This document shows positions 1 through 64,000 of a stretch of 64,000 nucleotides of DNA, in pieces. The notes below the pieces were generated by a model. The model was not told the origin of the DNA, did no database searches, and saw only the letters and a program-made list of their open reading frames with translations. The position numbers and the translations under genes are program-made. Position 1 is the first letter of the stretch, and every line of letters starts with the position of its first letter. The DNA is taken from contig NZ_CP035952.1 of assembly GCF_004214895.1 (NCBI RefSeq), positions 3,296,501 to 3,360,500 of the forward strand. The letters run 5' to 3'. The DNA is from Pseudomonas tructae (GTDB lineage Bacteria; Pseudomonadota; Gammaproteobacteria; Pseudomonadales; Pseudomonadaceae).

Positions 1-1730
1 ATGTGCCGGCACAGTTCGACACCGTTGATACCCGGCAGGTGCACATCGAGCAGGATCAAGTCGAAACGACGTTGCCCGCACAGGCCCATGGCCTGTTCAC
101 CGTCTTCGGCCAGCCACAACCGATGACCATCACGCGCCAGCAGGCCGCGGATCACTTCTCGGTTGAGCTCGACGTCTTCGACCACCAGGATCTCCAGGGC
201 GCGGATGGCCGGGACCGGCGTCTGCTCGGCAGGGGTTGCCGTCGCCGTTTGCAGGCTCAGCTCGAACCAGAAGCAACTGCCCTGACCCTCGACGCTGTCA
301 AGACCGATGCGCCCGCCGAGCAACTCCACCAGGTGCTTGCAGATCGCCAGGCCCAGGCCGGTGCCGCCGTAGCGGCGGGCCACGGCTTCGCTGGCCTGGA
401 CGAAACGCTCGAAAATCCGCCCTTGCACTGCCGGGGCGATGCCGATGCCGTTGTCGTGGACACTGATCCGCACGTGCTGGCGGCTCTGCTGCGGCTCCAG
501 CACCTGGACCTCGACACTGACTTCACCGGCCTCGGTGAACTTGATGGCATTGGCCAGCAGGTTGCTGAGCACCTGGCGCAGGAACTGTTCGGCGCCGTGA
601 TGACGCGCGGCCAGGCGCGGATCGATACGGCACAGCAGCACGCTGTCGTTAGCCTGCGCCCGGGGCTCGAGCAGGGTCATGACCTCCTCGCACAACTGGC
701 GCAGGGAGAAGTCCACGGCTTCGGGGTGGCTTTCGCCCTCCTCCAGGCGCGCAAAGTACAGCACCTCGTTGAGAATGCTCAGCAAGCCTTCGCCAGCTTT
801 GTACAGGGCATCCAGGCGCTTGCTGTCGCGGGCATCGAGATTGGCCTCGCGCAGCAGCTCGGCCATGCCCAGAATGCCATTGAGCGGGGTGCGCAGCTCG
901 TGGCTCATGGTTGCCAGAAAACGCGATTTGGCAAGGTTTGCCGCTTCGGCTTCATCCTTGGCGCGCATCAGGCTGGCGGTACGCCGCTCGACCTTGCTCT
1001 GCAACTCATCACGCTTGTCCTGCAAAGCCAGGCGGTCGATTTCGCGGCGGTCGATGTCACTGAGGATCGCTCGGCGCATGTCGTCCAGGGCGTGGGCCAC
1101 GGTGTCGATTTCATCGTCGCGGGCCGAGCGGCGCTTATCCAGGCGCAGCGGCTCCTGCCAGTCGCCGGCCCCTACCCGGCGGGCGAATTCGGCCATCACC
1201 TGCAAGTGGCGGGTGACCAGCCGATAGAACAGCCCCGACAGCGCCACCGCCAGGCCGCAGAGAAACACGCTCATCCACAGCAGGCTGGTCAAACCGGTGG
1301 CGAACAGGCGCCGGTGCACCGCGCCCAGGTCGATGCTGACTTCCAGCTCGCCAAGATGGCGCAACGGCCCCGAAGGCGGTTGGTAGTCCAGGGCAAAGCG
1401 CTCGATGCGCAGCGGCCCCTGGGGTTGCGCCTCACCCTGCAGCAAGTCGAAATCGCTACTGCTCAGGCGCACCCGCGCCACATCGGAGAAGTCCACCAGG
1501 CCGCGCAACTGCACATTCAGCTGTTCCTGGTCGAGGTCCCAGAGGCTGCGCTCAAGGCTCGCCAGGTAGCCGGCGCGAACCAACGCCATACGTGCGTCGA
1601 TGTCACGCATCTCGCGGCGGTACTCGAAATACAGCTGCACGGTGCTGGCCAGCACGGTAAAGCACAGGCTGAACAACAGAATGAACAGCAGCAGGCGCCG
1701 CAGCAGGCCACCGGGTTGCAGGCGAATCAT
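1..1730 (-). CDS. Hybrid sensor histidine kinase, TorS-like (3' end outside window)
   Basis: This is a membrane histidine kinase with its own receiver domain, the likely sensor partner of the two genes upstream. Visible order: TM helix at about residues 10-30, periplasmic loop, second TM at about 140-165, HAMP-like linker, HisKA with [10 protein letters not shown] (H277 is the phospho-acceptor), then a HATPase with DNGIGI and GTGLGL. A receiver domain follows, with VVEDVELN and [10 protein letters not shown] (D562 phospho-site). The reading frame is still open at base 1, so the rest of the receiver and perhaps an Hpt domain are missing. Its ATG overlaps the stop of the binding-protein gene (ATGA), which indicates translational coupling. 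The architecture is known from TorS/EvgS-like systems; the ligand cannot be told from sequence. Confidence 0.92.
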
Positions 1731-2497
1731 CGGGCGTCTGCCGGCAGGCTGGCCATGTCCCGGTAGGTGACTTCGCTCTGCTCGAGCCAGCGCTGGATTT
1801 CACCGCTGTCGTGCATCCGCTGCAGTTGCCGGTCGATCTGCGCCATGTGCAGGCTCAGTGGCGAATGCCGCGACACGGCGACCCGCAGGTAGTCGACGCT
1901 GAGCGCCGTAGGCAAAGCCTGGATGGCCTCGGCGCCGGGCAGGTGCTCGACAAACAACTGGCCGGTGCGCCGTTCCTGGATGACAAAGTCGATGCGTCCG
2001 CGAATCAACTTGCCAAAATTCTGCTGGCTGGAAGACACCCACTCGATGTTCTGGTGGCGGGCCACGAAACGGTCGAAGTCGGCCCCGTAGCTTTCCCCGA
2101 ACAACAGCCCGCCGCGGTAGCGCGCCAGGTCTTCCAGGCGCTCGAACTGCACCGGCCGCTGGCGGTTGTAGAACACCGCCACTTCCTCGCGCAGCACCGG
2201 CACCGTGGAAAAACGCATGGTCTGATCGCGCTGATCGCTGTTGTAGGCCAGCACCACATCGACCCGCCCTTGCGCGGCATCGAGCAGGCAGCGCTTCCAG
2301 TTGCCCAGCACGACGATCTCTACCTCATAGCCCAGGCGCGCGAACAGCTGGCGCACCACCGTCGGTGCCAGGCCGCGCACCTGCTTGCCGTCACTCCAGG
2401 AAATCGGCGGGTACACCGGGTAATCGCAATAGCGCACGCGCTCGGCCGCCTGGGCCCCCGGCAGCAATAACGCGAGCCAGAGCAGCCGCCACATCAC
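1727..2497 (-). CDS. Periplasmic solute-binding protein, family 3 (SBP_bac_3), sensory partner
   Basis: About 256 residues with an N-terminal signal peptide ([13 protein letters not shown], cleavage near AQA-AE) and the family-3 binding fold: YPPISW near the N-terminus, [16 protein letters not shown], and [17 protein letters not shown]. This family binds amino acids and similar polar ligands in the periplasm. No ABC permease or ATPase gene is nearby. The gene lies between a response regulator (1 nt gap) and a hybrid kinase (4 nt overlap), so it probably delivers a ligand signal to the kinase rather than to a transporter (inference). The start may be the GTG at 2497 or the ATG at 2494; both lie just behind the regulator stop codon. 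Confidence 0.88.
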
Positions 2498-2498
2498 G

Positions 2499-3215
2499 TC
2501 AGGCCGCCACGCTGGCAGTGAACAGGTAACCGGCGCCGTGAATGGTGATGATCAGCTGCGGCTCGGCCGGGTCGTCGTGCAGCTTGCGCCGCAGGCGGCC
2601 GACCAGCACGTCGATGGAGCGATCGTTTGGCACCCATTCGCGGTTGCGGATCTGGTCCATCAACTGGTCGCGGCTCAGGGTATGGCCGCTGTTGCGCAAA
2701 AACACACTGAGCAGCTGGAATTCGCCATGGGTCAGCAGGGTTTCAGCACCCTGTACATCGATCAGGCGTCGGCGGTCGGTATCCAGGGCCCAGCCGGCGA
2801 ACTGCTTGAGCGGATGCTGGGCGGCGCTGGGCACTTTGCCGGCCTGGGCATGGCGCACGCGGCGCACCAGGTTCTTGGCCCGCGACACCAGCTCGCGCGG
2901 GTTCAGCGGTTTGATCACGTAGTCGTCGGCGCCGCATTCCAGGCCGACGATACGGTCGATGTCGTCGTTGCGCCCGGTGATGAGGATGATGCCGACTTCC
3001 GAGCGCACCCGCAGTTCGCGGGTCAGGGTCAGGCCGTCCTTGCCCGGCAGGCGGATATCGAGCATGACCAGGTCGACGGCCTGCTCGGCAAGAAAGTGTT
3101 CGCCCTGCTCCGCCGTGGCGGCGCAGTGCACCTCATAGCCTTCCTGGGACAGGTAGGCGTGCAGCAAGTCGCGAATGAGCGGATCGTCGTCGACGACCAG
3201 GACCCGAGGAGTCAT
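2499..3215 (-). CDS. OmpR/TorR-type DNA-binding response regulator
   Basis: A 238-residue two-domain regulator. The receiver domain (about 1-115) shows VVDDDP, the phospho-acceptor D53 in LVMLDIRLPG, and the conserved lysine in YVIKPLNPREL. A winged-helix OmpR C-terminal domain (about 135-235) ends with SIDVLVGRLRRKL and IITIHGAGYLF. The sequence resembles TorR-type regulators. It is the first gene of a three-gene operon with the binding protein and hybrid kinase, so it is the expected output of that phosphorelay. Its targets are not visible; the catabolic cluster starting at 3288 is the nearest candidate, but that is only proximity. Confidence 0.93.
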   Translation of the reverse strand: MTPRVLVVDDDPLIRDLLHAYLSQEGYEVHCAATAEQGEHFLAEQAVDLVMLDIRLPGKDGLTLTRELRVRSEVGIILITGRNDDIDRIVGLECGADDYVIKPLNPRELVSRAKNLVRRVRHAQAGKVPSAAQHPLKQFAGWALDTDRRRLIDVQGAETLLTHGEFQLLSVFLRNSGHTLSRDQLMDQIRNREWVPNDRSIDVLVGRLRRKLHDDPAEPQLIITIHGAGYLFTASVAA

Positions 3216-3287
3216 GGCGTGTTGTCTCTTGTTATTAGTGTTGTGGTGAAACCCGCGACAGCAGCGTAACGATTACTGAACGATCGA

Positions 3288-3932
3288 TCAACAGCCCTCG
3301 GTCAGGGTGAAGCGCCGCCGGCCGCCGGCCTCCAGGCCATCGACCCAGGCCTCGCAAATCTGAATGCCCTGCGCCGGGGTAAAGGTGCCGGGGTTGAGCC
3401 CCGACTCCAGCCACAAGCCATCGAGCAAGGCGCTGAGGCTGATGGCCGCAAGGTCGGCGTTGAAGCCCGGCCAGCCACCCTCCTCGGCCAGCGCGGCAAG
3501 CAGCCGGCGCAATTCGTTGCGGTATTCACCGTAGGAGTGATCGTGCACCTGGTTGATTGCCTCGGCGGTTTTTACCGCGCCCCAGAACGCCAGCCAGGCA
3601 TCGAGCAACTGCGGGTCGAGCAGTTCGGCGCAGAAGGAGGCGCGAAAGAACGCCGACAGCCGTTCGCGGGCATTGGGTGCGGCCTGGGCCATGGCCTCGC
3701 GGATCAGGCCCATGACCCGGCCGGTGACCGCCAGGTAAGCCTCGGCGACCAGTTCGTCCTTGCCCGAATAGTGGTGGCTGATCAGCCCCACCGAAACCCC
3801 GGCTTCGGCGGAGATCTTGCGGATCGAGGCGCCCTGGAAACCGTGGCGCTTGAGGCACACCAGGGTCGCTTCGACCAGGTTGGCCTTGCGCAACTCCGGG
3901 ACCATACGGCTGTAACGGGCTTCCTGGGACAT
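3288..3932 (-). CDS. TetR-family regulator, BetI-like
   Basis: A 214-residue repressor-type protein. The N-terminal TetR helix-turn-helix covers about residues 18-65 (ATLVCLKRHGFQGASIRKIS, then AGVSVGLISHHYSGKDEL), which is close to BetI. The helical ligand-binding domain follows (FRASFCAELLDPQLLDAWLAFW). I chose the ATG giving MSQEARYSRM. Longer in-frame starts would translate through a REP palindrome and give a 52-residue tail that looks like noise. BetI-type proteins sense choline and related compounds, and the neighbours (aldolase, PotD-like protein, flavin demethylase-like enzyme) suggest it controls this catabolic set. The ligand is inferred only. Confidence 0.88.
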   Translation of the reverse strand: MSQEARYSRMVPELRKANLVEATLVCLKRHGFQGASIRKISAEAGVSVGLISHHYSGKDELVAEAYLAVTGRVMGLIREAMAQAAPNARERLSAFFRASFCAELLDPQLLDAWLAFWGAVKTAEAINQVHDHSYGEYRNELRRLLAALAEEGGWPGFNADLAAISLSALLDGLWLESGLNPGTFTPAQGIQICEAWVDGLEAGGRRRFTLTEGC

Positions 3933-3965
3933 GGGCTTTCTCGAACCGAATGAGTTGCTCAAAAC

Positions 3966-4050
3966 CCTGTGGGAGCGGGCTTGCCCCGCGATGAGGCCAA
4001 TGCACATCAGGCACTGCCTGAATCGCCGGGCAAGCCCGCTCCCACAGGGG
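3966..4050. repeat. REP pair (inverted palindromic repeats)
   Basis: Two copies of the Pseudomonas REP core face each other: GGGAGCGGGCTTGCCCCGCG on the plus strand and its reverse form GGGCAAGCCCGCTCCCAC about 35 bases later. They lie between the TetR gene start and the class II aldolase stop. Such pairs form stable hairpins and may limit readthrough. Confidence 0.9.
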
Positions 4051-4056
4051 GGGGTG

Positions 4057-4833
4057 TCAGTCACGATAGCCCGGCGCCACCCGCTCAAGCAATCGGAGCA
4101 AGGCCGACCAGGCCAGTTGCATGCCGTCCGGGTCGCTCAACTCACCGTCCTTCAAGGCCCGCGCCGGTTCGTTGAACTGGCGTTCGGTATGTGCACAGAC
4201 CTCTTGCGATGGCAGCACCAGTTCACCGGCAGCCATCGCCGTGAGCTGGATCTCGCAAGCTTTCTCCAGGTAGTACATGCGCAGGAACGCCTCGCTGACA
4301 CTGCGGCCCACACTGAGCAAACCATGGTTGCGCAGGATCAGCACCGCCTTGTCGCCCAGGTCGTGCACCAGGCGCTGCTGCTCGGCCAGATCCAGGGCGA
4401 TACCCTCGTAGTCGTGGTAAGCGACCTTGCCATGAAACTCCATGGAGATCTGGTTGACCGGCAACAACCCGCATTTGAGCGCCGCTACCGCGCAACCGGC
4501 CTTGGTATGGGTGTGCAGCACGCACTGGGCGTCCTCGCGGGCGCCATGGATGGCACTGTGAATGACGAAGCCGGCCGGGTTGACCGGGTACTGCGAAGCC
4601 TCGACCGCGTTACCCTGCAAGTCGATCTTGACCAGGTTCGAGGCGCTGATTTCATCGAACATCAAGCCGTAGGGGTTGATCAGAAAGTGATGCTCGGGGC
4701 CGGGAATGCGCACCGAGATATGGGTGAAGATCAGGTCGGTCATGCGAAAGTGCGCGATCAATCGATAACAGGCGGCCAGTTCCTGGCGCAGGCGTTGTTC
4801 GACGGCAACAGTAGAAGGCGGGATCGAGTTCAT
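4057..4833 (-). CDS. Class II aldolase/adducin-family protein
   Basis: A 258-residue member of the RhaD/FucA/adducin fold, usually a Zn-dependent aldolase, epimerase or decarboxylase acting on small oxygenated acids or sugar phosphates. The metal site can be read: LHTHTKAG (H107, H109) and LRNHGLLSVG (H170). The segment FTHISVRIPG near residues 36-45 is also typical. It lies 42 nt downstream of the PotD-like gene on the same strand, so the two probably share a transcript that runs into the REP pair. The cytoplasmic substrate is unknown. The family is too broad to name a reaction. Confidence 0.88.
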   Translation of the reverse strand: MNSIPPSTVAVEQRLRQELAACYRLIAHFRMTDLIFTHISVRIPGPEHHFLINPYGLMFDEISASNLVKIDLQGNAVEASQYPVNPAGFVIHSAIHGAREDAQCVLHTHTKAGCAVAALKCGLLPVNQISMEFHGKVAYHDYEGIALDLAEQQRLVHDLGDKAVLILRNHGLLSVGRSVSEAFLRMYYLEKACEIQLTAMAAGELVLPSQEVCAHTERQFNEPARALKDGELSDPDGMQLAWSALLRLLERVAPGYRD

Positions 4834-4875
4834 TGTTGTAGTTCCCAGGTAATTAGGCTGGCCAGGCGGTTGGGG

Positions 4876-5913
4876 TTAGCGACTCGCCCAGGCGTTGAAG
4901 CGCTCTTCAAGTTCATCGCCGTGATCGACCCAGAACTCGACGTTCATCGACAAGGCGCCTTCAAGGTTCTGTTTCGAGGTCGGCACCCAGCTCGCCAGCT
5001 TCGGGTCAAGCGCGGCGGCGGCCTGGGTGTTGGTCGGCCCGTAAGGGATTTGCTCGACGTAGCGTACCTGGGTATCGGGCTGGTTGGCGAAGGCGATCAG
5101 GCGCTTGGCCTGGTCGACGTGCCGGGAACCCTTGATGATTGCCCAGTAATCCATGCCGTACAGGCTGCCCGGCCACACCAGGGCCAGCGGGCTGCCCTCC
5201 TGGGCGGCCACGGCGACCCGGCCGCTGTAGGTCGAGGTCATGACCACGTCACCGGCGCTCAGCCACTGCGCCGGTTGCGCACCCGCTTCCCACCACTGGA
5301 TATAGGGCTTGAGCTCGCTGAGTTTGTTGAAAGCGCGATCAACCCCCTCGGGTGTGGCCAGGACCTTGTACACGTCCTCGACCTTGACCCCGTCGGCCAT
5401 CAGCGCGAACTCCAGGTTGTACACCGCCCGCTTGCGCAGGCCGCGCTTGCCGGGGATTTTCTTCACGTCCCAGAAGTCCGCCCACGAGGTCGGCGCCTGG
5501 GCCAGCTTGTTGCGGTCGTAGGCGATCGCCACGCTCCACACCAGCACTGCCGATCCGCACGCCTGGGCAGCATCGGGGATCAACTGCTCGGCACGCCCGA
5601 GCTGGGCCCAGTCGAGGCGTTCGTACATGCCCTCGTCGCAGCCGCGCATCAGGTCCGGGCCCTCGATCTGCACCAGGTCCCAGTCGACGTTGCCGGTATC
5701 GACCATGACCTTGATCCGGGCCATTTCGCCGTTGTACTCGCTCTGGATCATCTTGCTGCCGTCCTGGGCACTGAAAGGCTTGAAGATCGCCGCATCCTGG
5801 GCTTTCTGGCCGGCGCCGCCATAGGCGACCACGACCATGTCCGGTGCTGCCTGGGCGCTGCCAATGCTCAGGGCGAGCAGCCAGGGATAGACGCTAAGCA
5901 GGTTCGATTTCAT
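4876..5913 (-). CDS. ABC transporter substrate-binding protein, PotD-like
   Basis: A 345-residue periplasmic binding protein with a signal peptide (cleavage near AQA-AP at residue 23) followed by VVVAYGGAGQKAQDAAIFKPF. This is the pattern of the spermidine/putrescine and related small-amine binding family. Other family-like segments are DWDLVQIEGPDL, TSWADFWDVKKIPGKRGL and GLYGMDYWAIIKGS-type sequence. A good ribosome site (GAGGAAG) precedes the ATG. No permease or ATPase gene lies next to it, so the rest of the transporter must be encoded elsewhere or is missing. The gene is divergent from the flavin oxidoreductase and shares its 184 bp promoter region. Confidence 0.88.
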   Translation of the reverse strand: MKSNLLSVYPWLLALSIGSAQAAPDMVVVAYGGAGQKAQDAAIFKPFSAQDGSKMIQSEYNGEMARIKVMVDTGNVDWDLVQIEGPDLMRGCDEGMYERLDWAQLGRAEQLIPDAAQACGSAVLVWSVAIAYDRNKLAQAPTSWADFWDVKKIPGKRGLRKRAVYNLEFALMADGVKVEDVYKVLATPEGVDRAFNKLSELKPYIQWWEAGAQPAQWLSAGDVVMTSTYSGRVAVAAQEGSPLALVWPGSLYGMDYWAIIKGSRHVDQAKRLIAFANQPDTQVRYVEQIPYGPTNTQAAAALDPKLASWVPTSKQNLEGALSMNVEFWVDHGDELEERFNAWASR

Positions 5914-6015
5914 CAGTGCTTCCTCATGCCGGTACCACGTGAGGTGTGGCCCGTTTTCTTGTTGTGGTGAGGTGTGCCCCAGGACCTGGGGGTGATTGCA
6001 CGCTAGTTAAAGGTC

Positions 6016-6042
6016 AGTAAAAAAACAAGTTGATTTTTTACT
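6016..6042. promoter_or_regulatory. 27-bp palindrome, candidate operator between divergent catabolic genes
   Basis: Perfect 9-bp arms AGTAAAAAA and TTTTTTACT flank a second small palindrome CAA-G-TTG at the centre. The whole site is symmetric about base 6029 except for one A/A pair. It sits in an AT-rich spacer between the divergent binding-protein and oxidoreductase genes, where a TetR or XRE operator would be expected. Confidence 0.5.
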
Positions 6043-6097
6043 ATCGGTACACTTTCATAGAAAAATAATAACAACACCCCCGCTGGAGCCTGACCCC

Positions 6098-8047
6098 ATG
6101 TCGACCTTCGCGCACCTGTTCGAACCGCTGCAGATCCGTGGCAAACGCCTGAAGAACCGCATCATGTCCAGCGGTCACGACACTTCGATGCCCACCGACA
6201 ACCTGGTCAACGAACGCCTGGTCGCCTACCACCGGGCCCGCGCCGAAGGCGGCGTCGGCCTGATCGTGCTGCAGGTGGCCGGGGTGCACGACAGCGCCCG
6301 CTACACCTCCCATGTGCTGATGGCCACCGACGACGCCTGCATCGCCGGCTACCGCCAACTGGCCGAGACCTGCCACGCCCACGGCACCCTGGTGCTGTCA
6401 CAGGTCTTCCACCCGGGGCGGGAGATCATGGAATCCAGCGATGGCTTGCTGGCGGTGGCCTACTCGGCCTCGGCGGTGCCCAACGAGCGCTTTCGGGTGA
6501 TGCCGCGCGCATTGGACCAGGCCATGATCGACGAGATCGTCGCCGGTTACGCCGCGGCTGCCCGGCGCCTGCACCAGGCCGGCATCGATGGTGTCGAAGT
6601 GGTTGCCAGCCACGGCTACCTGCCTGCGCAGTTCATCAACCCAAGGGTCAACCGGCGCACCGATGGCTACAACGGTGAACTTGAACAACGCCTGCGCTTT
6701 GTCCGCGAGGTGATTGGCGCAGTGCGTGCGGCAACGGCAGACGATTTCATCATCGGCCTGCGCATCAGCGCCGATGAACGCGATGCGCAGGGGCTGACCG
6801 AGGATGAGTCGCTGGCGGCGGTGAAGCTGCTCCAGGCCGAGCTGGACTACGTGCATATCGTCGCCGGTACGTCGGCGTCGCTGGGCGGTGCGGTGCATAT
6901 CGTCCCACCGATGGCGATCGAGGCTGCGTACCTGGCCCGCGAGGCCGGGACTTTCAAGGCGCAACTGGACATCCCGCTGTTCGTCACCGGGCGCATCAAC
7001 CAGCCCCAGGAAGCCGAACTGATCCTCGCCCGTGGCCAGGCCGATGTCTGCGGCATGACCCGCGCACTGATCTGCGACCCGCAGATGCCCAACAAGACCC
7101 GCAGCGATCAGCTTGAAGACGTGCGCGCCTGCATCGCCTGCAACCAGGCTTGCATCGGCCACTTTCACAAAGGCCTGCCGATCTCTTGCATTCAGCACCC
7201 GGAAACCGGCCGCGAGCTGCAATTCGGCACCCTGCAGCCAGCGCTCGCACGCAAACGGGTGATGATCGCCGGCGGCGGCCCGGCGGGCATGAAGGCTGCG
7301 GCAGTGGCCGCGGCACGTGGCCATGAGGTGACCCTGTATGAGGCCGGCTCGCAGCTCGGCGGCCAGGTGTTGCTGGCGCAACTGCTGCCACGGCGCGCCG
7401 AGTTCGGTGGCGCCAGCACCAACCTGCAGCGCGAGATGCACCTGGCCGGGGTCAAGGTCGTGCGCAATACCCGGGTGGACCGGGCCCTGGTCGAACGCGA
7501 ACAACCGGACCTGGTGATCGTTGCTACCGGCGCCGAACCCTACTGGCCAGCCTTTGAACGCGGCGGCGAGTTGCAGGTGGTCGATGCCTGGCAAATCCTG
7601 CGTGGCGAGGCCAAGCCCGGGCGTTCGGTGCTGGTGGTCGACTGGCGCTGCGACTGGATCGGCCCGGGCATCGCCGAGCGCCTGGTACGTGAGGGCCACC
7701 AGGTGCAACTGGCGGTCAACGGCACTCACTGCGGCGAAAGCCTGCCGCTGTACGTGCGTGACCAGATGGCCGGCGAGCTGCACAAGCTGGGCATCCCGAT
7801 CACCCCCTATGCGCGCCTGTACGGTTGCGACGACACCAGTGTGTACCTGCAGCACACCGCCAGCGGCGAGCCGATGATCTTCGAAAACATCGACACCCTG
7901 GTGCTGTGCCAGGGTCATCAGCCAGTCGATACGCTAGCGGCCGAGTTGCAGGGCCTGGTGCAGGTCAAACGCATTGGCGACTGCCTGGCGCCACGCACCG
8001 TCGAAGAGGCGGTCTACGACGGCTTGAAGGTCGCCTGGAGCTTGTGA
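6098..8047 (+). CDS. FMN/FAD/[4Fe-4S] oxidoreductase, old-yellow-enzyme fused type (FadH/TMADH/DgcA-like)
   Basis: A 649-residue two-part flavoenzyme. Residues 1-340 form an OYE TIM barrel with FMN, seen in SHGYLPAQFINPRVNRRTDGYNG and FIIGLRIS. Next comes the cluster motif C345-x2-C348-x3-C352-x11-C364, as in 2,4-dienoyl-CoA reductase and trimethylamine dehydrogenase. The C-terminal half begins with a dinucleotide fold (VMIAGGGPAGMKAAA, about residue 388) for FAD/NAD(P)H. Relatives reduce enoyl groups or remove N-methyl groups from amines. The BetI-like regulator and PotD-like protein nearby favour an N-methylated or quaternary amine substrate, while the hydratase favours an acyl-CoA; the sequence does not decide. 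It is the first gene of an operon with the next two. Confidence 0.9.
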   Translation: MSTFAHLFEPLQIRGKRLKNRIMSSGHDTSMPTDNLVNERLVAYHRARAEGGVGLIVLQVAGVHDSARYTSHVLMATDDACIAGYRQLAETCHAHGTLVLSQVFHPGREIMESSDGLLAVAYSASAVPNERFRVMPRALDQAMIDEIVAGYAAAARRLHQAGIDGVEVVASHGYLPAQFINPRVNRRTDGYNGELEQRLRFVREVIGAVRAATADDFIIGLRISADERDAQGLTEDESLAAVKLLQAELDYVHIVAGTSASLGGAVHIVPPMAIEAAYLAREAGTFKAQLDIPLFVTGRINQPQEAELILARGQADVCGMTRALICDPQMPNKTRSDQLEDVRACIACNQACIGHFHKGLPISCIQHPETGRELQFGTLQPALARKRVMIAGGGPAGMKAAAVAAARGHEVTLYEAGSQLGGQVLLAQLLPRRAEFGGASTNLQREMHLAGVKVVRNTRVDRALVEREQPDLVIVATGAEPYWPAFERGGELQVVDAWQILRGEAKPGRSVLVVDWRCDWIGPGIAERLVREGHQVQLAVNGTHCGESLPLYVRDQMAGELHKLGIPITPYARLYGCDDTSVYLQHTASGEPMIFENIDTLVLCQGHQPVDTLAAELQGLVQVKRIGDCLAPRTVEEAVYDGLKVAWSL

Positions 8048-8093
8048 GCCTGTTTATACTCCGGGGCTTTGACAGTGCGGTTCGGAGCACGCC

Positions 8094-8696
8094 ATGAGCA
8101 ACAGCAGCAAGACGCCGCCTGCGGCCGGCCAGGAAGGCGCCGCCGCCCATTTTCTCGGTACCCGCATCCGCGGCCTGCGCAAGCGTCGCGGCATGACCCT
8201 GGCCGAGCTTGCCGAACAGAGCGAACTCACCGCCGGCTACATCAGCCAGCTGGAGCGCAACCTCTCCTACCCATCGATCCCGGCGCTGTTCAACATTGCC
8301 CGCAGCCTGGGCGTGACCATCCAGTGGTTCTTCGCCAGCGAAGCCAGCACCGCGCCAGAAGACAATGGCTATGTGGTGCGCAAGAACAGCCGCCTGAGCG
8401 TGCACTACGAAGACGGCATCGTCGACCAGTTGCTGACCCCGCAACCCAACCGCCAGCTGGAGATTCTTCACTCGCGTTTTCCGCCGGGCACCTACAGCCA
8501 GCAAAGCTACAGCCACGATGGTGAAGAAGCCGGCTATTTGCTGTCCGGCAGTTTCGAGCTGTGGGTTGGCGAGCGCTATTTCCAGCTCAACGAAGGCGAC
8601 AGTTTCAGCTTTTCCAGCCAGGAGCCGCACCGTTACGGCAACCCTGGCGCTGTGGATGCGGTAGTGATCTGGGTGATCACCCCGCCGACGTTCTGA
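8094..8696 (+). CDS. XRE-family regulator with C-terminal cupin domain
   Basis: A 200-residue regulator. The HTH_3 domain covers about residues 20-80 (LRKRRGMTLAELAEQSELTA, GYISQLERNLSYPSIPAL). The cupin domain covers about residues 115-195 (EAGYLLSGSFELWVG, LNEGDSFSFSSQEPHRYGNPG). The arrangement is that of PuuR and related small-molecule-sensing repressors. It begins 46 nt after the oxidoreductase and 24 nt before the hydratase gene, in the same direction. It therefore likely controls its own operon, and the 27-bp palindrome upstream of the oxidoreductase is a plausible target (inference). Confidence 0.9.
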   Translation: MSNSSKTPPAAGQEGAAAHFLGTRIRGLRKRRGMTLAELAEQSELTAGYISQLERNLSYPSIPALFNIARSLGVTIQWFFASEASTAPEDNGYVVRKNSRLSVHYEDGIVDQLLTPQPNRQLEILHSRFPPGTYSQQSYSHDGEEAGYLLSGSFELWVGERYFQLNEGDSFSFSSQEPHRYGNPGAVDAVVIWVITPPTF

Positions 8697-8720
8697 AACC
8701 TACAACAACAAAGGCCAGCC

Positions 8721-9467
8721 ATGAATCAGTTGATCACCCGCGACCTGCACCAGGGCCTGCTGACCCTGACCTTCAACCGCCCGGACAAGCTCAATGCGCT
8801 GAACACGGCGATGTATACGCAACTGGGCGAGCAACTGCTGGCGGCAGCTGAAGATGCCCAGGTCGAAGTCATTCTGTTGACCGGCGGCGCGCAGTGCTTT
8901 TGCGCCGGCAACGACCTCAAGGACTTTCTCGACCACCCGCCCCGCGACATGGACAGCCCGGTGTTTCGCCTGATGCGGGTGGTGATGGCCCTGGACAAGC
9001 CGTTGATTGCTGCAGTGGCGGGCCCCGCCATCGGTATCGGCACGACCCTGCTGCTGCATTGCGACCAGGTGCTGGTCAGCCGTTCGGCCAGGCTGCGCAT
9101 GCCCTTCGTGCCCCTGGGCCTGTGCCCTGAATTCGGCTCCAGCCTGTTGCTGCCACGCGTGCTCGGGCACGCACGGGCAGCGCGGTTGTTGCTGTGCAAT
9201 GAACTGCTCACAGGCGAGCAGGCCGTTGAATGGGGCCTGGCCAACGAACTGCATGAGGATGGCGAGCAGTGCCTGGCGGCGGCGCGCACGCTGGCCCAAC
9301 GGCTGCAAGCCTTGCCCCAGGAGGCATTGCGGATCAGCAAGCGTTTGCTCAAGGATGCTCATCGGCAGGAGTTGGCCACGACGGTTGAGCGTGAAGGTTT
9401 GCTGTTTATCGAACGGCTGCATACACCTGAGGCAAAAGCGGCGTTGCGGGCGTTGGTCAAGGACTGA
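8721..9467 (+). CDS. Enoyl-CoA hydratase/isomerase family protein (crotonase fold)
   Basis: A 248-residue crotonase-family enzyme that acts on acyl-CoA thioesters in the cytoplasm. The family start LTLTFNRPDKLNALNTAMY is present. The first oxyanion-hole segment is CFCAGNDLKDF and the second is AVAGPAIGIGTTLLLHCD. An acidic residue sits at the catalytic position in LGLCPEFGSSLLLPR, a pattern closer to isomerases of the PaaG/ECI type than to the two-Glu hydratases. It ends the three-gene operon. The exact substrate cannot be assigned. Confidence 0.9.
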   Translation: MNQLITRDLHQGLLTLTFNRPDKLNALNTAMYTQLGEQLLAAAEDAQVEVILLTGGAQCFCAGNDLKDFLDHPPRDMDSPVFRLMRVVMALDKPLIAAVAGPAIGIGTTLLLHCDQVLVSRSARLRMPFVPLGLCPEFGSSLLLPRVLGHARAARLLLCNELLTGEQAVEWGLANELHEDGEQCLAAARTLAQRLQALPQEALRISKRLLKDAHRQELATTVEREGLLFIERLHTPEAKAALRALVKD

Positions 9468-9602
9468 CAATGCGACCTCATCGCGGGGCATGGACAGCGA
9501 GGTTTAATCGCCCGCAACTGGCAGCCGGGCCAAGAGCTGCTAGCGTTGTTCTGGCGATCATTCCCCTGCCCCGTGCGGTCATTGCCAAGGATACGAAAGT
9601 CG

Positions 9603-10280
9603 ATGAAGCCTACCTTGCGCTCCACCCTGCTCTGCTCCGCCCTGGTCGTTCTGGCCGGTTGCTCCAGTAACCAGGTCGACCCCAGCCAGTACTCCGGATT
9701 CCTCAAGGACTACAGCCGCCTCAAGCCCGCCGAAAGTATCTCCGGGCAGCCGGTGATGCGCTGGATCGATCCGCAGGTGAAGGCTGGGCGCTTCACCCAG
9801 GTGTTCATCGAGCCCAGCCAGTTCTACCCCAAACCACAGCCCACCGCAGTGATCTCGGCCCAGGCTCTGGGGCAGATCAGCCAGTACTACACCAACGCGC
9901 TCAAACGTGAACTGGGCGCCGAATTGCCCCTGGCCCAGGGCCCGGGCCCCGGTGTGCTGGTGGTACGTCCGGCGATCACCGCAGTCTCGACCAAGACCGA
10001 AGGCCTCAAACCCTACGAGGTGATTCCCATCGCCCTGGTGGCCGCCGCCGTCAACACCGCCGCCGGCGGCCGCGACCAGGAAGTGGACATTGCCACCGAA
10101 GCGGCCTTCCTCGATGGCGGCAACAATAAGGTGGTGGCCCAGGTGGTACGCAAGGGCACGGGCGAGGCGCTGGAAAATGACACCTCCAAACTGGCCCTGG
10201 AAAACGTCAAGCCCGTGCTGGACGGTTGGGCCAGTGACCTGCGCAAAAGTTTTGCCAAGCTCAAAAGCGAGTCGCGCTAG
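9603..10280 (+). CDS. DUF3313-family lipoprotein
   Basis: A 225-residue predicted lipoprotein. A short signal peptide ends in the lipobox LAGC followed by SSNQ, so C20 should be lipidated. The remainder has features I associate with DUF3313: FLKDYSRLKPA, MRWIDPQVKAGRFTQVFIEPSQFYP-type sequence (only part quoted), and a glycine/alanine patch around AAAVNTAAGGRDQEVDI. The ATG giving MKPTLRST was chosen because it creates the lipoprotein signal. A more upstream start would put charged residues in front of it. The function is unknown. Probably monocistronic, with a strong hairpin just after the stop. Confidence 0.8.
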   Translation: MKPTLRSTLLCSALVVLAGCSSNQVDPSQYSGFLKDYSRLKPAESISGQPVMRWIDPQVKAGRFTQVFIEPSQFYPKPQPTAVISAQALGQISQYYTNALKRELGAELPLAQGPGPGVLVVRPAITAVSTKTEGLKPYEVIPIALVAAAVNTAAGGRDQEVDIATEAAFLDGGNNKVVAQVVRKGTGEALENDTSKLALENVKPVLDGWASDLRKSFAKLKSESR

Positions 10281-10288
10281 GCACCAGG

Positions 10289-10326
10289 CACCGGGATCAG
10301 CATGCAACGCACAGCTGATCCCGGTG
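10289..10326 (+). terminator. Strong hairpin after the DUF3313 lipoprotein gene
   Basis: A perfect 13-bp stem, CACCGGGATCAGC with GCTGATCCCGGTG, and a 12-nt loop start 9 bases after the stop codon. There is no clear T run after the stem, so it may be an attenuating or mRNA-stabilising hairpin rather than a classic terminator. Confidence 0.55.
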
Positions 10327-10369
10327 TGAGCTTGATGGTTGTGGACAGCAGCAGATAGGGACATCGACC

Positions 10370-12028
10370 ATGACGCACTTACTGGACCCTACCTCCAACG
10401 AAAGCAAATACCCCAAGCTGGCCAGTGCCACGATCATGGGCGCGATCACGCCAACCAGCGTGCGCGTGTGGTTTCGCGTGTACATGCCTGGCGAGTGGGT
10501 CCTGGTGGTCAGCGGCGAGCCCTTGAGCGGCGACCTGCAGCGCCTCGATGAGCTCTCGGTGGCCGACTTCCTCAAGCAGCAGAAGATCAAACCGCTGTTC
10601 ATGCAAGCGCAACGCTTCAGCTTCGACAGCGACCTTACCGGCGTGTTTGCGGTCACAGGCCTCAAGGCGCAAAGCACCTATTACTATGCGCTGATCAGCA
10701 GTGAAACCGACCGGGTGATCATCCGCCGGCGCACCGAAATCGGTGGTGACTCACCCAAAAGCTTCATCACTCCGGCAATCGCTCCCCAGACCCTGACCTT
10801 TGGCTTCTACAGCTGCCACGACCCGATCAGCGCTGACGGCAGTGCTGGTGCCTGGCCACTGTTGCATCAGCAATTGATCGACCAGCGTGCACAGTTCGTC
10901 ATCGGTGGTGGCGACCAGATGTATGTCGACACCAACAAGAAAAACGGCTTTCTGGATATCTGGGAGTGGCTCAAGGACAACAAGCAGGCGCTGCTGACCC
11001 AGTTCAAGCAAGGCAGCAGCTACGACAAACCCGGCATCGAGAAGTACCTGCTGAACATTTATCGCTGGTACTACCGGGTGTACTGGAACATCCCCAGCCT
11101 GCTCGAGGTGTACGAGCGCTTTCCCCAGTACATGATCTGGGACGACCACGAGATCATGGACGGCTGGGGCTCGCTGACCAAAGCCGAGCGCAAGAAGCGC
11201 ATCTCGCTGTTGTTCGAAAGCGCAAGCAACAGCACCACCAACCAGATGCTGGTCGACTTGATGTGGCGCGCCGCCTGCCGTGCTTATTACGAGTACGAGC
11301 ACAGCCACAACCCGGTCACCTCGATCAACCTCGACAAACCCGACGACTGCCACTGGGACTACGCCTTCGAGCAAGGCGGCTCGGCCTTTTATGTGCTGGA
11401 CATGCGTGGTCATCACGACGTCGAGGCCAAGGATCCGCACAAGATCCTTGGCAGTGCGCAAATCAAGCGTTTCAAGGAGTGGCTCGGCAGCCCTGCGGTG
11501 CAGAACGCCAAGGCGGTGTTCATTGTCTCGCCGGTGCCGGTGATGCACTGGAAGAGCGCGGTCACCAACGGCGCCGATGTCGGGTCGTTCAAGGACGACT
11601 GCATGGATGAGTGGGACCACAAGAGCAACCAGGCCGAGCGCAAGGTGCTGCTTGACCAGGTCTACGCGGCGCTGGGCAAGAGCGCCAAGCCAGTGGTGTT
11701 TCTCAGCGGCGACGTGCACTGTGCGGCGGTGTTCCGCCTGCTGCACAAGCAGTACCCGGCGGCCAAGGTGTTCCAGGTCACCTCCAGCGCCATCTCGCGC
11801 ATACCGGCGCCGGGCGGGCTGAAACTGGCCATCAGCACCGGCGGCGAGATGCCGGGCCTGGCCAACATGCTGTGCGAACGCTGGTACGCCATGGCCGGTT
11901 CGAAGAACTTCGCCCTGCTCAGCGTGCGCCCGTCCCTGGACGGCACGCAGACCGAAGTGCTGGTGGAACTGCACTGGCCCAGTGGCGAGGATGGCGAGTT
12001 GACCAAGCGACGGGTGGTGCTGCGCTAG
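10370..12028 (+). CDS. PhoD-like metallophosphatase (alkaline phosphatase D family)
   Basis: A 552-residue protein with the PhoD arrangement: an N-terminal beta domain (about 1-140, ATIMGAITPTSVRVWFRVY) and a calcineurin-like metal domain. Metal-binding segments can be read in order: FYSCHDP, IGGGDQMYVD, MIWDDHEIMDGWGS, and FLSGDVHCAAVF near residue 450. The family hydrolyses phosphomonoesters or diesters. No signal peptide or twin-arginine motif is visible at the N-terminus (MTHLLDPTSNESKYP), unlike secreted PhoD, so a cytoplasmic location is possible. It is a single gene, convergent with sdaC and separated from it by a terminator-like hairpin. Confidence 0.85.
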   Translation: MTHLLDPTSNESKYPKLASATIMGAITPTSVRVWFRVYMPGEWVLVVSGEPLSGDLQRLDELSVADFLKQQKIKPLFMQAQRFSFDSDLTGVFAVTGLKAQSTYYYALISSETDRVIIRRRTEIGGDSPKSFITPAIAPQTLTFGFYSCHDPISADGSAGAWPLLHQQLIDQRAQFVIGGGDQMYVDTNKKNGFLDIWEWLKDNKQALLTQFKQGSSYDKPGIEKYLLNIYRWYYRVYWNIPSLLEVYERFPQYMIWDDHEIMDGWGSLTKAERKKRISLLFESASNSTTNQMLVDLMWRAACRAYYEYEHSHNPVTSINLDKPDDCHWDYAFEQGGSAFYVLDMRGHHDVEAKDPHKILGSAQIKRFKEWLGSPAVQNAKAVFIVSPVPVMHWKSAVTNGADVGSFKDDCMDEWDHKSNQAERKVLLDQVYAALGKSAKPVVFLSGDVHCAAVFRLLHKQYPAAKVFQVTSSAISRIPAPGGLKLAISTGGEMPGLANMLCERWYAMAGSKNFALLSVRPSLDGTQTEVLVELHWPSGEDGELTKRRVVLR

Positions 12029-12171
12029 GCAGCCAGCCAGTGCAGCAACATAGGACTCGCCCGTCCAGAGGATTCACGCTGCCAAGGGTGGTAGCTGCGA
12101 GCAAATCGAGGTAGTGCGCGTTTCACATCCCTACCGCAGGAAACAGATATTGTTCACGTGGGAAGCGGTCA

Positions 12172-12204
12172 CAGCACGTCAACCCAGAATAGATTGACGT
12201 GCTG
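12172..12204. terminator. Bidirectional terminator-like hairpin between convergent genes
   Basis: An 11-bp perfect stem, CAGCACGTCAA with TTGACGTGCTG, and an 11-nt loop lie between the PhoD-like stop and the SdaC stop. The position between convergent genes supports a shared terminator, although the T run is weak. Confidence 0.6.
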
Positions 12205-12213
12205 CTTCAGACG

Positions 12214-13512
12214 TCAGGCAAAGAACGAGTAAAAAATCGCCGACAAGGTAATCAAACCGATCAGCACCACGAACACATTCGAGACCTTGCCCGAGTATTT
12301 ACGCAGCGACGGTACCTTGTGCATGGCGTACATCGGCATCAGGAACAGCAGGCAGGCGATGATCGGCCCGCCGAGGTTCTCGATCATGCCGAGGATGCTC
12401 GGGTTCAGGGTCGCCACGGCCCAGCAGGTGATAACCATGAACAGCGCGGTCATCTGCTCCAGGCGCTTGGCCGAGACCTGTTTGCCGCGGCTGCGCAGGG
12501 TCTTGACGATCATGCCCTGGAAGCCTTCGCTGGCACCGATGTAGTGGCCCAGGAACGACTTGGTGATTGCCACCAGGGCGATCAGGGGCGCCACGAAAGC
12601 GATCACCGGGGTCTGGAAGTGGTTGGCCAGGTACGAAAGGATCGAGATGTTCTGCTGCTTGGCCGCAGCCAGGTCGGCCGGCGACAGCGCCAGCACGCAA
12701 CTGAAGCAGAAGAACATCACCGTCAGCACCATCAGCACATGGGCACTGGCGAGGATCTTGCCGCTCTTGGCGTCGGCCTGCTCACCGTAGCGGTGCTTCT
12801 GCTCAACGGCAAAGGCCGAGATGATCGGCGAATGGTTGAAAGAGAACACCATCACCGGGATGGCCAGCCACAAGGTCTTGAAAAACAGACTCAGGGGCAT
12901 GCCTTCGCCGGCCTGGGCGAAGAATGCGCCGTTCCAGTTGGGGATCAGGCTCAGGGCCAGCAACAGCAGCGCGGCCACAAAGGGATAGACCAGCACGCTC
13001 ATGACCTTGACGATGATGTCCTGGCCACAACGCACCACGATCATCAGGCCGCAGATCAACAGCAAGGCCAGCAGCGCCCGCGGTGGCGGGGTCATGTGCA
13101 ACTGGTGCTCCATGAAGTTGCCCAGGGTGTTGGTCAGGGCAACGCTGTAAACCAACAGGATCGGAAAGATGGCCAGGAAGTACAACAGGGTGATCAGCTT
13201 GCCCGCACCGATGCCGAAATGCTCTTCGACCACTTCGGTGATGTCTTCACTGGCGCCGCGCTTGCCCGACAGCACGAAGCGGGTCAGGCCGCGGTGGGCG
13301 TAGAAAGTCATGGGGAATGCCAGTACCGCCAGCACCAGCAGCGGCCAGAAGCCCCCTACCCCGGCGTTGATCGGCAGGAACAGGGTGCCGGCGCCGATGG
13401 CGGTGCCATACAAACCCAGAACCCAGGTGGTGTCGTGACGGCTCCAGGCGCGGCTTTGCGCAGGCGCAGCCGATTCCACACGAACGGTCGTGGTGCTATT
13501 TACATCAGTCAT
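12214..13512 (-). CDS. sdaC: Serine transporter, HAAAP family (SdaC-like)
   Basis: A 432-residue inner-membrane permease with about 11 hydrophobic segments, of the hydroxy/aromatic amino acid permease family that imports serine with protons. Family-like segments include [20 protein letters not shown] near the N-terminus, [11 protein letters not shown], and [16 protein letters not shown]. The start giving [10 protein letters not shown] is preferred, because longer in-frame starts read through a REP element. The gene lies downstream of the serine dehydratase gene on the same strand, with the REP between them, so uptake and deamination of L-serine are linked. A second copy of this family begins at the far end of the window. 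Confidence 0.9.
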
Positions 13513-13572
13513 CGATATTGCCTTGTAGTTGTTTTTGTTGCGTATGAATAACTTTGGAACTGGGGTACAGCT

Positions 13573-13637
13573 ATCGCGGGGCAAGTCGGGGCGCCGCATC
13601 GCCGCTCCCACCTGTGGGAGCGGGCTTGCCCCGCGAT
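13573..13637. repeat. REP element between sdaA and sdaC
   Basis: An inverted repeat of 13 bases (ATCGCGGGGCAAG with CTTGCCCCGCGAT) contains an inner CCGCTCCCAC/GTGGGAGCGG hairpin. It is the same REP family seen elsewhere in the window. It probably modulates how much of the sdaA transcript reaches sdaC. Confidence 0.88.
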
Positions 13638-13641
13638 GGGA

Positions 13642-15018
13642 TCAACACTCGACGAACGCGACCGCCAGGCCGCCGCGCGAAGTCTCCTTGTACTTGTCGT
13701 GCATGTCGGCGCCGGTATCACGCATGGTGCGGATGGCCCGGTCCAGGGAGATGAAATGCTCGCCGTCGCCGCGCAAGGCCATCTGCGCGGCATTGATGGC
13801 CTTGACCGCAGCAATCGCATTGCGCTCGATGCACGGCACCTGGACCAGCCCGCCGACCGGGTCGCAGGTCAGGCCGAGGTTGTGTTCCAGGCCGATTTCA
13901 GCGGCGTTTTCCACCTGCATGGGCGTGGCCCCGAGCACTTCGGCAAGGCCGGCAGCGGCCATGGCGCAGGCCGAACCGACCTCCCCCTGGCAACCGACTT
14001 CAGCCCCGGAGATCGACGCGTTCTTCTTGCACAAAATGCCCACGGCGGCAGCGCCGAGCAGGAAGTCGACCACATCGTTGTCGCAGGCATCGGGGTTGAA
14101 CTTCATGTAGTAGTGCAGCACCGCCGGGATGATCCCGGCGGCGCCGTTGGTTGGCGCGGTGACCATGCGCCCGCCAGCGGCGTTCTCTTCGTTGACTGCC
14201 AGGGCAAACAGGTTGACCCACTCCATGGCGCTCAGGGTCGAGCCGATGACGTTGGGTTTGCCCAGCTCCTGCAGGCTGCGGTGCAGCTTGGCGGCGCGGC
14301 GCTTGACCTTGAGCCCGCCAGGCAGGACGCCCTCGTTGCGCAGGCCGTTGTCGACACACTCGCGCATGGCCGCCCACAACTTCAGCAGGCCGCTACGCAC
14401 TTCGGCTTCTTCGCGCCAGGCCAGTTCGTTGGCCATCATCAACTGGCTGATCCGCAAATCATGCTGCTTGCACAGCGCCAGCAACTGGGCGGCGCTGGCA
14501 AAATCATAAGGCAGTTGCACCTGCTCGGCGCTGTTGCCCGCCTCGCCCACTTGCGCGGCTTCCACGATGAAACCGCCACCCACCGAATAGTAGGTCTGCT
14601 GCAGCAACGAGCCGCTGACGCTGCTGGCCTCCAGAGTCATGGCGTTGGGATGATATGGCAGGCTTTCATCGAGCAGCAGCAAGTCGCGCGTGCAATCAAA
14701 GGGGATGGCCTGCTTGCCATCGAGCATCAACACCTGGCTGCGTTGCAGTTGCGCGATCAACGGCTCGATGCTGTGCGGGTCGATCTGGTCAGGCCACTCG
14801 CCCATCAGCCCGAGCAAGCAAGCGCGATCAGTGGCATGGCCAACGCCGGTGGCCGACAGCGAGCCATACAGGCGTACTTCGACCCGGCTCACCTGGGCCA
14901 GCAAGCCTTGTTCACGCAGGGCCTGGGCGAAGGTTGCCGCCGCACGCATGGGGCCTACGGTATGGGAGCTGGATGGCCCGATGCCAATCTTGAAGAGGTC
15001 GAAAACGCTGATAGCCAT
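13642..15018 (-). CDS. sdaA: L-serine ammonia-lyase (serine dehydratase), iron-sulfur type
   Basis: A 458-residue single-chain enzyme that converts L-serine to pyruvate and ammonia with an oxygen-labile [4Fe-4S] cluster. The N-terminal beta domain starts [20 protein letters not shown]. The alpha domain has [16 protein letters not shown] and the cysteine-bearing segments [10 protein letters not shown] and [20 protein letters not shown]. The length matches the usual 455-460 residues. The start giving [10 protein letters not shown] is the family's normal N-terminus. It is divergent from a LysR gene and followed by a serine permease gene, so this is an L-serine utilisation unit. Confidence 0.95.
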
Positions 15019-15164
15019 GCTAATGCCTGACCGAGGCAACATTCCATGTCACGCAACGGCACTGTTAAAAAATTGATGGGTGTTGCAAAGTTGCGCGATA
15101 CTGCCCGGTCACTAACACCTTTACCAACGAAACTTTCTAAGCAAGCCTTTAGCAGAGCTAAACG

Positions 15165-16100
15165 ATGAAGCGACAAATGAATGGCCAGATGTACGTTTGG
15201 CTGCACGTGTTTGCCTGCGCCGCGCGGCACCTGTCGTTCACCCGCTGCGCCGAAGAACTGCACATCACCCCCGGCGCGGTGAGCCAGCAGATCCGCCAAC
15301 TGGAAGAGCGCCTGGGCTTTCGCCTGTTTCTGCGCCGCGCCCGGGGCGTGGAGCTGACTGCCGAAGGCCAGCGCCTGGCGCAAACCGTCGCCGAAGCCTA
15401 TGGCAGCATCGATGCCGAACTGCGCCGCCTGGATGCCGGCGAGATTCGCGGCACCTTGCGCCTGCGCTCGATCCCCTCGTTTTTGGCCAAATGGCTGACC
15501 CCGCGCCTGCCGCGCCTGCAACAACGCTACCCGGATATCCAGCTGCGCCTGGTGGCCGAAGACAGCAGCCAGGCCCTGCACGAAGGCGATTTCGACCTGG
15601 CCATCGACCTCAACGACGGCAGCTATCCGGGCATGCATTCAACACCGCTGCTGGACGAGCAGATCTTCCCCGTCTGCGCCCCGGCCTTGTTGCGCGGGCG
15701 GCCACCGCTGCATGGCCCGGCGGACCTTGCGTATTATCCGCTGCTGCACGACATCACCGCCTGGCGCGGCAGTTCCGAGTACGCGGAATGGGAGTTTTAC
15801 CTGGCGGGCATCGGTGCCAGCGGCCTGGATGTGCGCCGCGGGCATACCTTCAACCGCAACCACCTGACCATCGAAGCGGCAATTGCCGGCATTGGCGTGG
15901 CCATCGCCCGCCGCACCCTGCTCAACGACGAACTGGAACGCGGCGCCTTGATCGTGCCCTTCGGCTTGCCGATCGCCAACCACAAGCGCTATGTGCTGCT
16001 GTACCCACCCGGCGGTCTGGCCCACCCTGGTGCGCGGGCGGTGCACGACTGGCTGGTGGAAGAAGCCGAAAGCTTCCGCAACCTGCACGCCCCAAACTGA
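15165..16100 (+). CDS. LysR-family regulator of the serine genes (DsdC/GcvA-like)
   Basis: A 311-residue LysR regulator with an N-terminal winged helix (FACAARHLSFTRCAEELHIT, then PGAVSQQIRQLEERLGFRLF) and a C-terminal effector domain ending around residue 300. The opening RQMNGQMYVWLHVF resembles the N-terminus of DsdC more than GcvA. It is divergent from sdaA across 146 bp, the normal position for a LysR activator of that gene. ATG codons at 15177 and 15189 are also possible starts; none has a good ribosome site, and a small TTTAGC/GCTAAA inverted repeat overlaps the leader just before the first ATG. Confidence 0.88.
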   Translation: MKRQMNGQMYVWLHVFACAARHLSFTRCAEELHITPGAVSQQIRQLEERLGFRLFLRRARGVELTAEGQRLAQTVAEAYGSIDAELRRLDAGEIRGTLRLRSIPSFLAKWLTPRLPRLQQRYPDIQLRLVAEDSSQALHEGDFDLAIDLNDGSYPGMHSTPLLDEQIFPVCAPALLRGRPPLHGPADLAYYPLLHDITAWRGSSEYAEWEFYLAGIGASGLDVRRGHTFNRNHLTIEAAIAGIGVAIARRTLLNDELERGALIVPFGLPIANHKRYVLLYPPGGLAHPGARAVHDWLVEEAESFRNLHAPN

Positions 16101-16112
16101 ACCAGCGGTCGC

Positions 16113-17819
16113 TCAGTCGGTCTGGCCGACCGGCATCTGTTCCTGGATCGGCGCCGGGGGTACCACCACCTGGCCCAGGTCAATGCGTTTGAACACCGGC
16201 TTCGCCCCCAGCCGCGCATTGAAGCGGGTGTTGAAGCTGAAGTCATCCTCGGTCGGTACCACCAGCGAACGCCCGTACACCGGGGTAATCCCGGCGGGGT
16301 CGTAACCGAGCAACTGCAGCAGGGTCGGGAAGATGTTGTAGTGGCTGGAGCGGTCTTTGTTGGTCGCCAGTTGCGCCTGCCAGTCAAGGGTGCGCAGGGC
16401 CTGCCCCTGGATCACCACCAACGGCACCAGCCCCTCCTCCTCGACTGGATTGCTGTCGCAATGGGTGTTCAGCCCGGGGTTGCCGCGCTCGTGCAAGTCC
16501 TGGCCGTGGTCGGAGGTGTAGATCAGCACCGCCTGGCTTAGGTCAGCCTTGGCCAAGATGCGGTTGAAGAACTCGCCGACATTCCACAACAGGCTGTTCA
16601 TGTACGAATTGCGGTACAGCACCCAGTCTTCGGGCTGCCCGGCAAAACCATCGCGCCGCCCCGTGTCGGTGATGTCGGCGTACTGCCCGCGCGGCAAGGC
16701 TGGGCGATAGGTCATGAAGTCGTCGGGGTATTTGTCGTGCACCGGAAAATGCACGCCGACCTTGTTGACCACGATCAACTGAGGCTTGCCGTCAGCCAGC
16801 AACGCGATGAGCGTGCTGGCGGCGGCCATGTCACGGTCGCGCACCGGGGTGCTGTCAAACTGGATGAACTGGTCGATGTCGCGCTGCTCGGCGGCGTTCA
16901 TCAGGTTCTGCAGATTGCCGCCGGTGCGCTGGGCGTCGATGTATACGGTGCCCAGCCCCGCCGCCTTGGCGTATTGCCAGATCGACGGCAGGGTCGAATT
17001 GATGCGCAGGTAGTCTTCGCGGGTGCCGCCATAACGCAGGGTGACGTTGGTGTCGGAACTGCAGTTGGCGATGGAGGCGGCATAGCCATAATTGAAGATG
17101 GCGACCCCGGGACGCGCCTGGTTGAGCTGGCTGCGCACGCCATGGGCGGTGTTCAGGTCCAGGTAATTGCCCGAGACGCTTTCATCGATGATCAGCACGA
17201 TGTCCCGGGCCAGGGCCGGGCCGTTGCGTGCCAGGGTCACCGGCTCGCGCGGGCCGACGCTGTCGTGCAATGACTCGTAGAGCATCAGGTTGGCATAGGC
17301 CAGCGGCGTGAACATGATCGGCAGGCCACGTGCGCCCTCGCCCGCCCGCACAAACAAGATGGCCGTGAGCAAGGCGATACCCAGCAGCGGCGCGGCCCAG
17401 GGCAAGAAGCCCGGAGCTTTTAGCCCGTGCCGAGGCCGCAGCCCCAGGCCCAGCAACAACAGCACTGTGCGGCCCAATACCTGAAGGATGACGCTGTGGT
17501 ACTGCTCCAGGGCTTCACCGATAAAGCCACCGGAATAGACCATCGAGATAAAGCCGCTGTAGGTCAGGTAGTCGGCGGTGATGCGCGTATAGGCATCGAA
17601 GAACACTGCGCTGGCGCTGAACACCAGGGCAAAGCCCCAGCGCAGCCAACCCTGGCGAATGTTCGCGCACAGCAGCAGCGCTGCTACCAGCAGTACCAGC
17701 ACGCCGACGTACAGCAGCAACGCCGGGCTCAGGCCAATGGCCTGAAAGCGCTCCAGGTAGTACGGGTAGTTGCTCAACAGGTACAGCGCGAGCAGCAATT
17801 CCTTGAGGTATCTGTGCAT
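16113..17819 (-). CDS. Membrane phosphoethanolamine-transferase/sulfatase-family protein
   Basis: About 568 residues. The first 190 hold roughly five TM helices. The rest is a periplasmic alkaline-phosphatase-superfamily domain like EptA/OpgE or LTA synthase. Active-site segments are IVLIIDESVSGNYLDLN, where Ser stands in the position normally filled by Thr in EptA, SIANCSSDTNVTLRYGG, and the C-terminal metal site YTSDHGQDLHERG with NTHCDSNPVEEE. Enzymes of this kind transfer phosphoethanolamine or glycerol phosphate to lipid A or glycans. It is convergent with the LysR gene (12 nt gap) and divergent from the exopolysaccharide locus. A GTG at 17837 is an alternative start. Confidence 0.82.
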   Translation of the reverse strand: MHRYLKELLLALYLLSNYPYYLERFQAIGLSPALLLYVGVLVLLVAALLLCANIRQGWLRWGFALVFSASAVFFDAYTRITADYLTYSGFISMVYSGGFIGEALEQYHSVILQVLGRTVLLLLGLGLRPRHGLKAPGFLPWAAPLLGIALLTAILFVRAGEGARGLPIMFTPLAYANLMLYESLHDSVGPREPVTLARNGPALARDIVLIIDESVSGNYLDLNTAHGVRSQLNQARPGVAIFNYGYAASIANCSSDTNVTLRYGGTREDYLRINSTLPSIWQYAKAAGLGTVYIDAQRTGGNLQNLMNAAEQRDIDQFIQFDSTPVRDRDMAAASTLIALLADGKPQLIVVNKVGVHFPVHDKYPDDFMTYRPALPRGQYADITDTGRRDGFAGQPEDWVLYRNSYMNSLLWNVGEFFNRILAKADLSQAVLIYTSDHGQDLHERGNPGLNTHCDSNPVEEEGLVPLVVIQGQALRTLDWQAQLATNKDRSSHYNIFPTLLQLLGYDPAGITPVYGRSLVVPTEDDFSFNTRFNARLGAKPVFKRIDLGQVVVPPAPIQEQMPVGQTD

Positions 17820-18221
17820 CACTCCCCCGCGCAACACCCTGCAAGTGACTCGGACATTGACACGTTAGCAGGCCACTAACAAAGCGCAAACCGGAACAAC
17901 GTCAATTTTCTGACCTATTTATTGACGCCAAATCTGACAGTTCAAATAACGCGAAATCGTTGCAATTGTGAAACGCTCATATCGGTAAACGCCTTGTTTA
18001 ACAGGGCCTGTGACCGTTCATCGTTTTGCCATGCGGCAATTGGCCAGTGCCTACACCCGCTAACTCACGGATTTAGAACGGCTTGATGGCAAAAAGCCAA
18101 AATCGTAATGAGTGTAAATCCGACGAAACATGCCATTTCATTGACACGACTTGCCGCCGGTGGGCTATACCCAAATCACACCACTGTTTCATCCTTCTTA
18201 CTCCATACGAGGCGAGCCGAC
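17820..18221. promoter_or_regulatory. AT-rich divergent promoter region of the exopolysaccharide locus
   Basis: About 400 bases without a gene, clearly more AT-rich than its flanks. It should hold the promoters of the divergent transferase gene and of ugd. A possible sigma70 site for ugd is TTGACA at 18141 with TATACC at 18166 (19-nt spacer, so not ideal). A TGGC-AAAAA-GCCA mini-palindrome lies at 18087-18099. The untranslated leader before ugd would be about 45 nt. Confidence 0.45.
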
Positions 18222-19574
18222 ATGGACGTGAGCGTATTTGGCACCGGCTATGTCGGTCTTGTGCAAGCTGCGGCCCTCGCAGACGTAGGCCACCGGGTTT
18301 TGTGCGTTGATGTCGATGCGCACAAGATCAGTCAACTGCGTCAGGGCGTACCGCCGATCAGCGAGCCCGGCCTGTCTGGCATGCTCGAAGAAAACATCAA
18401 GCAAGCGCGCCTGCTGTTCAGCACCCAGGCCAGCGACGCGGTTGCCCATGCCGAGCTGATTTTCATTGCCGTCGGCACCCCACCGGACGAGGACGGCTCG
18501 GCCGACCTCTCCCATGTGCTGGGCGTGACCCGGCAGATTGCCGAGCTGATGGACGCCGACCGCACCCTGATCATCAAGTCCACGGTACCGGTGGGCACCG
18601 CCGACAAGGTGGCGGCGCTGGCACGCGAAGAACTTGACCGCCTGGGCAAGGTCGCGCTCAAGGTCCGGGTGGTGTCCAACCCCGAGTTTCTCAAGGAAGG
18701 CAGCGCCCTGGCCGACTGCATGCGCCCGGACCGGATCATCGTCGGCACCCTGGATGCCCAGGCCCACGACCAGCTTGCCGAGCTCTATGCGCCGTTCTGC
18801 CGCAACCATGAAAAGCTCATGTTCATGGACAACCGCAGCGCCGAGCTGACCAAGTACGCCGCCAACGCCATGCTCGCCACGCGCATCAGCTTCATGAACG
18901 AACTGGCCAACCTTACCGAACACCTGGGCGCCGATATCGAAGCGGTGCGCAAGGGCATCGGCTCCGACCCGCGCATCGGCTACCACTTCATCTACCCCGG
19001 CTGCGGCTTTGGCGGCTCGTGCTTCCCCAAGGACCTGCGCGCCCTGCTGCACACCGCCGAACACAGCGGCATGCCGCTGCGTTTGCTGCAAAGCGTCAGC
19101 GAAGTCAACGACGCCCAGCGCCAGATCCTCTTCAACAAGCTCAAGCAGCGCCTGCCCGGCAGCCTGGCCGGCAAGTCCATCGCCCTCTGGGGCCTGGCCT
19201 TCAAGCCCAACACCGACGACATGCGCGAAGCGCCCAGCCGCTACCTGATGGAAGCGCTGTGGGCCGAAGGCGCCAAGGTCTGTGCCTTCGATCCGGAGGC
19301 CATGGCCGAGTGCCGGCGCCTCTACGGCTACCGCCAGGACCTGCAGCTATGCGCCACCCGCGACGACACCCTGGAAGACGCCGATGCCCTGGTGATCTGC
19401 ACCGAGTGGAAGAACTTTCGCGTGGTCGACTTCGCCTTGCTGGCCAAAAAACTGCGCAGCCGCCTGATCATTGACGGACGCAACCTGTACAACCCCGACC
19501 AGGTGGCAACCTTCGGCCTGAGCTACAGCGGCATCGGCCTGCGCCAGGTCCAGCCGGAGGACCCGGCGCCATGA
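18222..19574 (+). CDS. ugd: UDP-glucose 6-dehydrogenase
   Basis: A 450-residue enzyme that oxidises UDP-glucose to UDP-glucuronate with two NAD+. The NAD-binding motif is VFGTGYVGLVQAAALADVGH at the N-terminus. Substrate-binding VSNPEFLKEGSALADCMRPD-type sequence follows, and the catalytic cysteine C267 lies in CGFGGSCFPKDLRAL. The start giving MDVSVFGTGYVG puts the glycine-rich loop at its usual place. It is the first gene of the exopolysaccharide locus and overlaps the epimerase gene by 4 nt, so both act on the same precursor line. Confidence 0.95.
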   Translation: MDVSVFGTGYVGLVQAAALADVGHRVLCVDVDAHKISQLRQGVPPISEPGLSGMLEENIKQARLLFSTQASDAVAHAELIFIAVGTPPDEDGSADLSHVLGVTRQIAELMDADRTLIIKSTVPVGTADKVAALAREELDRLGKVALKVRVVSNPEFLKEGSALADCMRPDRIIVGTLDAQAHDQLAELYAPFCRNHEKLMFMDNRSAELTKYAANAMLATRISFMNELANLTEHLGADIEAVRKGIGSDPRIGYHFIYPGCGFGGSCFPKDLRALLHTAEHSGMPLRLLQSVSEVNDAQRQILFNKLKQRLPGSLAGKSIALWGLAFKPNTDDMREAPSRYLMEALWAEGAKVCAFDPEAMAECRRLYGYRQDLQLCATRDDTLEDADALVICTEWKNFRVVDFALLAKKLRSRLIIDGRNLYNPDQVATFGLSYSGIGLRQVQPEDPAP

Positions 19575-20641
19575 AGATCCTGGTCACCGGCGCCGCCGGA
19601 TTCATCGGTGCTCACTGCAGCTTGCGCCTGTTGCGCGAGGGCCACCAGGTGATTGGCCTGGACAACTTCAATAGCTATTACGACCCGGCGCTCAAAGAAG
19701 CGCGGGTACGCTGGATAGAAGCTGAAGGCGGTCCGCTCACCCTGTACCGCCTGGACCTGAACGATGCCGCCGGCATGGCCGAGCTGTTCGCCAGCGAGCA
19801 GCCCGAGGTGGTGATCCACCTGGCTGCGCAAGCCGGGGTGCGCTACTCGCTGGAGAACCCGCGGGCCTATATCGACAGCAACCTCAGCGGCTTTTTGAAC
19901 ATTCTCGAAGGCTGCCGTCGCCACCCGGTGCAGCACCTGCTGTATGCCTCGTCGAGCTCGGTGTACGGCGCTAACCAGCACACCCCGTACCGGGTCGAGG
20001 ACGCTGTCGACCACCCGCTGTCGCTGTACGCCGCCACCAAAAAAGCCAACGAGGCCATGGCCCACAGCTACAGCCACCTGTTCGGCATCCCCGCCAGCGG
20101 CCTGCGCTTTTTCACCGTGTACGGCCCCTGGGGCCGCCCGGACATGTCGCCGATCCAGTTCGCCCGGGCCATCGCCGAGGGCCGGCCGATCCAGCTGTTC
20201 AACTACGGCCAGCACCAGCGCGACTTCACCTACATCGACGACATCGTCGAAAGCCTGGTCCGGCTGATCCCCCTGGCGCCCAAGGCCAACTCCGAGTGGG
20301 ACCGGGCCCATCCGGACGCCGCCAGCAGCCATGCTCCCTGGCGGCTGTTCAACATCGGCGGCCAGCGCCCGGTGGAGCTTACCGATTACGTTGCACTGCT
20401 GGAAAAACACCTCCAGCGCAAAGCCCAGATCGAGCTGCTGCCATTGCAACCGGGCGATGTGCTGGCCACCTGTGCCGATGCCAGCGCGCTGGAGCAGGTC
20501 ACCGGCTTCACCCCCCAGGTTTCACTGGATGAAGGGCTCAGGCGGTTTATTGCCTGGTTTCATCAGTACTACCCGCAACTTGACCGGGACGCGGTGCGGG
20601 TCAACGGGCACATGCCCGCGCCTCAACGGAGAACGGTATGA
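19571..20641 (+). CDS. NAD-dependent epimerase, probable UDP-glucuronate 4-epimerase
   Basis: A 356-residue short-chain epimerase/dehydratase-fold protein. It has the N-terminal TGAAGFIGAHCSLRLLREGH, the Ser-containing ASSSSVYGANQ, and the catalytic pair in SLYAATKKANE (YxxxK). Phrases such as VYGPWGRPDMSPIQFARAI and FTYIDDIVE are typical of UDP-GlcA 4-epimerases that give UDP-GalA. Its ATGA overlap with ugd, which makes UDP-GlcA, supports this substrate. The locus therefore likely puts galacturonate and/or glucuronate into the polymer. Confidence 0.9.
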   Translation: MKILVTGAAGFIGAHCSLRLLREGHQVIGLDNFNSYYDPALKEARVRWIEAEGGPLTLYRLDLNDAAGMAELFASEQPEVVIHLAAQAGVRYSLENPRAYIDSNLSGFLNILEGCRRHPVQHLLYASSSSVYGANQHTPYRVEDAVDHPLSLYAATKKANEAMAHSYSHLFGIPASGLRFFTVYGPWGRPDMSPIQFARAIAEGRPIQLFNYGQHQRDFTYIDDIVESLVRLIPLAPKANSEWDRAHPDAASSHAPWRLFNIGGQRPVELTDYVALLEKHLQRKAQIELLPLQPGDVLATCADASALEQVTGFTPQVSLDEGLRRFIAWFHQYYPQLDRDAVRVNGHMPAPQRRTV

Positions 20642-21384
20642 CAGGACAACCTAAAAGTGCGCAACTGCAGGCACTGTACCAAGACAAGCGCATGGACCCC
20701 GCGCATCGCCAGCGCATCGACGCGGCGATTCACATGCAAGGCCGTGGCTGGCTGACCGGTCGCGCCGGCGGGCGGCCCTGGACCCTCTCGCGCACCAACC
20801 GGGCGGTGGCCTGTTTCGGCGCCCTGTGCATCCTGGTGATCATTGCCCCGCTGCTGCTGGGCATCGCCGCAGTGGTCAAGTTCAGCAGCCCGGGCCCGGT
20901 GTTCTTCGTGCAAAAACGCACCGGTTACCGCGGCCGCGCCTTTGGCATGTACAAGTTCCGCACCATGGTTGCCAACGCCGAGGCCTTGAAGGAGTCGGTG
21001 CGCCACCTGAACAAACACGGCGCCGATGCCATCGATTTCAAGATCGACAAAGACCCGCGCGTCACCCCGATCGGCCACTGGCTGCGGCGCAGCAGCCTGG
21101 ACGAGTTACCCAACCTGTTCAACGTGGTGCTCGGCGACATGCGCCTGGTCGGTCCTCGCCCCACCTCGTTCAACGCTTACCGCTACAAGGACAACCACCT
21201 CGCCCGCCTGAGCATCTACCCCGGCATGACCGGCCTGTGGCAGATCTCCGGACGCAGCGACATAGACTTCGACCAGCGAGTCGAACTGGACCTGAGCTAC
21301 ATCAACGAACAGAGCTTGTTGCTGGATCTGAAGATCCTCTTCAAGACTCCCTTCAAAGTCTTCAGCGGCCACGGAGCAAGTTGA
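20638..21384 (+). CDS. Initiating sugar-phosphate transferase (polyprenyl-phosphate glycosyl-1-phosphate transferase, short form)
   Basis: A 248-residue enzyme that starts repeat-unit synthesis by moving a sugar-1-phosphate from UDP-sugar to undecaprenyl phosphate at the inner membrane. One membrane-inserted helix covers about residues 58-80. The catalytic domain shows KFSSPGPVFFVQKRTGYRG, FGMYKFRTM, DPRVTPIGHWLRRSSLDELP-type sequence, and GDMRLVGPRP. It lacks the extra N-terminal TM block of long WbaP/WcaJ enzymes. It overlaps the epimerase stop by 4 nt and directly abuts the kinase-like gene. Confidence 0.92.
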   Translation: MTGQPKSAQLQALYQDKRMDPAHRQRIDAAIHMQGRGWLTGRAGGRPWTLSRTNRAVACFGALCILVIIAPLLLGIAAVVKFSSPGPVFFVQKRTGYRGRAFGMYKFRTMVANAEALKESVRHLNKHGADAIDFKIDKDPRVTPIGHWLRRSSLDELPNLFNVVLGDMRLVGPRPTSFNAYRYKDNHLARLSIYPGMTGLWQISGRSDIDFDQRVELDLSYINEQSLLLDLKILFKTPFKVFSGHGAS

Positions 21385-22032
21385 ATGGACGGTTCTACTT
21401 CAAGAAGTCTGACCATCGCCACCCCGAGCGAAACCAACCTTACGTCCACGGTACTCGACGAGGAACAGCGTGTGCTGTTGCTGACCGCCGCCAACACCGG
21501 CAGCGGCACCAGCACCAGCGCCCTGGCCTTCGCCAGCCAGTTGGCGTTGATGAGCGGCGGCCCGGTCCTGTTGGTGGACAGCAGCCCCAGCGGCAACAAC
21601 CTCAGCCAGCAACTGAGCCTGCACAAGCTGCGCGGCTTCAGCGACCTGATGTTCGACCAGGACACCCCGCCGCTGATGCAGGACTGCATCGTGCGCCTGT
21701 CCGACCAGCCGTTCGACGTGCTGCCGGCCGGCACCTACAAACGCGGCAAGCAGCGCCTCAACCCCGACCTGCTGCGGGTACTGCTCAAGCACATGAGCGA
21801 CCACTACCGTTTTGTGGTGGTCGATGGCGAAGCCGTTTACGCCAGCGCCGACAGCCTGATCATCAGCCCCCTGGTCGACGGTGTGATCCTGGTGGTGCGC
21901 GCCGAGGAAACCCGCTGGGAAGTGGCCCAGGCCGCCAAGCAGCGCCTGGACCAGGCCGGGGCAAAGGTGATCGGCAGCGTGTTCAACAAGCGCAAGTACT
22001 ACATGCCCAAGTGGCTGTACAACAACCTTTAG
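21385..22032 (+). CDS. BY-kinase/ParA-like P-loop protein with degenerate Walker A
   Basis: A 215-residue protein of the CpsD/Wzc-kinase type that normally phosphorylates its own tyrosines and controls polymer length through the Wzc-like protein. The Walker A' (PVLLVDSSPSGNN) and Walker B-like (FVVVDGEAVY) strands are present. The Walker A reads NTGSGTSTSA (residues 38-46), where the invariant lysine is Thr42. The usual tyrosine cluster is reduced to YYMPKWLYNNL at the C-terminus. It may bind the chain-length protein without normal ATP hydrolysis (inference). It starts one base after the transferase stop and is 22 nt ahead of the OPX gene. Confidence 0.82.
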   Translation: MDGSTSRSLTIATPSETNLTSTVLDEEQRVLLLTAANTGSGTSTSALAFASQLALMSGGPVLLVDSSPSGNNLSQQLSLHKLRGFSDLMFDQDTPPLMQDCIVRLSDQPFDVLPAGTYKRGKQRLNPDLLRVLLKHMSDHYRFVVVDGEAVYASADSLIISPLVDGVILVVRAEETRWEVAQAAKQRLDQAGAKVIGSVFNKRKYYMPKWLYNNL

Positions 22033-22054
22033 GCCAGCAGCCCAGGAGCCTCAC

Positions 22055-23077
22055 ATGAAATACACGACGTTCGCGCTGTGCCTGCTGACCCTGGCCGGCT
22101 GCGCCAATCAGGACACCCGGCAGATGCCGGTGCAGATCATGACCGCCAACCCCGCCAACGCCCAGGATGCCGAGCTGCCGCGCAGCGAGCAGGTGCTGCG
22201 CCCGCAGGACGTGCTCGATGTGATCTTCCATATCAGCACCAGCGGCTCAGCGTCGTACCGTATCCAATCCGGCGACACCGTGGGCCTGGCCTTCCCGGCC
22301 GCCAGTTCGCTCAATGGCAACCAATTGGTGCTGCCCGACGGCACCATCGAACTGCCGCGGGCCAACACCTCGGTGAACGTCGCCGGGCAAACCCCGGACG
22401 AGGCTCGCCGCACCATCCAGCAGGCCTACCGCAACAAGCGCCTGTTCCAGCCGGGGCGCGACAACGTCACCGTGCAGGTGATCAGCCCGCTGACCAACGA
22501 GCAGAACCTCAAGAGCGCCCTCAACCACCCGGCCACCGGCATGAGCCGCGAAATCACCGTGGGCAGTGACGGCCAGGCCAGCTTCCCGGAAATCGGCACC
22601 GTGCCGTTGCAAGGCATGACCGTGACCCAGTTGCAGACCTACCTGAACAAACGCTACGCCGACCTGCCGGGGCGGATGACTGTGGACGTGATGCTCAAGT
22701 CCACTGCAGTCAACGAGATCTACGTGCTCGGTGAAGTCGGCCAGCCCGGCGCCTACCCGATCCGCCGGCCGGTGTCGGTGCTCGAAGCCCTGACCCTGGC
22801 CCGTGGCCCGAACGTCAAGGCGCGGCTCGACTCGGTGGTGATCATGCGGCGCAACGGCAACCAGGTCCAGGCGGTGCCCTACAACGTCGACGACGCCCTG
22901 GATGCCAGCGCCGCGCAAGTCGCCTACCTGCAACCGGACGACATGCTCTACGTGCCCAAGACCAAGCTTGCCAGCGCCGGCGACCTGGCCCGGCAACTGG
23001 CTGACGTGGTGCTGTTCCAGGGGGTCGGTTTCAGCTTCGGTTATCGCGTTGACAACAAAGACAGCGACAACAACTAA
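22055..23077 (+). CDS. Outer-membrane polysaccharide export lipoprotein (OPX, Wza-like)
   Basis: A 340-residue export protein. The signal peptide ends in the lipobox LAGC followed by ANQD (C16 lipidated). The poly-export domain begins near VLRPQDVLDVIFHIS and is followed by SLBB-type segments (EIYVLGEVGQPGAYPIRRP, VSVLEALTLARGP). It would form the outer-membrane channel for the polymer and dock on the periplasmic part of the chain-length protein encoded next. A tandem-looking pair of DVLDVIF/SGDTVGLAF sequences near residues 50-80 suggests two poly-export beta units. Confidence 0.93.
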   Translation: MKYTTFALCLLTLAGCANQDTRQMPVQIMTANPANAQDAELPRSEQVLRPQDVLDVIFHISTSGSASYRIQSGDTVGLAFPAASSLNGNQLVLPDGTIELPRANTSVNVAGQTPDEARRTIQQAYRNKRLFQPGRDNVTVQVISPLTNEQNLKSALNHPATGMSREITVGSDGQASFPEIGTVPLQGMTVTQLQTYLNKRYADLPGRMTVDVMLKSTAVNEIYVLGEVGQPGAYPIRRPVSVLEALTLARGPNVKARLDSVVIMRRNGNQVQAVPYNVDDALDASAAQVAYLQPDDMLYVPKTKLASAGDLARQLADVVLFQGVGFSFGYRVDNKDSDNN

Positions 23078-23097
23078 TTCCAGGCGGGTATCCGAGC

Positions 23098-24687
23098 ATG
23101 ACTACAAAAGAAAACTACCTGCATGAATTCTTCAGGATCTTCTTTGCCAACCGCCAGTTGGTCAAACGGGTGTTCCTGGTCTTCGCAGTGATTGCCTTGC
23201 TGTTACCCCTGGTGCTCAAGCAGAGTTTCGACATCACCGCCGAGGTGATCGTGCAGTCGAAGAAACTCTCCCAGAGCGATACCAACACCACCCTGGCCCA
23301 GGAGACCGACAAGTTCATCCCGCCGTCGCTGGCCGACATGGAGACCGAGAGCAATATCCTGCGCTCGCCCACGCTGATTCGCGAAACCATCAGCCAGCTG
23401 CGCACCGAAGGCCAGTACGAGGTGCCGCCCAGCCTGATGCAACGCCTGGTCACCGGGCCCCTGCGCACGATGATCATCAACCCGCTGCGCGAGCAGGTGA
23501 TCAACCCCGTGCGCACCTTGTTCGGCCTTGAGGTCGACCCGGTGCGCGACACCCAGCTCGATGCACTGACCGACGACGCCATCAAGGACCTGAAGGTCGA
23601 GACCCTGCCCGGCTCCAACGTGGTCTCGGTGACCTACAGCTTCCCTGACCCGAAACTGGGCACCCTGTTCGTCAGCCGCCTGCTCGACAACTACCTGCGC
23701 AACCGCCAGAGCCTGCAATCCAACGAGCTGCCCGAGCAGTTCTACGAGCAGAAGAAAATGCAGTACCAGGTGCGCATGGATGACCTGGAAGGCAAGCGCC
23801 TGGGCATGCTCGAAAGCATCGGCTCCTCGGACCCCAAGGAAGAAATCACCTTCCGCCTCAACGCCATCAACACCGAGGAGCAGGCGCTCAATCAGTACCG
23901 CGACCGCCTGCTGCAAAGCCAGCAATGGCTGGACTACCTGAAAACCAGCCTGGCGGCGGCAAGCAACGCCAACATGCGCGATTTCGCCTTCCCCTACACC
24001 TTCACCACCACGGTCGACAACGTGGCGTTCGAAGACCGCGAGATCAAGCAGCTCGGTGAACAGCTGACCACCCTGGTGCTGACCTACGTCAGCGACCTGG
24101 CGGTGTTCCAGCCGGGCAGCGAGCAGATGCTGCTGCAGCGTGAACAGATCGCCAAGACCCGCCAACAGTTCCTCAAGATCGTCGCCAACCGTATCAAGGA
24201 GCGCGAGAAAGACCTGGCCGTGGTGCAGGGCGTGATCGCCCAGAAAACCCAGCGCATCGCCGACTTCAAAGGCCGCGTGCACCAGTTGCAGCAAACCCAG
24301 AGCAAGGCGCGCCAGCTCGACACCGAGATCGACGCCCTGCACAAGGCCTACTTCACCTACACCCAGCGCTACGAAGAATCGCGCGGCGCCGACCTGCTGG
24401 CCGGGCTGTCCAATGCACGGATCCTCAGCGCGCCCTACGAGCCGGCCGAGGCGGCGTTTCCCAAGCCGCTGCTGATCGTGCCGTTCGGCATGCTCACCGG
24501 CTTGCTTCTCGCAATTGCCCTGGTCTACGTCAAAGAGTTCTTCGACCGGCGCTTCAAGCACCCGGCGCAGATCACCCATCAGCTCGACCTGCCGGTGCTG
24601 CTGGTGATCAACGACCTGACCCCGGAAACCCCCAACCCTTACAAGGGCTGGTCGCTGCCGCGGCTGGTGCACTGGGTGCGCAATTGA
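23098..24687 (+). CDS. Polysaccharide co-polymerase / chain-length determinant (Wzz/GumC-like)
   Basis: A 529-residue inner-membrane protein. TM1 is at about residues 25-45 (VFLVFAVIALLLPLVL). A long periplasmic coiled-coil part follows (about 150-420, rich in Glu, Gln and Arg). The proline-rich TM2 is AAFPKPLLIVPFGMLTGLLL near residue 465. It stops about 45 residues after TM2, so it has no fused kinase domain; the separate P-loop protein encoded upstream takes that place. It sets polymer length and bridges to the OPX channel. Its stop overlaps the next start as TTGA. Confidence 0.92.
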   Translation: MTTKENYLHEFFRIFFANRQLVKRVFLVFAVIALLLPLVLKQSFDITAEVIVQSKKLSQSDTNTTLAQETDKFIPPSLADMETESNILRSPTLIRETISQLRTEGQYEVPPSLMQRLVTGPLRTMIINPLREQVINPVRTLFGLEVDPVRDTQLDALTDDAIKDLKVETLPGSNVVSVTYSFPDPKLGTLFVSRLLDNYLRNRQSLQSNELPEQFYEQKKMQYQVRMDDLEGKRLGMLESIGSSDPKEEITFRLNAINTEEQALNQYRDRLLQSQQWLDYLKTSLAAASNANMRDFAFPYTFTTTVDNVAFEDREIKQLGEQLTTLVLTYVSDLAVFQPGSEQMLLQREQIAKTRQQFLKIVANRIKEREKDLAVVQGVIAQKTQRIADFKGRVHQLQQTQSKARQLDTEIDALHKAYFTYTQRYEESRGADLLAGLSNARILSAPYEPAEAAFPKPLLIVPFGMLTGLLLAIALVYVKEFFDRRFKHPAQITHQLDLPVLLVINDLTPETPNPYKGWSLPRLVHWVRN

Positions 24688-25772
24688 ACGCAACCCAGAG
24701 CCCGCCACGGCCGATCCTGCACCTGCTCAGCAGTGGCGGCTTCTACGGCGCCGAGCGGATGCTGCTGGACCACTGCCAGGCCACGCCGGGGCAGCACCTG
24801 GTGCTGTTCCTCGGCGCCCCGCAGCCGCTGCTGGCGCGCTTTCGCGCCGCTGGCGTGGCGTGTGAAAGCTGCGACAGCGTCGGCGAGCTGCTGGGCCAGC
24901 TGCGCAAGCACCACGACCAGCAGCCGCTGATCAACAGCCACAACTTCAAGGGACTGGTGTTGGGCTGGCTGGGCGCCCGCCTGTGGCGCCTGCCGATGGT
25001 CGCCACCCAGCACGGCTTTACCCCCAGCAGCCGCAAACAGCGGCTGTACACCTGGATCAGCCTGCAACTGTGCCGCACCGGCACCATCGAACGGGTCGTC
25101 TGCGTGGCCGAGAGCATCAAGCGCATTCACCGCCAGGCCGGGGTCGTCGAGCACAAGTTGCAGGTGATCCCCAACGGTTTGCCGGAGGCCGACGCCCTGC
25201 CTGCGCGCCCGCATGGCGATGGCCGCTGGCTGGCCGGTTATGTTGGGCGTTTAAGCAGTGAGAAAGGCCCGGACCTGTTTCTCGATACCTTGATCCCGCT
25301 GTGCCAGCGTCATCCCCAGCTCGACGCGGTGATGCTCGGCGAAGGCCCGGAACGCGACGCGCTGCAAGCGCGCATCGATGCCGCCGGCCTGACACAGCGC
25401 ATTCGCCTGCCCGGTTTTCAAGCCGACATGCGTACGTGGATGGCGCGCCTGGATGCGCTGGTGATCAGCTCGCGCACCGAGGGTACGCCGATGATCCTGC
25501 TCGAAGCCATGCAAGATGGCGTACCGGTGGTGGCCTTTGCCGTCGGCGGTATTCCGGATGTGATCGAACACGGACGCAGTGGCCTGCTGGCCCAACCCCT
25601 GGCGGTGGCTGAGCTGGCCGCGCAGCTCGAAGCACTGATGCTCGACCCGGCCCAGGCCGCCGAGCTGATCACCCAGGCCCGGCGCACCCAACGCGAACGT
25701 TATCACCTGCCGACGCTGGCACAACGCTGGGCCCGGGTCTACCTGGGCGCGGCCAAGGAGACCTGCGCATGA
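24684..25772 (+). CDS. Glycosyltransferase family 4
   Basis: A 362-residue GT-B retaining glycosyltransferase. The N-terminal domain begins ILHLLSSGGFYGAERMLLDH. The C-terminal GT4 domain has GYVGRLSSEKGPDLFLDTL, VMLGEGPERDALQ, LPGFQADMRTWMARLDALVI-type sequence, and the donor-site motif SRTEGTPMILLEAMQDGVPV. The start is a TTG that overlaps the previous stop; no ATG or GTG lies early enough to keep the acceptor-binding loop, so translation is probably coupled. It adds a sugar to the lipid-linked repeat unit on the cytoplasmic side. It overlaps the polymerase gene by 4 nt. Confidence 0.92.
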   Translation: MNATQSPPRPILHLLSSGGFYGAERMLLDHCQATPGQHLVLFLGAPQPLLARFRAAGVACESCDSVGELLGQLRKHHDQQPLINSHNFKGLVLGWLGARLWRLPMVATQHGFTPSSRKQRLYTWISLQLCRTGTIERVVCVAESIKRIHRQAGVVEHKLQVIPNGLPEADALPARPHGDGRWLAGYVGRLSSEKGPDLFLDTLIPLCQRHPQLDAVMLGEGPERDALQARIDAAGLTQRIRLPGFQADMRTWMARLDALVISSRTEGTPMILLEAMQDGVPVVAFAVGGIPDVIEHGRSGLLAQPLAVAELAAQLEALMLDPAQAAELITQARRTQRERYHLPTLAQRWARVYLGAAKETCA

Positions 25773-27139
25773 TCATTCCCCTGTCGCTGATTGGCCTGGT
25801 GGCGCTGCTCAGCCTGGCCCTGCTGGCCAGCCCCTACCCGTTCCTGGCCCCCGGCGCGGTGATCGGCCTGGCCGGCCTGCTGGCCCTGTACAAGCGCCCG
25901 GCCTGGGGGCTGATGGCGATCATCACCCTGGTGCCGCTCGAAGGCCTGTTCAAAGACAGCGAACTGACCGCAACCAAACTGATCGGTGCGGCCCTGGCCC
26001 TGGTACTGCTGCTGCAACTGGCGGTCAAGCAACTGCCCGGCGAGCGCCTGCGCAGTTCGATGTGGCCGCTGCTGCTGGGCTTTCTGGCCCTGTACCTGCT
26101 GAGCTTTCTGGCCAGCGACAGCAGCGAGATGTCGCTGGGGCATTTTCGTGAACTGGCGGTGGGCCTGCTGCTGTTCGGCATCACCCTGTTGATCGGCCGC
26201 GAGCTCGACCTGCCGATGATGTGCCGGCTGGTGACCCTGAGCGTCAGCCTGACCTGCATCATGGCCATGCTCTCGACCAAGTACCAGGACGAGGGCCGCG
26301 CCGCCGGCCTGCTGGAAGACCCCAACGTATTTGCCATGCTCATCGCCATCGCCGTGCCAATGGCGCTGTGGCTGGTGTTCAACAGCCCCAAGCGGGCCTA
26401 CAAGCTGTTCTGGATTGCCTGCTGCATCCTGTTGCTGGCGGGCATGACCAAGACCAACTCGCGTTCGGGCCTGGTGGTACTGCTGATCAGCCTGGGCATC
26501 GTATTGGTGCACTACCGCACCCAGGTCGCCCACCTGCGCCCGCGGCACCTGGGCTTTGCCATGCTGGGTTTGGCGATCCTGCTGCCAACCCTGGTCGCGC
26601 TGATGCCGGAAAGCTACGTGGCGCGCATCCAGTCCCTGGCGCTGCTCAAGTCCGGGGTCAACGCCTTCAAGGACGACTCCCTGGGCCGGCGTTCCTCGTA
26701 CATTGTGGTGGGCAGCAAGATGATCCGCGAGCACCCGGTGCTCGGCACCGGCCCCGGCACCTTCCCCCTGCACTACGCCACCACCGGCTACGCCAAGGCG
26801 TTTTCAGCCAACCGCAAGGTCGGCGACCTCTACCGCCGTGCACACAACACCTACCTGGAAATCTTCAGCGAAGTCGGCATACCGGCCGGCATCCTGTTCG
26901 TCAGCCTGGTGCTGCTGGCCCTGTACAACGTCTGGTACGCCCGGCGCCTGTGGTTGCAACAGGGTAATCAGCAGCAAGCCGACCTGCTCACCCACCTGTG
27001 CATGAGCATGCTCGCCATCAGCCTGTTCCTGATGTTCTTGAGTGCGCCCAACCACAAATACCTGTGGATCATGCTGGCGCTGTCCAGCGTGTTGCGCCTT
27101 AAAGCCGAACAGGCACGCCTTGCGCAGGTGAAAGCATGA
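25769..27139 (+). CDS. O-antigen ligase/Wzy-type polysaccharide polymerase
   Basis: A 456-residue polytopic membrane protein with about 11-12 hydrophobic helices and one long periplasmic loop (about residues 290-375). This is the architecture of Wzy polymerases and WaaL-type ligases. Family-like pieces are TNSRSGLVVLLISLGIVLV and the loop residues GTGPGTFPLHYATTGYAK and YRRAHNTYLEIFSEVG (the HN-x-YLE motif). Inside an export locus with a Wzx flippase, a polymerase role is more likely than LPS ligation. It overlaps both neighbouring genes by 4 nt. Confidence 0.88.
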   Translation: MIIPLSLIGLVALLSLALLASPYPFLAPGAVIGLAGLLALYKRPAWGLMAIITLVPLEGLFKDSELTATKLIGAALALVLLLQLAVKQLPGERLRSSMWPLLLGFLALYLLSFLASDSSEMSLGHFRELAVGLLLFGITLLIGRELDLPMMCRLVTLSVSLTCIMAMLSTKYQDEGRAAGLLEDPNVFAMLIAIAVPMALWLVFNSPKRAYKLFWIACCILLLAGMTKTNSRSGLVVLLISLGIVLVHYRTQVAHLRPRHLGFAMLGLAILLPTLVALMPESYVARIQSLALLKSGVNAFKDDSLGRRSSYIVVGSKMIREHPVLGTGPGTFPLHYATTGYAKAFSANRKVGDLYRRAHNTYLEIFSEVGIPAGILFVSLVLLALYNVWYARRLWLQQGNQQQADLLTHLCMSMLAISLFLMFLSAPNHKYLWIMLALSSVLRLKAEQARLAQVKA

Positions 27140-28101
27140 AGGTCAGTGTCGTGGTACCGATGTTCAACGAAGCCCGGCACATTGCCCGTACCCTGCAGTC
27201 GGCCATGAACGCCGCCGCCGATGCCGGCCTTGACTGCGAACTGATCGTGGTCGACAACGGCTCCAGCGACGACGGCCCGCAGATCGCCCGCAGCCTCGGT
27301 GCCCAGGTGCTGAGCCTGCCCGGGCTGACCATCGGCGCCCTGCGCAACCGCGGCGTACAGGCCAGCAGCGGCGAATGGCTGGCGTTTCTCGATGCCGACA
27401 TCGAAGTTCCCGAACACTGGTTGAGCCTGCTGCTCGACCTGCATGCCGAAGGCCGTGGCGATGTCTTTGCCCTGGACTGCGACACCCCGCGCCAGGCGCC
27501 CTGGTTCGCCCGCGCCTGGCAACGGCGCACGCTGCGCGCCGGGGTGCCGGAATTGCACGCCATGCAGTGGCTGCCGACCCCCAACCTGTTGATGCAGCGT
27601 CACTGGTTCGACCAGGTCGGTGGCTTCAACGAAACCCTGCGCACCGGCGAAGACAAGGACTTTACCTGGCACCTGAACAAGGCCGGCGCGCGCTTGCTGG
27701 CCCTGCGTTCGCCGGTGGTGTTGCACTGGGGCTTCGAAGGCAGCTGGAGCGAATGGCTGGGCAAAGAGCTGTGGCGCCAGGGCAGCAACCTGCAACTGCT
27801 GCGCAGCAATGGCCCGAGCTTGCGCCTGCTGCGTTTCCCCATGCTTTCGCTGGGCGCCTGGGGCCTCGATGCCCTGGCCTTGTCGGCCTTGCTCGACGGT
27901 TTCCCGCACCTGGCCGTGTTGCTGCTGTTTGTCACAAGCCTCCCGGCCCTGGCCCTGAGCCTGCGCCAAAGTTTGAAACACCGCGACCTGCTGTTCGTCC
28001 TGCAGCTCTGGGGCCTGCACTGGATCCGCCTGCACCTGGCCGGTGCGGCCTTCGTGCTCAGCCTGTTCAACTGGAATGCAAGGAGGCCCGCCCGTGGCTG
28101 A
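27136..28101 (+). CDS. Glycosyltransferase family 2
   Basis: A 321-residue GT-A enzyme. The nucleotide-sugar domain starts VSVVVPMFNEARHIARTLQS and continues with VVDNGSSDDGP and the metal-binding LAFLDADIEVP. A GEDKDFTWHL acidic motif near residue 175 serves as the catalytic-base region. One or two hydrophobic helices near the C-terminus (about 245-290) suggest membrane association. It overlaps the polymerase stop by 4 nt and the next glycosyltransferase start by 8 nt, so these genes are translated as one chain. Confidence 0.9.
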   Translation: MKVSVVVPMFNEARHIARTLQSAMNAAADAGLDCELIVVDNGSSDDGPQIARSLGAQVLSLPGLTIGALRNRGVQASSGEWLAFLDADIEVPEHWLSLLLDLHAEGRGDVFALDCDTPRQAPWFARAWQRRTLRAGVPELHAMQWLPTPNLLMQRHWFDQVGGFNETLRTGEDKDFTWHLNKAGARLLALRSPVVLHWGFEGSWSEWLGKELWRQGSNLQLLRSNGPSLRLLRFPMLSLGAWGLDALALSALLDGFPHLAVLLLFVTSLPALALSLRQSLKHRDLLFVLQLWGLHWIRLHLAGAAFVLSLFNWNARRPARG

Positions 28102-29230
28102 GTTCATCTATTGGTTGTGCCTGTTGCTGCCCTTCTATGCCTGGCTCGGTTACCCGCTGCTGCTGACCCTGGTGGGGCCGCTGTTCCCCCGGCACCTGCC
28201 TGCCCCGCTGGCCCCGCAACGGGTCAGCGTGGTGGTGGCGGCGCACAACGAAGAGCGCAACATCGACAACAAGCTGCGCAACCTGCTGGCCCAGGACTAC
28301 CCGGCCGAGCACTTGCAGATTGTTGTCGCCAGCGACGGCTCCACTGACCGCACCGTGGCCCTGGCACGGGCCTTCGACGACCCGCGCATCAAGGTCCTGG
28401 ACCTGCCGCGCATGGGCAAGAACAGCGTGCTCAACGTCGCCGTCAGCCAGTGCAGCGGCGATATCCTGGTGTTCACCGACGCCGACGTGCACTGGATCGA
28501 CGGCGCCCTGGCCGCGTTGCTGGCGCCCTTTGCCGACCCGCAGGTGGGCGGCACGGTGGGCAAGATGATCATCCCGGTGGCCGGCAAGGGCCTGAGCGTG
28601 GGCGAGCGCCTGTACCGCCACTACGAAGCCTGGCTGCGCCGGGTGGAAAGCCGCACCGGCTGCACGGTGTCGGCCGATGGCGCCCTGCAGGCGCTGCGCC
28701 GCGAGCTGTACCAGCCGATCCCGGCGCGGGTCAACGATGACTTCTATATCAATACCTGCGCGCCGGTGGCCGGTAAGCGGGTGGTCTACGTCGACCAGGC
28801 CCAGGTGCTCGACCAGGGCGTGGACGAGGCCGAGCGGCAGTTCAGCCGCCGCCAGCGCGTCACCGTCGGCGGCCTGATCAGCCTGGTCGCCCGCCGCGAA
28901 CTGCTCAACCCGCTCCACCACGGCCTGTATGCCATTGCCCTGATCAGCCACAAGCTGATCCGCCGCCTGGCCCCGGTGCTGCTGGTGCCGCTGCTGCTGG
29001 CGAACCTGTGCCTGCTCGATGAACACGGCTTCTATCGCCTGAGCCTGGCCGCGCAACTGCTCGGCTATGCCGTTGCCATCGCCGGCCTGCTGGATGTCCG
29101 CCAGCGCCTGCCCAAACCGTTTCGCCTGGCCGCCTTCGTGCTGGTCACCCTGGCCGGCATGAGCGTCGGCCTGTGGCAGTTCTTGCGCGGGCACAGCTAC
29201 AACCAATGGACCCCCGACCAGACCCGGTGA
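28094..29230 (+). CDS. Membrane glycosyltransferase family 2
   Basis: About 378 residues. An N-terminal TM helix (AEFIYWLCLLLPFYAWLGYP) comes before a processive-type GT2 domain with VVVAAHNEERNIDNKLRNLL, ASDGSTDRTV, FTDADVHW, a NDDFYIN acidic motif, and an RRQRV motif near residue 260. Two or three TM helices close the protein. The start is the GTG at 28094, because AAGGAGG stands 8 nt before it; a longer frame exists but has no ribosome site. Enzymes of this shape (HasA/IcaA-like) can add beta-linked sugars or polymerise. Confidence 0.9.
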   Translation: MAEFIYWLCLLLPFYAWLGYPLLLTLVGPLFPRHLPAPLAPQRVSVVVAAHNEERNIDNKLRNLLAQDYPAEHLQIVVASDGSTDRTVALARAFDDPRIKVLDLPRMGKNSVLNVAVSQCSGDILVFTDADVHWIDGALAALLAPFADPQVGGTVGKMIIPVAGKGLSVGERLYRHYEAWLRRVESRTGCTVSADGALQALRRELYQPIPARVNDDFYINTCAPVAGKRVVYVDQAQVLDQGVDEAERQFSRRQRVTVGGLISLVARRELLNPLHHGLYAIALISHKLIRRLAPVLLVPLLLANLCLLDEHGFYRLSLAAQLLGYAVAIAGLLDVRQRLPKPFRLAAFVLVTLAGMSVGLWQFLRGHSYNQWTPDQTR

Positions 29231-29239
29231 GCACCTGAC

Positions 29240-30250
29240 ATGCCGATAAAAACCAGTATCAAGCGTGCCAGCGGTTGGCTGTACCTGAACTCCCCCAAGG
29301 GCCGCAACCAGCTGCGCGGCGCCGGGGTGATCCTGATGCTGCACCGGGTCCTGGCCGACGACAGCAGCGCCGCCCTGCCCCACCGCAACGAACTGTGCGT
29401 CGGCCCCCAGGCCTTCGAGCGCCTGCTGCGCTGGCTGCAGCGGCACTTCGACTGTGTGCACCTGATGGACCTGCTCAAAACCCATGAACAGCCTCGCAGC
29501 GGCAACCGGCCCAAGGTCGCGCTGACCTTCGACGACGGCTGGCGCGACAACGCCCTCAACGCCTTCCCGCTGCTGCAGCAGTACCAGGTGCCGGCGAGCA
29601 TCTTCCTGTCCACCGACTACATCGGCAGCCGCCAGCGCTTCTGGTGGGAGAGCCTGGGCGAAACCTTGTGGGGCAGCCATGGCGAAAGTGCGCGGCGGGC
29701 CTTGATCGAACAGCTGCGCAAGATCGGCAGGCCACTGCCCGCCGCCTACTTCATGAGCGACCGGGCCCATGCCCGCAGCCAGGCCCTGGCCAAGTACCTG
29801 CAAAGCCTCAAGAGCTTGAGCCCGGTGGCCCTGCATCACCTGACCAACACCTGCCCGGCAGAATCGCTGCCCCAGGCGCTGGACTGGAACCAGGTACGCC
29901 ATCTGGAGAACACCGGCCTGATCAGCTTCGGCCCCCACGGCGCCAGCCATGCCCTGTTGCCGGGCCTGGACGACCAGCGCCTGGAAGAAGAACTGAGCCG
30001 TAGCCACTACGCCCTGCAACAAGGCTGCAAACAACCGCTGCCGGTGTACTGCTACCCCAACGGCGACCACGATGCGCGGGTGCGCGAACGCCTGGCCGCG
30101 CACCGCTACCCCTTTGCCCTGAGCACCCGCGCCGGCATCTGCCAGGGCCATGACGACCCTCTGGCCCTGCCGCGCATCGGCGTCAGCCAGCGCAACGCCA
30201 GCCGGCCGTCGCTGCTGGCCTGGCGCATCAGCCGCGGAGGGCGCACATGA
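29240..30250 (+). CDS. Polysaccharide deacetylase (NodB-type, carbohydrate esterase 4)
   Basis: A 336-residue protein with the NodB homology domain. The metal/catalytic motif is KVALTFDDGWRDNALNAF (DD pair near residue 96), with PASIFLSTDYIG after it. The second metal motif is SFGPHGASHALLPGL, which supplies the two histidines. PVYCYPNGDHD is the later Arg/Pro-type motif. No signal peptide is evident, so it may act at the cytoplasmic face or be anchored. Removal of acetyl groups from hexosamine units is the family activity; its target here would be the exopolysaccharide repeat (inference). It overlaps the flippase gene by 4 nt. Confidence 0.9.
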   Translation: MPIKTSIKRASGWLYLNSPKGRNQLRGAGVILMLHRVLADDSSAALPHRNELCVGPQAFERLLRWLQRHFDCVHLMDLLKTHEQPRSGNRPKVALTFDDGWRDNALNAFPLLQQYQVPASIFLSTDYIGSRQRFWWESLGETLWGSHGESARRALIEQLRKIGRPLPAAYFMSDRAHARSQALAKYLQSLKSLSPVALHHLTNTCPAESLPQALDWNQVRHLENTGLISFGPHGASHALLPGLDDQRLEEELSRSHYALQQGCKQPLPVYCYPNGDHDARVRERLAAHRYPFALSTRAGICQGHDDPLALPRIGVSQRNASRPSLLAWRISRGGRT

Positions 30251-31551
30251 GCCGCAGCCACTACCTGCGCCACCTGCTGCTGAGCATGGGCACGCGCCTG
30301 GCGATGATCGCCCTGCGGCTGATGCGCAACGTGCTGCTGGCGCGCATCCTCGGCCCCAGCGAGCGCGGCCTGTTTGCCCTGCTCAGCACTCTGCCCGACC
30401 TGATCAGCGCCGCCACCAGCGGCGGGCTCAACACCGCCGTTGGCTACCAGGCGGCCAAGCAGCGCAGCATGGGCCTGCTGCTCAGCCAGGTACTGATCTA
30501 CGGCTGTCTGGTGGCCGGTGCCCTGACCCTGATCTGCGTGGCCCTGGCCCGCGAGTTCGGCACCGAACTGGAAGTGACCACCCAGCTCGGCCTGCTGGCC
30601 TGGCTACTGTTGCTGGCGGTGCCATTGACGGTGCTCAAGAGCGGCCTGCTCACCTTGCACAACGCCACCGGCGGGGTTGGCGCCTTCAATGCCCTGCGCC
30701 TGACCGAATCGCTGGTGCCGCTGCTGCTGTTCGTCGGCCTGTTCTGGATGTGGCAGAACGATGCCCTGGAAGCGGCGCTGATCAGCTGGTTGCTGGGCCT
30801 GAGCCTGGTGGTGCTGCTGGGCCTGTACTGGCTCGGCCGGCAGCACTCGATCCGCCTGTGCTGGGACCGCAGCGGCCAGCGCGAGCTGCTCGCCTACAGC
30901 GCCAAGAGCCACCCGGATTTGTTGTTCCAGCAGGTTATTTTGCGCTCGGACTACCTGTTCATCAGCGCCATGCTCGGCAGTGCCGCCTTGGGCCATTACG
31001 CCATGGCCAGCGCTGCCGCCGAGCTGTTGCTGATCGTCCCGGAAGCGGTGACCACGCCCCTGATGAAACGCCTGCTGCAGCAGGACGCCGGCATGGACAA
31101 ACTCACCCCCCTGGCCCTGCGCCTGACCGCCACGGTGATGCTCGGCGCCTGCCTGAGCATGGCGCTGATTGGCGAGTGGCTGATCGTCACCCTGTTCGGC
31201 GCCGAGTACCAACCGGCCTACCCGGCGCTGCTGGCCCTGCTGCCCGGGCTGTTCGGCCTGTGCTACGCCAGCATCCTGCGCCTGGACCTGCTGGGCAAGA
31301 ACCGCCCCGGCACGGTGTCGCTGCTGATGGGCCTGGGCGCCGCCTTGAACCTTTTGCTCAACGTGCTGCTGATCCCTACCTACGGCATCGTCGGTGCGGC
31401 GGCGGCCTCCTCGATCGCTTACCTGGCGGTGACCCTGGCGATGCTGTTGCTGTACTGCAAGCTCAGTGGCGTGGCCTTCTGGCAAACCTTGCTGGTACTG
31501 CCCAGCGACCTGGCGCCGCTGCGCCAGATGCTGCAACGGCGGCCGGCATGA
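30247..31551 (+). CDS. Wzx-type oligosaccharide flippase
   Basis: A 434-residue polytopic protein of the polysaccharide-transport/MOP superfamily with about 12 TM helices, beginning RHLLLSMGTRLAMIALRLMR and LLARILGPSERGLFALLSTL. It moves lipid-linked repeat units across the inner membrane. Together with the Wzy-like protein, the OPX lipoprotein and the Wzz/GumC-like protein it completes a Wzx/Wzy-dependent pathway. ATGA overlaps occur at both ends. Confidence 0.92.
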   Translation: MSRSHYLRHLLLSMGTRLAMIALRLMRNVLLARILGPSERGLFALLSTLPDLISAATSGGLNTAVGYQAAKQRSMGLLLSQVLIYGCLVAGALTLICVALAREFGTELEVTTQLGLLAWLLLLAVPLTVLKSGLLTLHNATGGVGAFNALRLTESLVPLLLFVGLFWMWQNDALEAALISWLLGLSLVVLLGLYWLGRQHSIRLCWDRSGQRELLAYSAKSHPDLLFQQVILRSDYLFISAMLGSAALGHYAMASAAAELLLIVPEAVTTPLMKRLLQQDAGMDKLTPLALRLTATVMLGACLSMALIGEWLIVTLFGAEYQPAYPALLALLPGLFGLCYASILRLDLLGKNRPGTVSLLMGLGAALNLLLNVLLIPTYGIVGAAAASSIAYLAVTLAMLLLYCKLSGVAFWQTLLVLPSDLAPLRQMLQRRPA

Positions 31552-33467
31552 AGCGCCCCGGCCTGCTGTTTGCCGCCGTGCTGCTTGCGGCCACGGTACA
31601 GGCGGCGCCCTTGCAGTGGGCGGATATCCGCGACGGCAGCCTGTACCTGCAAGCCGCCAAGGCCGACACCCTGACCATCAGCTGGCAACCGGCCTGGCAG
31701 GCCGACGCCAACGCCGAACGCCTGTACCTGCTCGACGGCCAGGGCCACTTGCAGGCCGAACGCTCGATCCAGGCCGCAGAAACCCGTGGCCAGGTGCAAT
31801 GGCCGCTTGCAGCGAGCCGCAATGACTATCAGCTGGAAATCCCCGGCTACAGCTTCCGCCGTTACCGCATCGAGCATGCCGACAGCACCCGTGCCCTGTT
31901 CGCCCCGGCCAAGGTGCACTTCAGCGCCGAAGTCGGGCCTCATGTCGAGCTGTACTTCCGCGTGCCAGCCAACCAGCAGGCGAGCCTGGCCGGCAAGTAC
32001 CACGGTGGCGTGCACGGCCTGCAGGTGCAGCGCCTGGGCGATGGCCGGCAACTGAATCTCGCGCTCAAGCCCTACCCGGCCTACTGGCAGTTCGACCGCC
32101 TGGCGCTGCCGCTGGCCAGCAGCGAGCAAACCTTTCGCCTGCGCCTGCTCGGCCGTGGCAAGGTCGCGTTCTGGCTCGACGGCAGCGCCAACCTGTTTGC
32201 CCAGCAAGCGCAACACCTGGGGCCACTGCACAACGCCGACGGCCAGGTCAGCTTGCGCCTGGGCGAGCGCGTCCTGGGGCCGACCCCGAGCCTGGGCGTG
32301 AACCTGCCCTATGTGCTGCCGCCGCCGTCCAGCTACGCGGTGCTCGACGCCCTGCAACCCCAGGCGGCAGGCTATTACAGCTTCTCCGACCTGCTGGCGC
32401 GCAAGCCCGGCTACGAAGACGCCTTCCGCCGCTTCTACCAGCAGCGCTACCGCATCAAGCAGGACATCACCCTGCTCGGCGGCACCGCCAGGCAATCGGT
32501 GCTGGCTGCCGACCGCACCAGCAACGACGGCCTCGACGCCTGGCTCACCAGCACCCGCGCCTTGCCTGACGACACCCTGCACTACCTGGCCTTCGCCGAC
32601 GAGCCGAACCTGTTCTACCCCGACTACCCAAGCTTCAGCATCTACTTCCGGCACATGCTCGACCGCGTGCAGCGCTTCCCCGGAGCCCGCGAGGCCGGGG
32701 TGCGCATCGCCGTGCCGGCCAGCTCGCGCCTGGTCAACGGCCCGCTGCATGCAGACAGCCGCACGCGCATCGGCCTGGACTGGGCCCGGCGCCTGCTCAA
32801 AGAGCACGGTGCACAAATCGACGCGCTGGCCTGGCACGAATGGATGATCCGCGACCTGCTGGCCACCCGCAGCTACCGCGACTCGGTGCGCCAGGCCGCC
32901 GAACTGGTCGGCCTCGATGCCCAGGGCCGGCCGAACAAAGCGCTGCTGCTGGACCAGACCAACCTGTCCAGTGGCTCGAGCCTGAGCCCCTACGACCAGG
33001 ACACCCACTTTGCTGCGCTGTGGTGGACCTCGGTGGTGGTCAACGCCTCCCAGGACGGCCTGCTCGACATGCTCAACTGGTTCCATGTCGCCGACGAACC
33101 CGAGTGGCCCAAGGGCATGGTGCGGGTGCTCAGTGACGATCGCTTCGAACTCAAACCCGTAGGCCTGGCCCAGCAGTTCATCCAGCAGCACTGGCTCGAC
33201 CAGGTGCTGACCCTGGACAACGACGCCTTCGAAGTCGACGCCCTGGCCATGGCCCGTGGTAAGCAGCGCAGTCTGCTTGGGGTGAACAAGGGCGAGCGCC
33301 TGCAGCAGGTCAGCCTTGCCACCCAACACGCCTGCCCACAAGCGGCACTGAGCCTGTTCGGCCCTGACAACCAGGCACGCGACATGCCGTTTGCCTGCGA
33401 ACAAGGCCGCATCCACTTTCAATTACCGGGGCAAACCCTGTTTGCCCTGACCTGGAGCGCGTCATGA
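31548..33467 (+). CDS. Secreted glycoside-hydrolase-like protein of the exopolysaccharide locus
   Basis: A 639-residue exported protein: signal peptide MKRPGLLFAAVLLAATVQA, a beta-rich N-terminal half (about 20-260), then a region that reads like a clan-A TIM barrel. Candidate catalytic acids are E352 in YLAFADEPNLFYPDYPSF, where the usual NEP is DEP, and E431 in ALAWHEWMIRDL. PslG (GH39) plays this role in the Psl locus, but I see no long sequence match and do not claim orthology. The start was chosen at the ATGA overlap with the flippase; the open frame runs 465 codons further upstream by chance. Likely periplasmic or outer-membrane polymer trimming (inference). Confidence 0.72.
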   Translation: MKRPGLLFAAVLLAATVQAAPLQWADIRDGSLYLQAAKADTLTISWQPAWQADANAERLYLLDGQGHLQAERSIQAAETRGQVQWPLAASRNDYQLEIPGYSFRRYRIEHADSTRALFAPAKVHFSAEVGPHVELYFRVPANQQASLAGKYHGGVHGLQVQRLGDGRQLNLALKPYPAYWQFDRLALPLASSEQTFRLRLLGRGKVAFWLDGSANLFAQQAQHLGPLHNADGQVSLRLGERVLGPTPSLGVNLPYVLPPPSSYAVLDALQPQAAGYYSFSDLLARKPGYEDAFRRFYQQRYRIKQDITLLGGTARQSVLAADRTSNDGLDAWLTSTRALPDDTLHYLAFADEPNLFYPDYPSFSIYFRHMLDRVQRFPGAREAGVRIAVPASSRLVNGPLHADSRTRIGLDWARRLLKEHGAQIDALAWHEWMIRDLLATRSYRDSVRQAAELVGLDAQGRPNKALLLDQTNLSSGSSLSPYDQDTHFAALWWTSVVVNASQDGLLDMLNWFHVADEPEWPKGMVRVLSDDRFELKPVGLAQQFIQQHWLDQVLTLDNDAFEVDALAMARGKQRSLLGVNKGERLQQVSLATQHACPQAALSLFGPDNQARDMPFACEQGRIHFQLPGQTLFALTWSAS

Positions 33468-33501
33468 GCGCGCACCTCACCTGCCAGAAACAGGAGGCAC
33501 C

Positions 33502-34191
33502 ATGAGTGCTTTGAGCAAGATCCAGGACCGCATAAAGCGTAAGGGACTGCGCAACACCTTCAACGCCGGGGTCAAACGTTACCTGTTCTACCACTGGGAA
33601 CTGCTGTGGATGGAGCGCGACCTGGTCAGCCCCGTGCCCCCACACAAACTCAAACCCTACCCGCCGCTGCGGGTCGAGACCATCACCGTCAACAACGTGC
33701 GGGCCTTTGCCAAGCACTTTGGCGACCGTATCGAGACCATGCGCGAACTGGCCACCGAAGGCCACACCGGGCTGATGTTCCTCGATGACGCGGGCGATGT
33801 GGTGGCGTTTATCTGGGGTAGCCCGCGCCACTATCACGACCGCCACTTCTACGGCTGCTGGTTCCCGGTGGGGCCTGGGCAGTTCTTCGAGTTTGGCGGC
33901 GAGCTTGCGCGCAAGTACTGGGGCACGGAGCTGTCGGTCGACCTGCAACTGGAGCTGTGGAAGGCCATGGCCGCCCAGGGCTGCGACACCGTGGTGGATG
34001 TCTGCGAGAGCCACAACATCCCGGCGCTCAAGCTGCACCTGCGCATGGGTTATCAGGAACAAGGGCGGGTCATGCACGTGTACTGCCTGTTCGGGCGCTG
34101 GAAGTTCTACCGCGAGACCCGCTACAGCGCCTCGCGCCTGGAACCCTTGCGCAAACCTGAAACCAGCCCGGCCCCGGCCACGGTGACCTGA
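33502..34191 (+). CDS. GNAT-like acyltransferase of the exopolysaccharide locus
   Basis: A 229-residue protein with an AGGAGG ribosome site. The first 60 residues are basic and hydrophobic (IKRKGLRNTFNAGVKRYLFY). The rest reads as a GNAT fold, with LMFLDDAGDVVAFIWGS and the acceptor helix DVCESHNIPALKLHLRMGYQEQG, where ESHN-x-A-x-x-L-x-x-x-MGY is the typical acetyl-CoA end motif. It may acylate a sugar nucleotide or lipid-linked sugar, but substrate and acyl donor are unknown. It is separated from the glycosidase-like gene by 34 nt, the largest gap inside the locus. Confidence 0.78.
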   Translation: MSALSKIQDRIKRKGLRNTFNAGVKRYLFYHWELLWMERDLVSPVPPHKLKPYPPLRVETITVNNVRAFAKHFGDRIETMRELATEGHTGLMFLDDAGDVVAFIWGSPRHYHDRHFYGCWFPVGPGQFFEFGGELARKYWGTELSVDLQLELWKAMAAQGCDTVVDVCESHNIPALKLHLRMGYQEQGRVMHVYCLFGRWKFYRETRYSASRLEPLRKPETSPAPATVT

Positions 34192-34195
34192 GCCC

Positions 34196-35368
34196 ATGAG
34201 CCTAGACCTGCAGTGGTACCCGTCGCTTGCGGCGGCGGACTTCCCCGCCGCCGAGTACGAGCACCTGCGCCAGCAACTGGCCGACAGCACGCCGTTCAAC
34301 CACCTGGGCTGGCTGCAGGCGGCCGAAGCGGTGCTGACCGGCGATCAACAACTGCAGGTGCTGGTCGGCCGCGATCAGGGCCGGTTGTGCCTGTGCCTGG
34401 CGCTGGTGCGCAGCCGCGAGCGCTTCGGCCCGCTCAAGGCGCAAGTGGTGCGCCACCTGGGCTACCCGCTCAGCGACCGCATCGCCCTGCTCAGCGACCT
34501 GCCCAGCGGCGCCGACGCACAGGTGTTGCGTGCGATCCGCAAGCAACTGCCCCATGCCCTGCTGCAACTGGATGAAGTCCCGGCGCACGCCAGCGCGCAA
34601 GGCCTGCTGCAACGTTGGGCGCGGCGCAGCTCGACCTATGAGCAGCGCCTGAGTTGCCAGGTTCCGGTACACCGCATCGTCGCCCAGGACCGCGAGGAAA
34701 TCAGCGGCGATGCACGCTACAAACTGCGCCGCGCACGCAAGCGCATCGCCGCCTGCGGCGCCCAGGTACGCCGGGTGGAGCCCGATGGCCAGAGCATTCA
34801 TGCCCTGCTCGATGCCGTGGCCGAGGTCGAAACCCTGAGCTGGAAAGGCGATGACGAGGTCGGCATCTTCTCCGGGCCCCAGCGCCGCCAGTGGATGTAC
34901 CAGGCCTTCAGCGCCCTGGCCGAACGCGGCCTACTGCGACTGGTGCTGCTGGAACTGGGCGGCCGCTGCATCAGCTACCGCCTGGGCCTGTACGAGCGGG
35001 GCCGGATCTACGACTACAACCTGGCCTTCGTGCCCGCCCATGCTGACCTGGGCAGTGGCCGGGTGCTGCTCGAAGAATGGATTCACTGGGGCCTGGACGA
35101 CGGCTGGGAGTGGATCGATGCCTCGCGGGTCAGCCTCAACAACTCCAGCCACCAATTGCATGAACGCATGAGCGGCCAGCTCGAGCACCAGCGCCTGAGC
35201 TTCTACAGCTGGCGCCCCAGTGGTATTGCCCTGGGCCTGGCGTTGCGCCTGTGGCGCCGCTTCAAGCCGCAACTGCAACGCTTGCGCACACCAACACCGG
35301 CGCCCGGCGCCAAACCGCCCCCCAAGCAGGAGAACGTGGATGCCCTCCCTGGTCATAGTCAACGCTGA
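34196..35368 (+). CDS. BcsL/CelD-like GNAT acyltransferase
   Basis: A 390-residue protein of the CelD/BcsL type (two GNAT-like halves, FemAB-like). The first half has DSTPFNHLGWLQAAEAVL, the centre has YKLRRARKRIAACGAQVRRVEP, and the second half has LRLVLLELGGRCISYRLGLYE, IYDYNLAFVP and WIDASRVSLNNSSHQLHERM-type sequence. Relatives occur in cellulose and other exopolysaccharide loci and are thought to acylate sugars. The proline-rich tail (TPTPAPGAKPPPKQ) overlaps the beginning of the next gene by 29 nt. Confidence 0.82.
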   Translation: MSLDLQWYPSLAAADFPAAEYEHLRQQLADSTPFNHLGWLQAAEAVLTGDQQLQVLVGRDQGRLCLCLALVRSRERFGPLKAQVVRHLGYPLSDRIALLSDLPSGADAQVLRAIRKQLPHALLQLDEVPAHASAQGLLQRWARRSSTYEQRLSCQVPVHRIVAQDREEISGDARYKLRRARKRIAACGAQVRRVEPDGQSIHALLDAVAEVETLSWKGDDEVGIFSGPQRRQWMYQAFSALAERGLLRLVLLELGGRCISYRLGLYERGRIYDYNLAFVPAHADLGSGRVLLEEWIHWGLDDGWEWIDASRVSLNNSSHQLHERMSGQLEHQRLSFYSWRPSGIALGLALRLWRRFKPQLQRLRTPTPAPGAKPPPKQENVDALPGHSQR

Positions 35369-36128
35369 CGACTTCGGCCTCAGCGCCCATACCAACGCGG
35401 TGATCCTCCATGGCTTCCAGGCCGGGCTGATCAGCTCGGCCACGGCCATGGCCAACATGCCGGCCTTCAACGCCGCCTGCAGCCTGGCGCAACTGCCGGC
35501 CTTGCACGGACGCATCGGCCTGCACTTCAACCTCACCTACGGCCGGCCCCTGAGCGAGGCCATACGCACACAGCCACGCTTGTGCACGCCCAGCGGCGAA
35601 TTCGACCTGCGCCTCAAGCGCCGCACCCTGCGCCTGCGCCCGGCCGAGCGCGAAGCCATCGAGCAAGAACTGCACGCCCAATGGCAGCACTGCCTGAACC
35701 AGGGCCTGATGCCCAGCCACCTGGACTCGCACCAGCACGTGCACAACATCTGGCCGATCGGCGAAATCGTCGCCCGCTTCGCCGCCCGCGAAGGCGTGCC
35801 GGTGCGCCTGGCGCGCAACCTGGGACACAACATCAACCCGGCAAAGCAGGTGTTCAAGGCGTTGCTCAACCGGCGTATCAAGCAGTTGTGCGGGGTGACT
35901 GCGGACTACGTTTGCACGCCGGTAGACTTGCGGGCGGGATTGGCGCCGGACAGTGGCGTGCTGGAGCTGGTGGCGCATCCCAGTGCGTTGGGGGGGCATG
36001 ATTTTGGCGATGCTTACCTGGGCACGGGGGAGTCGTTGAAGGCGTTGGTGGAGCAGCGATTGGCGGGGGTGCCGCGGGTGGGGTATGGGAGTTTGGGGGT
36101 GAGTAAGGATGGGGTGATGGTGACCTGA
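35340..36128 (+). CDS. YdjC/ChbG-family carbohydrate deacetylase
   Basis: A 262-residue deacetylase. The metal site is VNADDFGLSAHTNAVIL at the N-terminus and HLDSHQHVHNIWPIGEIV in the centre. GRIGLHFNLTYGRPLSEA between them is typical. The family removes acetyl groups from N-acetylated sugars. The start giving MPSLVIVNADD is supported by AGGAG 7-10 nt before it. It is the last gene of the locus. Its final 60-70 codons switch from C-ending to G-ending codons (TTG, GCG, GGG, GTG), unlike everything upstream, while the protein still reads normally (ELVAHPSALGGHDFGDAYLG). Confidence 0.88.
   Translation: MPSLVIVNADDFGLSAHTNAVILHGFQAGLISSATAMANMPAFNAACSLAQLPALHGRIGLHFNLTYGRPLSEAIRTQPRLCTPSGEFDLRLKRRTLRLRPAEREAIEQELHAQWQHCLNQGLMPSHLDSHQHVHNIWPIGEIVARFAAREGVPVRLARNLGHNINPAKQVFKALLNRRIKQLCGVTADYVCTPVDLRAGLAPDSGVLELVAHPSALGGHDFGDAYLGTGESLKALVEQRLAGVPRVGYGSLGVSKDGVMVT
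35990..36099 (+). other. G-rich tract with a predicted G-quadruplex at the end of the locus
   Basis: After a seven-G run at 35990, five G-tracts follow at 36065-36069, 36076-36078, 36080-36083, 36087-36089 and 36095-36099, with loops of 6, 1, 3 and 5 bases. This satisfies the simple G3+N1-7 rule. It lies on the coding strand inside the last 50 codons of the YdjC-like gene. Confidence 0.6.
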
Positions 36129-36544
36129 TGCAGTACCCCAACAGTGCGGTTGTAGTGGAGGTGAACGAACGAGCCTAGTGCGCAGCTGTTTTCCGGGCAA
36201 GCAGATGAAGTCGACAGATTGTGTAGGGTAATTCTTAGGAGCTGCTCTGGCCAGCCTTGACGCACTGTTGCGTGATGGCGGCCAGGTGCAGGGCTTGGGA
36301 TGGGGGCATGCCCACCGGGTGTCCGCCGCAAGGCTTGTTGCGTTCTTGAGATCGAGCGCCGCCCGCGCGGCGCATCGCGGGGCAAGCCCGCTCCCACATT
36401 TTTTGCAACGTGCCATGGCCTGTGAGAGCGGGGTTGGTAGCCTGGGTGTACGCGTCAAGATGGCCACCACAAACCAGCAATAACTACCACCCTGCCTACC
36501 CCGCTAAATCGCCTCCTGTGCGCTCCCCCAACCGGAGCCCAGCC
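36129..36544. other. Non-coding spacer between the exopolysaccharide locus and the LRR protein gene
   Basis: No credible gene in 416 bases. It contains a single REP copy and, around it, GC-rich sequence with a CCGCCCGCGCGGCG palindrome. Small open frames crossing the REP give the [13 protein letters not shown] peptide typical of REP translation and were not accepted. The promoter of the next gene should lie in the last 140 bases, but no clear -35/-10 pair was found. Confidence 0.6.
36374..36397 (-). repeat. Single REP element
   Basis: One copy of the Pseudomonas REP core in minus orientation (GGGGCAAGCCCGCTCCCAC), without an inverted partner close by. Confidence 0.88.
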
Positions 36545-39500
36545 ATGCCCACTCTCTCCCCCGACAACCCTCATCACGCCCTGCTCAGCCAACGCCTGCC
36601 CAGCGACGCCCAGCATTTCACCAGCGACCACTGGAGCGCACTGCGCACCAGTCTGCACCCCGCCCAGGGCCTGCCCGGCAGCGAGGCGGACTGGTTCGCC
36701 AATGCCGCGCCCTACCTCAGGGAGGCACTGCTCGACAGCCAGGCGCAGCTGCGCCGTTCGCAAATGGCACTGGCGCGCTCGCTCAAGGGCCTGCAAAGCA
36801 TTGCCGGTTTTGCCGAACCGCTGCTGCGCGCACGCTTGCTGGCCGACCATGGCTTGAGCGCCTCATTACCCGGCAGCGAGCTGATCCGGGTGTACCAGAC
36901 CTACCACTGGACCGGCGCCCGCTACCTCAACAGCCATGACCGGCAATCGCTGCTGGAGGCGGCCTTGCACAACTTCGGCGACGACGTGAGCTTCAGCGCC
37001 GACAGTGCGCTGGCCCTGAGCGCCGACATCGAGGTCGAGCCGATCATGGTCTCGAGCTTCGTCACCATCAGCCCCGACCTGCCCGCCCATGAGCTGCACT
37101 TGCCGTCGGAACGCTACCGCATCAAACGCCTGCCCCTGTCGCCCGCGGACTTTGCCCAAAGCTGCCGCCAGCTGGACCTGGGGCGCCAATACCAGGACCA
37201 CTTGCAGGCCCTGTACGAAGCACCTGCCAACCGTACCCAGGTACGCGAACAAGGCGCGGCGGTGTACCGCGACCAGTTGCGCGTAGCCCTGGCCCTGGCC
37301 CACCTGCACCACCACCTGGACCGCCCGGCGATCCGCGCGGTCCAGGCGTTGCTCGACGGCAAGGCCCGCCGTTGCTGGGTGCTGGGCCTGCTGGGCGCCA
37401 CGTTGCATGATGCTCTGGCCATCGACGCCGACGATGCAGGGGTGCTGCTGTACCTGCCGGGCGATACAGAGTCCTTGCAGCAGTATGCGGACTTCGCCAG
37501 CCTGGGCCAGGCGTTGCAAACGCGTTTATTGGCACCTGGATTTCGCCGCCTGTTGATCGGCCGGGTGCCGCTGGAGCAACGCGCCAGCGTCCTGGATAAA
37601 CTCCGCCAGCGCCTGGACGCCAGCGATACCGGCAACGCCGAGGCGCACTGGCAGCCACGGGCCGACGCCAAGCTGCAGATCGCACGCGGCACCCTTGTTG
37701 AGCCACTGTTCGGCTACCTGCAGGACCGCCACCTGGAACGCCTCAAGGCCGAGGCCCGGTTGCTGGCGGTGCCCACCGCCGATGCCGACGTCCAGGCCAG
37801 CGATGCACGCAAGCAACGCCTGGAAAGCTTTGGCTTGAACGTGCTGAACCTCGCCAGTTTCTTCATTCCGGGGTTGGGCGAAATCATGCTCGCGGTCACC
37901 GCCTGGCAACTGCTCAACGAGTGCATCGATGGCGTCGAGGACTGGTACTTGGGTGACCGCGACACGGCCTTGCAGCACGCCGCCTCGGTGGGCATCAATC
38001 TTAGCCTGATCGCCGGCTTGGCGGTGGCCGGCAAGGTCGCCACCCGCCTGTTCAACAGTCCGTTGATGGAACGCCTGGACCCGGTGACCCTGGCCGACGG
38101 CAGCGACCGGCTGTGGCAGCCGGACCTTGCACCCTATCGTAGTGACGTCGAGCTGCCCGAGGGCCTCGAGGCCAATCAACGGGGCCAGTATCTGCTGGCC
38201 GGCAAGCACTACATCCGCATCGAGGGCCAACTGTACGAGCAGCGCCTGGACGCCGATGGCGAGCAATGGCGCATCGTTCACCCACAGCGCCCGGAGGCCT
38301 GGCAGCCGCCGCTGCTGCACAACGACGAAGGCGCCTGGCGCGCGGCGCATGAGCAACCGCTGGACTGGACCTACCCGACCTTGGTGCGCCGGCTGAACGA
38401 GGCCTACCAGGGCTACAGCGACGCTCAGTTGCAGACAGCCCGCCTGATCAGCGGCATCGACCGCGCGCAGCTGCGCCAGGTGCACCTGCGCGGGGAGCCC
38501 TGCCCACCACTGCTGGCCGATAGCCTGCAACGGCTGACGCCCGCCATTGAGCCAAGCCCGCATGAAAGCAGCGCCTCACTGCAGCTGCGCGCGGACTACC
38601 CACACCTGAACCGGCCCCTGGCAGCACGCTTGCTGCGGCACTTGCAACCCGGGGAAATCAGCGCCTGGCAAGCCGGCGAGCCGCTGCCCGCCTGGTTCAG
38701 CCTGCTGGCGCGCCAGGTCAATAACGAGGTGCCCCTGAGCAGGGCGCTGGAAGGGTTGTTCGTGCCTGGCCTGGCGAGCAGCGACAGTGAGCATCTGCTG
38801 CTGGCCTGCCTGCAACGCCTGCCGGGGTGGTCGCCAGCACTGCGCCTGGAGTTACGCGGTGCAAGCCCCGAGGGTCCGCTGCTGGCCAGTATCGGCGACG
38901 CGAGCGCGCGGCAACGCTGCATGGTATTGAAGAGCGCCTTGGGCTATGAGGCCTGGCGCTTCGACCGCCCGGCTCCGGGCACTGTCCACGCCGACCTGTA
39001 CGCGGCCCTGCTGGAGGCCCTGCCTGCCACCCAGCGCCAGGCCCTGGGCCTGATGGCGGGCTCCGCCGAGCCTTTGCGCCTGGCCATCCAGGCCAAGGCG
39101 ACAGCCTCGCGCGAGCAGGCCGCGCGCTGGCTCTGGGGCCATGCCCGCCCCGCGCCTGCCCGCGCCCGCTTGCTCGGTGGCACGCCGTCCGGAGAAAACA
39201 ATCCCTACTCGGGCCATCGGCTGCCCACTGCCTACCTGACGCGGCGCATGCACCGCCTGTATCCCAGCTTTGCCGAGCGCGACATCGCCCACACCCTGCA
39301 GCAATGGCGGGCAGAGGGCATCAATGTGATCCGTGAGGTCCGCGCCCACGAGCAAGCCCTGCGCCAGCTACGCCAAGACCTACAGACCTGGGCCGGGCAA
39401 ACCCCGCGCCGGCAACGGGCAATCGAGCCGTTGGTCGAGGCCTGGCGCCACAACTCCGCGCGCCTGCTCGGCAGTGGCGAGCAGTTGCAGAGCCTGAGCC

Positions 39501-40360
39501 TGGCCAACCTTGAGCTGGAGAACCACGACCTGCAAACCCTGGTATTACCGGATCGCTTTTTCCATATCCGCGACCTCGACCTGGGCGGCAATCGTCAGTT
39601 GAGCCAGCTGCCGGCCGGGTTGTTGGCGCGTTTTCCTGACCTTGAGCGGGTGTACCTTGACGGCTGTCGCTTCGACCAGTTGCCCAATCTGGTGCGCCCC
39701 GCACGCCTGGAGGCCCTGGATATGGGAAACAACCGCCTGACCTGGGACGGCCGGGCGCAATCCACCTTGCACAGCTTCACTCACCTGCGCCTGCTCGAAC
39801 TGTCGAACAACCCGCTGCTACAGGCGCCGGACCTCCGCGGACTGCCGGCGTTGCGTGTCATCAACCTGACCCACTGCAGCCTGACCGAGCTGCCGACCGG
39901 CCTTGCATCGCTGGACCATCCCGTCTCCCTGGACCTTGGCGATAACCAGTTCACCCAGTTGCCCGAGCCCTTGCAGATACCCGAACCGGTGGCCCGGGTC
40001 ATGTGCCTGGAAAGCAACTGGTTGAGCCCACGGGTGCTTGAGCAGATCGAAACCTATTACCTCGAACACGGCGTCGACCTGCTGGTCGCCGAAGGCGACT
40101 ACGAGGAGTTGCTCAGCGGTATTACCCCCGAACAACGGCAGCTGTGGAACCGCTTGCCCCTGGCCTACCGCCGCGCGTTGCGGGTTTTGACCCTGGGCGA
40201 TGCCTTCGCGCGCGATCCGCAGCAAGCCCAGCAGCGGCTGTGGCAACGGATCGAGCGCATGGACCAGGACCCGGCGTTCCTTGCCCAGGCCCTGGGACGG
40301 CCAGCGGGTGAGTTGCTGGAGCTGCCATTGCCGGGGGGTGGTGAACCTCCACGTTCGTAA
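36545..40360 (+). CDS. Large toxin/effector-like leucine-rich-repeat protein without NEL domain
   Basis: A 1271-residue protein resembling the large Pseudomonas proteins that combine an N-terminal dermonecrotic-toxin-like region (DUF6543 type), leucine-rich repeats and a C-terminal NEL E3-ubiquitin-ligase domain. Here about residues 1-420 are the toxin-like part, and 428-502 hold two hydrophobic stretches (LASFFIPGLGEIMLAVTAWQ, SLIAGLAVAGKVA) that could insert in membranes. About 975-1145 hold six or so LRRs (RDLDLGGN, LEALDMGNNRL, LRLLELSNNPL, VSLDLGDNQF). After the LRRs only some 125 residues remain (LWNRLPLAYRRALRVLTLGD, LWQRIERMDQDPAFLAQALG), and the catalytic Cys region of NEL (C-x-D/G) is absent. 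No signal peptide. The start giving MPTLSPDNPHH has GGAG upstream. Confidence 0.78.
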   Translation: MPTLSPDNPHHALLSQRLPSDAQHFTSDHWSALRTSLHPAQGLPGSEADWFANAAPYLREALLDSQAQLRRSQMALARSLKGLQSIAGFAEPLLRARLLADHGLSASLPGSELIRVYQTYHWTGARYLNSHDRQSLLEAALHNFGDDVSFSADSALALSADIEVEPIMVSSFVTISPDLPAHELHLPSERYRIKRLPLSPADFAQSCRQLDLGRQYQDHLQALYEAPANRTQVREQGAAVYRDQLRVALALAHLHHHLDRPAIRAVQALLDGKARRCWVLGLLGATLHDALAIDADDAGVLLYLPGDTESLQQYADFASLGQALQTRLLAPGFRRLLIGRVPLEQRASVLDKLRQRLDASDTGNAEAHWQPRADAKLQIARGTLVEPLFGYLQDRHLERLKAEARLLAVPTADADVQASDARKQRLESFGLNVLNLASFFIPGLGEIMLAVTAWQLLNECIDGVEDWYLGDRDTALQHAASVGINLSLIAGLAVAGKVATRLFNSPLMERLDPVTLADGSDRLWQPDLAPYRSDVELPEGLEANQRGQYLLAGKHYIRIEGQLYEQRLDADGEQWRIVHPQRPEAWQPPLLHNDEGAWRAAHEQPLDWTYPTLVRRLNEAYQGYSDAQLQTARLISGIDRAQLRQVHLRGEPCPPLLADSLQRLTPAIEPSPHESSASLQLRADYPHLNRPLAARLLRHLQPGEISAWQAGEPLPAWFSLLARQVNNEVPLSRALEGLFVPGLASSDSEHLLLACLQRLPGWSPALRLELRGASPEGPLLASIGDASARQRCMVLKSALGYEAWRFDRPAPGTVHADLYAALLEALPATQRQALGLMAGSAEPLRLAIQAKATASREQAARWLWGHARPAPARARLLGGTPSGENNPYSGHRLPTAYLTRRMHRLYPSFAERDIAHTLQQWRAEGINVIREVRAHEQALRQLRQDLQTWAGQTPRRQRAIEPLVEAWRHNSARLLGSGEQLQSLSLANLELENHDLQTLVLPDRFFHIRDLDLGGNRQLSQLPAGLLARFPDLERVYLDGCRFDQLPNLVRPARLEALDMGNNRLTWDGRAQSTLHSFTHLRLLELSNNPLLQAPDLRGLPALRVINLTHCSLTELPTGLASLDHPVSLDLGDNQFTQLPEPLQIPEPVARVMCLESNWLSPRVLEQIETYYLEHGVDLLVAEGDYEELLSGITPEQRQLWNRLPLAYRRALRVLTLGDAFARDPQQAQQRLWQRIERMDQDPAFLAQALGRPAGELLELPLPGGGEPPRS

Positions 40361-40366
40361 TCAGAA

Positions 40367-40450
40367 CAGGCGCTTGCTGTTAACGACTGTCATTTTTATC
40401 AGGTGACAAGTTTGATCGCCGCCTGAAGAATGCAAACAGCAAGCGTCCTG
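40367..40450. repeat. Long imperfect inverted repeat between the LRR gene and the profilin-like gene
   Basis: CAGGCGCTTGCTGTT (40367-40381) pairs with AACAGCAAGCGTCCTG (40435-40450), perfect over 11 bp and extended to 15 with a one-base bulge. The 53 bases between contain a GTCA/TGAC pair. It could be a terminator-type stem, a transcript hairpin or the remnant of a tiny mobile element. Confidence 0.6.
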
Positions 40451-40490
40451 TATGAACGGCAGCAGCGTCAGTTAGCGTAAGGAGACAAGC

Positions 40491-40853
40491 ATGTGGGACT
40501 GGGTACTGTACGTCGACCAGATGACCCGCGCTGACCTATCCGAAGCTGCCGTGGCGGGGCTGGACGGCAGGATTCACAGCCACTCCTCAGGCTTTGCGGC
40601 GACGCAAGCAGAACTACGTTCAATCGCTCGGTTCTTTGCCGGGCAAAGCGAACTGCCAGCACGCTTTTACCTGAACAATACTGAGTACCACTGTCTTGAT
40701 CAGAATGAAGTGTCCATCAGGGGGGCGAATGGGTCGCTGACCGCCTACTGCGAAAAGGCCAGGGATGTGATCCTGATCGCGTTGGGTGAAGGATCGATTC
40801 ATCGATCGCCCATTACCTGTTTGGCCGCTCAGTTGCGCGCATCTGCTGACTGA
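40491..40853 (+). CDS. Profilin-like protein (eukaryotic-type actin-binding fold)
   Basis: A 120-residue protein behind a clear AAGGAG site. It follows the profilin plan from end to end: W4 and Y7-V-D at the N-terminus, AAVAGLDG at 19-26, SSGFAATQA at 32-40, VSIRG at 74-78, KARDVILIA at 89-97, and a terminal LAAQL helix. From memory, amoebal profilin has YVD, AAILGLDG and, at the same five-residue spacing, SAGFAVTPA. Differences: the poly-proline-binding Trp of the WAT segment is His29 here, and the C-terminal aromatic tail is missing. Codon use is unusual for this genome (several AGG, CTA and TCA) and GC looks lower than in neighbours, suggesting transfer. No signal peptide. It lies 130 nt downstream of the toxin-like LRR gene. 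Confidence 0.7.
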   Translation: MWDWVLYVDQMTRADLSEAAVAGLDGRIHSHSSGFAATQAELRSIARFFAGQSELPARFYLNNTEYHCLDQNEVSIRGANGSLTAYCEKARDVILIALGEGSIHRSPITCLAAQLRASAD

Positions 40854-40857
40854 CCCG

Positions 40858-40943
40858 GTGGGAGCGGCGATGCGGCGACCCGACTTGCCCCGCGATGCGA
40901 TGTGGCTGCCAGGCCTCGATCGCGGGGCAAGCCCGCTCCCACC
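40858..40943. repeat. REP pair between convergent genes
   Basis: GTGGGAGCGG with ACTTGCCCCGCGATG on one side and ATCGCGGGGCAAGCCCGCTC on the other form an inverted pair. They sit between the stops of the profilin-like gene and the GGDEF-EAL gene. The left copy carries a short internal insertion (CGATGCGGCGACC). Confidence 0.88.
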
Positions 40944-40950
40944 ACCCCCT

Positions 40951-43179
40951 CTACGCCAGGCACACCTGCTCCTGCGCAAGCCACTGCTGGAACTGCTCGG
41001 CCGGCATCGGTCGGCCGATGACAAAGCCCTGGCCCTGGTCACAGCCGGCATTGCGCAAGAAGGCGTACTGCTCGCGGGTTTCGATGCCTTCGGCGGTGAT
41101 GCGAAAGCCCAGGGCATGGCCCAGGTCGATGATCGCCCGGGTGATCGCCACGCCGTCATCGTCATCGGGCAGGTCCTTGATAAAGGCACGGTCGATCTTC
41201 AGGTGGTTGATCGGCAGCATCTTCAGGTAGGCCAGCGATGAATAGCCGGTGCCGAAGTCGTCCACCGCCGTGGTCACCCCCAGTTGCTGCAACTGCGCCA
41301 GCACCGCGCAGGCGTGCTGTTGGCTTTCCATCAGCAGACTCTCGGTGATTTCCACTTCCAGCAGGGTCGGCGGCAGGTCGTAGCGCTGCAAGGCTCGCGA
41401 CAGGCTGGCGACATAGTCGCTGCGCTCGATCTGCACGGCTGCGACGTTGATCGCCACCGGCCCCGGCAGGCAATCGGCGGCGCGCCAGGCGGCAACCTGG
41501 GCGCAGGCAAGGTCGAGGATCTTCTCGCCCAGGGGGATGATCAGGCCGGTCTGCTCGGCCAGGGGGATGAACTCGCCGGGCGAGACCAGCCCATGCTCCG
41601 GGTCGCGCCAGCGCACCAGCGCCTCGGCGCCCTGCACCTGACCACTGAACAGGTCGACCTTGGGCTGGAACCACAACTCGAACTCGTTGTTGCGCAAGGC
41701 CCGGCGCAGGTTGTGCTCCAGGGCCAGGCGCGCCTGCAGGCGCAGGGTCATGTCCGGGTGGTACAGGCGGTAGGCGTTGCGCCCGCTCTCCTTGGCCGCG
41801 TACATCGCGGTGTCGGCATGGCGCAGCAGGCGGTCGCTGCTCTGGCCATGCTCGGGGCACCAGGCCAGGCCGATACTGCCGGTGACCAGGGCGGCGCTGC
41901 CCTTGAGGTCGAAGGGTTGCTGCAAGGTCTGCAACAGGGCCTGCACCTGGGCCAGGCAACGCGGCTCGGGGCCTTTGAGAACAAAGGCGAACTCGTCGCC
42001 TCCCAGCCGGCAGACGCTGTCGTGGTCTTCGTTGACCTGCACAAAGCGTGCGGTGGCCTGCTGCAGGAGCAAGTCGCCCATGGCGTGGCCGAGGCTGTCG
42101 TTGACTTGCTTGAAGCCGTCGATGTCCAGCACCAGCACCGCCAGGCGCTCACCACCGTTGATCGCCTCAAGTAGCTGCTGGTGAAAGCGCAGGCGATTGG
42201 GCAAGCCGGTGATGCCGTCGTAATGGGCCAGGCGCTCAAGCTCGGCCTGGGACTGCCTCAGTTCATGGTTGCGCAGGTTGATCAGGTGGTTGCTGCGGTT
42301 GAGCTGGGCGACGAACACGCTGAACAGCCCGGTGCAGGTCAGGGCGAAGAGGAACAGCGGCGAAGCGAACAGGCTCATCGACGGCCAGCCGCCCAAGGGG
42401 CTCGCCGCCAATTGCCAGAGCCCGCCAGGCACGTCGACATTGACCGTCACCGGGTGCTGGGTAAACAGCGCCGGGTCGCCCCAGATCATGCCGCCCGCCG
42501 AACCCTGGCCGTCGGCGCCGCGCAGAGCCAGTTCGAAGCCCGGGTCCAGGTCAAGGCCGGCGGTGCTGAGCAAACGGTCGATATCGGCGACGATCGAGAC
42601 ATTACCCCAGTACAGCTTCACGCCCTTGTGGCCCTTGAGGAACACCGGGCGGCGGTAGATCAGCCCGCGTCCGCCCTGAAACAACTGCACCGGCCCGGCC
42701 AGTACCGCGCTGGAGTTGTCGCGGGCGCGTTGCAGCAGCGGGTACTGGTCAGGCAGGTGGCGGTAGTCGACGCCGAGCACGCTCTGGTTGCCGTGCAGCG
42801 GGTAGACGTCGGCGATCACATCGCCCGGGGCCAGGGACACATGGCGAATATGCGGCACCGAGGCAATCGCCTGGCGGGCCATGTCATGAAAGTGTTCGGG
42901 GCTGATTTCGCCGTCGGTGCTGATCAGCTGGGCGATCCCCTCGGTTTCACCGAAGGCCGAGCGCAACTGCGCCTCCAGGCTTGCGCGCACACCGGAAAGG
43001 CGAGCACTGGCGTTGGCGATCACTTCGGCTTCCTGGCGCTGCACATCCAGGCGCCCCAGCACCACCGACAGGCCAATGCCGACCAGGGCAAAGCCTACCG
43101 GTAACAGGCGGTTGAGGGTGGTGCGCAGGTGTGCGGGCAAGGCCAGGCGGTCGTCGAGGGCGAGGGTTCTTGTGCTCAT
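40951..43179 (-). CDS. Membrane c-di-GMP enzyme: CHASE-type sensor, GGDEF and EAL domains
   Basis: A 742-residue inner-membrane protein. TM1 is at about 25-42 (LLPVGFALVGIGLSVVLG). A periplasmic CHASE-like sensor covers about 60-270 (HFHDMARQAIASVPHIRHVS, YPLHGNQSVLGVDYR). TM2 is at about 275-297. The GGDEF domain is at about 315-475 with an intact RLGGDEFAFVL, and the EAL domain at about 485-735 with AEALVRW, EITESLLM, DDFGTGYSSLAYLK and KIDRAFIKD. All catalytic motifs of both activities look intact, so it may make or degrade c-di-GMP depending on signal. It is divergent from the aldehyde dehydrogenase gene. Confidence 0.93.
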   Translation of the reverse strand: MSTRTLALDDRLALPAHLRTTLNRLLPVGFALVGIGLSVVLGRLDVQRQEAEVIANASARLSGVRASLEAQLRSAFGETEGIAQLISTDGEISPEHFHDMARQAIASVPHIRHVSLAPGDVIADVYPLHGNQSVLGVDYRHLPDQYPLLQRARDNSSAVLAGPVQLFQGGRGLIYRRPVFLKGHKGVKLYWGNVSIVADIDRLLSTAGLDLDPGFELALRGADGQGSAGGMIWGDPALFTQHPVTVNVDVPGGLWQLAASPLGGWPSMSLFASPLFLFALTCTGLFSVFVAQLNRSNHLINLRNHELRQSQAELERLAHYDGITGLPNRLRFHQQLLEAINGGERLAVLVLDIDGFKQVNDSLGHAMGDLLLQQATARFVQVNEDHDSVCRLGGDEFAFVLKGPEPRCLAQVQALLQTLQQPFDLKGSAALVTGSIGLAWCPEHGQSSDRLLRHADTAMYAAKESGRNAYRLYHPDMTLRLQARLALEHNLRRALRNNEFELWFQPKVDLFSGQVQGAEALVRWRDPEHGLVSPGEFIPLAEQTGLIIPLGEKILDLACAQVAAWRAADCLPGPVAINVAAVQIERSDYVASLSRALQRYDLPPTLLEVEITESLLMESQQHACAVLAQLQQLGVTTAVDDFGTGYSSLAYLKMLPINHLKIDRAFIKDLPDDDDGVAITRAIIDLGHALGFRITAEGIETREQYAFLRNAGCDQGQGFVIGRPMPAEQFQQWLAQEQVCLA

Positions 43180-43319
43180 GGGTCCGTTATTTCGCAGCGC
43201 ATTACTGCGTTATCGGCGTCTTGGGCGCAATGTTGAGCCGGGCTGGCTTTTATTGGCAAGCTGGCGTTATGCTCGGACTGAAACGTTTCACCCATCACAG
43301 AAAAAGAGGTGCTGCGCCC

Positions 43320-44939
43320 ATGGACCGTCTGCTCGATTCGCTGTTTCCCACTGCCAACGAGATTCCCGAGGCGTACCGCCTGGGTGAACCGCTGGAGCAA
43401 CGCGAGTACCTGGTCAACGGCCAGTTGCAGCGCTGGGACGGGCCGCTGGCCACGGTGCGCAGCCCGGTGTGGCTCAAGGAGGGCGACGACGAGCGCCAGG
43501 TGATCCTGGGCAACACCCCGCTGCTGGATGCCGACACCGCCCTCACTGCCCTGGACGCCGCCGTGCAGGCCTACGACAAGGGCCGCGGCGCCTGGCCGAC
43601 GATGCGCGTGGCCGAGCGCATCCAGCATGTCGAAACCTTCCTGGGCAAGATGCGCGCGCAGCGCGAGGCAGTGGTCAAGCTGCTGATGTGGGAGATCGGC
43701 AAGAACCTCAAGGACTCGGAAAAGGAGTTCGACCGCACCTGCGACTACATCGTCGACACCATCGGCGCGCTCAAGGAACTGGACCGGCGCTCCAGCCGCT
43801 TCGAACTGGAGCAGGACACCCTCGGCCAGATCCGCCGCGCGCCACTGGGCGTGGCGCTGTGCATGGGCCCCTACAACTACCCGCTCAACGAAACCTTCAC
43901 CACCTTGATCCCGGCGCTGATCATGGGCAATACGGTGGTGTTCAAGCCGGCCAAGTTCGGCGTGCTGCTGATCCGGCCGTTGCTCGAAGCGTTCCGCGAC
44001 AGTTTCCCGGCCGGGGTGATCAACGTCATCTATGGCCGTGGCCGCGAGACCGTCAGTGCGCTGATGGCCAGCGGCAAGATCGACGTGTTCGCCTTCATCG
44101 GCACCAACAAGGCCGCCAGCGACCTGAAAAAACTCCACCCGCGCCCGCACCGCCTGCGTGCGGCCCTGGGCCTGGACGCGAAGAACCCGGGGATCGTGCT
44201 GCCCGAGGTCGACCTCGACAACGCGGTGAACGAGTCGGTGACCGGCGCCCTGTCGTTCAACGGCCAGCGCTGCACGGCGCTGAAGATCCTGTTCGTGCAT
44301 GAAGACGTGGTCGACAGCTTCCTGGAAAAATTCCAGCGCAAGCTGGCCGCGCTCAAGCCAGGCATGCCCTGGGAGCCGGGCGTGGCCCTGACGCCGCTGC
44401 CTGAAGCCGGCAAGATCGACTACCTCAATGGCCTGGTGGCCGATGCCGTGGACCACGGTGCCAGGGTCATCAACGAAGGCGGTGGCGCCAGCCGGGGTTC
44501 GTTCTTCTACCCCGCCCTGCTGTACCCGGTGAATGCACGGATGCGCGTGTACCAGGAAGAACAGTTCGGCCCGCTGGTGCCGGTGGTGCCCTACCGCGAC
44601 CTGCAGACGGTGATCGATTACGTGCTCGATTCCGATTTCGGCCAGCAGTTGAGTATCTTCGGCAACAATTCAGCCGAGGTCGGTCGGCTGGTCGACACCT
44701 TCGCCAACCAGGTCGGCCGCATCAACCTCAACGCCCAGTGCCAGCGTGGCCCGGACACCTACCCGTTCAACGGCCGCAAGAACTCCGCCGAAGGCACCCT
44801 GTCGGTGCATGATGCGCTGCGGGTGTTCTCGATCCGCACCCTGGTGGCGACCAGGTTCCAGGACAGCAACAAGCAGTTGATCAGCGACATCATCCGCAAC
44901 CGCGAGTCGAGTTTTTTGACCACCGATTACATTTTCTGA
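43320..44939 (+). CDS. Aldehyde dehydrogenase, GapN-like (NADP-dependent glyceraldehyde-3-phosphate dehydrogenase type)
   Basis: A 539-residue ALDH. Family marks are LGVALCMGPYNYPLNETFTT, the NAD(P)-binding GNTVVFKPAKF, and FAFIGTNKAAS. The catalytic cysteine lies in SFNGQRCTALKILFVHED, and the C-terminal INLNAQCQRGPDTYPFNGRK is characteristic of GapN-type enzymes. GapN oxidises glyceraldehyde-3-phosphate to 3-phosphoglycerate without making ATP. I chose the ATG giving MDRLLDSLFP behind AGAGG; the frame is open 63 codons further upstream but that part overlaps the divergent promoter and looks non-coding. Confidence 0.88.
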   Translation: MDRLLDSLFPTANEIPEAYRLGEPLEQREYLVNGQLQRWDGPLATVRSPVWLKEGDDERQVILGNTPLLDADTALTALDAAVQAYDKGRGAWPTMRVAERIQHVETFLGKMRAQREAVVKLLMWEIGKNLKDSEKEFDRTCDYIVDTIGALKELDRRSSRFELEQDTLGQIRRAPLGVALCMGPYNYPLNETFTTLIPALIMGNTVVFKPAKFGVLLIRPLLEAFRDSFPAGVINVIYGRGRETVSALMASGKIDVFAFIGTNKAASDLKKLHPRPHRLRAALGLDAKNPGIVLPEVDLDNAVNESVTGALSFNGQRCTALKILFVHEDVVDSFLEKFQRKLAALKPGMPWEPGVALTPLPEAGKIDYLNGLVADAVDHGARVINEGGGASRGSFFYPALLYPVNARMRVYQEEQFGPLVPVVPYRDLQTVIDYVLDSDFGQQLSIFGNNSAEVGRLVDTFANQVGRINLNAQCQRGPDTYPFNGRKNSAEGTLSVHDALRVFSIRTLVATRFQDSNKQLISDIIRNRESSFLTTDYIF

Positions 44940-45048
44940 CTGCCGCTCGTCCAGCGCCGCCGGTTTTGATTTGCGCAACGGCCGAAACTGTACAAATATA
45001 CAGCTTCGCGCTATTCACCCTGCGGCGCGTTAAAGGAGGATCCATAAA

Positions 45049-45516
45049 ATGGCAGTCAAACCAATCCCCGAAGGGCAGCACAGCATTACCCCCTACCTGG
45101 GCATCAAGGAAGCCGCCAAGGCCATCGAGTTCTACAAAAAAGCCTTCGGTGCGGTCGAGATGTTCCGCCTCGACGGCCCTGATGGACGCGTCGGCCATGC
45201 CGAGCTGAAAATCGGCGACTCCTCGCTGATGCTCGCCGAGCCGTGCCCAGAGTCTGGCAACCTGAAGGGTAACCAGCCGGGCAAAGGTGTGGGCATCGGC
45301 TTGCACCTGTATGTCGAGGACGCCGACAAAGTGTTCGCCCAGGCCATCGCCGCCGGCGCCACCCAGGTCCACGAAGTCAAGGACCAGTTCTACGGCGACC
45401 GTAGCGGCACCCTCGAAGACCCGTTCGGCAACCTGTGGTACGTCTCAACCCACAAGGAAGACCTCAGCGTGGAAGAGATCCGCGCCCGCGCCGCCAAGCT
45501 GTTCGGCGGCCAGTAA
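45049..45516 (+). CDS. VOC-superfamily protein (PhnB/glyoxalase-like)
   Basis: A 155-residue protein with paired beta-alpha-beta modules: HSITPYLGIKEAAKAIEFYK at the start, LMLAEPCPES in the middle, and VEDADKVFAQAIAAGATQVH and YGDRSGTLEDPFGNLWYVST in the second module. The latter (GDRxGxxxDPFGxxW) is typical of the PhnB/YP_branch of the vicinal-oxygen-chelate superfamily. The enzymatic role is unknown for most members. An excellent ribosome site (AAAGGAGG) precedes the ATG. Probably a single gene, followed by a hairpin repeat. Confidence 0.88.
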   Translation: MAVKPIPEGQHSITPYLGIKEAAKAIEFYKKAFGAVEMFRLDGPDGRVGHAELKIGDSSLMLAEPCPESGNLKGNQPGKGVGIGLHLYVEDADKVFAQAIAAGATQVHEVKDQFYGDRSGTLEDPFGNLWYVSTHKEDLSVEEIRARAAKLFGGQ

Positions 45517-45524
45517 CAAGCATT

Positions 45525-45596
45525 AAGCTGCAAGCTGCAACCGTCAGTACCAATACGTACGGCTCTGGCTTGCAGCTTGTGGCTTGCCGCTTGTAG
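45525..45596. repeat. AAGCTGCAAGCTGCAA-type inverted repeat
   Basis: CAAGCTGCAA at 45531-45540 pairs perfectly with TTGCAGCTTG at 45570-45579, and degenerate copies (GGCTTG, GCTTGTAGCT) follow. It starts nine bases after the VOC gene stop, so it could act as a terminator. It is a different repeat family from the REP elements. Confidence 0.65.
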
Positions 45597-45608
45597 CTAA
45601 GGATTTCC

Positions 45609-46802
45609 ATGCGAATCATCGAAAAAAACACCGCGCTGGTGCGCACGCTCACCCCTGCCGAAGACGAACTGCTGCGCGGCTTTGTCCAGGGCAACCTCGA
45701 AGGCCCGCGCCTGCTGCAGGCCAACCAGTTGCTGATGAAAGTGCGCGCCAATGGCCACTGGCTGGCCTGCGATTGCCAGCCCAAGGCCCTGCCAGTGCTC
45801 AACGTCAACCTCAATGGCAATACCGGTACCCTGTTCCTCAAGAACAACCCCGGCACCGCCGAGCATGCACCTGACTGCGCATTCATCAAGGATGAGCGTG
45901 AGAGCGGCAACCGCGACAGCGACCACGAAGCGCCACCTGCGGCCTGGCTTGTGCCCGATGCGCCGTTGCGCCTGATTGGCGACTTCAGGCGTGCCAGCGA
46001 CACCAGCAGCGAGTCGCCAGGCACGGGCGACAAGCGCGAACAGCAGCGGTTGCTGTCGCTGCTACTGACACTGATCGAGGCCAGCGGCCTTAACGTATAC
46101 GCCACACAGCTAAAAAAGGACCTGACCGGGCAGTTCGCCGAACTGCGCGGGGTCGCCAGCCGTTACCCGCTGATCGAGCGGGTACCGGCCAGCAACTACC
46201 TGGAAACCCGCCTGGACATGAAGCACATGATGATGCTCAAGGCGCGGCTGCGCGAGTCCAGTGCCTTTGGCAGCCATCGCCGTCATGGCTTGCTGCTCGA
46301 TTGTGTCAGCCAGATCAAGGCGCGCAAGGTGTTCAACGAGCGCAGTGCGGACGGCTTCGACTTTCAGGGCCATCACCTGCTCTGGGGCGGCAGCAAGACC
46401 CCGGGGCCGTTGCTGGCCCTGGCGATCTACTCACCGGCCAGTGCCGGCAGTCACTTCTACGAACTGATCCATGTTGCCAGCGTGCCGGTGTTGTCCCGTG
46501 GGCAGATGTTCCCGGTGTATCGCGACGAAGAGCGCGAGCCGTTGAAGATGCTCGTATCGCTGATCGACTGGATGGCCAGCAAGGGCGTCAAGGTGATCAT
46601 GCGCAGACCGGTGCTGGGTGGCCAGGGCATGGATGCGCTGGTACTGAGCTCCGATCAGGACCGGGTGCTGTCGGTCTCGCTGACCGAACAACCGCTGGGG
46701 CCGGAGCCTGAAGGCGAGACCTTCAAGCGCTACGCCGACTTCAAGAGTCTGGACACCTTCCGCAAGTACGTGGCCGGGTTCTTCATGCGCGGCCGCGAGT
46801 AG
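45609..46802 (+). CDS. Hypothetical protein with N-terminal Cys/His motif (possibly DUF1173-like)
   Basis: A 397-residue protein I cannot assign with certainty. Residues 50-95 carry a possible metal site, WLACDCQPKALPVLNVN followed by H and C in AEHAPDCAFIKDE. This pattern reminds me of DUF1173 proteins, which occur in integrative elements; that link is tentative. The remainder is mixed alpha/beta without TM segments or signal peptide, with a helical LLSLLLTLIEASGLNVYATQ near 145 and a C-terminal IDWMASKGVKVIMRRPVLGG. It is convergent with the tyrosine recombinase gene, with a REP pair between them. Confidence 0.7.
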   Translation: MRIIEKNTALVRTLTPAEDELLRGFVQGNLEGPRLLQANQLLMKVRANGHWLACDCQPKALPVLNVNLNGNTGTLFLKNNPGTAEHAPDCAFIKDERESGNRDSDHEAPPAAWLVPDAPLRLIGDFRRASDTSSESPGTGDKREQQRLLSLLLTLIEASGLNVYATQLKKDLTGQFAELRGVASRYPLIERVPASNYLETRLDMKHMMMLKARLRESSAFGSHRRHGLLLDCVSQIKARKVFNERSADGFDFQGHHLLWGGSKTPGPLLALAIYSPASAGSHFYELIHVASVPVLSRGQMFPVYRDEEREPLKMLVSLIDWMASKGVKVIMRRPVLGGQGMDALVLSSDQDRVLSVSLTEQPLGPEPEGETFKRYADFKSLDTFRKYVAGFFMRGRE

Positions 46803-46868
46803 CGCTTTTGGGTGACAGCCCTGTGGGAGATTCTATGCTCCATGGAAAGGCCTCAACACAGATCCCTT

Positions 46869-46953
46869 GTGGGAGCGGGCTTGCCCCGCGATGAGGCCAG
46901 TACAAGCAATAGACCGCTGCGCGCACGAATCGCGCGGCAAGGCCCACTCCCAC
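46869..46953. repeat. REP pair between hypothetical gene and integrase gene
   Basis: GGGAGCGGGCTTGCCCCGCG on the plus strand and, 40 bases later, a slightly diverged reverse copy (CGCGCGGCAAGGCCCACTCC). It lies between two convergent genes. Confidence 0.85.
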
Positions 46954-46984
46954 CGCCGCCCCCGGCATAGAAACATGCAGACAG

Positions 46985-47920
46985 TCAGTAATCGTAACGA
47001 TCCACCGCCCGCCGCCGTTCGTTGTCGTCGCGCATGTCGTAATTGGCGGTGGTCTGGATGTTGCTGTGGTGGGCCAGCTTCTGCGCAATCGACAGGTCAT
47101 GCTCCTCGATCACCCGGGTAATGAACGAGCGGCGAAAATCGTGGGGCATGATCTTCACCCCGACCTGGGTGCCGCGCTGGCGGGCGATGTAGTAGATCGC
47201 GTGCTTGGTGATGCGTTCGCGGGTGATGTGGCTGCCACGGCGGATGCGGTTGAACAGGAACTCATCATCCGCCTGCCCTTCAGGCAGTTGCTCGCGGCGA
47301 AACGCAAGCCAGGCATTGAGTTTCTCGAAAGCCCAGGGCGGTGCGTACTTGATCAGTTGCTTGTTGCCCTTGCCCAGCACCTGCAGGCTACGCTCGTCGA
47401 AATCTACCTGGCTCAAGCTCAGGTTGACCGACTCGGACTTGCGCATGCCGGTGCCGTACAGCAAGGCAATCACCGCTGCATCACGCAGACCCTGGGGCCT
47501 TGGGTCGGCGGCGCAGGCTTCCATCAGCTCGCGGATCAGGCTGCGTTTGAGGTTGCGCCCGACCGCCAGGCGCGTGCCCTGGATCGGCTTGACCGTGCGT
47601 ATTTTCAGCAACTGCTCCTGGCTGACCAGGCCCAGGCGCCAGGCTTCGTTCATCACCCCACGTACCGCGTTGACATACAGCGACGAGGTGTTGGGGGCAA
47701 AGCCATCGGCGCGCAAGGCTGCCACCAGGGCGGTGACATGCCCGGGTTCGAGCTGGTGCCAGGGCACCTCGGCGATGTCGCAATCCTCAAAATCCAGGCG
47801 GTCGGCGGCGTCCTGAAGGATGTACTTCATGGTCAGCTGGCTCGAAGGCGCCAGACGGGCGAGGTATTGCAACAAGGGGTTTTGCAGTGAATCGGACAAA
47901 CCGGAAATCCTGTAGGGCAC
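46985..47920 (-). CDS. Tyrosine recombinase/integrase
   Basis: A 311-residue site-specific recombinase. An N-terminal SAM-like core-binding domain covers about 15-105 (LLQYLARLAPSSQLTMKYIL). The catalytic domain follows with every key residue visible: Arg in LLYGTGMRKSESVNLSLSQV, Lys in LGKGNKQ, His-x-x-Arg in IMPHDFRRSFI, His in AQKLAHHSNIQTTANYD, and its Tyr nucleophile. The best start is the GTG giving VPYRISGLSDS, since the first ATG (47832) would cut the core-binding domain; no good ribosome site is seen. No att repeats or tRNA target are nearby, so it may be a resident single-gene recombinase rather than the end of a large island. Confidence 0.9.
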   Translation of the reverse strand: MPYRISGLSDSLQNPLLQYLARLAPSSQLTMKYILQDAADRLDFEDCDIAEVPWHQLEPGHVTALVAALRADGFAPNTSSLYVNAVRGVMNEAWRLGLVSQEQLLKIRTVKPIQGTRLAVGRNLKRSLIRELMEACAADPRPQGLRDAAVIALLYGTGMRKSESVNLSLSQVDFDERSLQVLGKGNKQLIKYAPPWAFEKLNAWLAFRREQLPEGQADDEFLFNRIRRGSHITRERITKHAIYYIARQRGTQVGVKIMPHDFRRSFITRVIEEHDLSIAQKLAHHSNIQTTANYDMRDDNERRRAVDRYDY

Positions 47921-47926
47921 AACAGT

Positions 47927-48000
47927 GGTCAGTGGGCCTGCAACGGGCCAGTCTGACGCCTGACAACACCGTGGCCACTGACCTGCATCACAATCAGGTC
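47927..48000. promoter_or_regulatory. Inverted repeats upstream of the integrase gene
   Basis: GGTCAGTGGGCC (47927-47938) faces GGCCACTGACC (47973-47983), and a second pair GACCTG (47980-47985)/CAGGTC (47995-48000) overlaps it. They start seven bases before the integrase start on its strand. They could be recombinase binding sites, an operator or a hairpin. Confidence 0.45.
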
Positions 48001-48081
48001 ATTGATTGGCAAGTCTTTTTAGCCACGGCAAGAACGCCGATAGTACCTCATCAGCGGCCCGGGAATCGATTGAGGGCAATA

Positions 48082-48885
48082 TCATGGCACCGCTTCGTCC
48101 AGGTACAGGTCCAGGGTTTCTGGCGTCAGCGTCATGACTTCATGGGTGTTCCCGTAGTAATCGGTCTCGCCACGTTCCAGGTAGCCATCCTGGCGCTTGA
48201 TGACATACGCCACATGGCCACGCGGCTCGCCGGTTTCTGTATCGATGATTTGCATGCGCTTGCTGTACAGCGGCATCCGCAGGGGTTCGAGCAAGGGCGC
48301 CGGGTGCGCTGCGCTCAGTTCAACAGGCGCCCAATCAGGCAAGCGATCGCGATGCCTGGCCACTTCGGCGAGCAACTGGGCGACCGGTACCTGCATGGTC
48401 TTGGAGTAGTAGGCCTGGTAGGCAAAGGCTGTAATGCTCAGCTTGCAGGGGATGGTGCTTTTGCCGGCCAACAGGCGCTGGATGGCCGGCTTGAGCAAAT
48501 CATCGTTGTTGTTACGGCTTTTCGGCGTTTTGTTGAAGCGCGCCCAGACCACATAGTTGTAGCCCTTGATCTCGGAGATACCTTCGAAATCGACACCGCC
48601 GGCGAGGTTGTACTTCATCGCATGGCCAACGGTGAAATCCTGGTCATCACCCAAGGCGCACGTTAGCCACTCACCAATCTGCCCGTCGCCGGTGTGCCGT
48701 TCGAACAGGCTGACAATCTCCTCGTCGCTGCGAAAGCGCAGGTAGTAGGAACCGTTGTTGTAGGTAAACGAGCTGAATTCCAGCGGCATCGAGTCAATGC
48801 CATGGCTGCAGCCGCCAAGCGACAGGGCCGCACCCAAGGCGCAAGCGGCCAGGCGTAAAGAGGGGGCAAACAAAGAAGGCGTCAT
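48082..48885 (-). CDS. Hypothetical lipoprotein
   Basis: A 267-residue predicted lipoprotein. The signal peptide LRLAACALGAALSLGGC ends in the lipobox LGGC with SHGIDSM after it. The rest is soluble and rich in Tyr and charged residues (FTYNNGSYYLRFRSDEEIV, EIKGYNYVVWARFNKTPK, YLERGETDYYGNTHEVMTL). I do not recognise the family; the repeated Tyr/Asn pattern suggests a beta-rich outer-membrane-attached protein. The start giving MTPSLFAPS is chosen because the longer frame puts 48 residues before the signal peptide. It is divergent from the DUF1345 gene. Confidence 0.72.
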   Translation of the reverse strand: MTPSLFAPSLRLAACALGAALSLGGCSHGIDSMPLEFSSFTYNNGSYYLRFRSDEEIVSLFERHTGDGQIGEWLTCALGDDQDFTVGHAMKYNLAGGVDFEGISEIKGYNYVVWARFNKTPKSRNNNDDLLKPAIQRLLAGKSTIPCKLSITAFAYQAYYSKTMQVPVAQLLAEVARHRDRLPDWAPVELSAAHPAPLLEPLRMPLYSKRMQIIDTETGEPRGHVAYVIKRQDGYLERGETDYYGNTHEVMTLTPETLDLYLDEAVP

Positions 48886-49003
48886 CCATGAGCGAGCAAG
48901 GCGCGCAGGATGCCCAAGCCAAGGCCGGTCAGCAAGCACTTCCGCGCCCTGCTGGCGATTTGATGGGCTACAGTTGCCCAGGTACCCCCTGACCTGAGGC
49001 ACC

Positions 49004-49651
49004 ATGGCTTTCCATCGACTGACCCGCACTCACCCGCGCTTGAGTTTTTCTGCCGTAGTCGGCGCCCTGGCCGGCTGGCTGATCCCGGCCCAGGGCCTGG
49101 TTCAGCAGATTCTCACCGGCTGGAACGTCGGTGTCTGGTTGTACCTGGTGCTGGTGCTGTGGCTGACCCTGCGTGCCAGCCCCGAGAAGGTACGCGAAGT
49201 CGCCTGCATCGAGGATGAAAACGCCGGGCTGGTACTGTTGACTGTCAGCATTGCGGCGATCGCCAGCCTTGCCGCGGTGACCTTGCAACTGGCGGCCAGC
49301 CGCGACCTTAGCGGTGGTCCGCAATTGCTGCACTACCTCTATACCGGCTTCACCGTGGCCGGCTCGTGGTTGATGATTGGCATGATTTTCAGCCTGCATT
49401 ACGCCAGGCTGTACTACACCACCGACAGCAAAGCGCCGTTGCTGCGTTTTGCCGACGGCGAACTGAACCCTGATTACTGGGACTTTCTGTACTTCTCCTT
49501 CACCCTCAACGTCGCCGTGCAAACCTCGGACGTCGGCGTTGCCGGCCGGCAGATGCGCCGCATCGTACTGGCCCACTCACTGGTAGGCTTTGTGTTCAAC
49601 ACTGCGATTCTGGGCTTTACCATCAACATTGCCGCCGGCTTGCTGAACTGA
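49004..49651 (+). CDS. DUF1345-family membrane protein
   Basis: A 215-residue inner-membrane protein with about five TM helices ([81 protein letters not shown]). [24 protein letters not shown] sequence (here [20 protein letters not shown]) and the [12 protein letters not shown] end match DUF1345 as I know it; the function is unknown. Its 3' end overlaps the 3' end of the convergent aminotransferase gene by 75 nt. Confidence 0.85.
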
Positions 49652-50833
49652 CGGCACGCCCTCGAGCACCTGCACCGCACAGCGGGCAATGCGCTGGCAG
49701 GCCTGCACCAGGCGCTCGCTGTCGAGCACCAGGCCAAAGCGCAGGTGCCCGGCGGCGCTGGGGCCGAAGGCATCACCGGCGAGCACCGACACCCCATGTT
49801 CCTCCAGAAGGCGCTCGGCAAAGGCCTGGGCACCGATGCCGGTCTCGCGGATGTCGATCATCACGAACATGCCGCCATCGGGCTTGTGCACGCGAATGCC
49901 GGGGCAGCCCTCAAGGCTGGCGCAGACCCGGTCGCGGCGCTGGCGGTAGGTATCGCGCATCTGCCGTACCTGTGGCAGCTCCTGCTCCAGGGCTACCTGG
50001 GCGGCGTTCTGGATAAAATCGGGCAAACCATAGAGCATGCACAGGGCCAGGTTGCTCAGGTGCTCGGCGAGCAATTGCGGACCGATCACCCAGCCCACCC
50101 GCCAGCCGGACATGGCGTGGGACTTGGACAGGCTGTTGATGGTCGCGCTGCGTTGGGCCATACCCGGCAGGCTGGCCGGGCTGAAGTGCTCACCGTCGTA
50201 CAACAACTCGCTGTAGACCTCATCGGAGATCAGCCACAGGTCGTGGTCGATGCACAACTGCGCCAGGCGCTGCCAGGTCGCTTTGGGCAGGCTGGCGCCA
50301 GAGGGGTTGTGCGGGCTATTGAGCAGCAAAGCGCGGGTGCGCGGCGTGATCAACCGGGCGACGTCGTCCGGGTCGACCCGAAAACCCTGCTCCGGGCGCA
50401 CAGGGACGGGGATCACCCTGGTCGCACACGCGCCGAACACCGCTTCGTAAGTGACGTACATCGGCTCGGCGACGATCACCTCGTCACCCGGATCGAACAG
50501 GCACTGGGCCACGCCATACAGCGCACATTGGGCCCCGGCCAGCACCACCACCTCCAGCGGGTCGACCGGCTGGCCGCTGTGGCGGGTGTGGTGGCGGGCG
50601 ATGGCGCGGCGCAAGGCTTCGCTGCCGCGTACGTCGGCATAGTGGGTGTGACCGGCGCGCAGGCTGGCGATGGCGGCGTCGACAATGGGCGCTGGCGTAT
50701 CGAAATCCGGGTCGCCAATCGACAGCAGGATGATATCCCGGCCCTGGGCCTGCAGCTCGACGGCGCGGTAGTGGATGTTCCAGGCCGCAGCACCGTCACC
50801 GGCGATACGTTGGGTAAGCGCGGAATAACGCAT
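49577..50833 (-). CDS. Class I/II pyridoxal-phosphate aminotransferase
   Basis: A 418-residue fold-type I aminotransferase. Motifs are [65 protein letters not shown], and the PLP lysine in [17 protein letters not shown]. Arg386-type substrate binding appears in [14 protein letters not shown]. It belongs with aspartate/aromatic or arginine-pyruvate-like aminotransferases; the amino donor is not decidable. The last 25 or so residues ([20 protein letters not shown]) extend past the usual family end into the overlap with DUF1345 and have little family character. Confidence 0.9.
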
Positions 50834-51141
50834 GGACGGTCTCCTTGACTGAACCTGGACGTGCCATTGGTCCGAAACTCCCAGGCAAGCATCCCAGCCG
50901 ACTGTCGGTAAAAATAGCAGAACGCCGAAGTTGCACGCAGGTAAATGTTGCGGGCAAACGTTTGCTCCAGACAGGCTGTAGTTCGCGCGCTCCGCGACCG
51001 GGCGTGACCTGGGTCAAACAATCGAAAAACCGTCATGGTCGGCGCCGGACACTGGCGCCAGTGCTGCTATGTTTAGGTTTCTGTCCGGATCGCCCTGATC
51101 CGCCCACTCTTGCGTGAGGTTCACCGTACAAGGAGGCCGGC
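50834..51141. promoter_or_regulatory. Divergent promoter region (aminotransferase and DUF1652 genes)
   Basis: A 308-bp gap that holds the starts of both transcripts. A GGCGCC-GGACACT-GGCGCC repeat lies near 51041-51059, then TATGTTTAGG, which could be a -10 region for the DUF1652 gene. An AAGGAGG ribosome site closes it. No gene-like frame is seen. Confidence 0.4.
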
Positions 51142-51402
51142 ATGAACAAGCTGACGTTCCCCAACGCCTGCCAGATGATGCGCTGGCATTTTCATCCGCT
51201 GGGCTTCGAAGCCAGCATGGATGCGCCACGCAGCATGGTCGCGCGCCTGTTCGACCGGGCCAGTGGCGAAACCCTGCTGGCCATCGCTGGCATTCCCTGC
51301 GCAACCGTGATGCCGGCGGCCGATGTCGAGCGCATCATCGAAGCGGTAGAAGCCGAGCTCGATGCCTTCCAGCTGTCTTGCACCCTGCACGCCGTCGGCT
51401 GA
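51142..51402 (+). CDS. DUF1652-family small protein
   Basis: An 86-residue protein with a strong ribosome site (AAGGAGG). The sequence MMRWHFHPLGFEASMDAP, then VARLFDRASGETLLAIAGIP and VERIIEAVEAELDAFQ matches the short Pseudomonas DUF1652 family, whose function is unknown. It has no TM or signal peptide. Its stop codon directly abuts the stop of the convergent MHYT-GGDEF-EAL gene: the two stops form TGATCA. Confidence 0.85.
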   Translation: MNKLTFPNACQMMRWHFHPLGFEASMDAPRSMVARLFDRASGETLLAIAGIPCATVMPAADVERIIEAVEAELDAFQLSCTLHAVG

Positions 51403-53487
51403 TCAGCTGGCGGCCCGGGCCTTGCGCCCTCGTTCGATATCGGCAATGAAGCGCTCGGCCGGCTGCGGCTGACCGAGCAGGTAGCCCTGCAACGAATCGC
51501 ATCCCAAGCGTGTCAGGAACGTCTGCTGGCGATCGGTTTCCACTCCTTCGGCAACAATCCGCAGCCCCAGTGCCTGGCCCAGTGCAACGATGGCCGAGAC
51601 GATGGCGGCATCGTCGCTGTCCTGCTCCAGGTCGCGAACAAAGCCACGGTCGATCTTCAGTTCATTGGCCGGCAGGCGCTTGAGGTACATCAGGCTCGAG
51701 TAACCGGTACCGAAGTCATCGATGGACAGGTCCACGCCCATGTCCGAGAGCTGCTGCAGCACCTGCAGGCTGGCGTCGGCGTCGCGCATGGCGGTGGTCT
51801 CGGTGATTTCCAGGGTCAGGCTGTTGGCCGGCAAGCGGTGCCGGGCCAACACCCTGGCCACACTCTCGACCAGCCCGGTGTGGCAGAACTGGATGGCCGA
51901 AAGGTTCACGGCGATGCGCCAGTTGCTATGGCCCTGGTCGATCCACAGGCGCATCTGCCGGCACGCTTCATCCAGCACCCACTCACCGATGGGGATGATC
52001 AGCCCGGTCTTTTCCGCCTGGACGATGAAGCGGTCCGGCAGCAGCAGGCCATGCTGCGGGTGTTCCCAGCGCAACAGCGCCTCGGCGCCTATCGGCTGGC
52101 AGTCGTGGGCATCGAACTTGGGCTGGTAGTACAGGCGGAACTGACCCTGCTCCAGTGCTATGCGCAAATCTTGCAGCAGTTGCAACTGCAAGCGCGCGTT
52201 GCTGTTCATCGACACGTCGAAAAAGCTGTAGCCGTTCTTGCCGGCGCTCTTGGCGTGGTACATGGCGGCATCGGCGTTGCGCAGCAGCTCTTGCTGGTCG
52301 ATGCCATTGCCCGGGTACAGGACGATGCCGATACTGGCCGAAATCTGCAGGTTTTGCTCGGCAACACGAAAGCTGCGCGAAATCAGGTTGACCTGCTTGG
52401 CCGCCACGCCCACAGCGTCATCGGCCTCCTGCAACTCGACCAGCAGCACGAACTCATCGCCGCCGATCCGCGCCAGGGTGTCCTGGCTGTGCAGATGGCC
52501 GCGCAGACGCAGGGCGACTTCCTTGAGCAGCAGGTCGCCGGTGTGGTGGCCGAAGGCATCGTTGACCGGTTTGAAGCCGTCCAGGTCAATGAACATCAAG
52601 GCAAAGCATCCGCCCTGCTCCGCCACCTTGTTGATCGCCTGGTCGATGCGGTCGGCCAGCAGCGTACGGTTCGGCAAGCTGGTGAGGGTGTCATGCAGGG
52701 CCAGCTGGGTAAGCTCCTGGTTGGCCAGGGTCAACGAACGGGCAAGTTCGGCGGTACGCGCCTCCAGGCGAGCATCCAGCACCGAAGTCAGCAAGGCGGC
52801 GGCCAGTACTGCCAGGGTGGTGATCAACACCAGGTAGTCCAGGCCGTTGCCACTCAGGCCGCTGCCCAAGGCGCCGCAGTAGCTGCCTTCGGGGAAATTC
52901 GCTGCCGCCATGCCGGTGTAGTGCATGCCGACAATCGCCAGGCCCATGATGATTGCCGCGCCGCCACGGATCTGGCGTACATACAGGGTTTGCTGGCGCA
53001 AGCGAAAGGCGATCCACAAGGCCGCTGCCGACGCCCCCACGGCAATCACCAATGAGGCACTGAACAGTGTCGGGTCGTAGTCGATGCCCGGCGCCATGCG
53101 CAGCGCGGCCATGCCGGTGTAGTGCATGCTGCTGATGCCGGTACCCATGATCAGCGCGCCAAAGCCCAATTGCAGCCAGGGCAAGGTCGGCTGGCTGACC
53201 AGCCACAGGGCAAAGCCCGACGACAGCCCGGCGATCAGCAGCGACAGCAAGGTCAGGGTGATGTCATAGCCCAGTTCGATCGGCAGGTTCAGGGCGAGCA
53301 TGCCGATAAAGTGCATCGACCAGATCCCGGTGCCCATGGCCATGGCCCCGCCGCCGATCCACAGGTACACCGCACGGCCCGTGGCGGTGGTGATCCGGCC
53401 GGTCAGGTCAAGGGCGGTATAGGAAGCAAGGATGGCCACGCACAGCGAAATCAATACCAGCGAAGACGAGTAACTACCGATCAGCAT
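51403..53487 (-). CDS. mucR: MHYT-GGDEF-EAL membrane c-di-GMP protein, MucR-like
   Basis: A 694-residue protein. Seven TM helices at about 1-240 form the MHYT sensor, with its repeats readable as WSMHFIGMLALN, SSMHYTGMAALRM and VGMHYTGMAAANF; this domain is thought to bind copper or sense O2/NO. The GGDEF domain (about 275-430) has RIGGDEFVLLVE, and the EAL domain (about 440-690) has AEALLRWEH, EITETTAMRD and DDFGTGYSSLMYLKRL. The layout and size match MucR of P. aeruginosa, which supports alginate production and biofilm dispersal. The start giving MLIGSYSSSLVL is the normal MHYT N-terminus. Confidence 0.88.
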   Translation of the reverse strand: MLIGSYSSSLVLISLCVAILASYTALDLTGRITTATGRAVYLWIGGGAMAMGTGIWSMHFIGMLALNLPIELGYDITLTLLSLLIAGLSSGFALWLVSQPTLPWLQLGFGALIMGTGISSMHYTGMAALRMAPGIDYDPTLFSASLVIAVGASAAALWIAFRLRQQTLYVRQIRGGAAIIMGLAIVGMHYTGMAAANFPEGSYCGALGSGLSGNGLDYLVLITTLAVLAAALLTSVLDARLEARTAELARSLTLANQELTQLALHDTLTSLPNRTLLADRIDQAINKVAEQGGCFALMFIDLDGFKPVNDAFGHHTGDLLLKEVALRLRGHLHSQDTLARIGGDEFVLLVELQEADDAVGVAAKQVNLISRSFRVAEQNLQISASIGIVLYPGNGIDQQELLRNADAAMYHAKSAGKNGYSFFDVSMNSNARLQLQLLQDLRIALEQGQFRLYYQPKFDAHDCQPIGAEALLRWEHPQHGLLLPDRFIVQAEKTGLIIPIGEWVLDEACRQMRLWIDQGHSNWRIAVNLSAIQFCHTGLVESVARVLARHRLPANSLTLEITETTAMRDADASLQVLQQLSDMGVDLSIDDFGTGYSSLMYLKRLPANELKIDRGFVRDLEQDSDDAAIVSAIVALGQALGLRIVAEGVETDRQQTFLTRLGCDSLQGYLLGQPQPAERFIADIERGRKARAAS

Positions 53488-53605
53488 GAGGCCTTCCACA
53501 ACCCGTAGGCCGGGCACTGGCAAGGCCCGGGAAAAGCCGATGATTGTACTCAACCTTTGGCGAAACGCACGGAGTTTCGGTGGCAGGTGGCGATGCCGGA
53601 CCACT

Positions 53606-53775
53606 ACCGCTTAAAGCCATTTCTACTAAAATTAATCGTTAAAAAACAATATGTTATGAGCATATATTAATGTTCTTCGATAGAAACCAATGCAGGCTGC
53701 ATCAACAGCTTCTATTTATGCTAAAAAACATCAATAAAGAATCATAAATATCTGTTTTATAAGGATTTTATATTT
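53606..53775. other. Very AT-rich spacer between opmB and the mucR-like gene
   Basis: About 170 bases that are strikingly AT-rich in a GC-rich genome, with tracts such as AAAATTAATCGTTAAAAAAC and ATATATTAATG. It holds the 3' flank of the efflux operon and probably the mucR-like promoter. A GCAGGCTGC palindrome occurs at 53693-53701. Nothing gene-like. A binding region for an H-NS-like silencer (MvaT) is possible. Confidence 0.5.
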
Positions 53776-55263
53776 CTATTTCTGCTCAGCAAACGCCGCC
53801 TGCGCATCCCACCCGCCCCCCAACGCCGCGATCAACTGCACGCTGGCCACCAGTCGCCCCTGCATCAGGTTGAGCACGCTGCGCTCGTTGCTAAGCGCAG
53901 TGGTCTGCACGTTGACCACGTCCAGGTAGGCGATCAGCCCGGCCTTGTACTGGTTGTTGGTCAGGCGCAGGGATTCGCGGGCCGCAGCCAGGGCCTCGCT
54001 GCGCACCTGGGCTTCGTCCTGGTAGACCTTGAGCTGCACCAGGTAGTTTTCCACTTCCTTGAAGCCGTCGAGCACGGTCTGCCGGTACTGGGCCACGGTC
54101 TGGTCATAGACCGCTTCGCTGCGGTCGATTTCGGCGGCGCGCTGGCCGCCGTCGAACAGGGTCATGGCCAGTTGCGGGCCAACCGACCAGAAGCGGTTCG
54201 GCAGGCTGATCCAGTCGCTGAAACTGCTACTGCTGTAGCCGCCGCTCATGCTCAGGGTCAGGTCGGGAAAGTAGGCGGCGCGGGCCACGCCGATGCTGGC
54301 GTTGGCCGACATCACGTTGCGTTCGGCCTTGGCGATGTCCGGGCGGCGCTCGAGCAGTTGCGAGGGCAAGGCCAGCGGCACCTGCGGCAGTGCCGGGATG
54401 GCCTGGCTGTCGGCCAGGGCGAATTCGGCCGGGGCCTTGCCCAGCAGGACGGCGATGGCGTTTTCCAGTTGCGCGCGCTGCCACACCAGGTCGATCAGAT
54501 CGGCCTGGGTGCTTTTGAGCTGGGTCTGCGCCTGGGCCACCGCGTCCTTGCCGGACACCCCGGCACGGTACTGGTTTTCGGTCATTTTCAGCGAACGTTC
54601 ATAAGCCTCGACGGTGGCCTCCAGCAGGCGTTTCTGTTCGTCGATCACCCGCAGTTGCAGGTAGTTCTGCACCAGTTCCGACTGCAGGCTCAGGCGGATC
54701 GCTGCCATGTCGGCGAGGCTGGCCTGGGCGCTGGCCTGGTTGGCGGCCAGGCCGTCGCGCAGCTTGCCCCACAGGTCGGCCTCCCAGCTCACCCCCAACT
54801 GGGTGTTGTAGGTATTGCGGATGCCGCTGCTGTTGTTGCTCAGGCTCGAACTGGAGCTGCCGGTGCCCTGGCTTGAGCGGGTCTTGCCGGCCGACAGGTC
54901 GAGGCTTGGGAACAGTGCGCCACGGGCACTGCGCACCAGGGCCTGGGACTGGCGGTACTGAGCTTCATATTGAGCAACGGTCTGGTTGCCGGCATTGAGC
55001 TGCTCGACCAGGCCATTGAGCTGGGCGTCGCCGTACAACTCCCACCAGGCGCCGCGGGCGATGGCGTCCGAGGGGTTGGCCTGGGTCCAGCCTTCGGCGT
55101 GCTTGAACGCCACCGGCGCCGGGGTTTGCGGCCGTTGGTAGTCCGGGCTCAGGGTACAGGCGCTGAGCATCGCCAGACACAGGGCCGAGGCCAGCAGGCG
55201 CGAGCCACGGGCAGCCAGCAGCGGCTGCAGCGAACGGTCGGAAAGAAGCGGACGTCGGGTCAT
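53776..55263 (-). CDS. opmB: Outer-membrane efflux lipoprotein (NodT/OprM family), OpmB-like
   Basis: A 495-residue outer-membrane channel. The lipobox LSAC ends the signal peptide, followed by TLSPDYQRPQTPAPVAF, the usual start of NodT-family proteins. Two TolC-like repeats follow: NAGNQTVAQYEAQYRQSQAL with AARGALFPSLDLS-like sequence, and ERRPDIAKAERNVMSANASI with ARAAYFPDLTLSMSGGY. It docks with the two pumps and adaptor encoded upstream on the same strand, the gene order known as muxABC-opmB in P. aeruginosa. It overlaps the upstream pump gene by 4 nt. Confidence 0.9.
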   Translation of the reverse strand: MTRRPLLSDRSLQPLLAARGSRLLASALCLAMLSACTLSPDYQRPQTPAPVAFKHAEGWTQANPSDAIARGAWWELYGDAQLNGLVEQLNAGNQTVAQYEAQYRQSQALVRSARGALFPSLDLSAGKTRSSQGTGSSSSSLSNNSSGIRNTYNTQLGVSWEADLWGKLRDGLAANQASAQASLADMAAIRLSLQSELVQNYLQLRVIDEQKRLLEATVEAYERSLKMTENQYRAGVSGKDAVAQAQTQLKSTQADLIDLVWQRAQLENAIAVLLGKAPAEFALADSQAIPALPQVPLALPSQLLERRPDIAKAERNVMSANASIGVARAAYFPDLTLSMSGGYSSSSFSDWISLPNRFWSVGPQLAMTLFDGGQRAAEIDRSEAVYDQTVAQYRQTVLDGFKEVENYLVQLKVYQDEAQVRSEALAAARESLRLTNNQYKAGLIAYLDVVNVQTTALSNERSVLNLMQGRLVASVQLIAALGGGWDAQAAFAEQK

Positions 55264-58200
55264 AGCGGGGTTTCCAAAGCAGCGTCGGTACGCACGCCGC
55301 GCCAGCGGTTGAAGCGATGGCGCAAGCGGTCCAGATAGAGGTAGACCACCGGGGTGGTGTAGAGCGTGAGGATCTGGCTGAAGACCAGCCCGCCGATGAT
55401 GGTCAGGCCCAGGGGCTGGCGCATCTCGGCGCCTTCGGCGTGGCTGAGCAGCAGCGGCAAGGCGCCGAGGATGGCCGCCAGAGTAGTCATCAGGATCGGC
55501 CGCAGGCGCAACAGGCAGGCACGGCGGATCGACTCCTCCGGGCTCAACTGATCGTGGCGCTCCAGTTGCAGGGCCAGGTCGATCATCATGATCGCGTTCT
55601 TCTTCACCACGCCGATCAGCAGGAACAGGCCCAGCAGGGAGATCAGGCTGAACTCGCTGCCGACCACGTACAAGGTGAGCAAGGCCCCTACCCCGGCCGA
55701 TGGCAGGGTCGAGAGGATGGTCAGTGGGTGAATGTAGCTTTCATAAAGGATGCCCAGCACCAGGTACACCGCCAGCAAGGCGCCAAGGATCATGAATGGC
55801 TGGCCCTTCTGGCTTTCGGCGAAGGCATCACCGGTGCCGCCGATCTTGGCGATCACATCCTCGGGCAAGCCGACCTTGGCCACTGCCCGCTCCACCGCGG
55901 CCATGGCCTGATCCTGGCTGTAGCCTTCGGCGATGTCGAAGTTGATGCTCTCGGAGGCGAACTGGCCTTCGTGGCTGACGCGGTCGTCGGCCAGGCTGTT
56001 CTCGTAGTGGGCGAAGGTCGCCAGCGGTACCCGGGCGCCCTCGGCGGTGATTACCTGGACTTGCTCCAGGGTGCGCGGGTCCTGGGCGTACTTGGGGTTG
56101 ATCTCCATCACCACCTGGTACTGGTTGAGGCTGTCGTAGATGGTCGAGATCTGCCGCTGGCTATAGGCGTTGTTGAGCACCGAGGTGACCATGCTCATGT
56201 CGATGCCCAGGCGCTTGGCCTGCTCGCGGTCGACCACCAGGGTGATCTGCTGGGTGCCGCCGCCTTCGCGGGCGTCGATGGCGGTCAGCTCCGGCAATGC
56301 CTTGAACGCTGCGACCACTTTCGGGTACCACTCACGCAGGGCCGACAACTCGCTGCTTTGCAGGGTGTAGAGGAACTGCGAGGTGCTCTGGTCGCGGCCG
56401 CCGCCGAACTGCAGGTCCTGGTCGGCCATCAGGAACAGTCGGCCACCCGGTACCTTGGGCATCTCTTTGCGCAGGCGCTCGATGATCTTCTGCGCCGAGA
56501 CCTTGCGCTCGCTGATCGGCTTGAGGCGCACCAGCACCATGGCGTTGTTGGTGCCGCTGTTGCCACCGATGAAACCGGCGACGCTCTCCACCGCCGGGTC
56601 AGCCAGCAAGGCGCGGCGGTAGATTTCCATCTTCGGCTGCATGACCTGGAACGACAGGCCGTCGTCGCCGCGGACAAAGCCCATCAGTTGGCCGGTATCC
56701 TGCTGCGGCAGGAAAGTCTTGGGCACCACCACGTACAGGGCGATATTGACCGCGATGGTCACCAGCAGGCTCAGCACGGTCAGCCGTCGATGACGCAGGA
56801 CCCAGTCCAGGCTGCGCCCGTAGCCGGCCATCATGCGCTGGTTGAGCTGCTCGCTCCAGCGCTGCAGGCGGGTCTGTTCACCCTCTGGCTGGGCCTTGAG
56901 CCAGCGCGCGCAGAGCATCGGCGTGAGGGTCAGGGACACCAGCAAGGACACCAGGATCGCCACCGCCAGGGTGATGGAGAACTCGCGGAACAGCGAGCCG
57001 ACAATACCGCCCATGAACAGGATCGAGACGAACACCACCACCAGCGACAGGTTCATCGACAGCAAGGTGAAGCCGACTTCCTTGGAGCCCATGTAGGCGG
57101 CGCGCATCGGCGGCACGCCGTCGTCGATATGCCGGGAGATGTTCTCCAGCACCACGATGGCGTCATCGACCACCAGGCCCGTGGCAAGAATCAGCGCCAT
57201 CAGCGACAGGTTGTTCAGCGAAAAGCCGCACAGGTACATGGCGGCGAAGGTGCCCACCAGGGACACCGGTACCGCCAGGGTCGGGATCAACGAGGCTCGC
57301 AGGTTGCCGAGAAACAGAAATACCACCAGGATCACCAGGACCACGGCGATGATCAGGGTATGCTCGGCTTCCGCGAGGGTCGCCTTGATCACTGGCGAGC
57401 GGTCCATGGCCACGTCCAGTTTGACGCTGGCAGGCATCAGCGACTCCAGGGCCGGCAACTGCTCCTTGATCTTGTTCACGGTCTCGATAATGTTGGCGCC
57501 GGTCTGGCGGTTGATTACCAGCAACACCGCGTCCTGGTCGTTGAAGAAACCGCTGTTGTAGCGGTTCTCCACCGCGTCGCTGACCTTGGCCACATGGCTC
57601 AGACGCAGCACCGCGCCGTCCTGGTAGCGAATCACCAGCGGCTCGTAGTCCTTGGCTTTCTCCAACTGATCGTTGGCCTGCACCTGCCAGTTGCGCTGGC
57701 CGTCTTCGATAAAGCCCTTGGGTCGACGCTGGTTGGCGTTGGCGATGGTCTGGCGCACGTCATCCAGGGCCACGCCATACTGGTTGAGCAACTGCGGCTC
57801 GAGCTCGACGCGCACCGCCGGCAGCGAACTGCCGCCGATCTGCACCTCCCCTACCCCTGGCACCTGGGACAGGCTCTGGGACAGGATGGTCGAGGCCAGG
57901 TCGTACAGCTGGCCCTTCTGCAACACGCTGGAGGTCAGCGCCAGGACCATGATCGGCGCCTGGGACGGGTTGAACTTCTTGTAGGTCGGCATGCTGCGCA
58001 TGCCACTGGGCAGCAGGTTGCGCGAGGCGTTGATCGCCGCCTGTACCTCGCGCGCGGCCGCATCGATGTCGCGTCCCTGGTCGAACGCCAGGATCACCCG
58101 GGTCGAACCCTGGCTTGAGCTGCTGGTCAGGGTGGTGACCCCGGAGATCGCCCCCATCGAGCGCTCCAGCGGCGTGGCCACGGTCGCCGCCATGACCTCG

Positions 58201-58367
58201 GGGCTGGCACCCGGCAGGTTGGCCTGGACCACGATCACCGGGAACTCGATCTGCGGCAACGGTGCCACCGGCAACAGGCCGAAGCTGACGCCACCGAGCA
58301 GCATGATCGCCAGGCTCAACAGCATGGTCGCCACCGGGCGGCGGATGAACGGTGCGGACAGGTTCAT
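55260..58367 (-). CDS. muxC: RND multidrug efflux transporter, MuxC/MdtC-like
   Basis: A 1035-residue inner-membrane proton-driven pump with the RND plan of 12 TMs and two large periplasmic loops. The start [20 protein letters not shown], the TM4 proton-relay region [20 protein letters not shown], and the late [21 protein letters not shown] are diagnostic of this class. It is one of two non-identical pump subunits in the operon, which are known to form a mixed trimer in MdtBC/MuxBC. ATGA overlaps with both neighbours. Confidence 0.93.
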
Positions 58368-61300
58368 GGCTTGGCCTGCACCACGGCATCAGGCTCACGG
58401 CGCCAGCGCCGCGCCAGGCGATCGAAGTACAGGTAGATGACCGGTGTGGTGAACAGCGTCAGTACCTGGCTGACCAGCAGCCCACCGACCATCACCAGGC
58501 CCAGGGGCTGGCGCAACTCGGCGCCGGAGCCGGTGGCGAGCATCAACGGGATGGCGCCGAACAAGGCGGCCAGGGTGGTCATCAGGATCGGCCGAAAACG
58601 CAGCAGCGCCGCCTGGTAGATCGCCGCCTCTGGGGCCATGCCCTGGTTGCGTTCGGCCTCCAGGGCGAAGTCGATCATCATGATCGCGTTCTTCTTGACG
58701 ATGCCGATCAGCAGGATGATGCCGATGATGCCGATCATGCCCAAGTCGTTACCGGAGAGGATCAGCGCCAGCAGGGCCCCGACCGCTGCCGACGGCAAGG
58801 TCGAGAGGATGGTCACCGGGTGGATATAGCTCTCGTAGAGCACGCCAAGCACGATGTACATGGTCACCACTGCCGCCAGGATCAGCAGCAAGGTGCTCGA
58901 CAGCGAGGCCTGGAAGGCTTCGGCCGCGCCCTGGAAGCGGGTTTGCACGCCCACCGGCATGCCGATGTCCTGCTGTACCTGCTCGATGACCTTGACCGCC
59001 TCGCCCAGGGCGACGCCGTCACCGAGGTTGAACGACATCATCACCGCCGGGAACTGGCCGATATGGGCAATCGCCAGTTGCGCCTGGCGCTGCTCGATGC
59101 GTGCCAGGCTCGACAGGCGCACCTGGCCGCCGTCGCTGGCCTTGACGTGAATCTGCTCCAGCACCTGCGGGCCGATGCTCGACGCCGCCTCGGCCTGCAG
59201 CACCACGCGGTACTGGCTGGCCTGGGTGTAGATAGTCGAGATCTGCCGCTGGCCGAAGGCGTCATACAGGGCGTTGGTGATGTCGGCGACGTTGATGCCC
59301 AGGCGGCTGGCTGCATCGCGGTCGATCACCAGGTACACCTGCAGGCCCTTGTCCTGCAGGTCGCTGGCGACATCGGTCAGCTCCGGGCGCTGCTGCAGGG
59401 CATCGACCAGCTTGCCGCTCCACTGTGCCAGCAGCTCGGCATCGGGCGATGACAGGCTGAACTGGTACTGGGTCCGGCTGACCCGGTCTTCGATGCTCAA
59501 ATCCTGCACCGGCTGCATGAACAGGCGAATGCCAAGCAGCTTGTCGACCTCCGGCTGCAACCGGGCAATCACCTGGGCGGCGGTCAGGTCGCGCTCGCCA
59601 TGGGGCTTGAGGTTAATCAGCAGGCGGCCGCTGTTGAGTGTGGCGTTGTCGCCATCCACGCCGATATAGGACGACAGGCTCTGCACCGCCGGGTCCTTGA
59701 GAATCACCGCGCTGAGCTGTTGCTGGCGCTGGCTCATGGCGCTGAACGACACCGACTGCGGTGCCTCGGAGATGCCCTGGATCACCCCGGTGTCCTGCAC
59801 CGGGAAGAAGCCCTTGGGCACCACCAGGTACAGCAGCACGGTCAGGCCCAGGGTGGCCACGGCCACCAGCAGGGTCAACGGCTGGTGCCGGAGCACCCAC
59901 TGCAGGCCACGGCCGTAATAGTCGATCATCCAGTCGATCCAGGCGCCGCTGGCCCGGTAGAAACGGCCCTGCTCGTGCTCCTTGGGCTCGCGCTTGAGCA
60001 AGCGCGCGCACATCATTGGCGTCAGGGTCAGCGACACCACCAGGGAAATCAGGATCGCCACCGCCAGGGTGATGGCGAACTCGCGGAACAGCCGGCCAAC
60101 CACATCGGCCATGAACAGCAGCGGGATCAGCACCGCGATCAGCGAGAAGGTCAGCGAGATCAGGGTGAAACCGATTTGCCGGGCGCCCTTGAGCGCTGCC
60201 TGCATCGGCGTTTCGCCCTCCTCGATATGCCGCGAGATGTTCTCCAGCATGACGATGGCATCGTCGACCACAAAGCCGGTGGCGATGGTCAGCGCCATCA
60301 GCGTCAGGTTGTTGATCGAAAAGCCCGCCAGGTGCATCACCGCAAAGGTGCCGATCAGCGACAGCGGCACCGCCACCGACGGAATGATCGTGGCGCTGAC
60401 CCGGCGCAGGAACACGAAGGTGACCATCACCACCAGGGCAATGGCGATCAGCAGCTCGTGCTGGACGTCCTTGACCGAGGCGCGGATGGTCTGGGTGCGG
60501 TCGGTGAGTACCGTGACGTCCAGGCCCGCCGGCAGGTTGTCGGTGATCGACGGCAACATGGCCTTGATCCGGTCGACCACCTCGATGACGTTGGCCCCGG
60601 GTTGGCGCTGGATGTTCAGCAGCACCGCCTGATTCTGGTTGGCCCAGGCCGCCAGGCGCTCGTTCTCGGCGCCGTCGACGATCTCGGCGACGTCCTTGAG
60701 GCGCAGCGGCGCGCCGTTGTTGTAGGCGAGGATGAGGTTGGCGTACTCCTCGGGCGAGCGCAGCTGGTCGTTGGCATCGAGCATCGAGACCCGGGTCGGG
60801 CCGTCGAAGTTGCCTTTGGGCTGGTTGACGTTGGACGCGCCGATCAGGCTGCGCACGTCGGCCAGGTTCAGCCCGGCCGAGGCCAGGGCATCGGGGTTGA
60901 CCTTGATCCGCACCGCCTGGCGCTGGCCGCCGGCGATGCTGACCATGCCGACGCCTCCGATCTGGGCGATTTTTTGCGCCACCCGGGTGTCGACCAGGTC
61001 GTTGAGCTTGGGCAGCGGCATGGTTTGCGAGGCAATCGCCAGGGTCAGCACCGGGGTGTCGGCCGGGTTGACCTTGTTGTACACCGGCGGTGCCGGCAGG
61101 TCGCTGGGCAGCAGATTGCTGGCAGCGTTGATCGCCGCCTGCACCTGTTGCTCGGCAACGTCCATGTTCATGTCCAGGCTAAAGCGCAGGGTCAGCACCG
61201 AGGCGCCGCCGGAGCTGGTCGAGGCCATCTGGGTCAGCCCGGGCATCTGCCCGAACTGACGCTCAAGGGGCGCGGTGACCGCACTGGTCATCACCTGGGG

Positions 61301-61465
61301 GCTGGCGCCAGGGTACAGGGTCATGACCCGGATGGTCGGGTAATCGACCTGGGGCAAGGCCGCCACCGGCAGCATCTTGTAGGCGATCAGGCCGGCCAGG
61401 ACGATGGCCAGCATGCTCAGGGTGGTCGCCACCGGGCGCAGGATGAACAGCCGCGAGAGGTTCAT
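58364..61465 (-). CDS. muxB: RND multidrug efflux transporter, MuxB/MdtB-like
   Basis: A 1033-residue RND pump. It starts [20 protein letters not shown]. The TM4 aspartates occur in [20 protein letters not shown], and [24 protein letters not shown] sequence near residue 930 closes the second half. It is the paralogous partner of the next pump gene and probably forms the heterotrimer with it. The adaptor gene upstream overlaps by 4 nt, so stoichiometry is likely set by translational coupling. Confidence 0.93.
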
Positions 61466-62739
61466 GCGCCGGCCTTGCCCTGTGCGCCATTAACGGCCGA
61501 GGCTTCCTTCTTGTCCTGGCCCTGCAGGTGCTGGCCTGGGGTGACCGGTACTTCGGCGCTGTCGTTGACCACCTCGACGTCACTGCCATCGCGCAGGCGG
61601 TCGGTGCCTTCGAGCACCACCCGCTCGCCCTTGGCCAGGCCTTCGCTGACCACGGTGAGGTCGCCATCACTGGCACCCAGCTTGAGCTTGCGGATACGCA
61701 CCTTGTTGTCGCCTTCCATGACATAGACGAACGAGCCGTCGGTGCCGAACTGGATCGCCGCCGAAGGCGCCAGCACCACGTCCTTCAAGGTGTCGGCCAG
61801 CAGCCGCACGTTGACGAACTGGTTGGGGAACAGTGCCTCGTCCTGGTTTTCGAAGAAAGCCTTGAACTTCAGGGTGCCGGTGGTGGTGTCGATCTGGTTG
61901 TCGAGGCTGCGCAGCACGCCGAGCGCCTGTTGCTTGATGTCGCTGCGGTCCCAGGCCTCGACGGGCAACTGGGCACCGCTGCGGTAGCGGGCCAGCACGG
62001 TGTTGAGCTCCGATTCGGGCAAGGTGAAGGCCACAGTGATCGGCTGGGTCTGGGTGATGACCACCAGCGCGGTGGTGTCGTTGGCCGCCACCAGGTTGCC
62101 AAGGTCGAGCTGGCGCAGGCCCAGGCGGCCGCTGATAGGCGCGCGGATGCGGGTAAAGTCGAGGTTGAGCTTGGCGTCACCGACCGCCGCCTGGTTGGTC
62201 TTGATCGTGCCCTGGTACTGGCCGACCAGCGCCTGCTGGGTGTCGAGGGTCTGCTTGGCGATACTGTCTTCGGCGTACAGGCCTTTGTAGCGCTGCAGGT
62301 CGAGCTGGGCGTTCTTGAGTTGCGCCTGGTTCTGCGCCAGGGTGCCTTCGGCCTGCTGCAGGGCGATCTGGTAGCTGCGCGGGTCGATCTCGGCCAACAG
62401 GTCGCCGGCCTTGACCTTCTGCCCTTCATGGAAGTTGACCTTGACCAGCTCGCCGCCCACCCGGCTGCGCACGTTGACCGTGTTGGTGGCGGTAACGGTG
62501 CCGAGGGCTTTCAGGTAGACCGGAAAATCCCCCACGATGGCAGGCTCGACCCGTACCGGCACGGGCCCGGCGAAGGCGCCAAAGCCCGGCCGTCCGCCCT
62601 TGCCTGCTGCGCCGGTCTTGGGCGCGGCCGACGACGGCCACAGCCACCAGCACAGGGCCGCGGCCAGCAGCAGGATCAGCAGGCCGACAAGCCAGCGACG
62701 AGGGGAACGGGAACGAGAAAGCATGGGTTGATCGACCAT
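61462..62739 (-). CDS. muxA: RND efflux periplasmic adaptor, MuxA/MdtA-like
   Basis: A 425-residue membrane-fusion protein: an N-terminal signal/TM ([20 protein letters not shown]), then lipoyl half-motifs ([40 protein letters not shown]), an alpha-helical hairpin ([20 protein letters not shown]) and a beta-barrel. It connects the two RND pumps with the outer-membrane channel. The start giving [10 protein letters not shown] is preferred; a second ATG lies at 62724. It is the first gene of the four-gene operon, with its promoter in the 100 or so bases upstream. Confidence 0.92.
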
Positions 62740-62859
62740 TGTGCGGGAAAGAATTCTTTTGAGGAGGCTGAACGATAAGCACTGATGAAGGATAAGCAAA
62801 GCGCCTTTACCGGCACTTTACCTTGAGCTTACGTTGCTAAAGTAATGAACTATAAATAA

Positions 62860-62886
62860 AAACGGCCTGAACTATGTCCAGGCCGC
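62860..62886 (-). terminator. Rho-independent terminator of tpx
   Basis: On the minus strand the 7-bp stem CGGCCTG/CAGGCCG (62879-62885 with 62863-62869, 9-nt loop) is followed by TTTTTATTTATAG. The T run makes this a convincing terminator. It stands beyond the REP element that directly follows tpx. Confidence 0.75.
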
Positions 62887-62914
62887 AACAACTCTTAGCA
62901 ATTTCGCAGGGCAT

Positions 62915-62938
62915 GTGGGAGCGGGCTTGCCCCGCGAT
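62915..62938 (+). repeat. Single REP element directly after tpx
   Basis: A complete REP core (GGGAGCGGGCTTGCCCCGCG) a few bases past the tpx stop codon, inside the transcript and before its terminator. This position may protect the message from 3' exonucleases. Confidence 0.88.
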
Positions 62939-62942
62939 CAGA

Positions 62943-63443
62943 TCATTTCAACACTGCCAGAGCAGCGTCATAGTTCGGCTCGTCGGCGATTTCGCCAACC
63001 AGCTCGCTGTGCAGCACCTTGTCGTTTTCATCCAGCACCACCACGGCGCGGGCAGTCAGACCGGCCAGCGGACCGTCGGCGATGGCAACGCCGTAGTTCT
63101 CGATGAACTCACGGCCACGCAGGGTCGACAGGTTCTGCACGTTTTCCAGGCCTTCAGCACCGCAGAAACGCGCTTGCGCGAATGGCAGGTCGGCGGAGAT
63201 GCACAGCACAACAGTGTTGGCGACATCATTGGCCTGGGCGTTGAACTTGCGTACGGAAGTTGCGCAGGTCGGGGTGTCGACGCTTGGGAAGATGTTCAGC
63301 ACTTTGCGCTTGCCGGCCAGGGAGGCCAGGGTCACGTCGGCCAGGCCTGCACCAACCAGGGAAAATGCAGGTGCCTGGGCGCCCACTTTCGGCAGTTCGC
63401 CTTTGACCTGAACCGGGTTGCCTTTAAGAGTCACTTGAGCCAT
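62943..63443 (-). CDS. tpx: Thiol peroxidase (2-Cys peroxiredoxin, Tpx)
   Basis: A 166-residue periplasmic/cytoplasmic-type atypical 2-Cys peroxiredoxin that reduces hydroperoxides with electrons from thioredoxin. The peroxidatic C60 is in [17 protein letters not shown] and the resolving C94 in [16 protein letters not shown], both at the normal spacing. The N-terminus [20 protein letters not shown] is the standard one. Its length matches the family exactly. It is transcribed singly, with its own terminator and a REP after the stop. Confidence 0.96.
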
Positions 63444-63569
63444 GAACGAAGTCCTTATGCGGGGGTTAAGTAAAGGACCAGAGTTAACCATGAAAGTGCC
63501 CGTCTACCTATGGGCCAGTGTTAAATTGTTGAATTGCCAGACAACTTTTGTGGACAATCTTTAGTTGTT

Positions 63570-63592
63570 CGGGAGCCGATTGCCGGCTCCCG
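63570..63592 (-). terminator. Terminator-like hairpin after the partial SdaC-like gene
   Basis: A perfect 9-bp stem, CGGGAGCCG with CGGCTCCCG, and a 5-nt loop about 11 bases after the stop codon. The sequence beyond the stem (GAACAACTAAAG) has no real T run. Confidence 0.55.
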
Positions 63593-63603
63593 AATCAAGC
63601 GGT

Positions 63604-64000
63604 TCAGCTCAGCAGCGAGTAAACCAGCGCCGAGATGGCCACCAGGCCCACGGCGACGACGAAGACGTTGGACATCTGCCCGCGGTACTTGCTCATGGCC
63701 GGCACCTTGCGGATGGCGTACATCGGCATCAGGAACAGGATCGCAGCGATCACCGGGCCGCCGAGGGTCTCGATCATGCCGAGGATGCTCGGGTTGAGGG
63801 TGGCGACGATCCAGCAAATGATCAGCATGAAGGCTGCGGTCATGCGGTCCAGGGCCTTGGCGCCCGGGCGCTTGCCGGTCTTGACGATCAGGCCCTTGAG
63901 GCCTTCGCTGGCACCGATGTAGTGGCCCAGGAACGACTTGGCGATGGCGATGAAGGCGATCAGCGGCGCGGCAAAGGCGATGGTCGGGTTGCTGAAGTGG
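63604..64000 (-). CDS. HAAAP-family amino acid permease, SdaC-like (5' part outside window)
   Basis: The last 131 residues of a permease that is clearly a paralogue of the one at 12214-13512. Both share [27 protein letters not shown](V/I)IA, and the end Y(S/R)G(Q/K)(M/V)SNVFVV. The frame stays open to the window edge. Four or five TM helices are visible. Substrate by family: serine, threonine or an aromatic amino acid. Confidence 0.85.

Follow-up and report, generated by a model that had tools for sequence, protein, structure and literature searches.

Profilin is usually seen as characteristic of the actin machinery of eukaryotes and Asgard archaea. Asgard archaeal profilins have been solved with rabbit actin (5zza, 5zzb, 5yee). 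In bacteria, the closest described system is PfnM of Microcystis aeruginosa PCC 7806, characterised with its actin ActM by Guljamow et al. 2012 (PMC3254629). That paper called PfnM the sole prokaryotic profilin homologue then known. It binds its own actin, bundling the filaments, and binds rabbit actin more weakly.

Here we describe a profilin encoded in the window, by which we mean the whole 64,000-nucleotide stretch of Pseudomonas tructae DNA that was analysed. As in Microcystis, a eukaryote-type profilin has, in all probability, reached a bacterium by horizontal transfer. However, PfnM is 84% identical to eukaryotic profilin and is encoded beside a eukaryote-type actin (PMC3254629). The window protein is approximately 28% identical to Acanthamoeba profilin and no eukaryote-type actin was found in the genome that encodes it. 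The preliminary description of this gene had supposed bacterial profilins to be rare or undescribed. They are not undescribed, given PfnM and the two Pseudomonas proteins, from P. akapageensis and Pseudomonas sp. LS-2, that NCBI already names profilin.

A profilin-family gene in Pseudomonas tructae

Features of the locus are listed in Table 1. The initial reading of the open frame as a profilin is borne out by profile search and predicted structure. The protein matches Pfam profile PF00235 with 50 bits (cut-off 25, E 4e-13). The model has the profilin fold: a central sheet between N- and C-terminal helices. The N-terminal W..Y and AAxxGxDG...SxGF signature is present, and residue 4 is the start of both the Pfam match and the first model helix. 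The best PDB matches, by sequence and by structure, are Acanthamoeba castellanii profilins I and II (1acf, 2acg), which share core motifs and their spacing with the window protein. The Asgard structures have a lower Z to the model than amoebal profilin. We conclude that the window protein truly belongs to the profilin family of eukaryotes. Its gene may be a transcription unit of its own, since a sigma-70-like match lies upstream. Stretches similar to the downstream inverted repeat occur elsewhere in the window.

Table 1. Positions of the profilin gene, its signals and its neighbours in the window
Feature	Position	Strand	Basis or remark
ToxA_N (PF20178) and leucine-rich-repeat (LRR) protein, upstream neighbour	36410..40360	+	Pfam
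Promoter-like sigma-70 match, 9/12	40403..40431	+	Consensus match only
In-frame TAG, sixth codon upstream of profilin ATG	40473..40475	+	Rules out an extended N-terminus in this strain
Shine-Dalgarno-like AGGAGA ahead of profilin ATG	40480..40485	+	Read from sequence
Profilin-family gene, 120 aa	40491..40853	+	Profile, fold, and purifying selection against the P. rubra ortholog
Imperfect inverted repeat, presumably REP-like; two 34-nt arms, 74% complementary	40863..40952	.	Between profilin stop and GGDEF/EAL gene
Protein taken to be GGDEF/EAL, downstream convergent neighbour; flanks the empty site	40951..43179	-	Sequence reading

Acquisition and maintenance of the gene

The preliminary description pointed to unusual codons and proposed acquisition from an amoeba-like host. 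Horizontal acquisition is supported by composition, patchy distribution and empty sites in relatives. The GC content (0.572) and GC3 (0.642) of the profilin gene are the lowest among 46 open reading frames in the window (means 0.643 and 0.836). These frames are non-overlapping, have at least 120 codons and were picked by GC3>GC1>GC2, a rule that favours high GC3 and that the profilin gene also satisfies. Matches to PF00235 above the cut-off occur in 4 of 398 Pseudomonas genomes, the window's own included. In overlapping samples of the class (1 of 369) and the phylum (1 of 398), the single match was the window's own genome. Three weaker matches in Pseudomonas genomes (L005–L007, 21–22 bits, below cut-off) were discarded. 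Two of these, L005 and L007, lie within longer frames without profilin motifs that we take to be OmpA-like. The longest frame overlapping L006, on the other strand, reads as what is presumably a dehydrogenase.

In P. rubra ID1025 a profilin, 90% identical in protein to that of the window, is found at the same place. Here, approximately 15 kb is collinear with the window at 89.5% identity. The GGDEF/EAL gene was found in eight other genomes and longer stretches were compared in six of them. In four of the six (G007, G015, G025 and G009) a ToxA_N-LRR-like gene converges on the GGDEF/EAL gene with no profilin between. The stop codons are 20, 21 and 6 bases apart in G015, G025 and G009, respectively, and the frames overlap in G007. 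The corresponding gap in the window is 590 bases. Pfam detected the ToxA_N domain in three of these four relatives; for G009 the assignment comes from a 32% match to the LRR end. In the other two genomes (G024 and G003) no ToxA_N-LRR-like gene was found in the stretch compared. The toxin-like neighbour was rejected as a clue to profilin function, since in relatives a gene of this kind sits at the site with no profilin beside it.

The slot beside the GGDEF/EAL gene is variable, with different ToxA_N-LRR-like genes across Pseudomonas species (the window gene; L150, L151, L152 and L154). By mechanical frame calling, the P. rubra copy (L140:11232-15072) extends over two overlapping open frames, while the profilin gene is intact.

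The P. akapageensis profilin gene lies elsewhere, between what we take to be DUF808-like and tsx-like genes, 578 bases apart. In 3 of 11 other genomes (G007, G015 and G009) this pair is separated by approximately 90–115 bases and shows no profilin match. In the remaining eight, the tsx-like gene was not matched within the compared stretch. Hence, with its own empty sites in relatives, the P. akapageensis gene shows that lone profilin genes were inserted at two or more places within the genus.

Between the window and P. rubra profilin genes there are 22.7 synonymous changes per 87 sites and 13.3 nonsynonymous changes per 273 sites. The resulting dN/dS of 0.158 (Fisher p 9e-8, rounded counts) is, for this lineage, an estimate from one ortholog pair, with frames intact in species approximately 10% apart. 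For the GGDEF/EAL gene of the same pair, dN/dS is 0.042. These values indicate that the profilin protein is maintained, though less strictly than its neighbour. Taken together, it is almost certain that the gene was acquired horizontally, was inserted alone between two convergent genes in an ancestor of the window strain and P. rubra, and has been kept by purifying selection with no eukaryote-type actin found.

The amoebal donor fared less well than the acquisition itself. Amoebal profilins are the best PDB matches and this is suggestive of such an origin, but the tree singled out no donor. The underlying alignment had 19 rows (14 bacterial and 5 eukaryotic) and the sequence set did not contain the Microcystis protein. 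Kept out of both alignment and tree were L008 (annotated frame without the N-terminus), L134 (cut short where the frame begins), the Streptomyces copies L161–L164 (divergent or incomplete), P0006 (same locus as L133, judging by length and contig) and repeat gene copies (L001–L004, L158). Three of 16 inner branches were well supported and long branches meet, so assignment of a donor by tree was rejected. Six Pseudomonas-type rows, two of them metagenomic, grouped weakly (73/85), and a single origin of these is possible. A viral origin was also rejected; none of seven viral stretches from the motif scan was a profilin. The P. akapageensis profilin had no match in viral contigs or phages, and the window protein had none in plasmids.

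Actin, binding surfaces and possible roles

We searched for actin with PF00022. The window's genome has one match (34.7 bits), away from the profilin gene, which we read as MreB-like. Matches also occur in 6 of 14 well-known control genomes. One match each was found in P. rubra, P. akapageensis and LS-2 (28–35 bits) and in two cyanobacterial metagenome-assembled genomes (MAGs; 31–34 bits). Streptomyces CT34 has four, neighbours in frame, of up to 47 bits. Two profilin-bearing Nocardia genomes had no PF00022 match. None of the matches in profilin-bearing genomes looks like eukaryotic actin, for which a much higher score would be anticipated, and the search found no eukaryote-type actin in the window's genome. 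Hence, unlike the Microcystis protein, the window protein is a profilin without its classical partner.

The poly-proline pocket is here taken to comprise W3, Y6, W31, H/Y133, L134 and Y/F139 (human numbering). In the alignment, the window protein has W, Y, H, Q, L and D at these positions, keeping three of the six, and P. rubra has W, Y, Y, Q, L and N. Judged by sequence positions, the window protein would thus lack an intact canonical pocket. The proposed replacement of the tryptophan by histidine and loss of the aromatic tail agree with this alignment, which places His at W31 and Asp at the C-terminal Phe. Acanthamoeba profilins keep Trp29, Tyr119, the C-terminal Phe and a GKKG motif; in the window protein the corresponding residues are His, Gln, Asp and GANG, and the C-terminal loop is shorter. 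Loss of the pocket is not general among Pseudomonas profilins: P. akapageensis has W, Y, W, Y, L and F, all six kept, like Acanthamoeba. Across the bacterial rows, W3 is present in 14 of 14, Y6 in 13, W31 in 10, and an aromatic residue or His at 133 in 10.

On the actin side, the equivalent of Arg74 is Asp in the window protein, Glu in P. rubra and Gln in the plant row. If our assumed list of sites (Arg74, GKKG) is right, several basic residues have been lost or charge-reversed. Hence, actin binding by the window protein seems less likely than the preliminary description suggested. However, GKKG is also absent from human profilin 1, which nevertheless binds actin.

We favour the view, at a probability of roughly one half, that the protein is a small binding module put to new use in the cytosol of the bacterium. 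It would retain the core of a profilin and the platform of N- and C-terminal helices, and would have given up part of the poly-proline pocket and several actin-side residues. So remodelled, the protein may bind some bacterial protein, peptide or lipid. A cytosolic, actin-independent role is favoured over delivery into other cells because, in the window strain, residue 4 already belongs to the domain and a stop at the sixth upstream codon rules out a longer N-terminus. In addition, the toxin-like neighbour occupied the site before the profilin. Finally, profilins are also found in Streptomyces and cyanobacteria, which are not known to have such secretion systems. The argument from the N-terminus holds in the window strain only; upstream of the ATG the frame is open for approximately 25 codons in P. 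rubra and at least 50 in P. akapageensis. A defence role was rejected, as three Pseudomonas profilins had no PADLOC match.

It is less probable, and on balance unlikely, that the protein is a profilin mimic sent into the cells of eukaryotes, whether grazing amoebae, plants or insects, by an SPI-1-like type III or a type VI system, there disturbing actin or proline-rich partners. Such an injected modulator is conceivable because the window's genome has both a type VI sheath gene and, outside the window, an SPI-1-like type III cluster at 4.207-4.226 Mb (G000:C1:4207000-4226900, L156), a possible delivery route for a eukaryote-like protein. In that cluster SctV (1036 bits), SctU, SctR, SctC, SctJ and SctI are above NCBIfam cut-offs, while needle-tip and translocator-like matches (SipD-, SicA-, SipB- and SipC-like) are below model cut-offs. 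The adjoining ToxA_N-LRR gene, the frames open upstream in the two other species and the lack of any eukaryotic actin found within the cell fit the same explanation. Conversely, in the window strain there can be no N-terminal extension that would carry a secretion signal, the neighbour occurs in relatives without profilin and by mechanical frame calling lies in two frames in P. rubra, and the equivalents of Arg74 and GKKG are Asp and GANG. A search for SctC at E 1e-70 matched 20 of 63 genomes, many of them partially. P. rubra has a full-length match (448.9 bits), which fits delivery, and LS-2 a partial one. P. akapageensis has a profilin and yet no match at this threshold, which speaks against delivery.

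Regulation of MreB, or of another bacterial actin-like filament, is improbable. The genome does have an MreB-like match, and profilin binds actin monomers elsewhere. PfnM binds its own actin (PMC3254629). However, MreB is generally known from rod-shaped bacteria, whereas 4 of 398 Pseudomonas genomes have a profilin. Some of the actin-side residues are missing, and the two Nocardia genomes have profilin with no PF00022 match. Least probable, and already disfavoured, is a recently captured, functionless gene in decay: patchy distribution, atypical composition and a variable former Trp site (His in the window protein, Tyr in P. rubra) would fit, but the frames are intact with dN/dS of 0.158 and a Nocardia profilin pair has dN 0.216 against dS 0.878.

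Profilins of other bacteria

The profilins of P. akapageensis and LS-2 belong to the same family and genus as the window protein, but are 28–33% identical to it and have other genomic surroundings. No Pseudomonas profilin was named in titles or abstract openings among the literature matches listed. In the genus of Streptomyces sp. CT34, 7 of 295 genomes, CT34 included, have PF00235 matches above the cut-off. A motif scan of one genome per species yielded, among the 120 stretches listed, at least eight profilins confirmed by profile search. These are from P. rubra, P. akapageensis, two Streptomyces, two Nocardia, and one Calothrix and one Trichodesmium MAG, the last two of which may be contamination. 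A profilin is also encoded on each of two Streptomycetaceae plasmids. A search of 5.8 billion proteins found the window protein alone; with alignments, five others were found, each with a Pfam profilin domain.

We suggest, tentatively and at somewhat less than even odds, that bacteria of several phyla repeatedly captured lone eukaryotic profilins and retained them, with no actin, for a function peculiar to these proteins. Profilin would then be able to serve as an actin-independent binding module. In this Pseudomonas lineage it would have been reshaped to fit a bacterial partner or else directed against actin in neighbouring eukaryotes. If Pseudomonas, Streptomyces, Nocardia and cyanobacteria do retain profilins with no actin of the eukaryotic type, what profilin does minus actin could be studied directly. 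Such genes also offer a compact and testable example of a bacterium putting a eukaryotic gene to use, for which clean empty sites are available as a comparison.

Some further copies were seen. The LS-2 gene (L138:10036-10434, P0002) is a third distinct Pseudomonas profilin, in a cluster of 8 sequences on 20 contigs. One plasmid copy lies on the Streptantibioticus cattleyicolor megaplasmid (L009:8001-8384), where the PLSDB table shows no gene. In Nocardia sp. alder85J, Pfam places the profilin domain behind DUF7691 in a fusion (L090:1127-2161). A second Nocardia sequence (L071:1-810) looks similar, with the profilin domain at the C-terminus of a larger protein.
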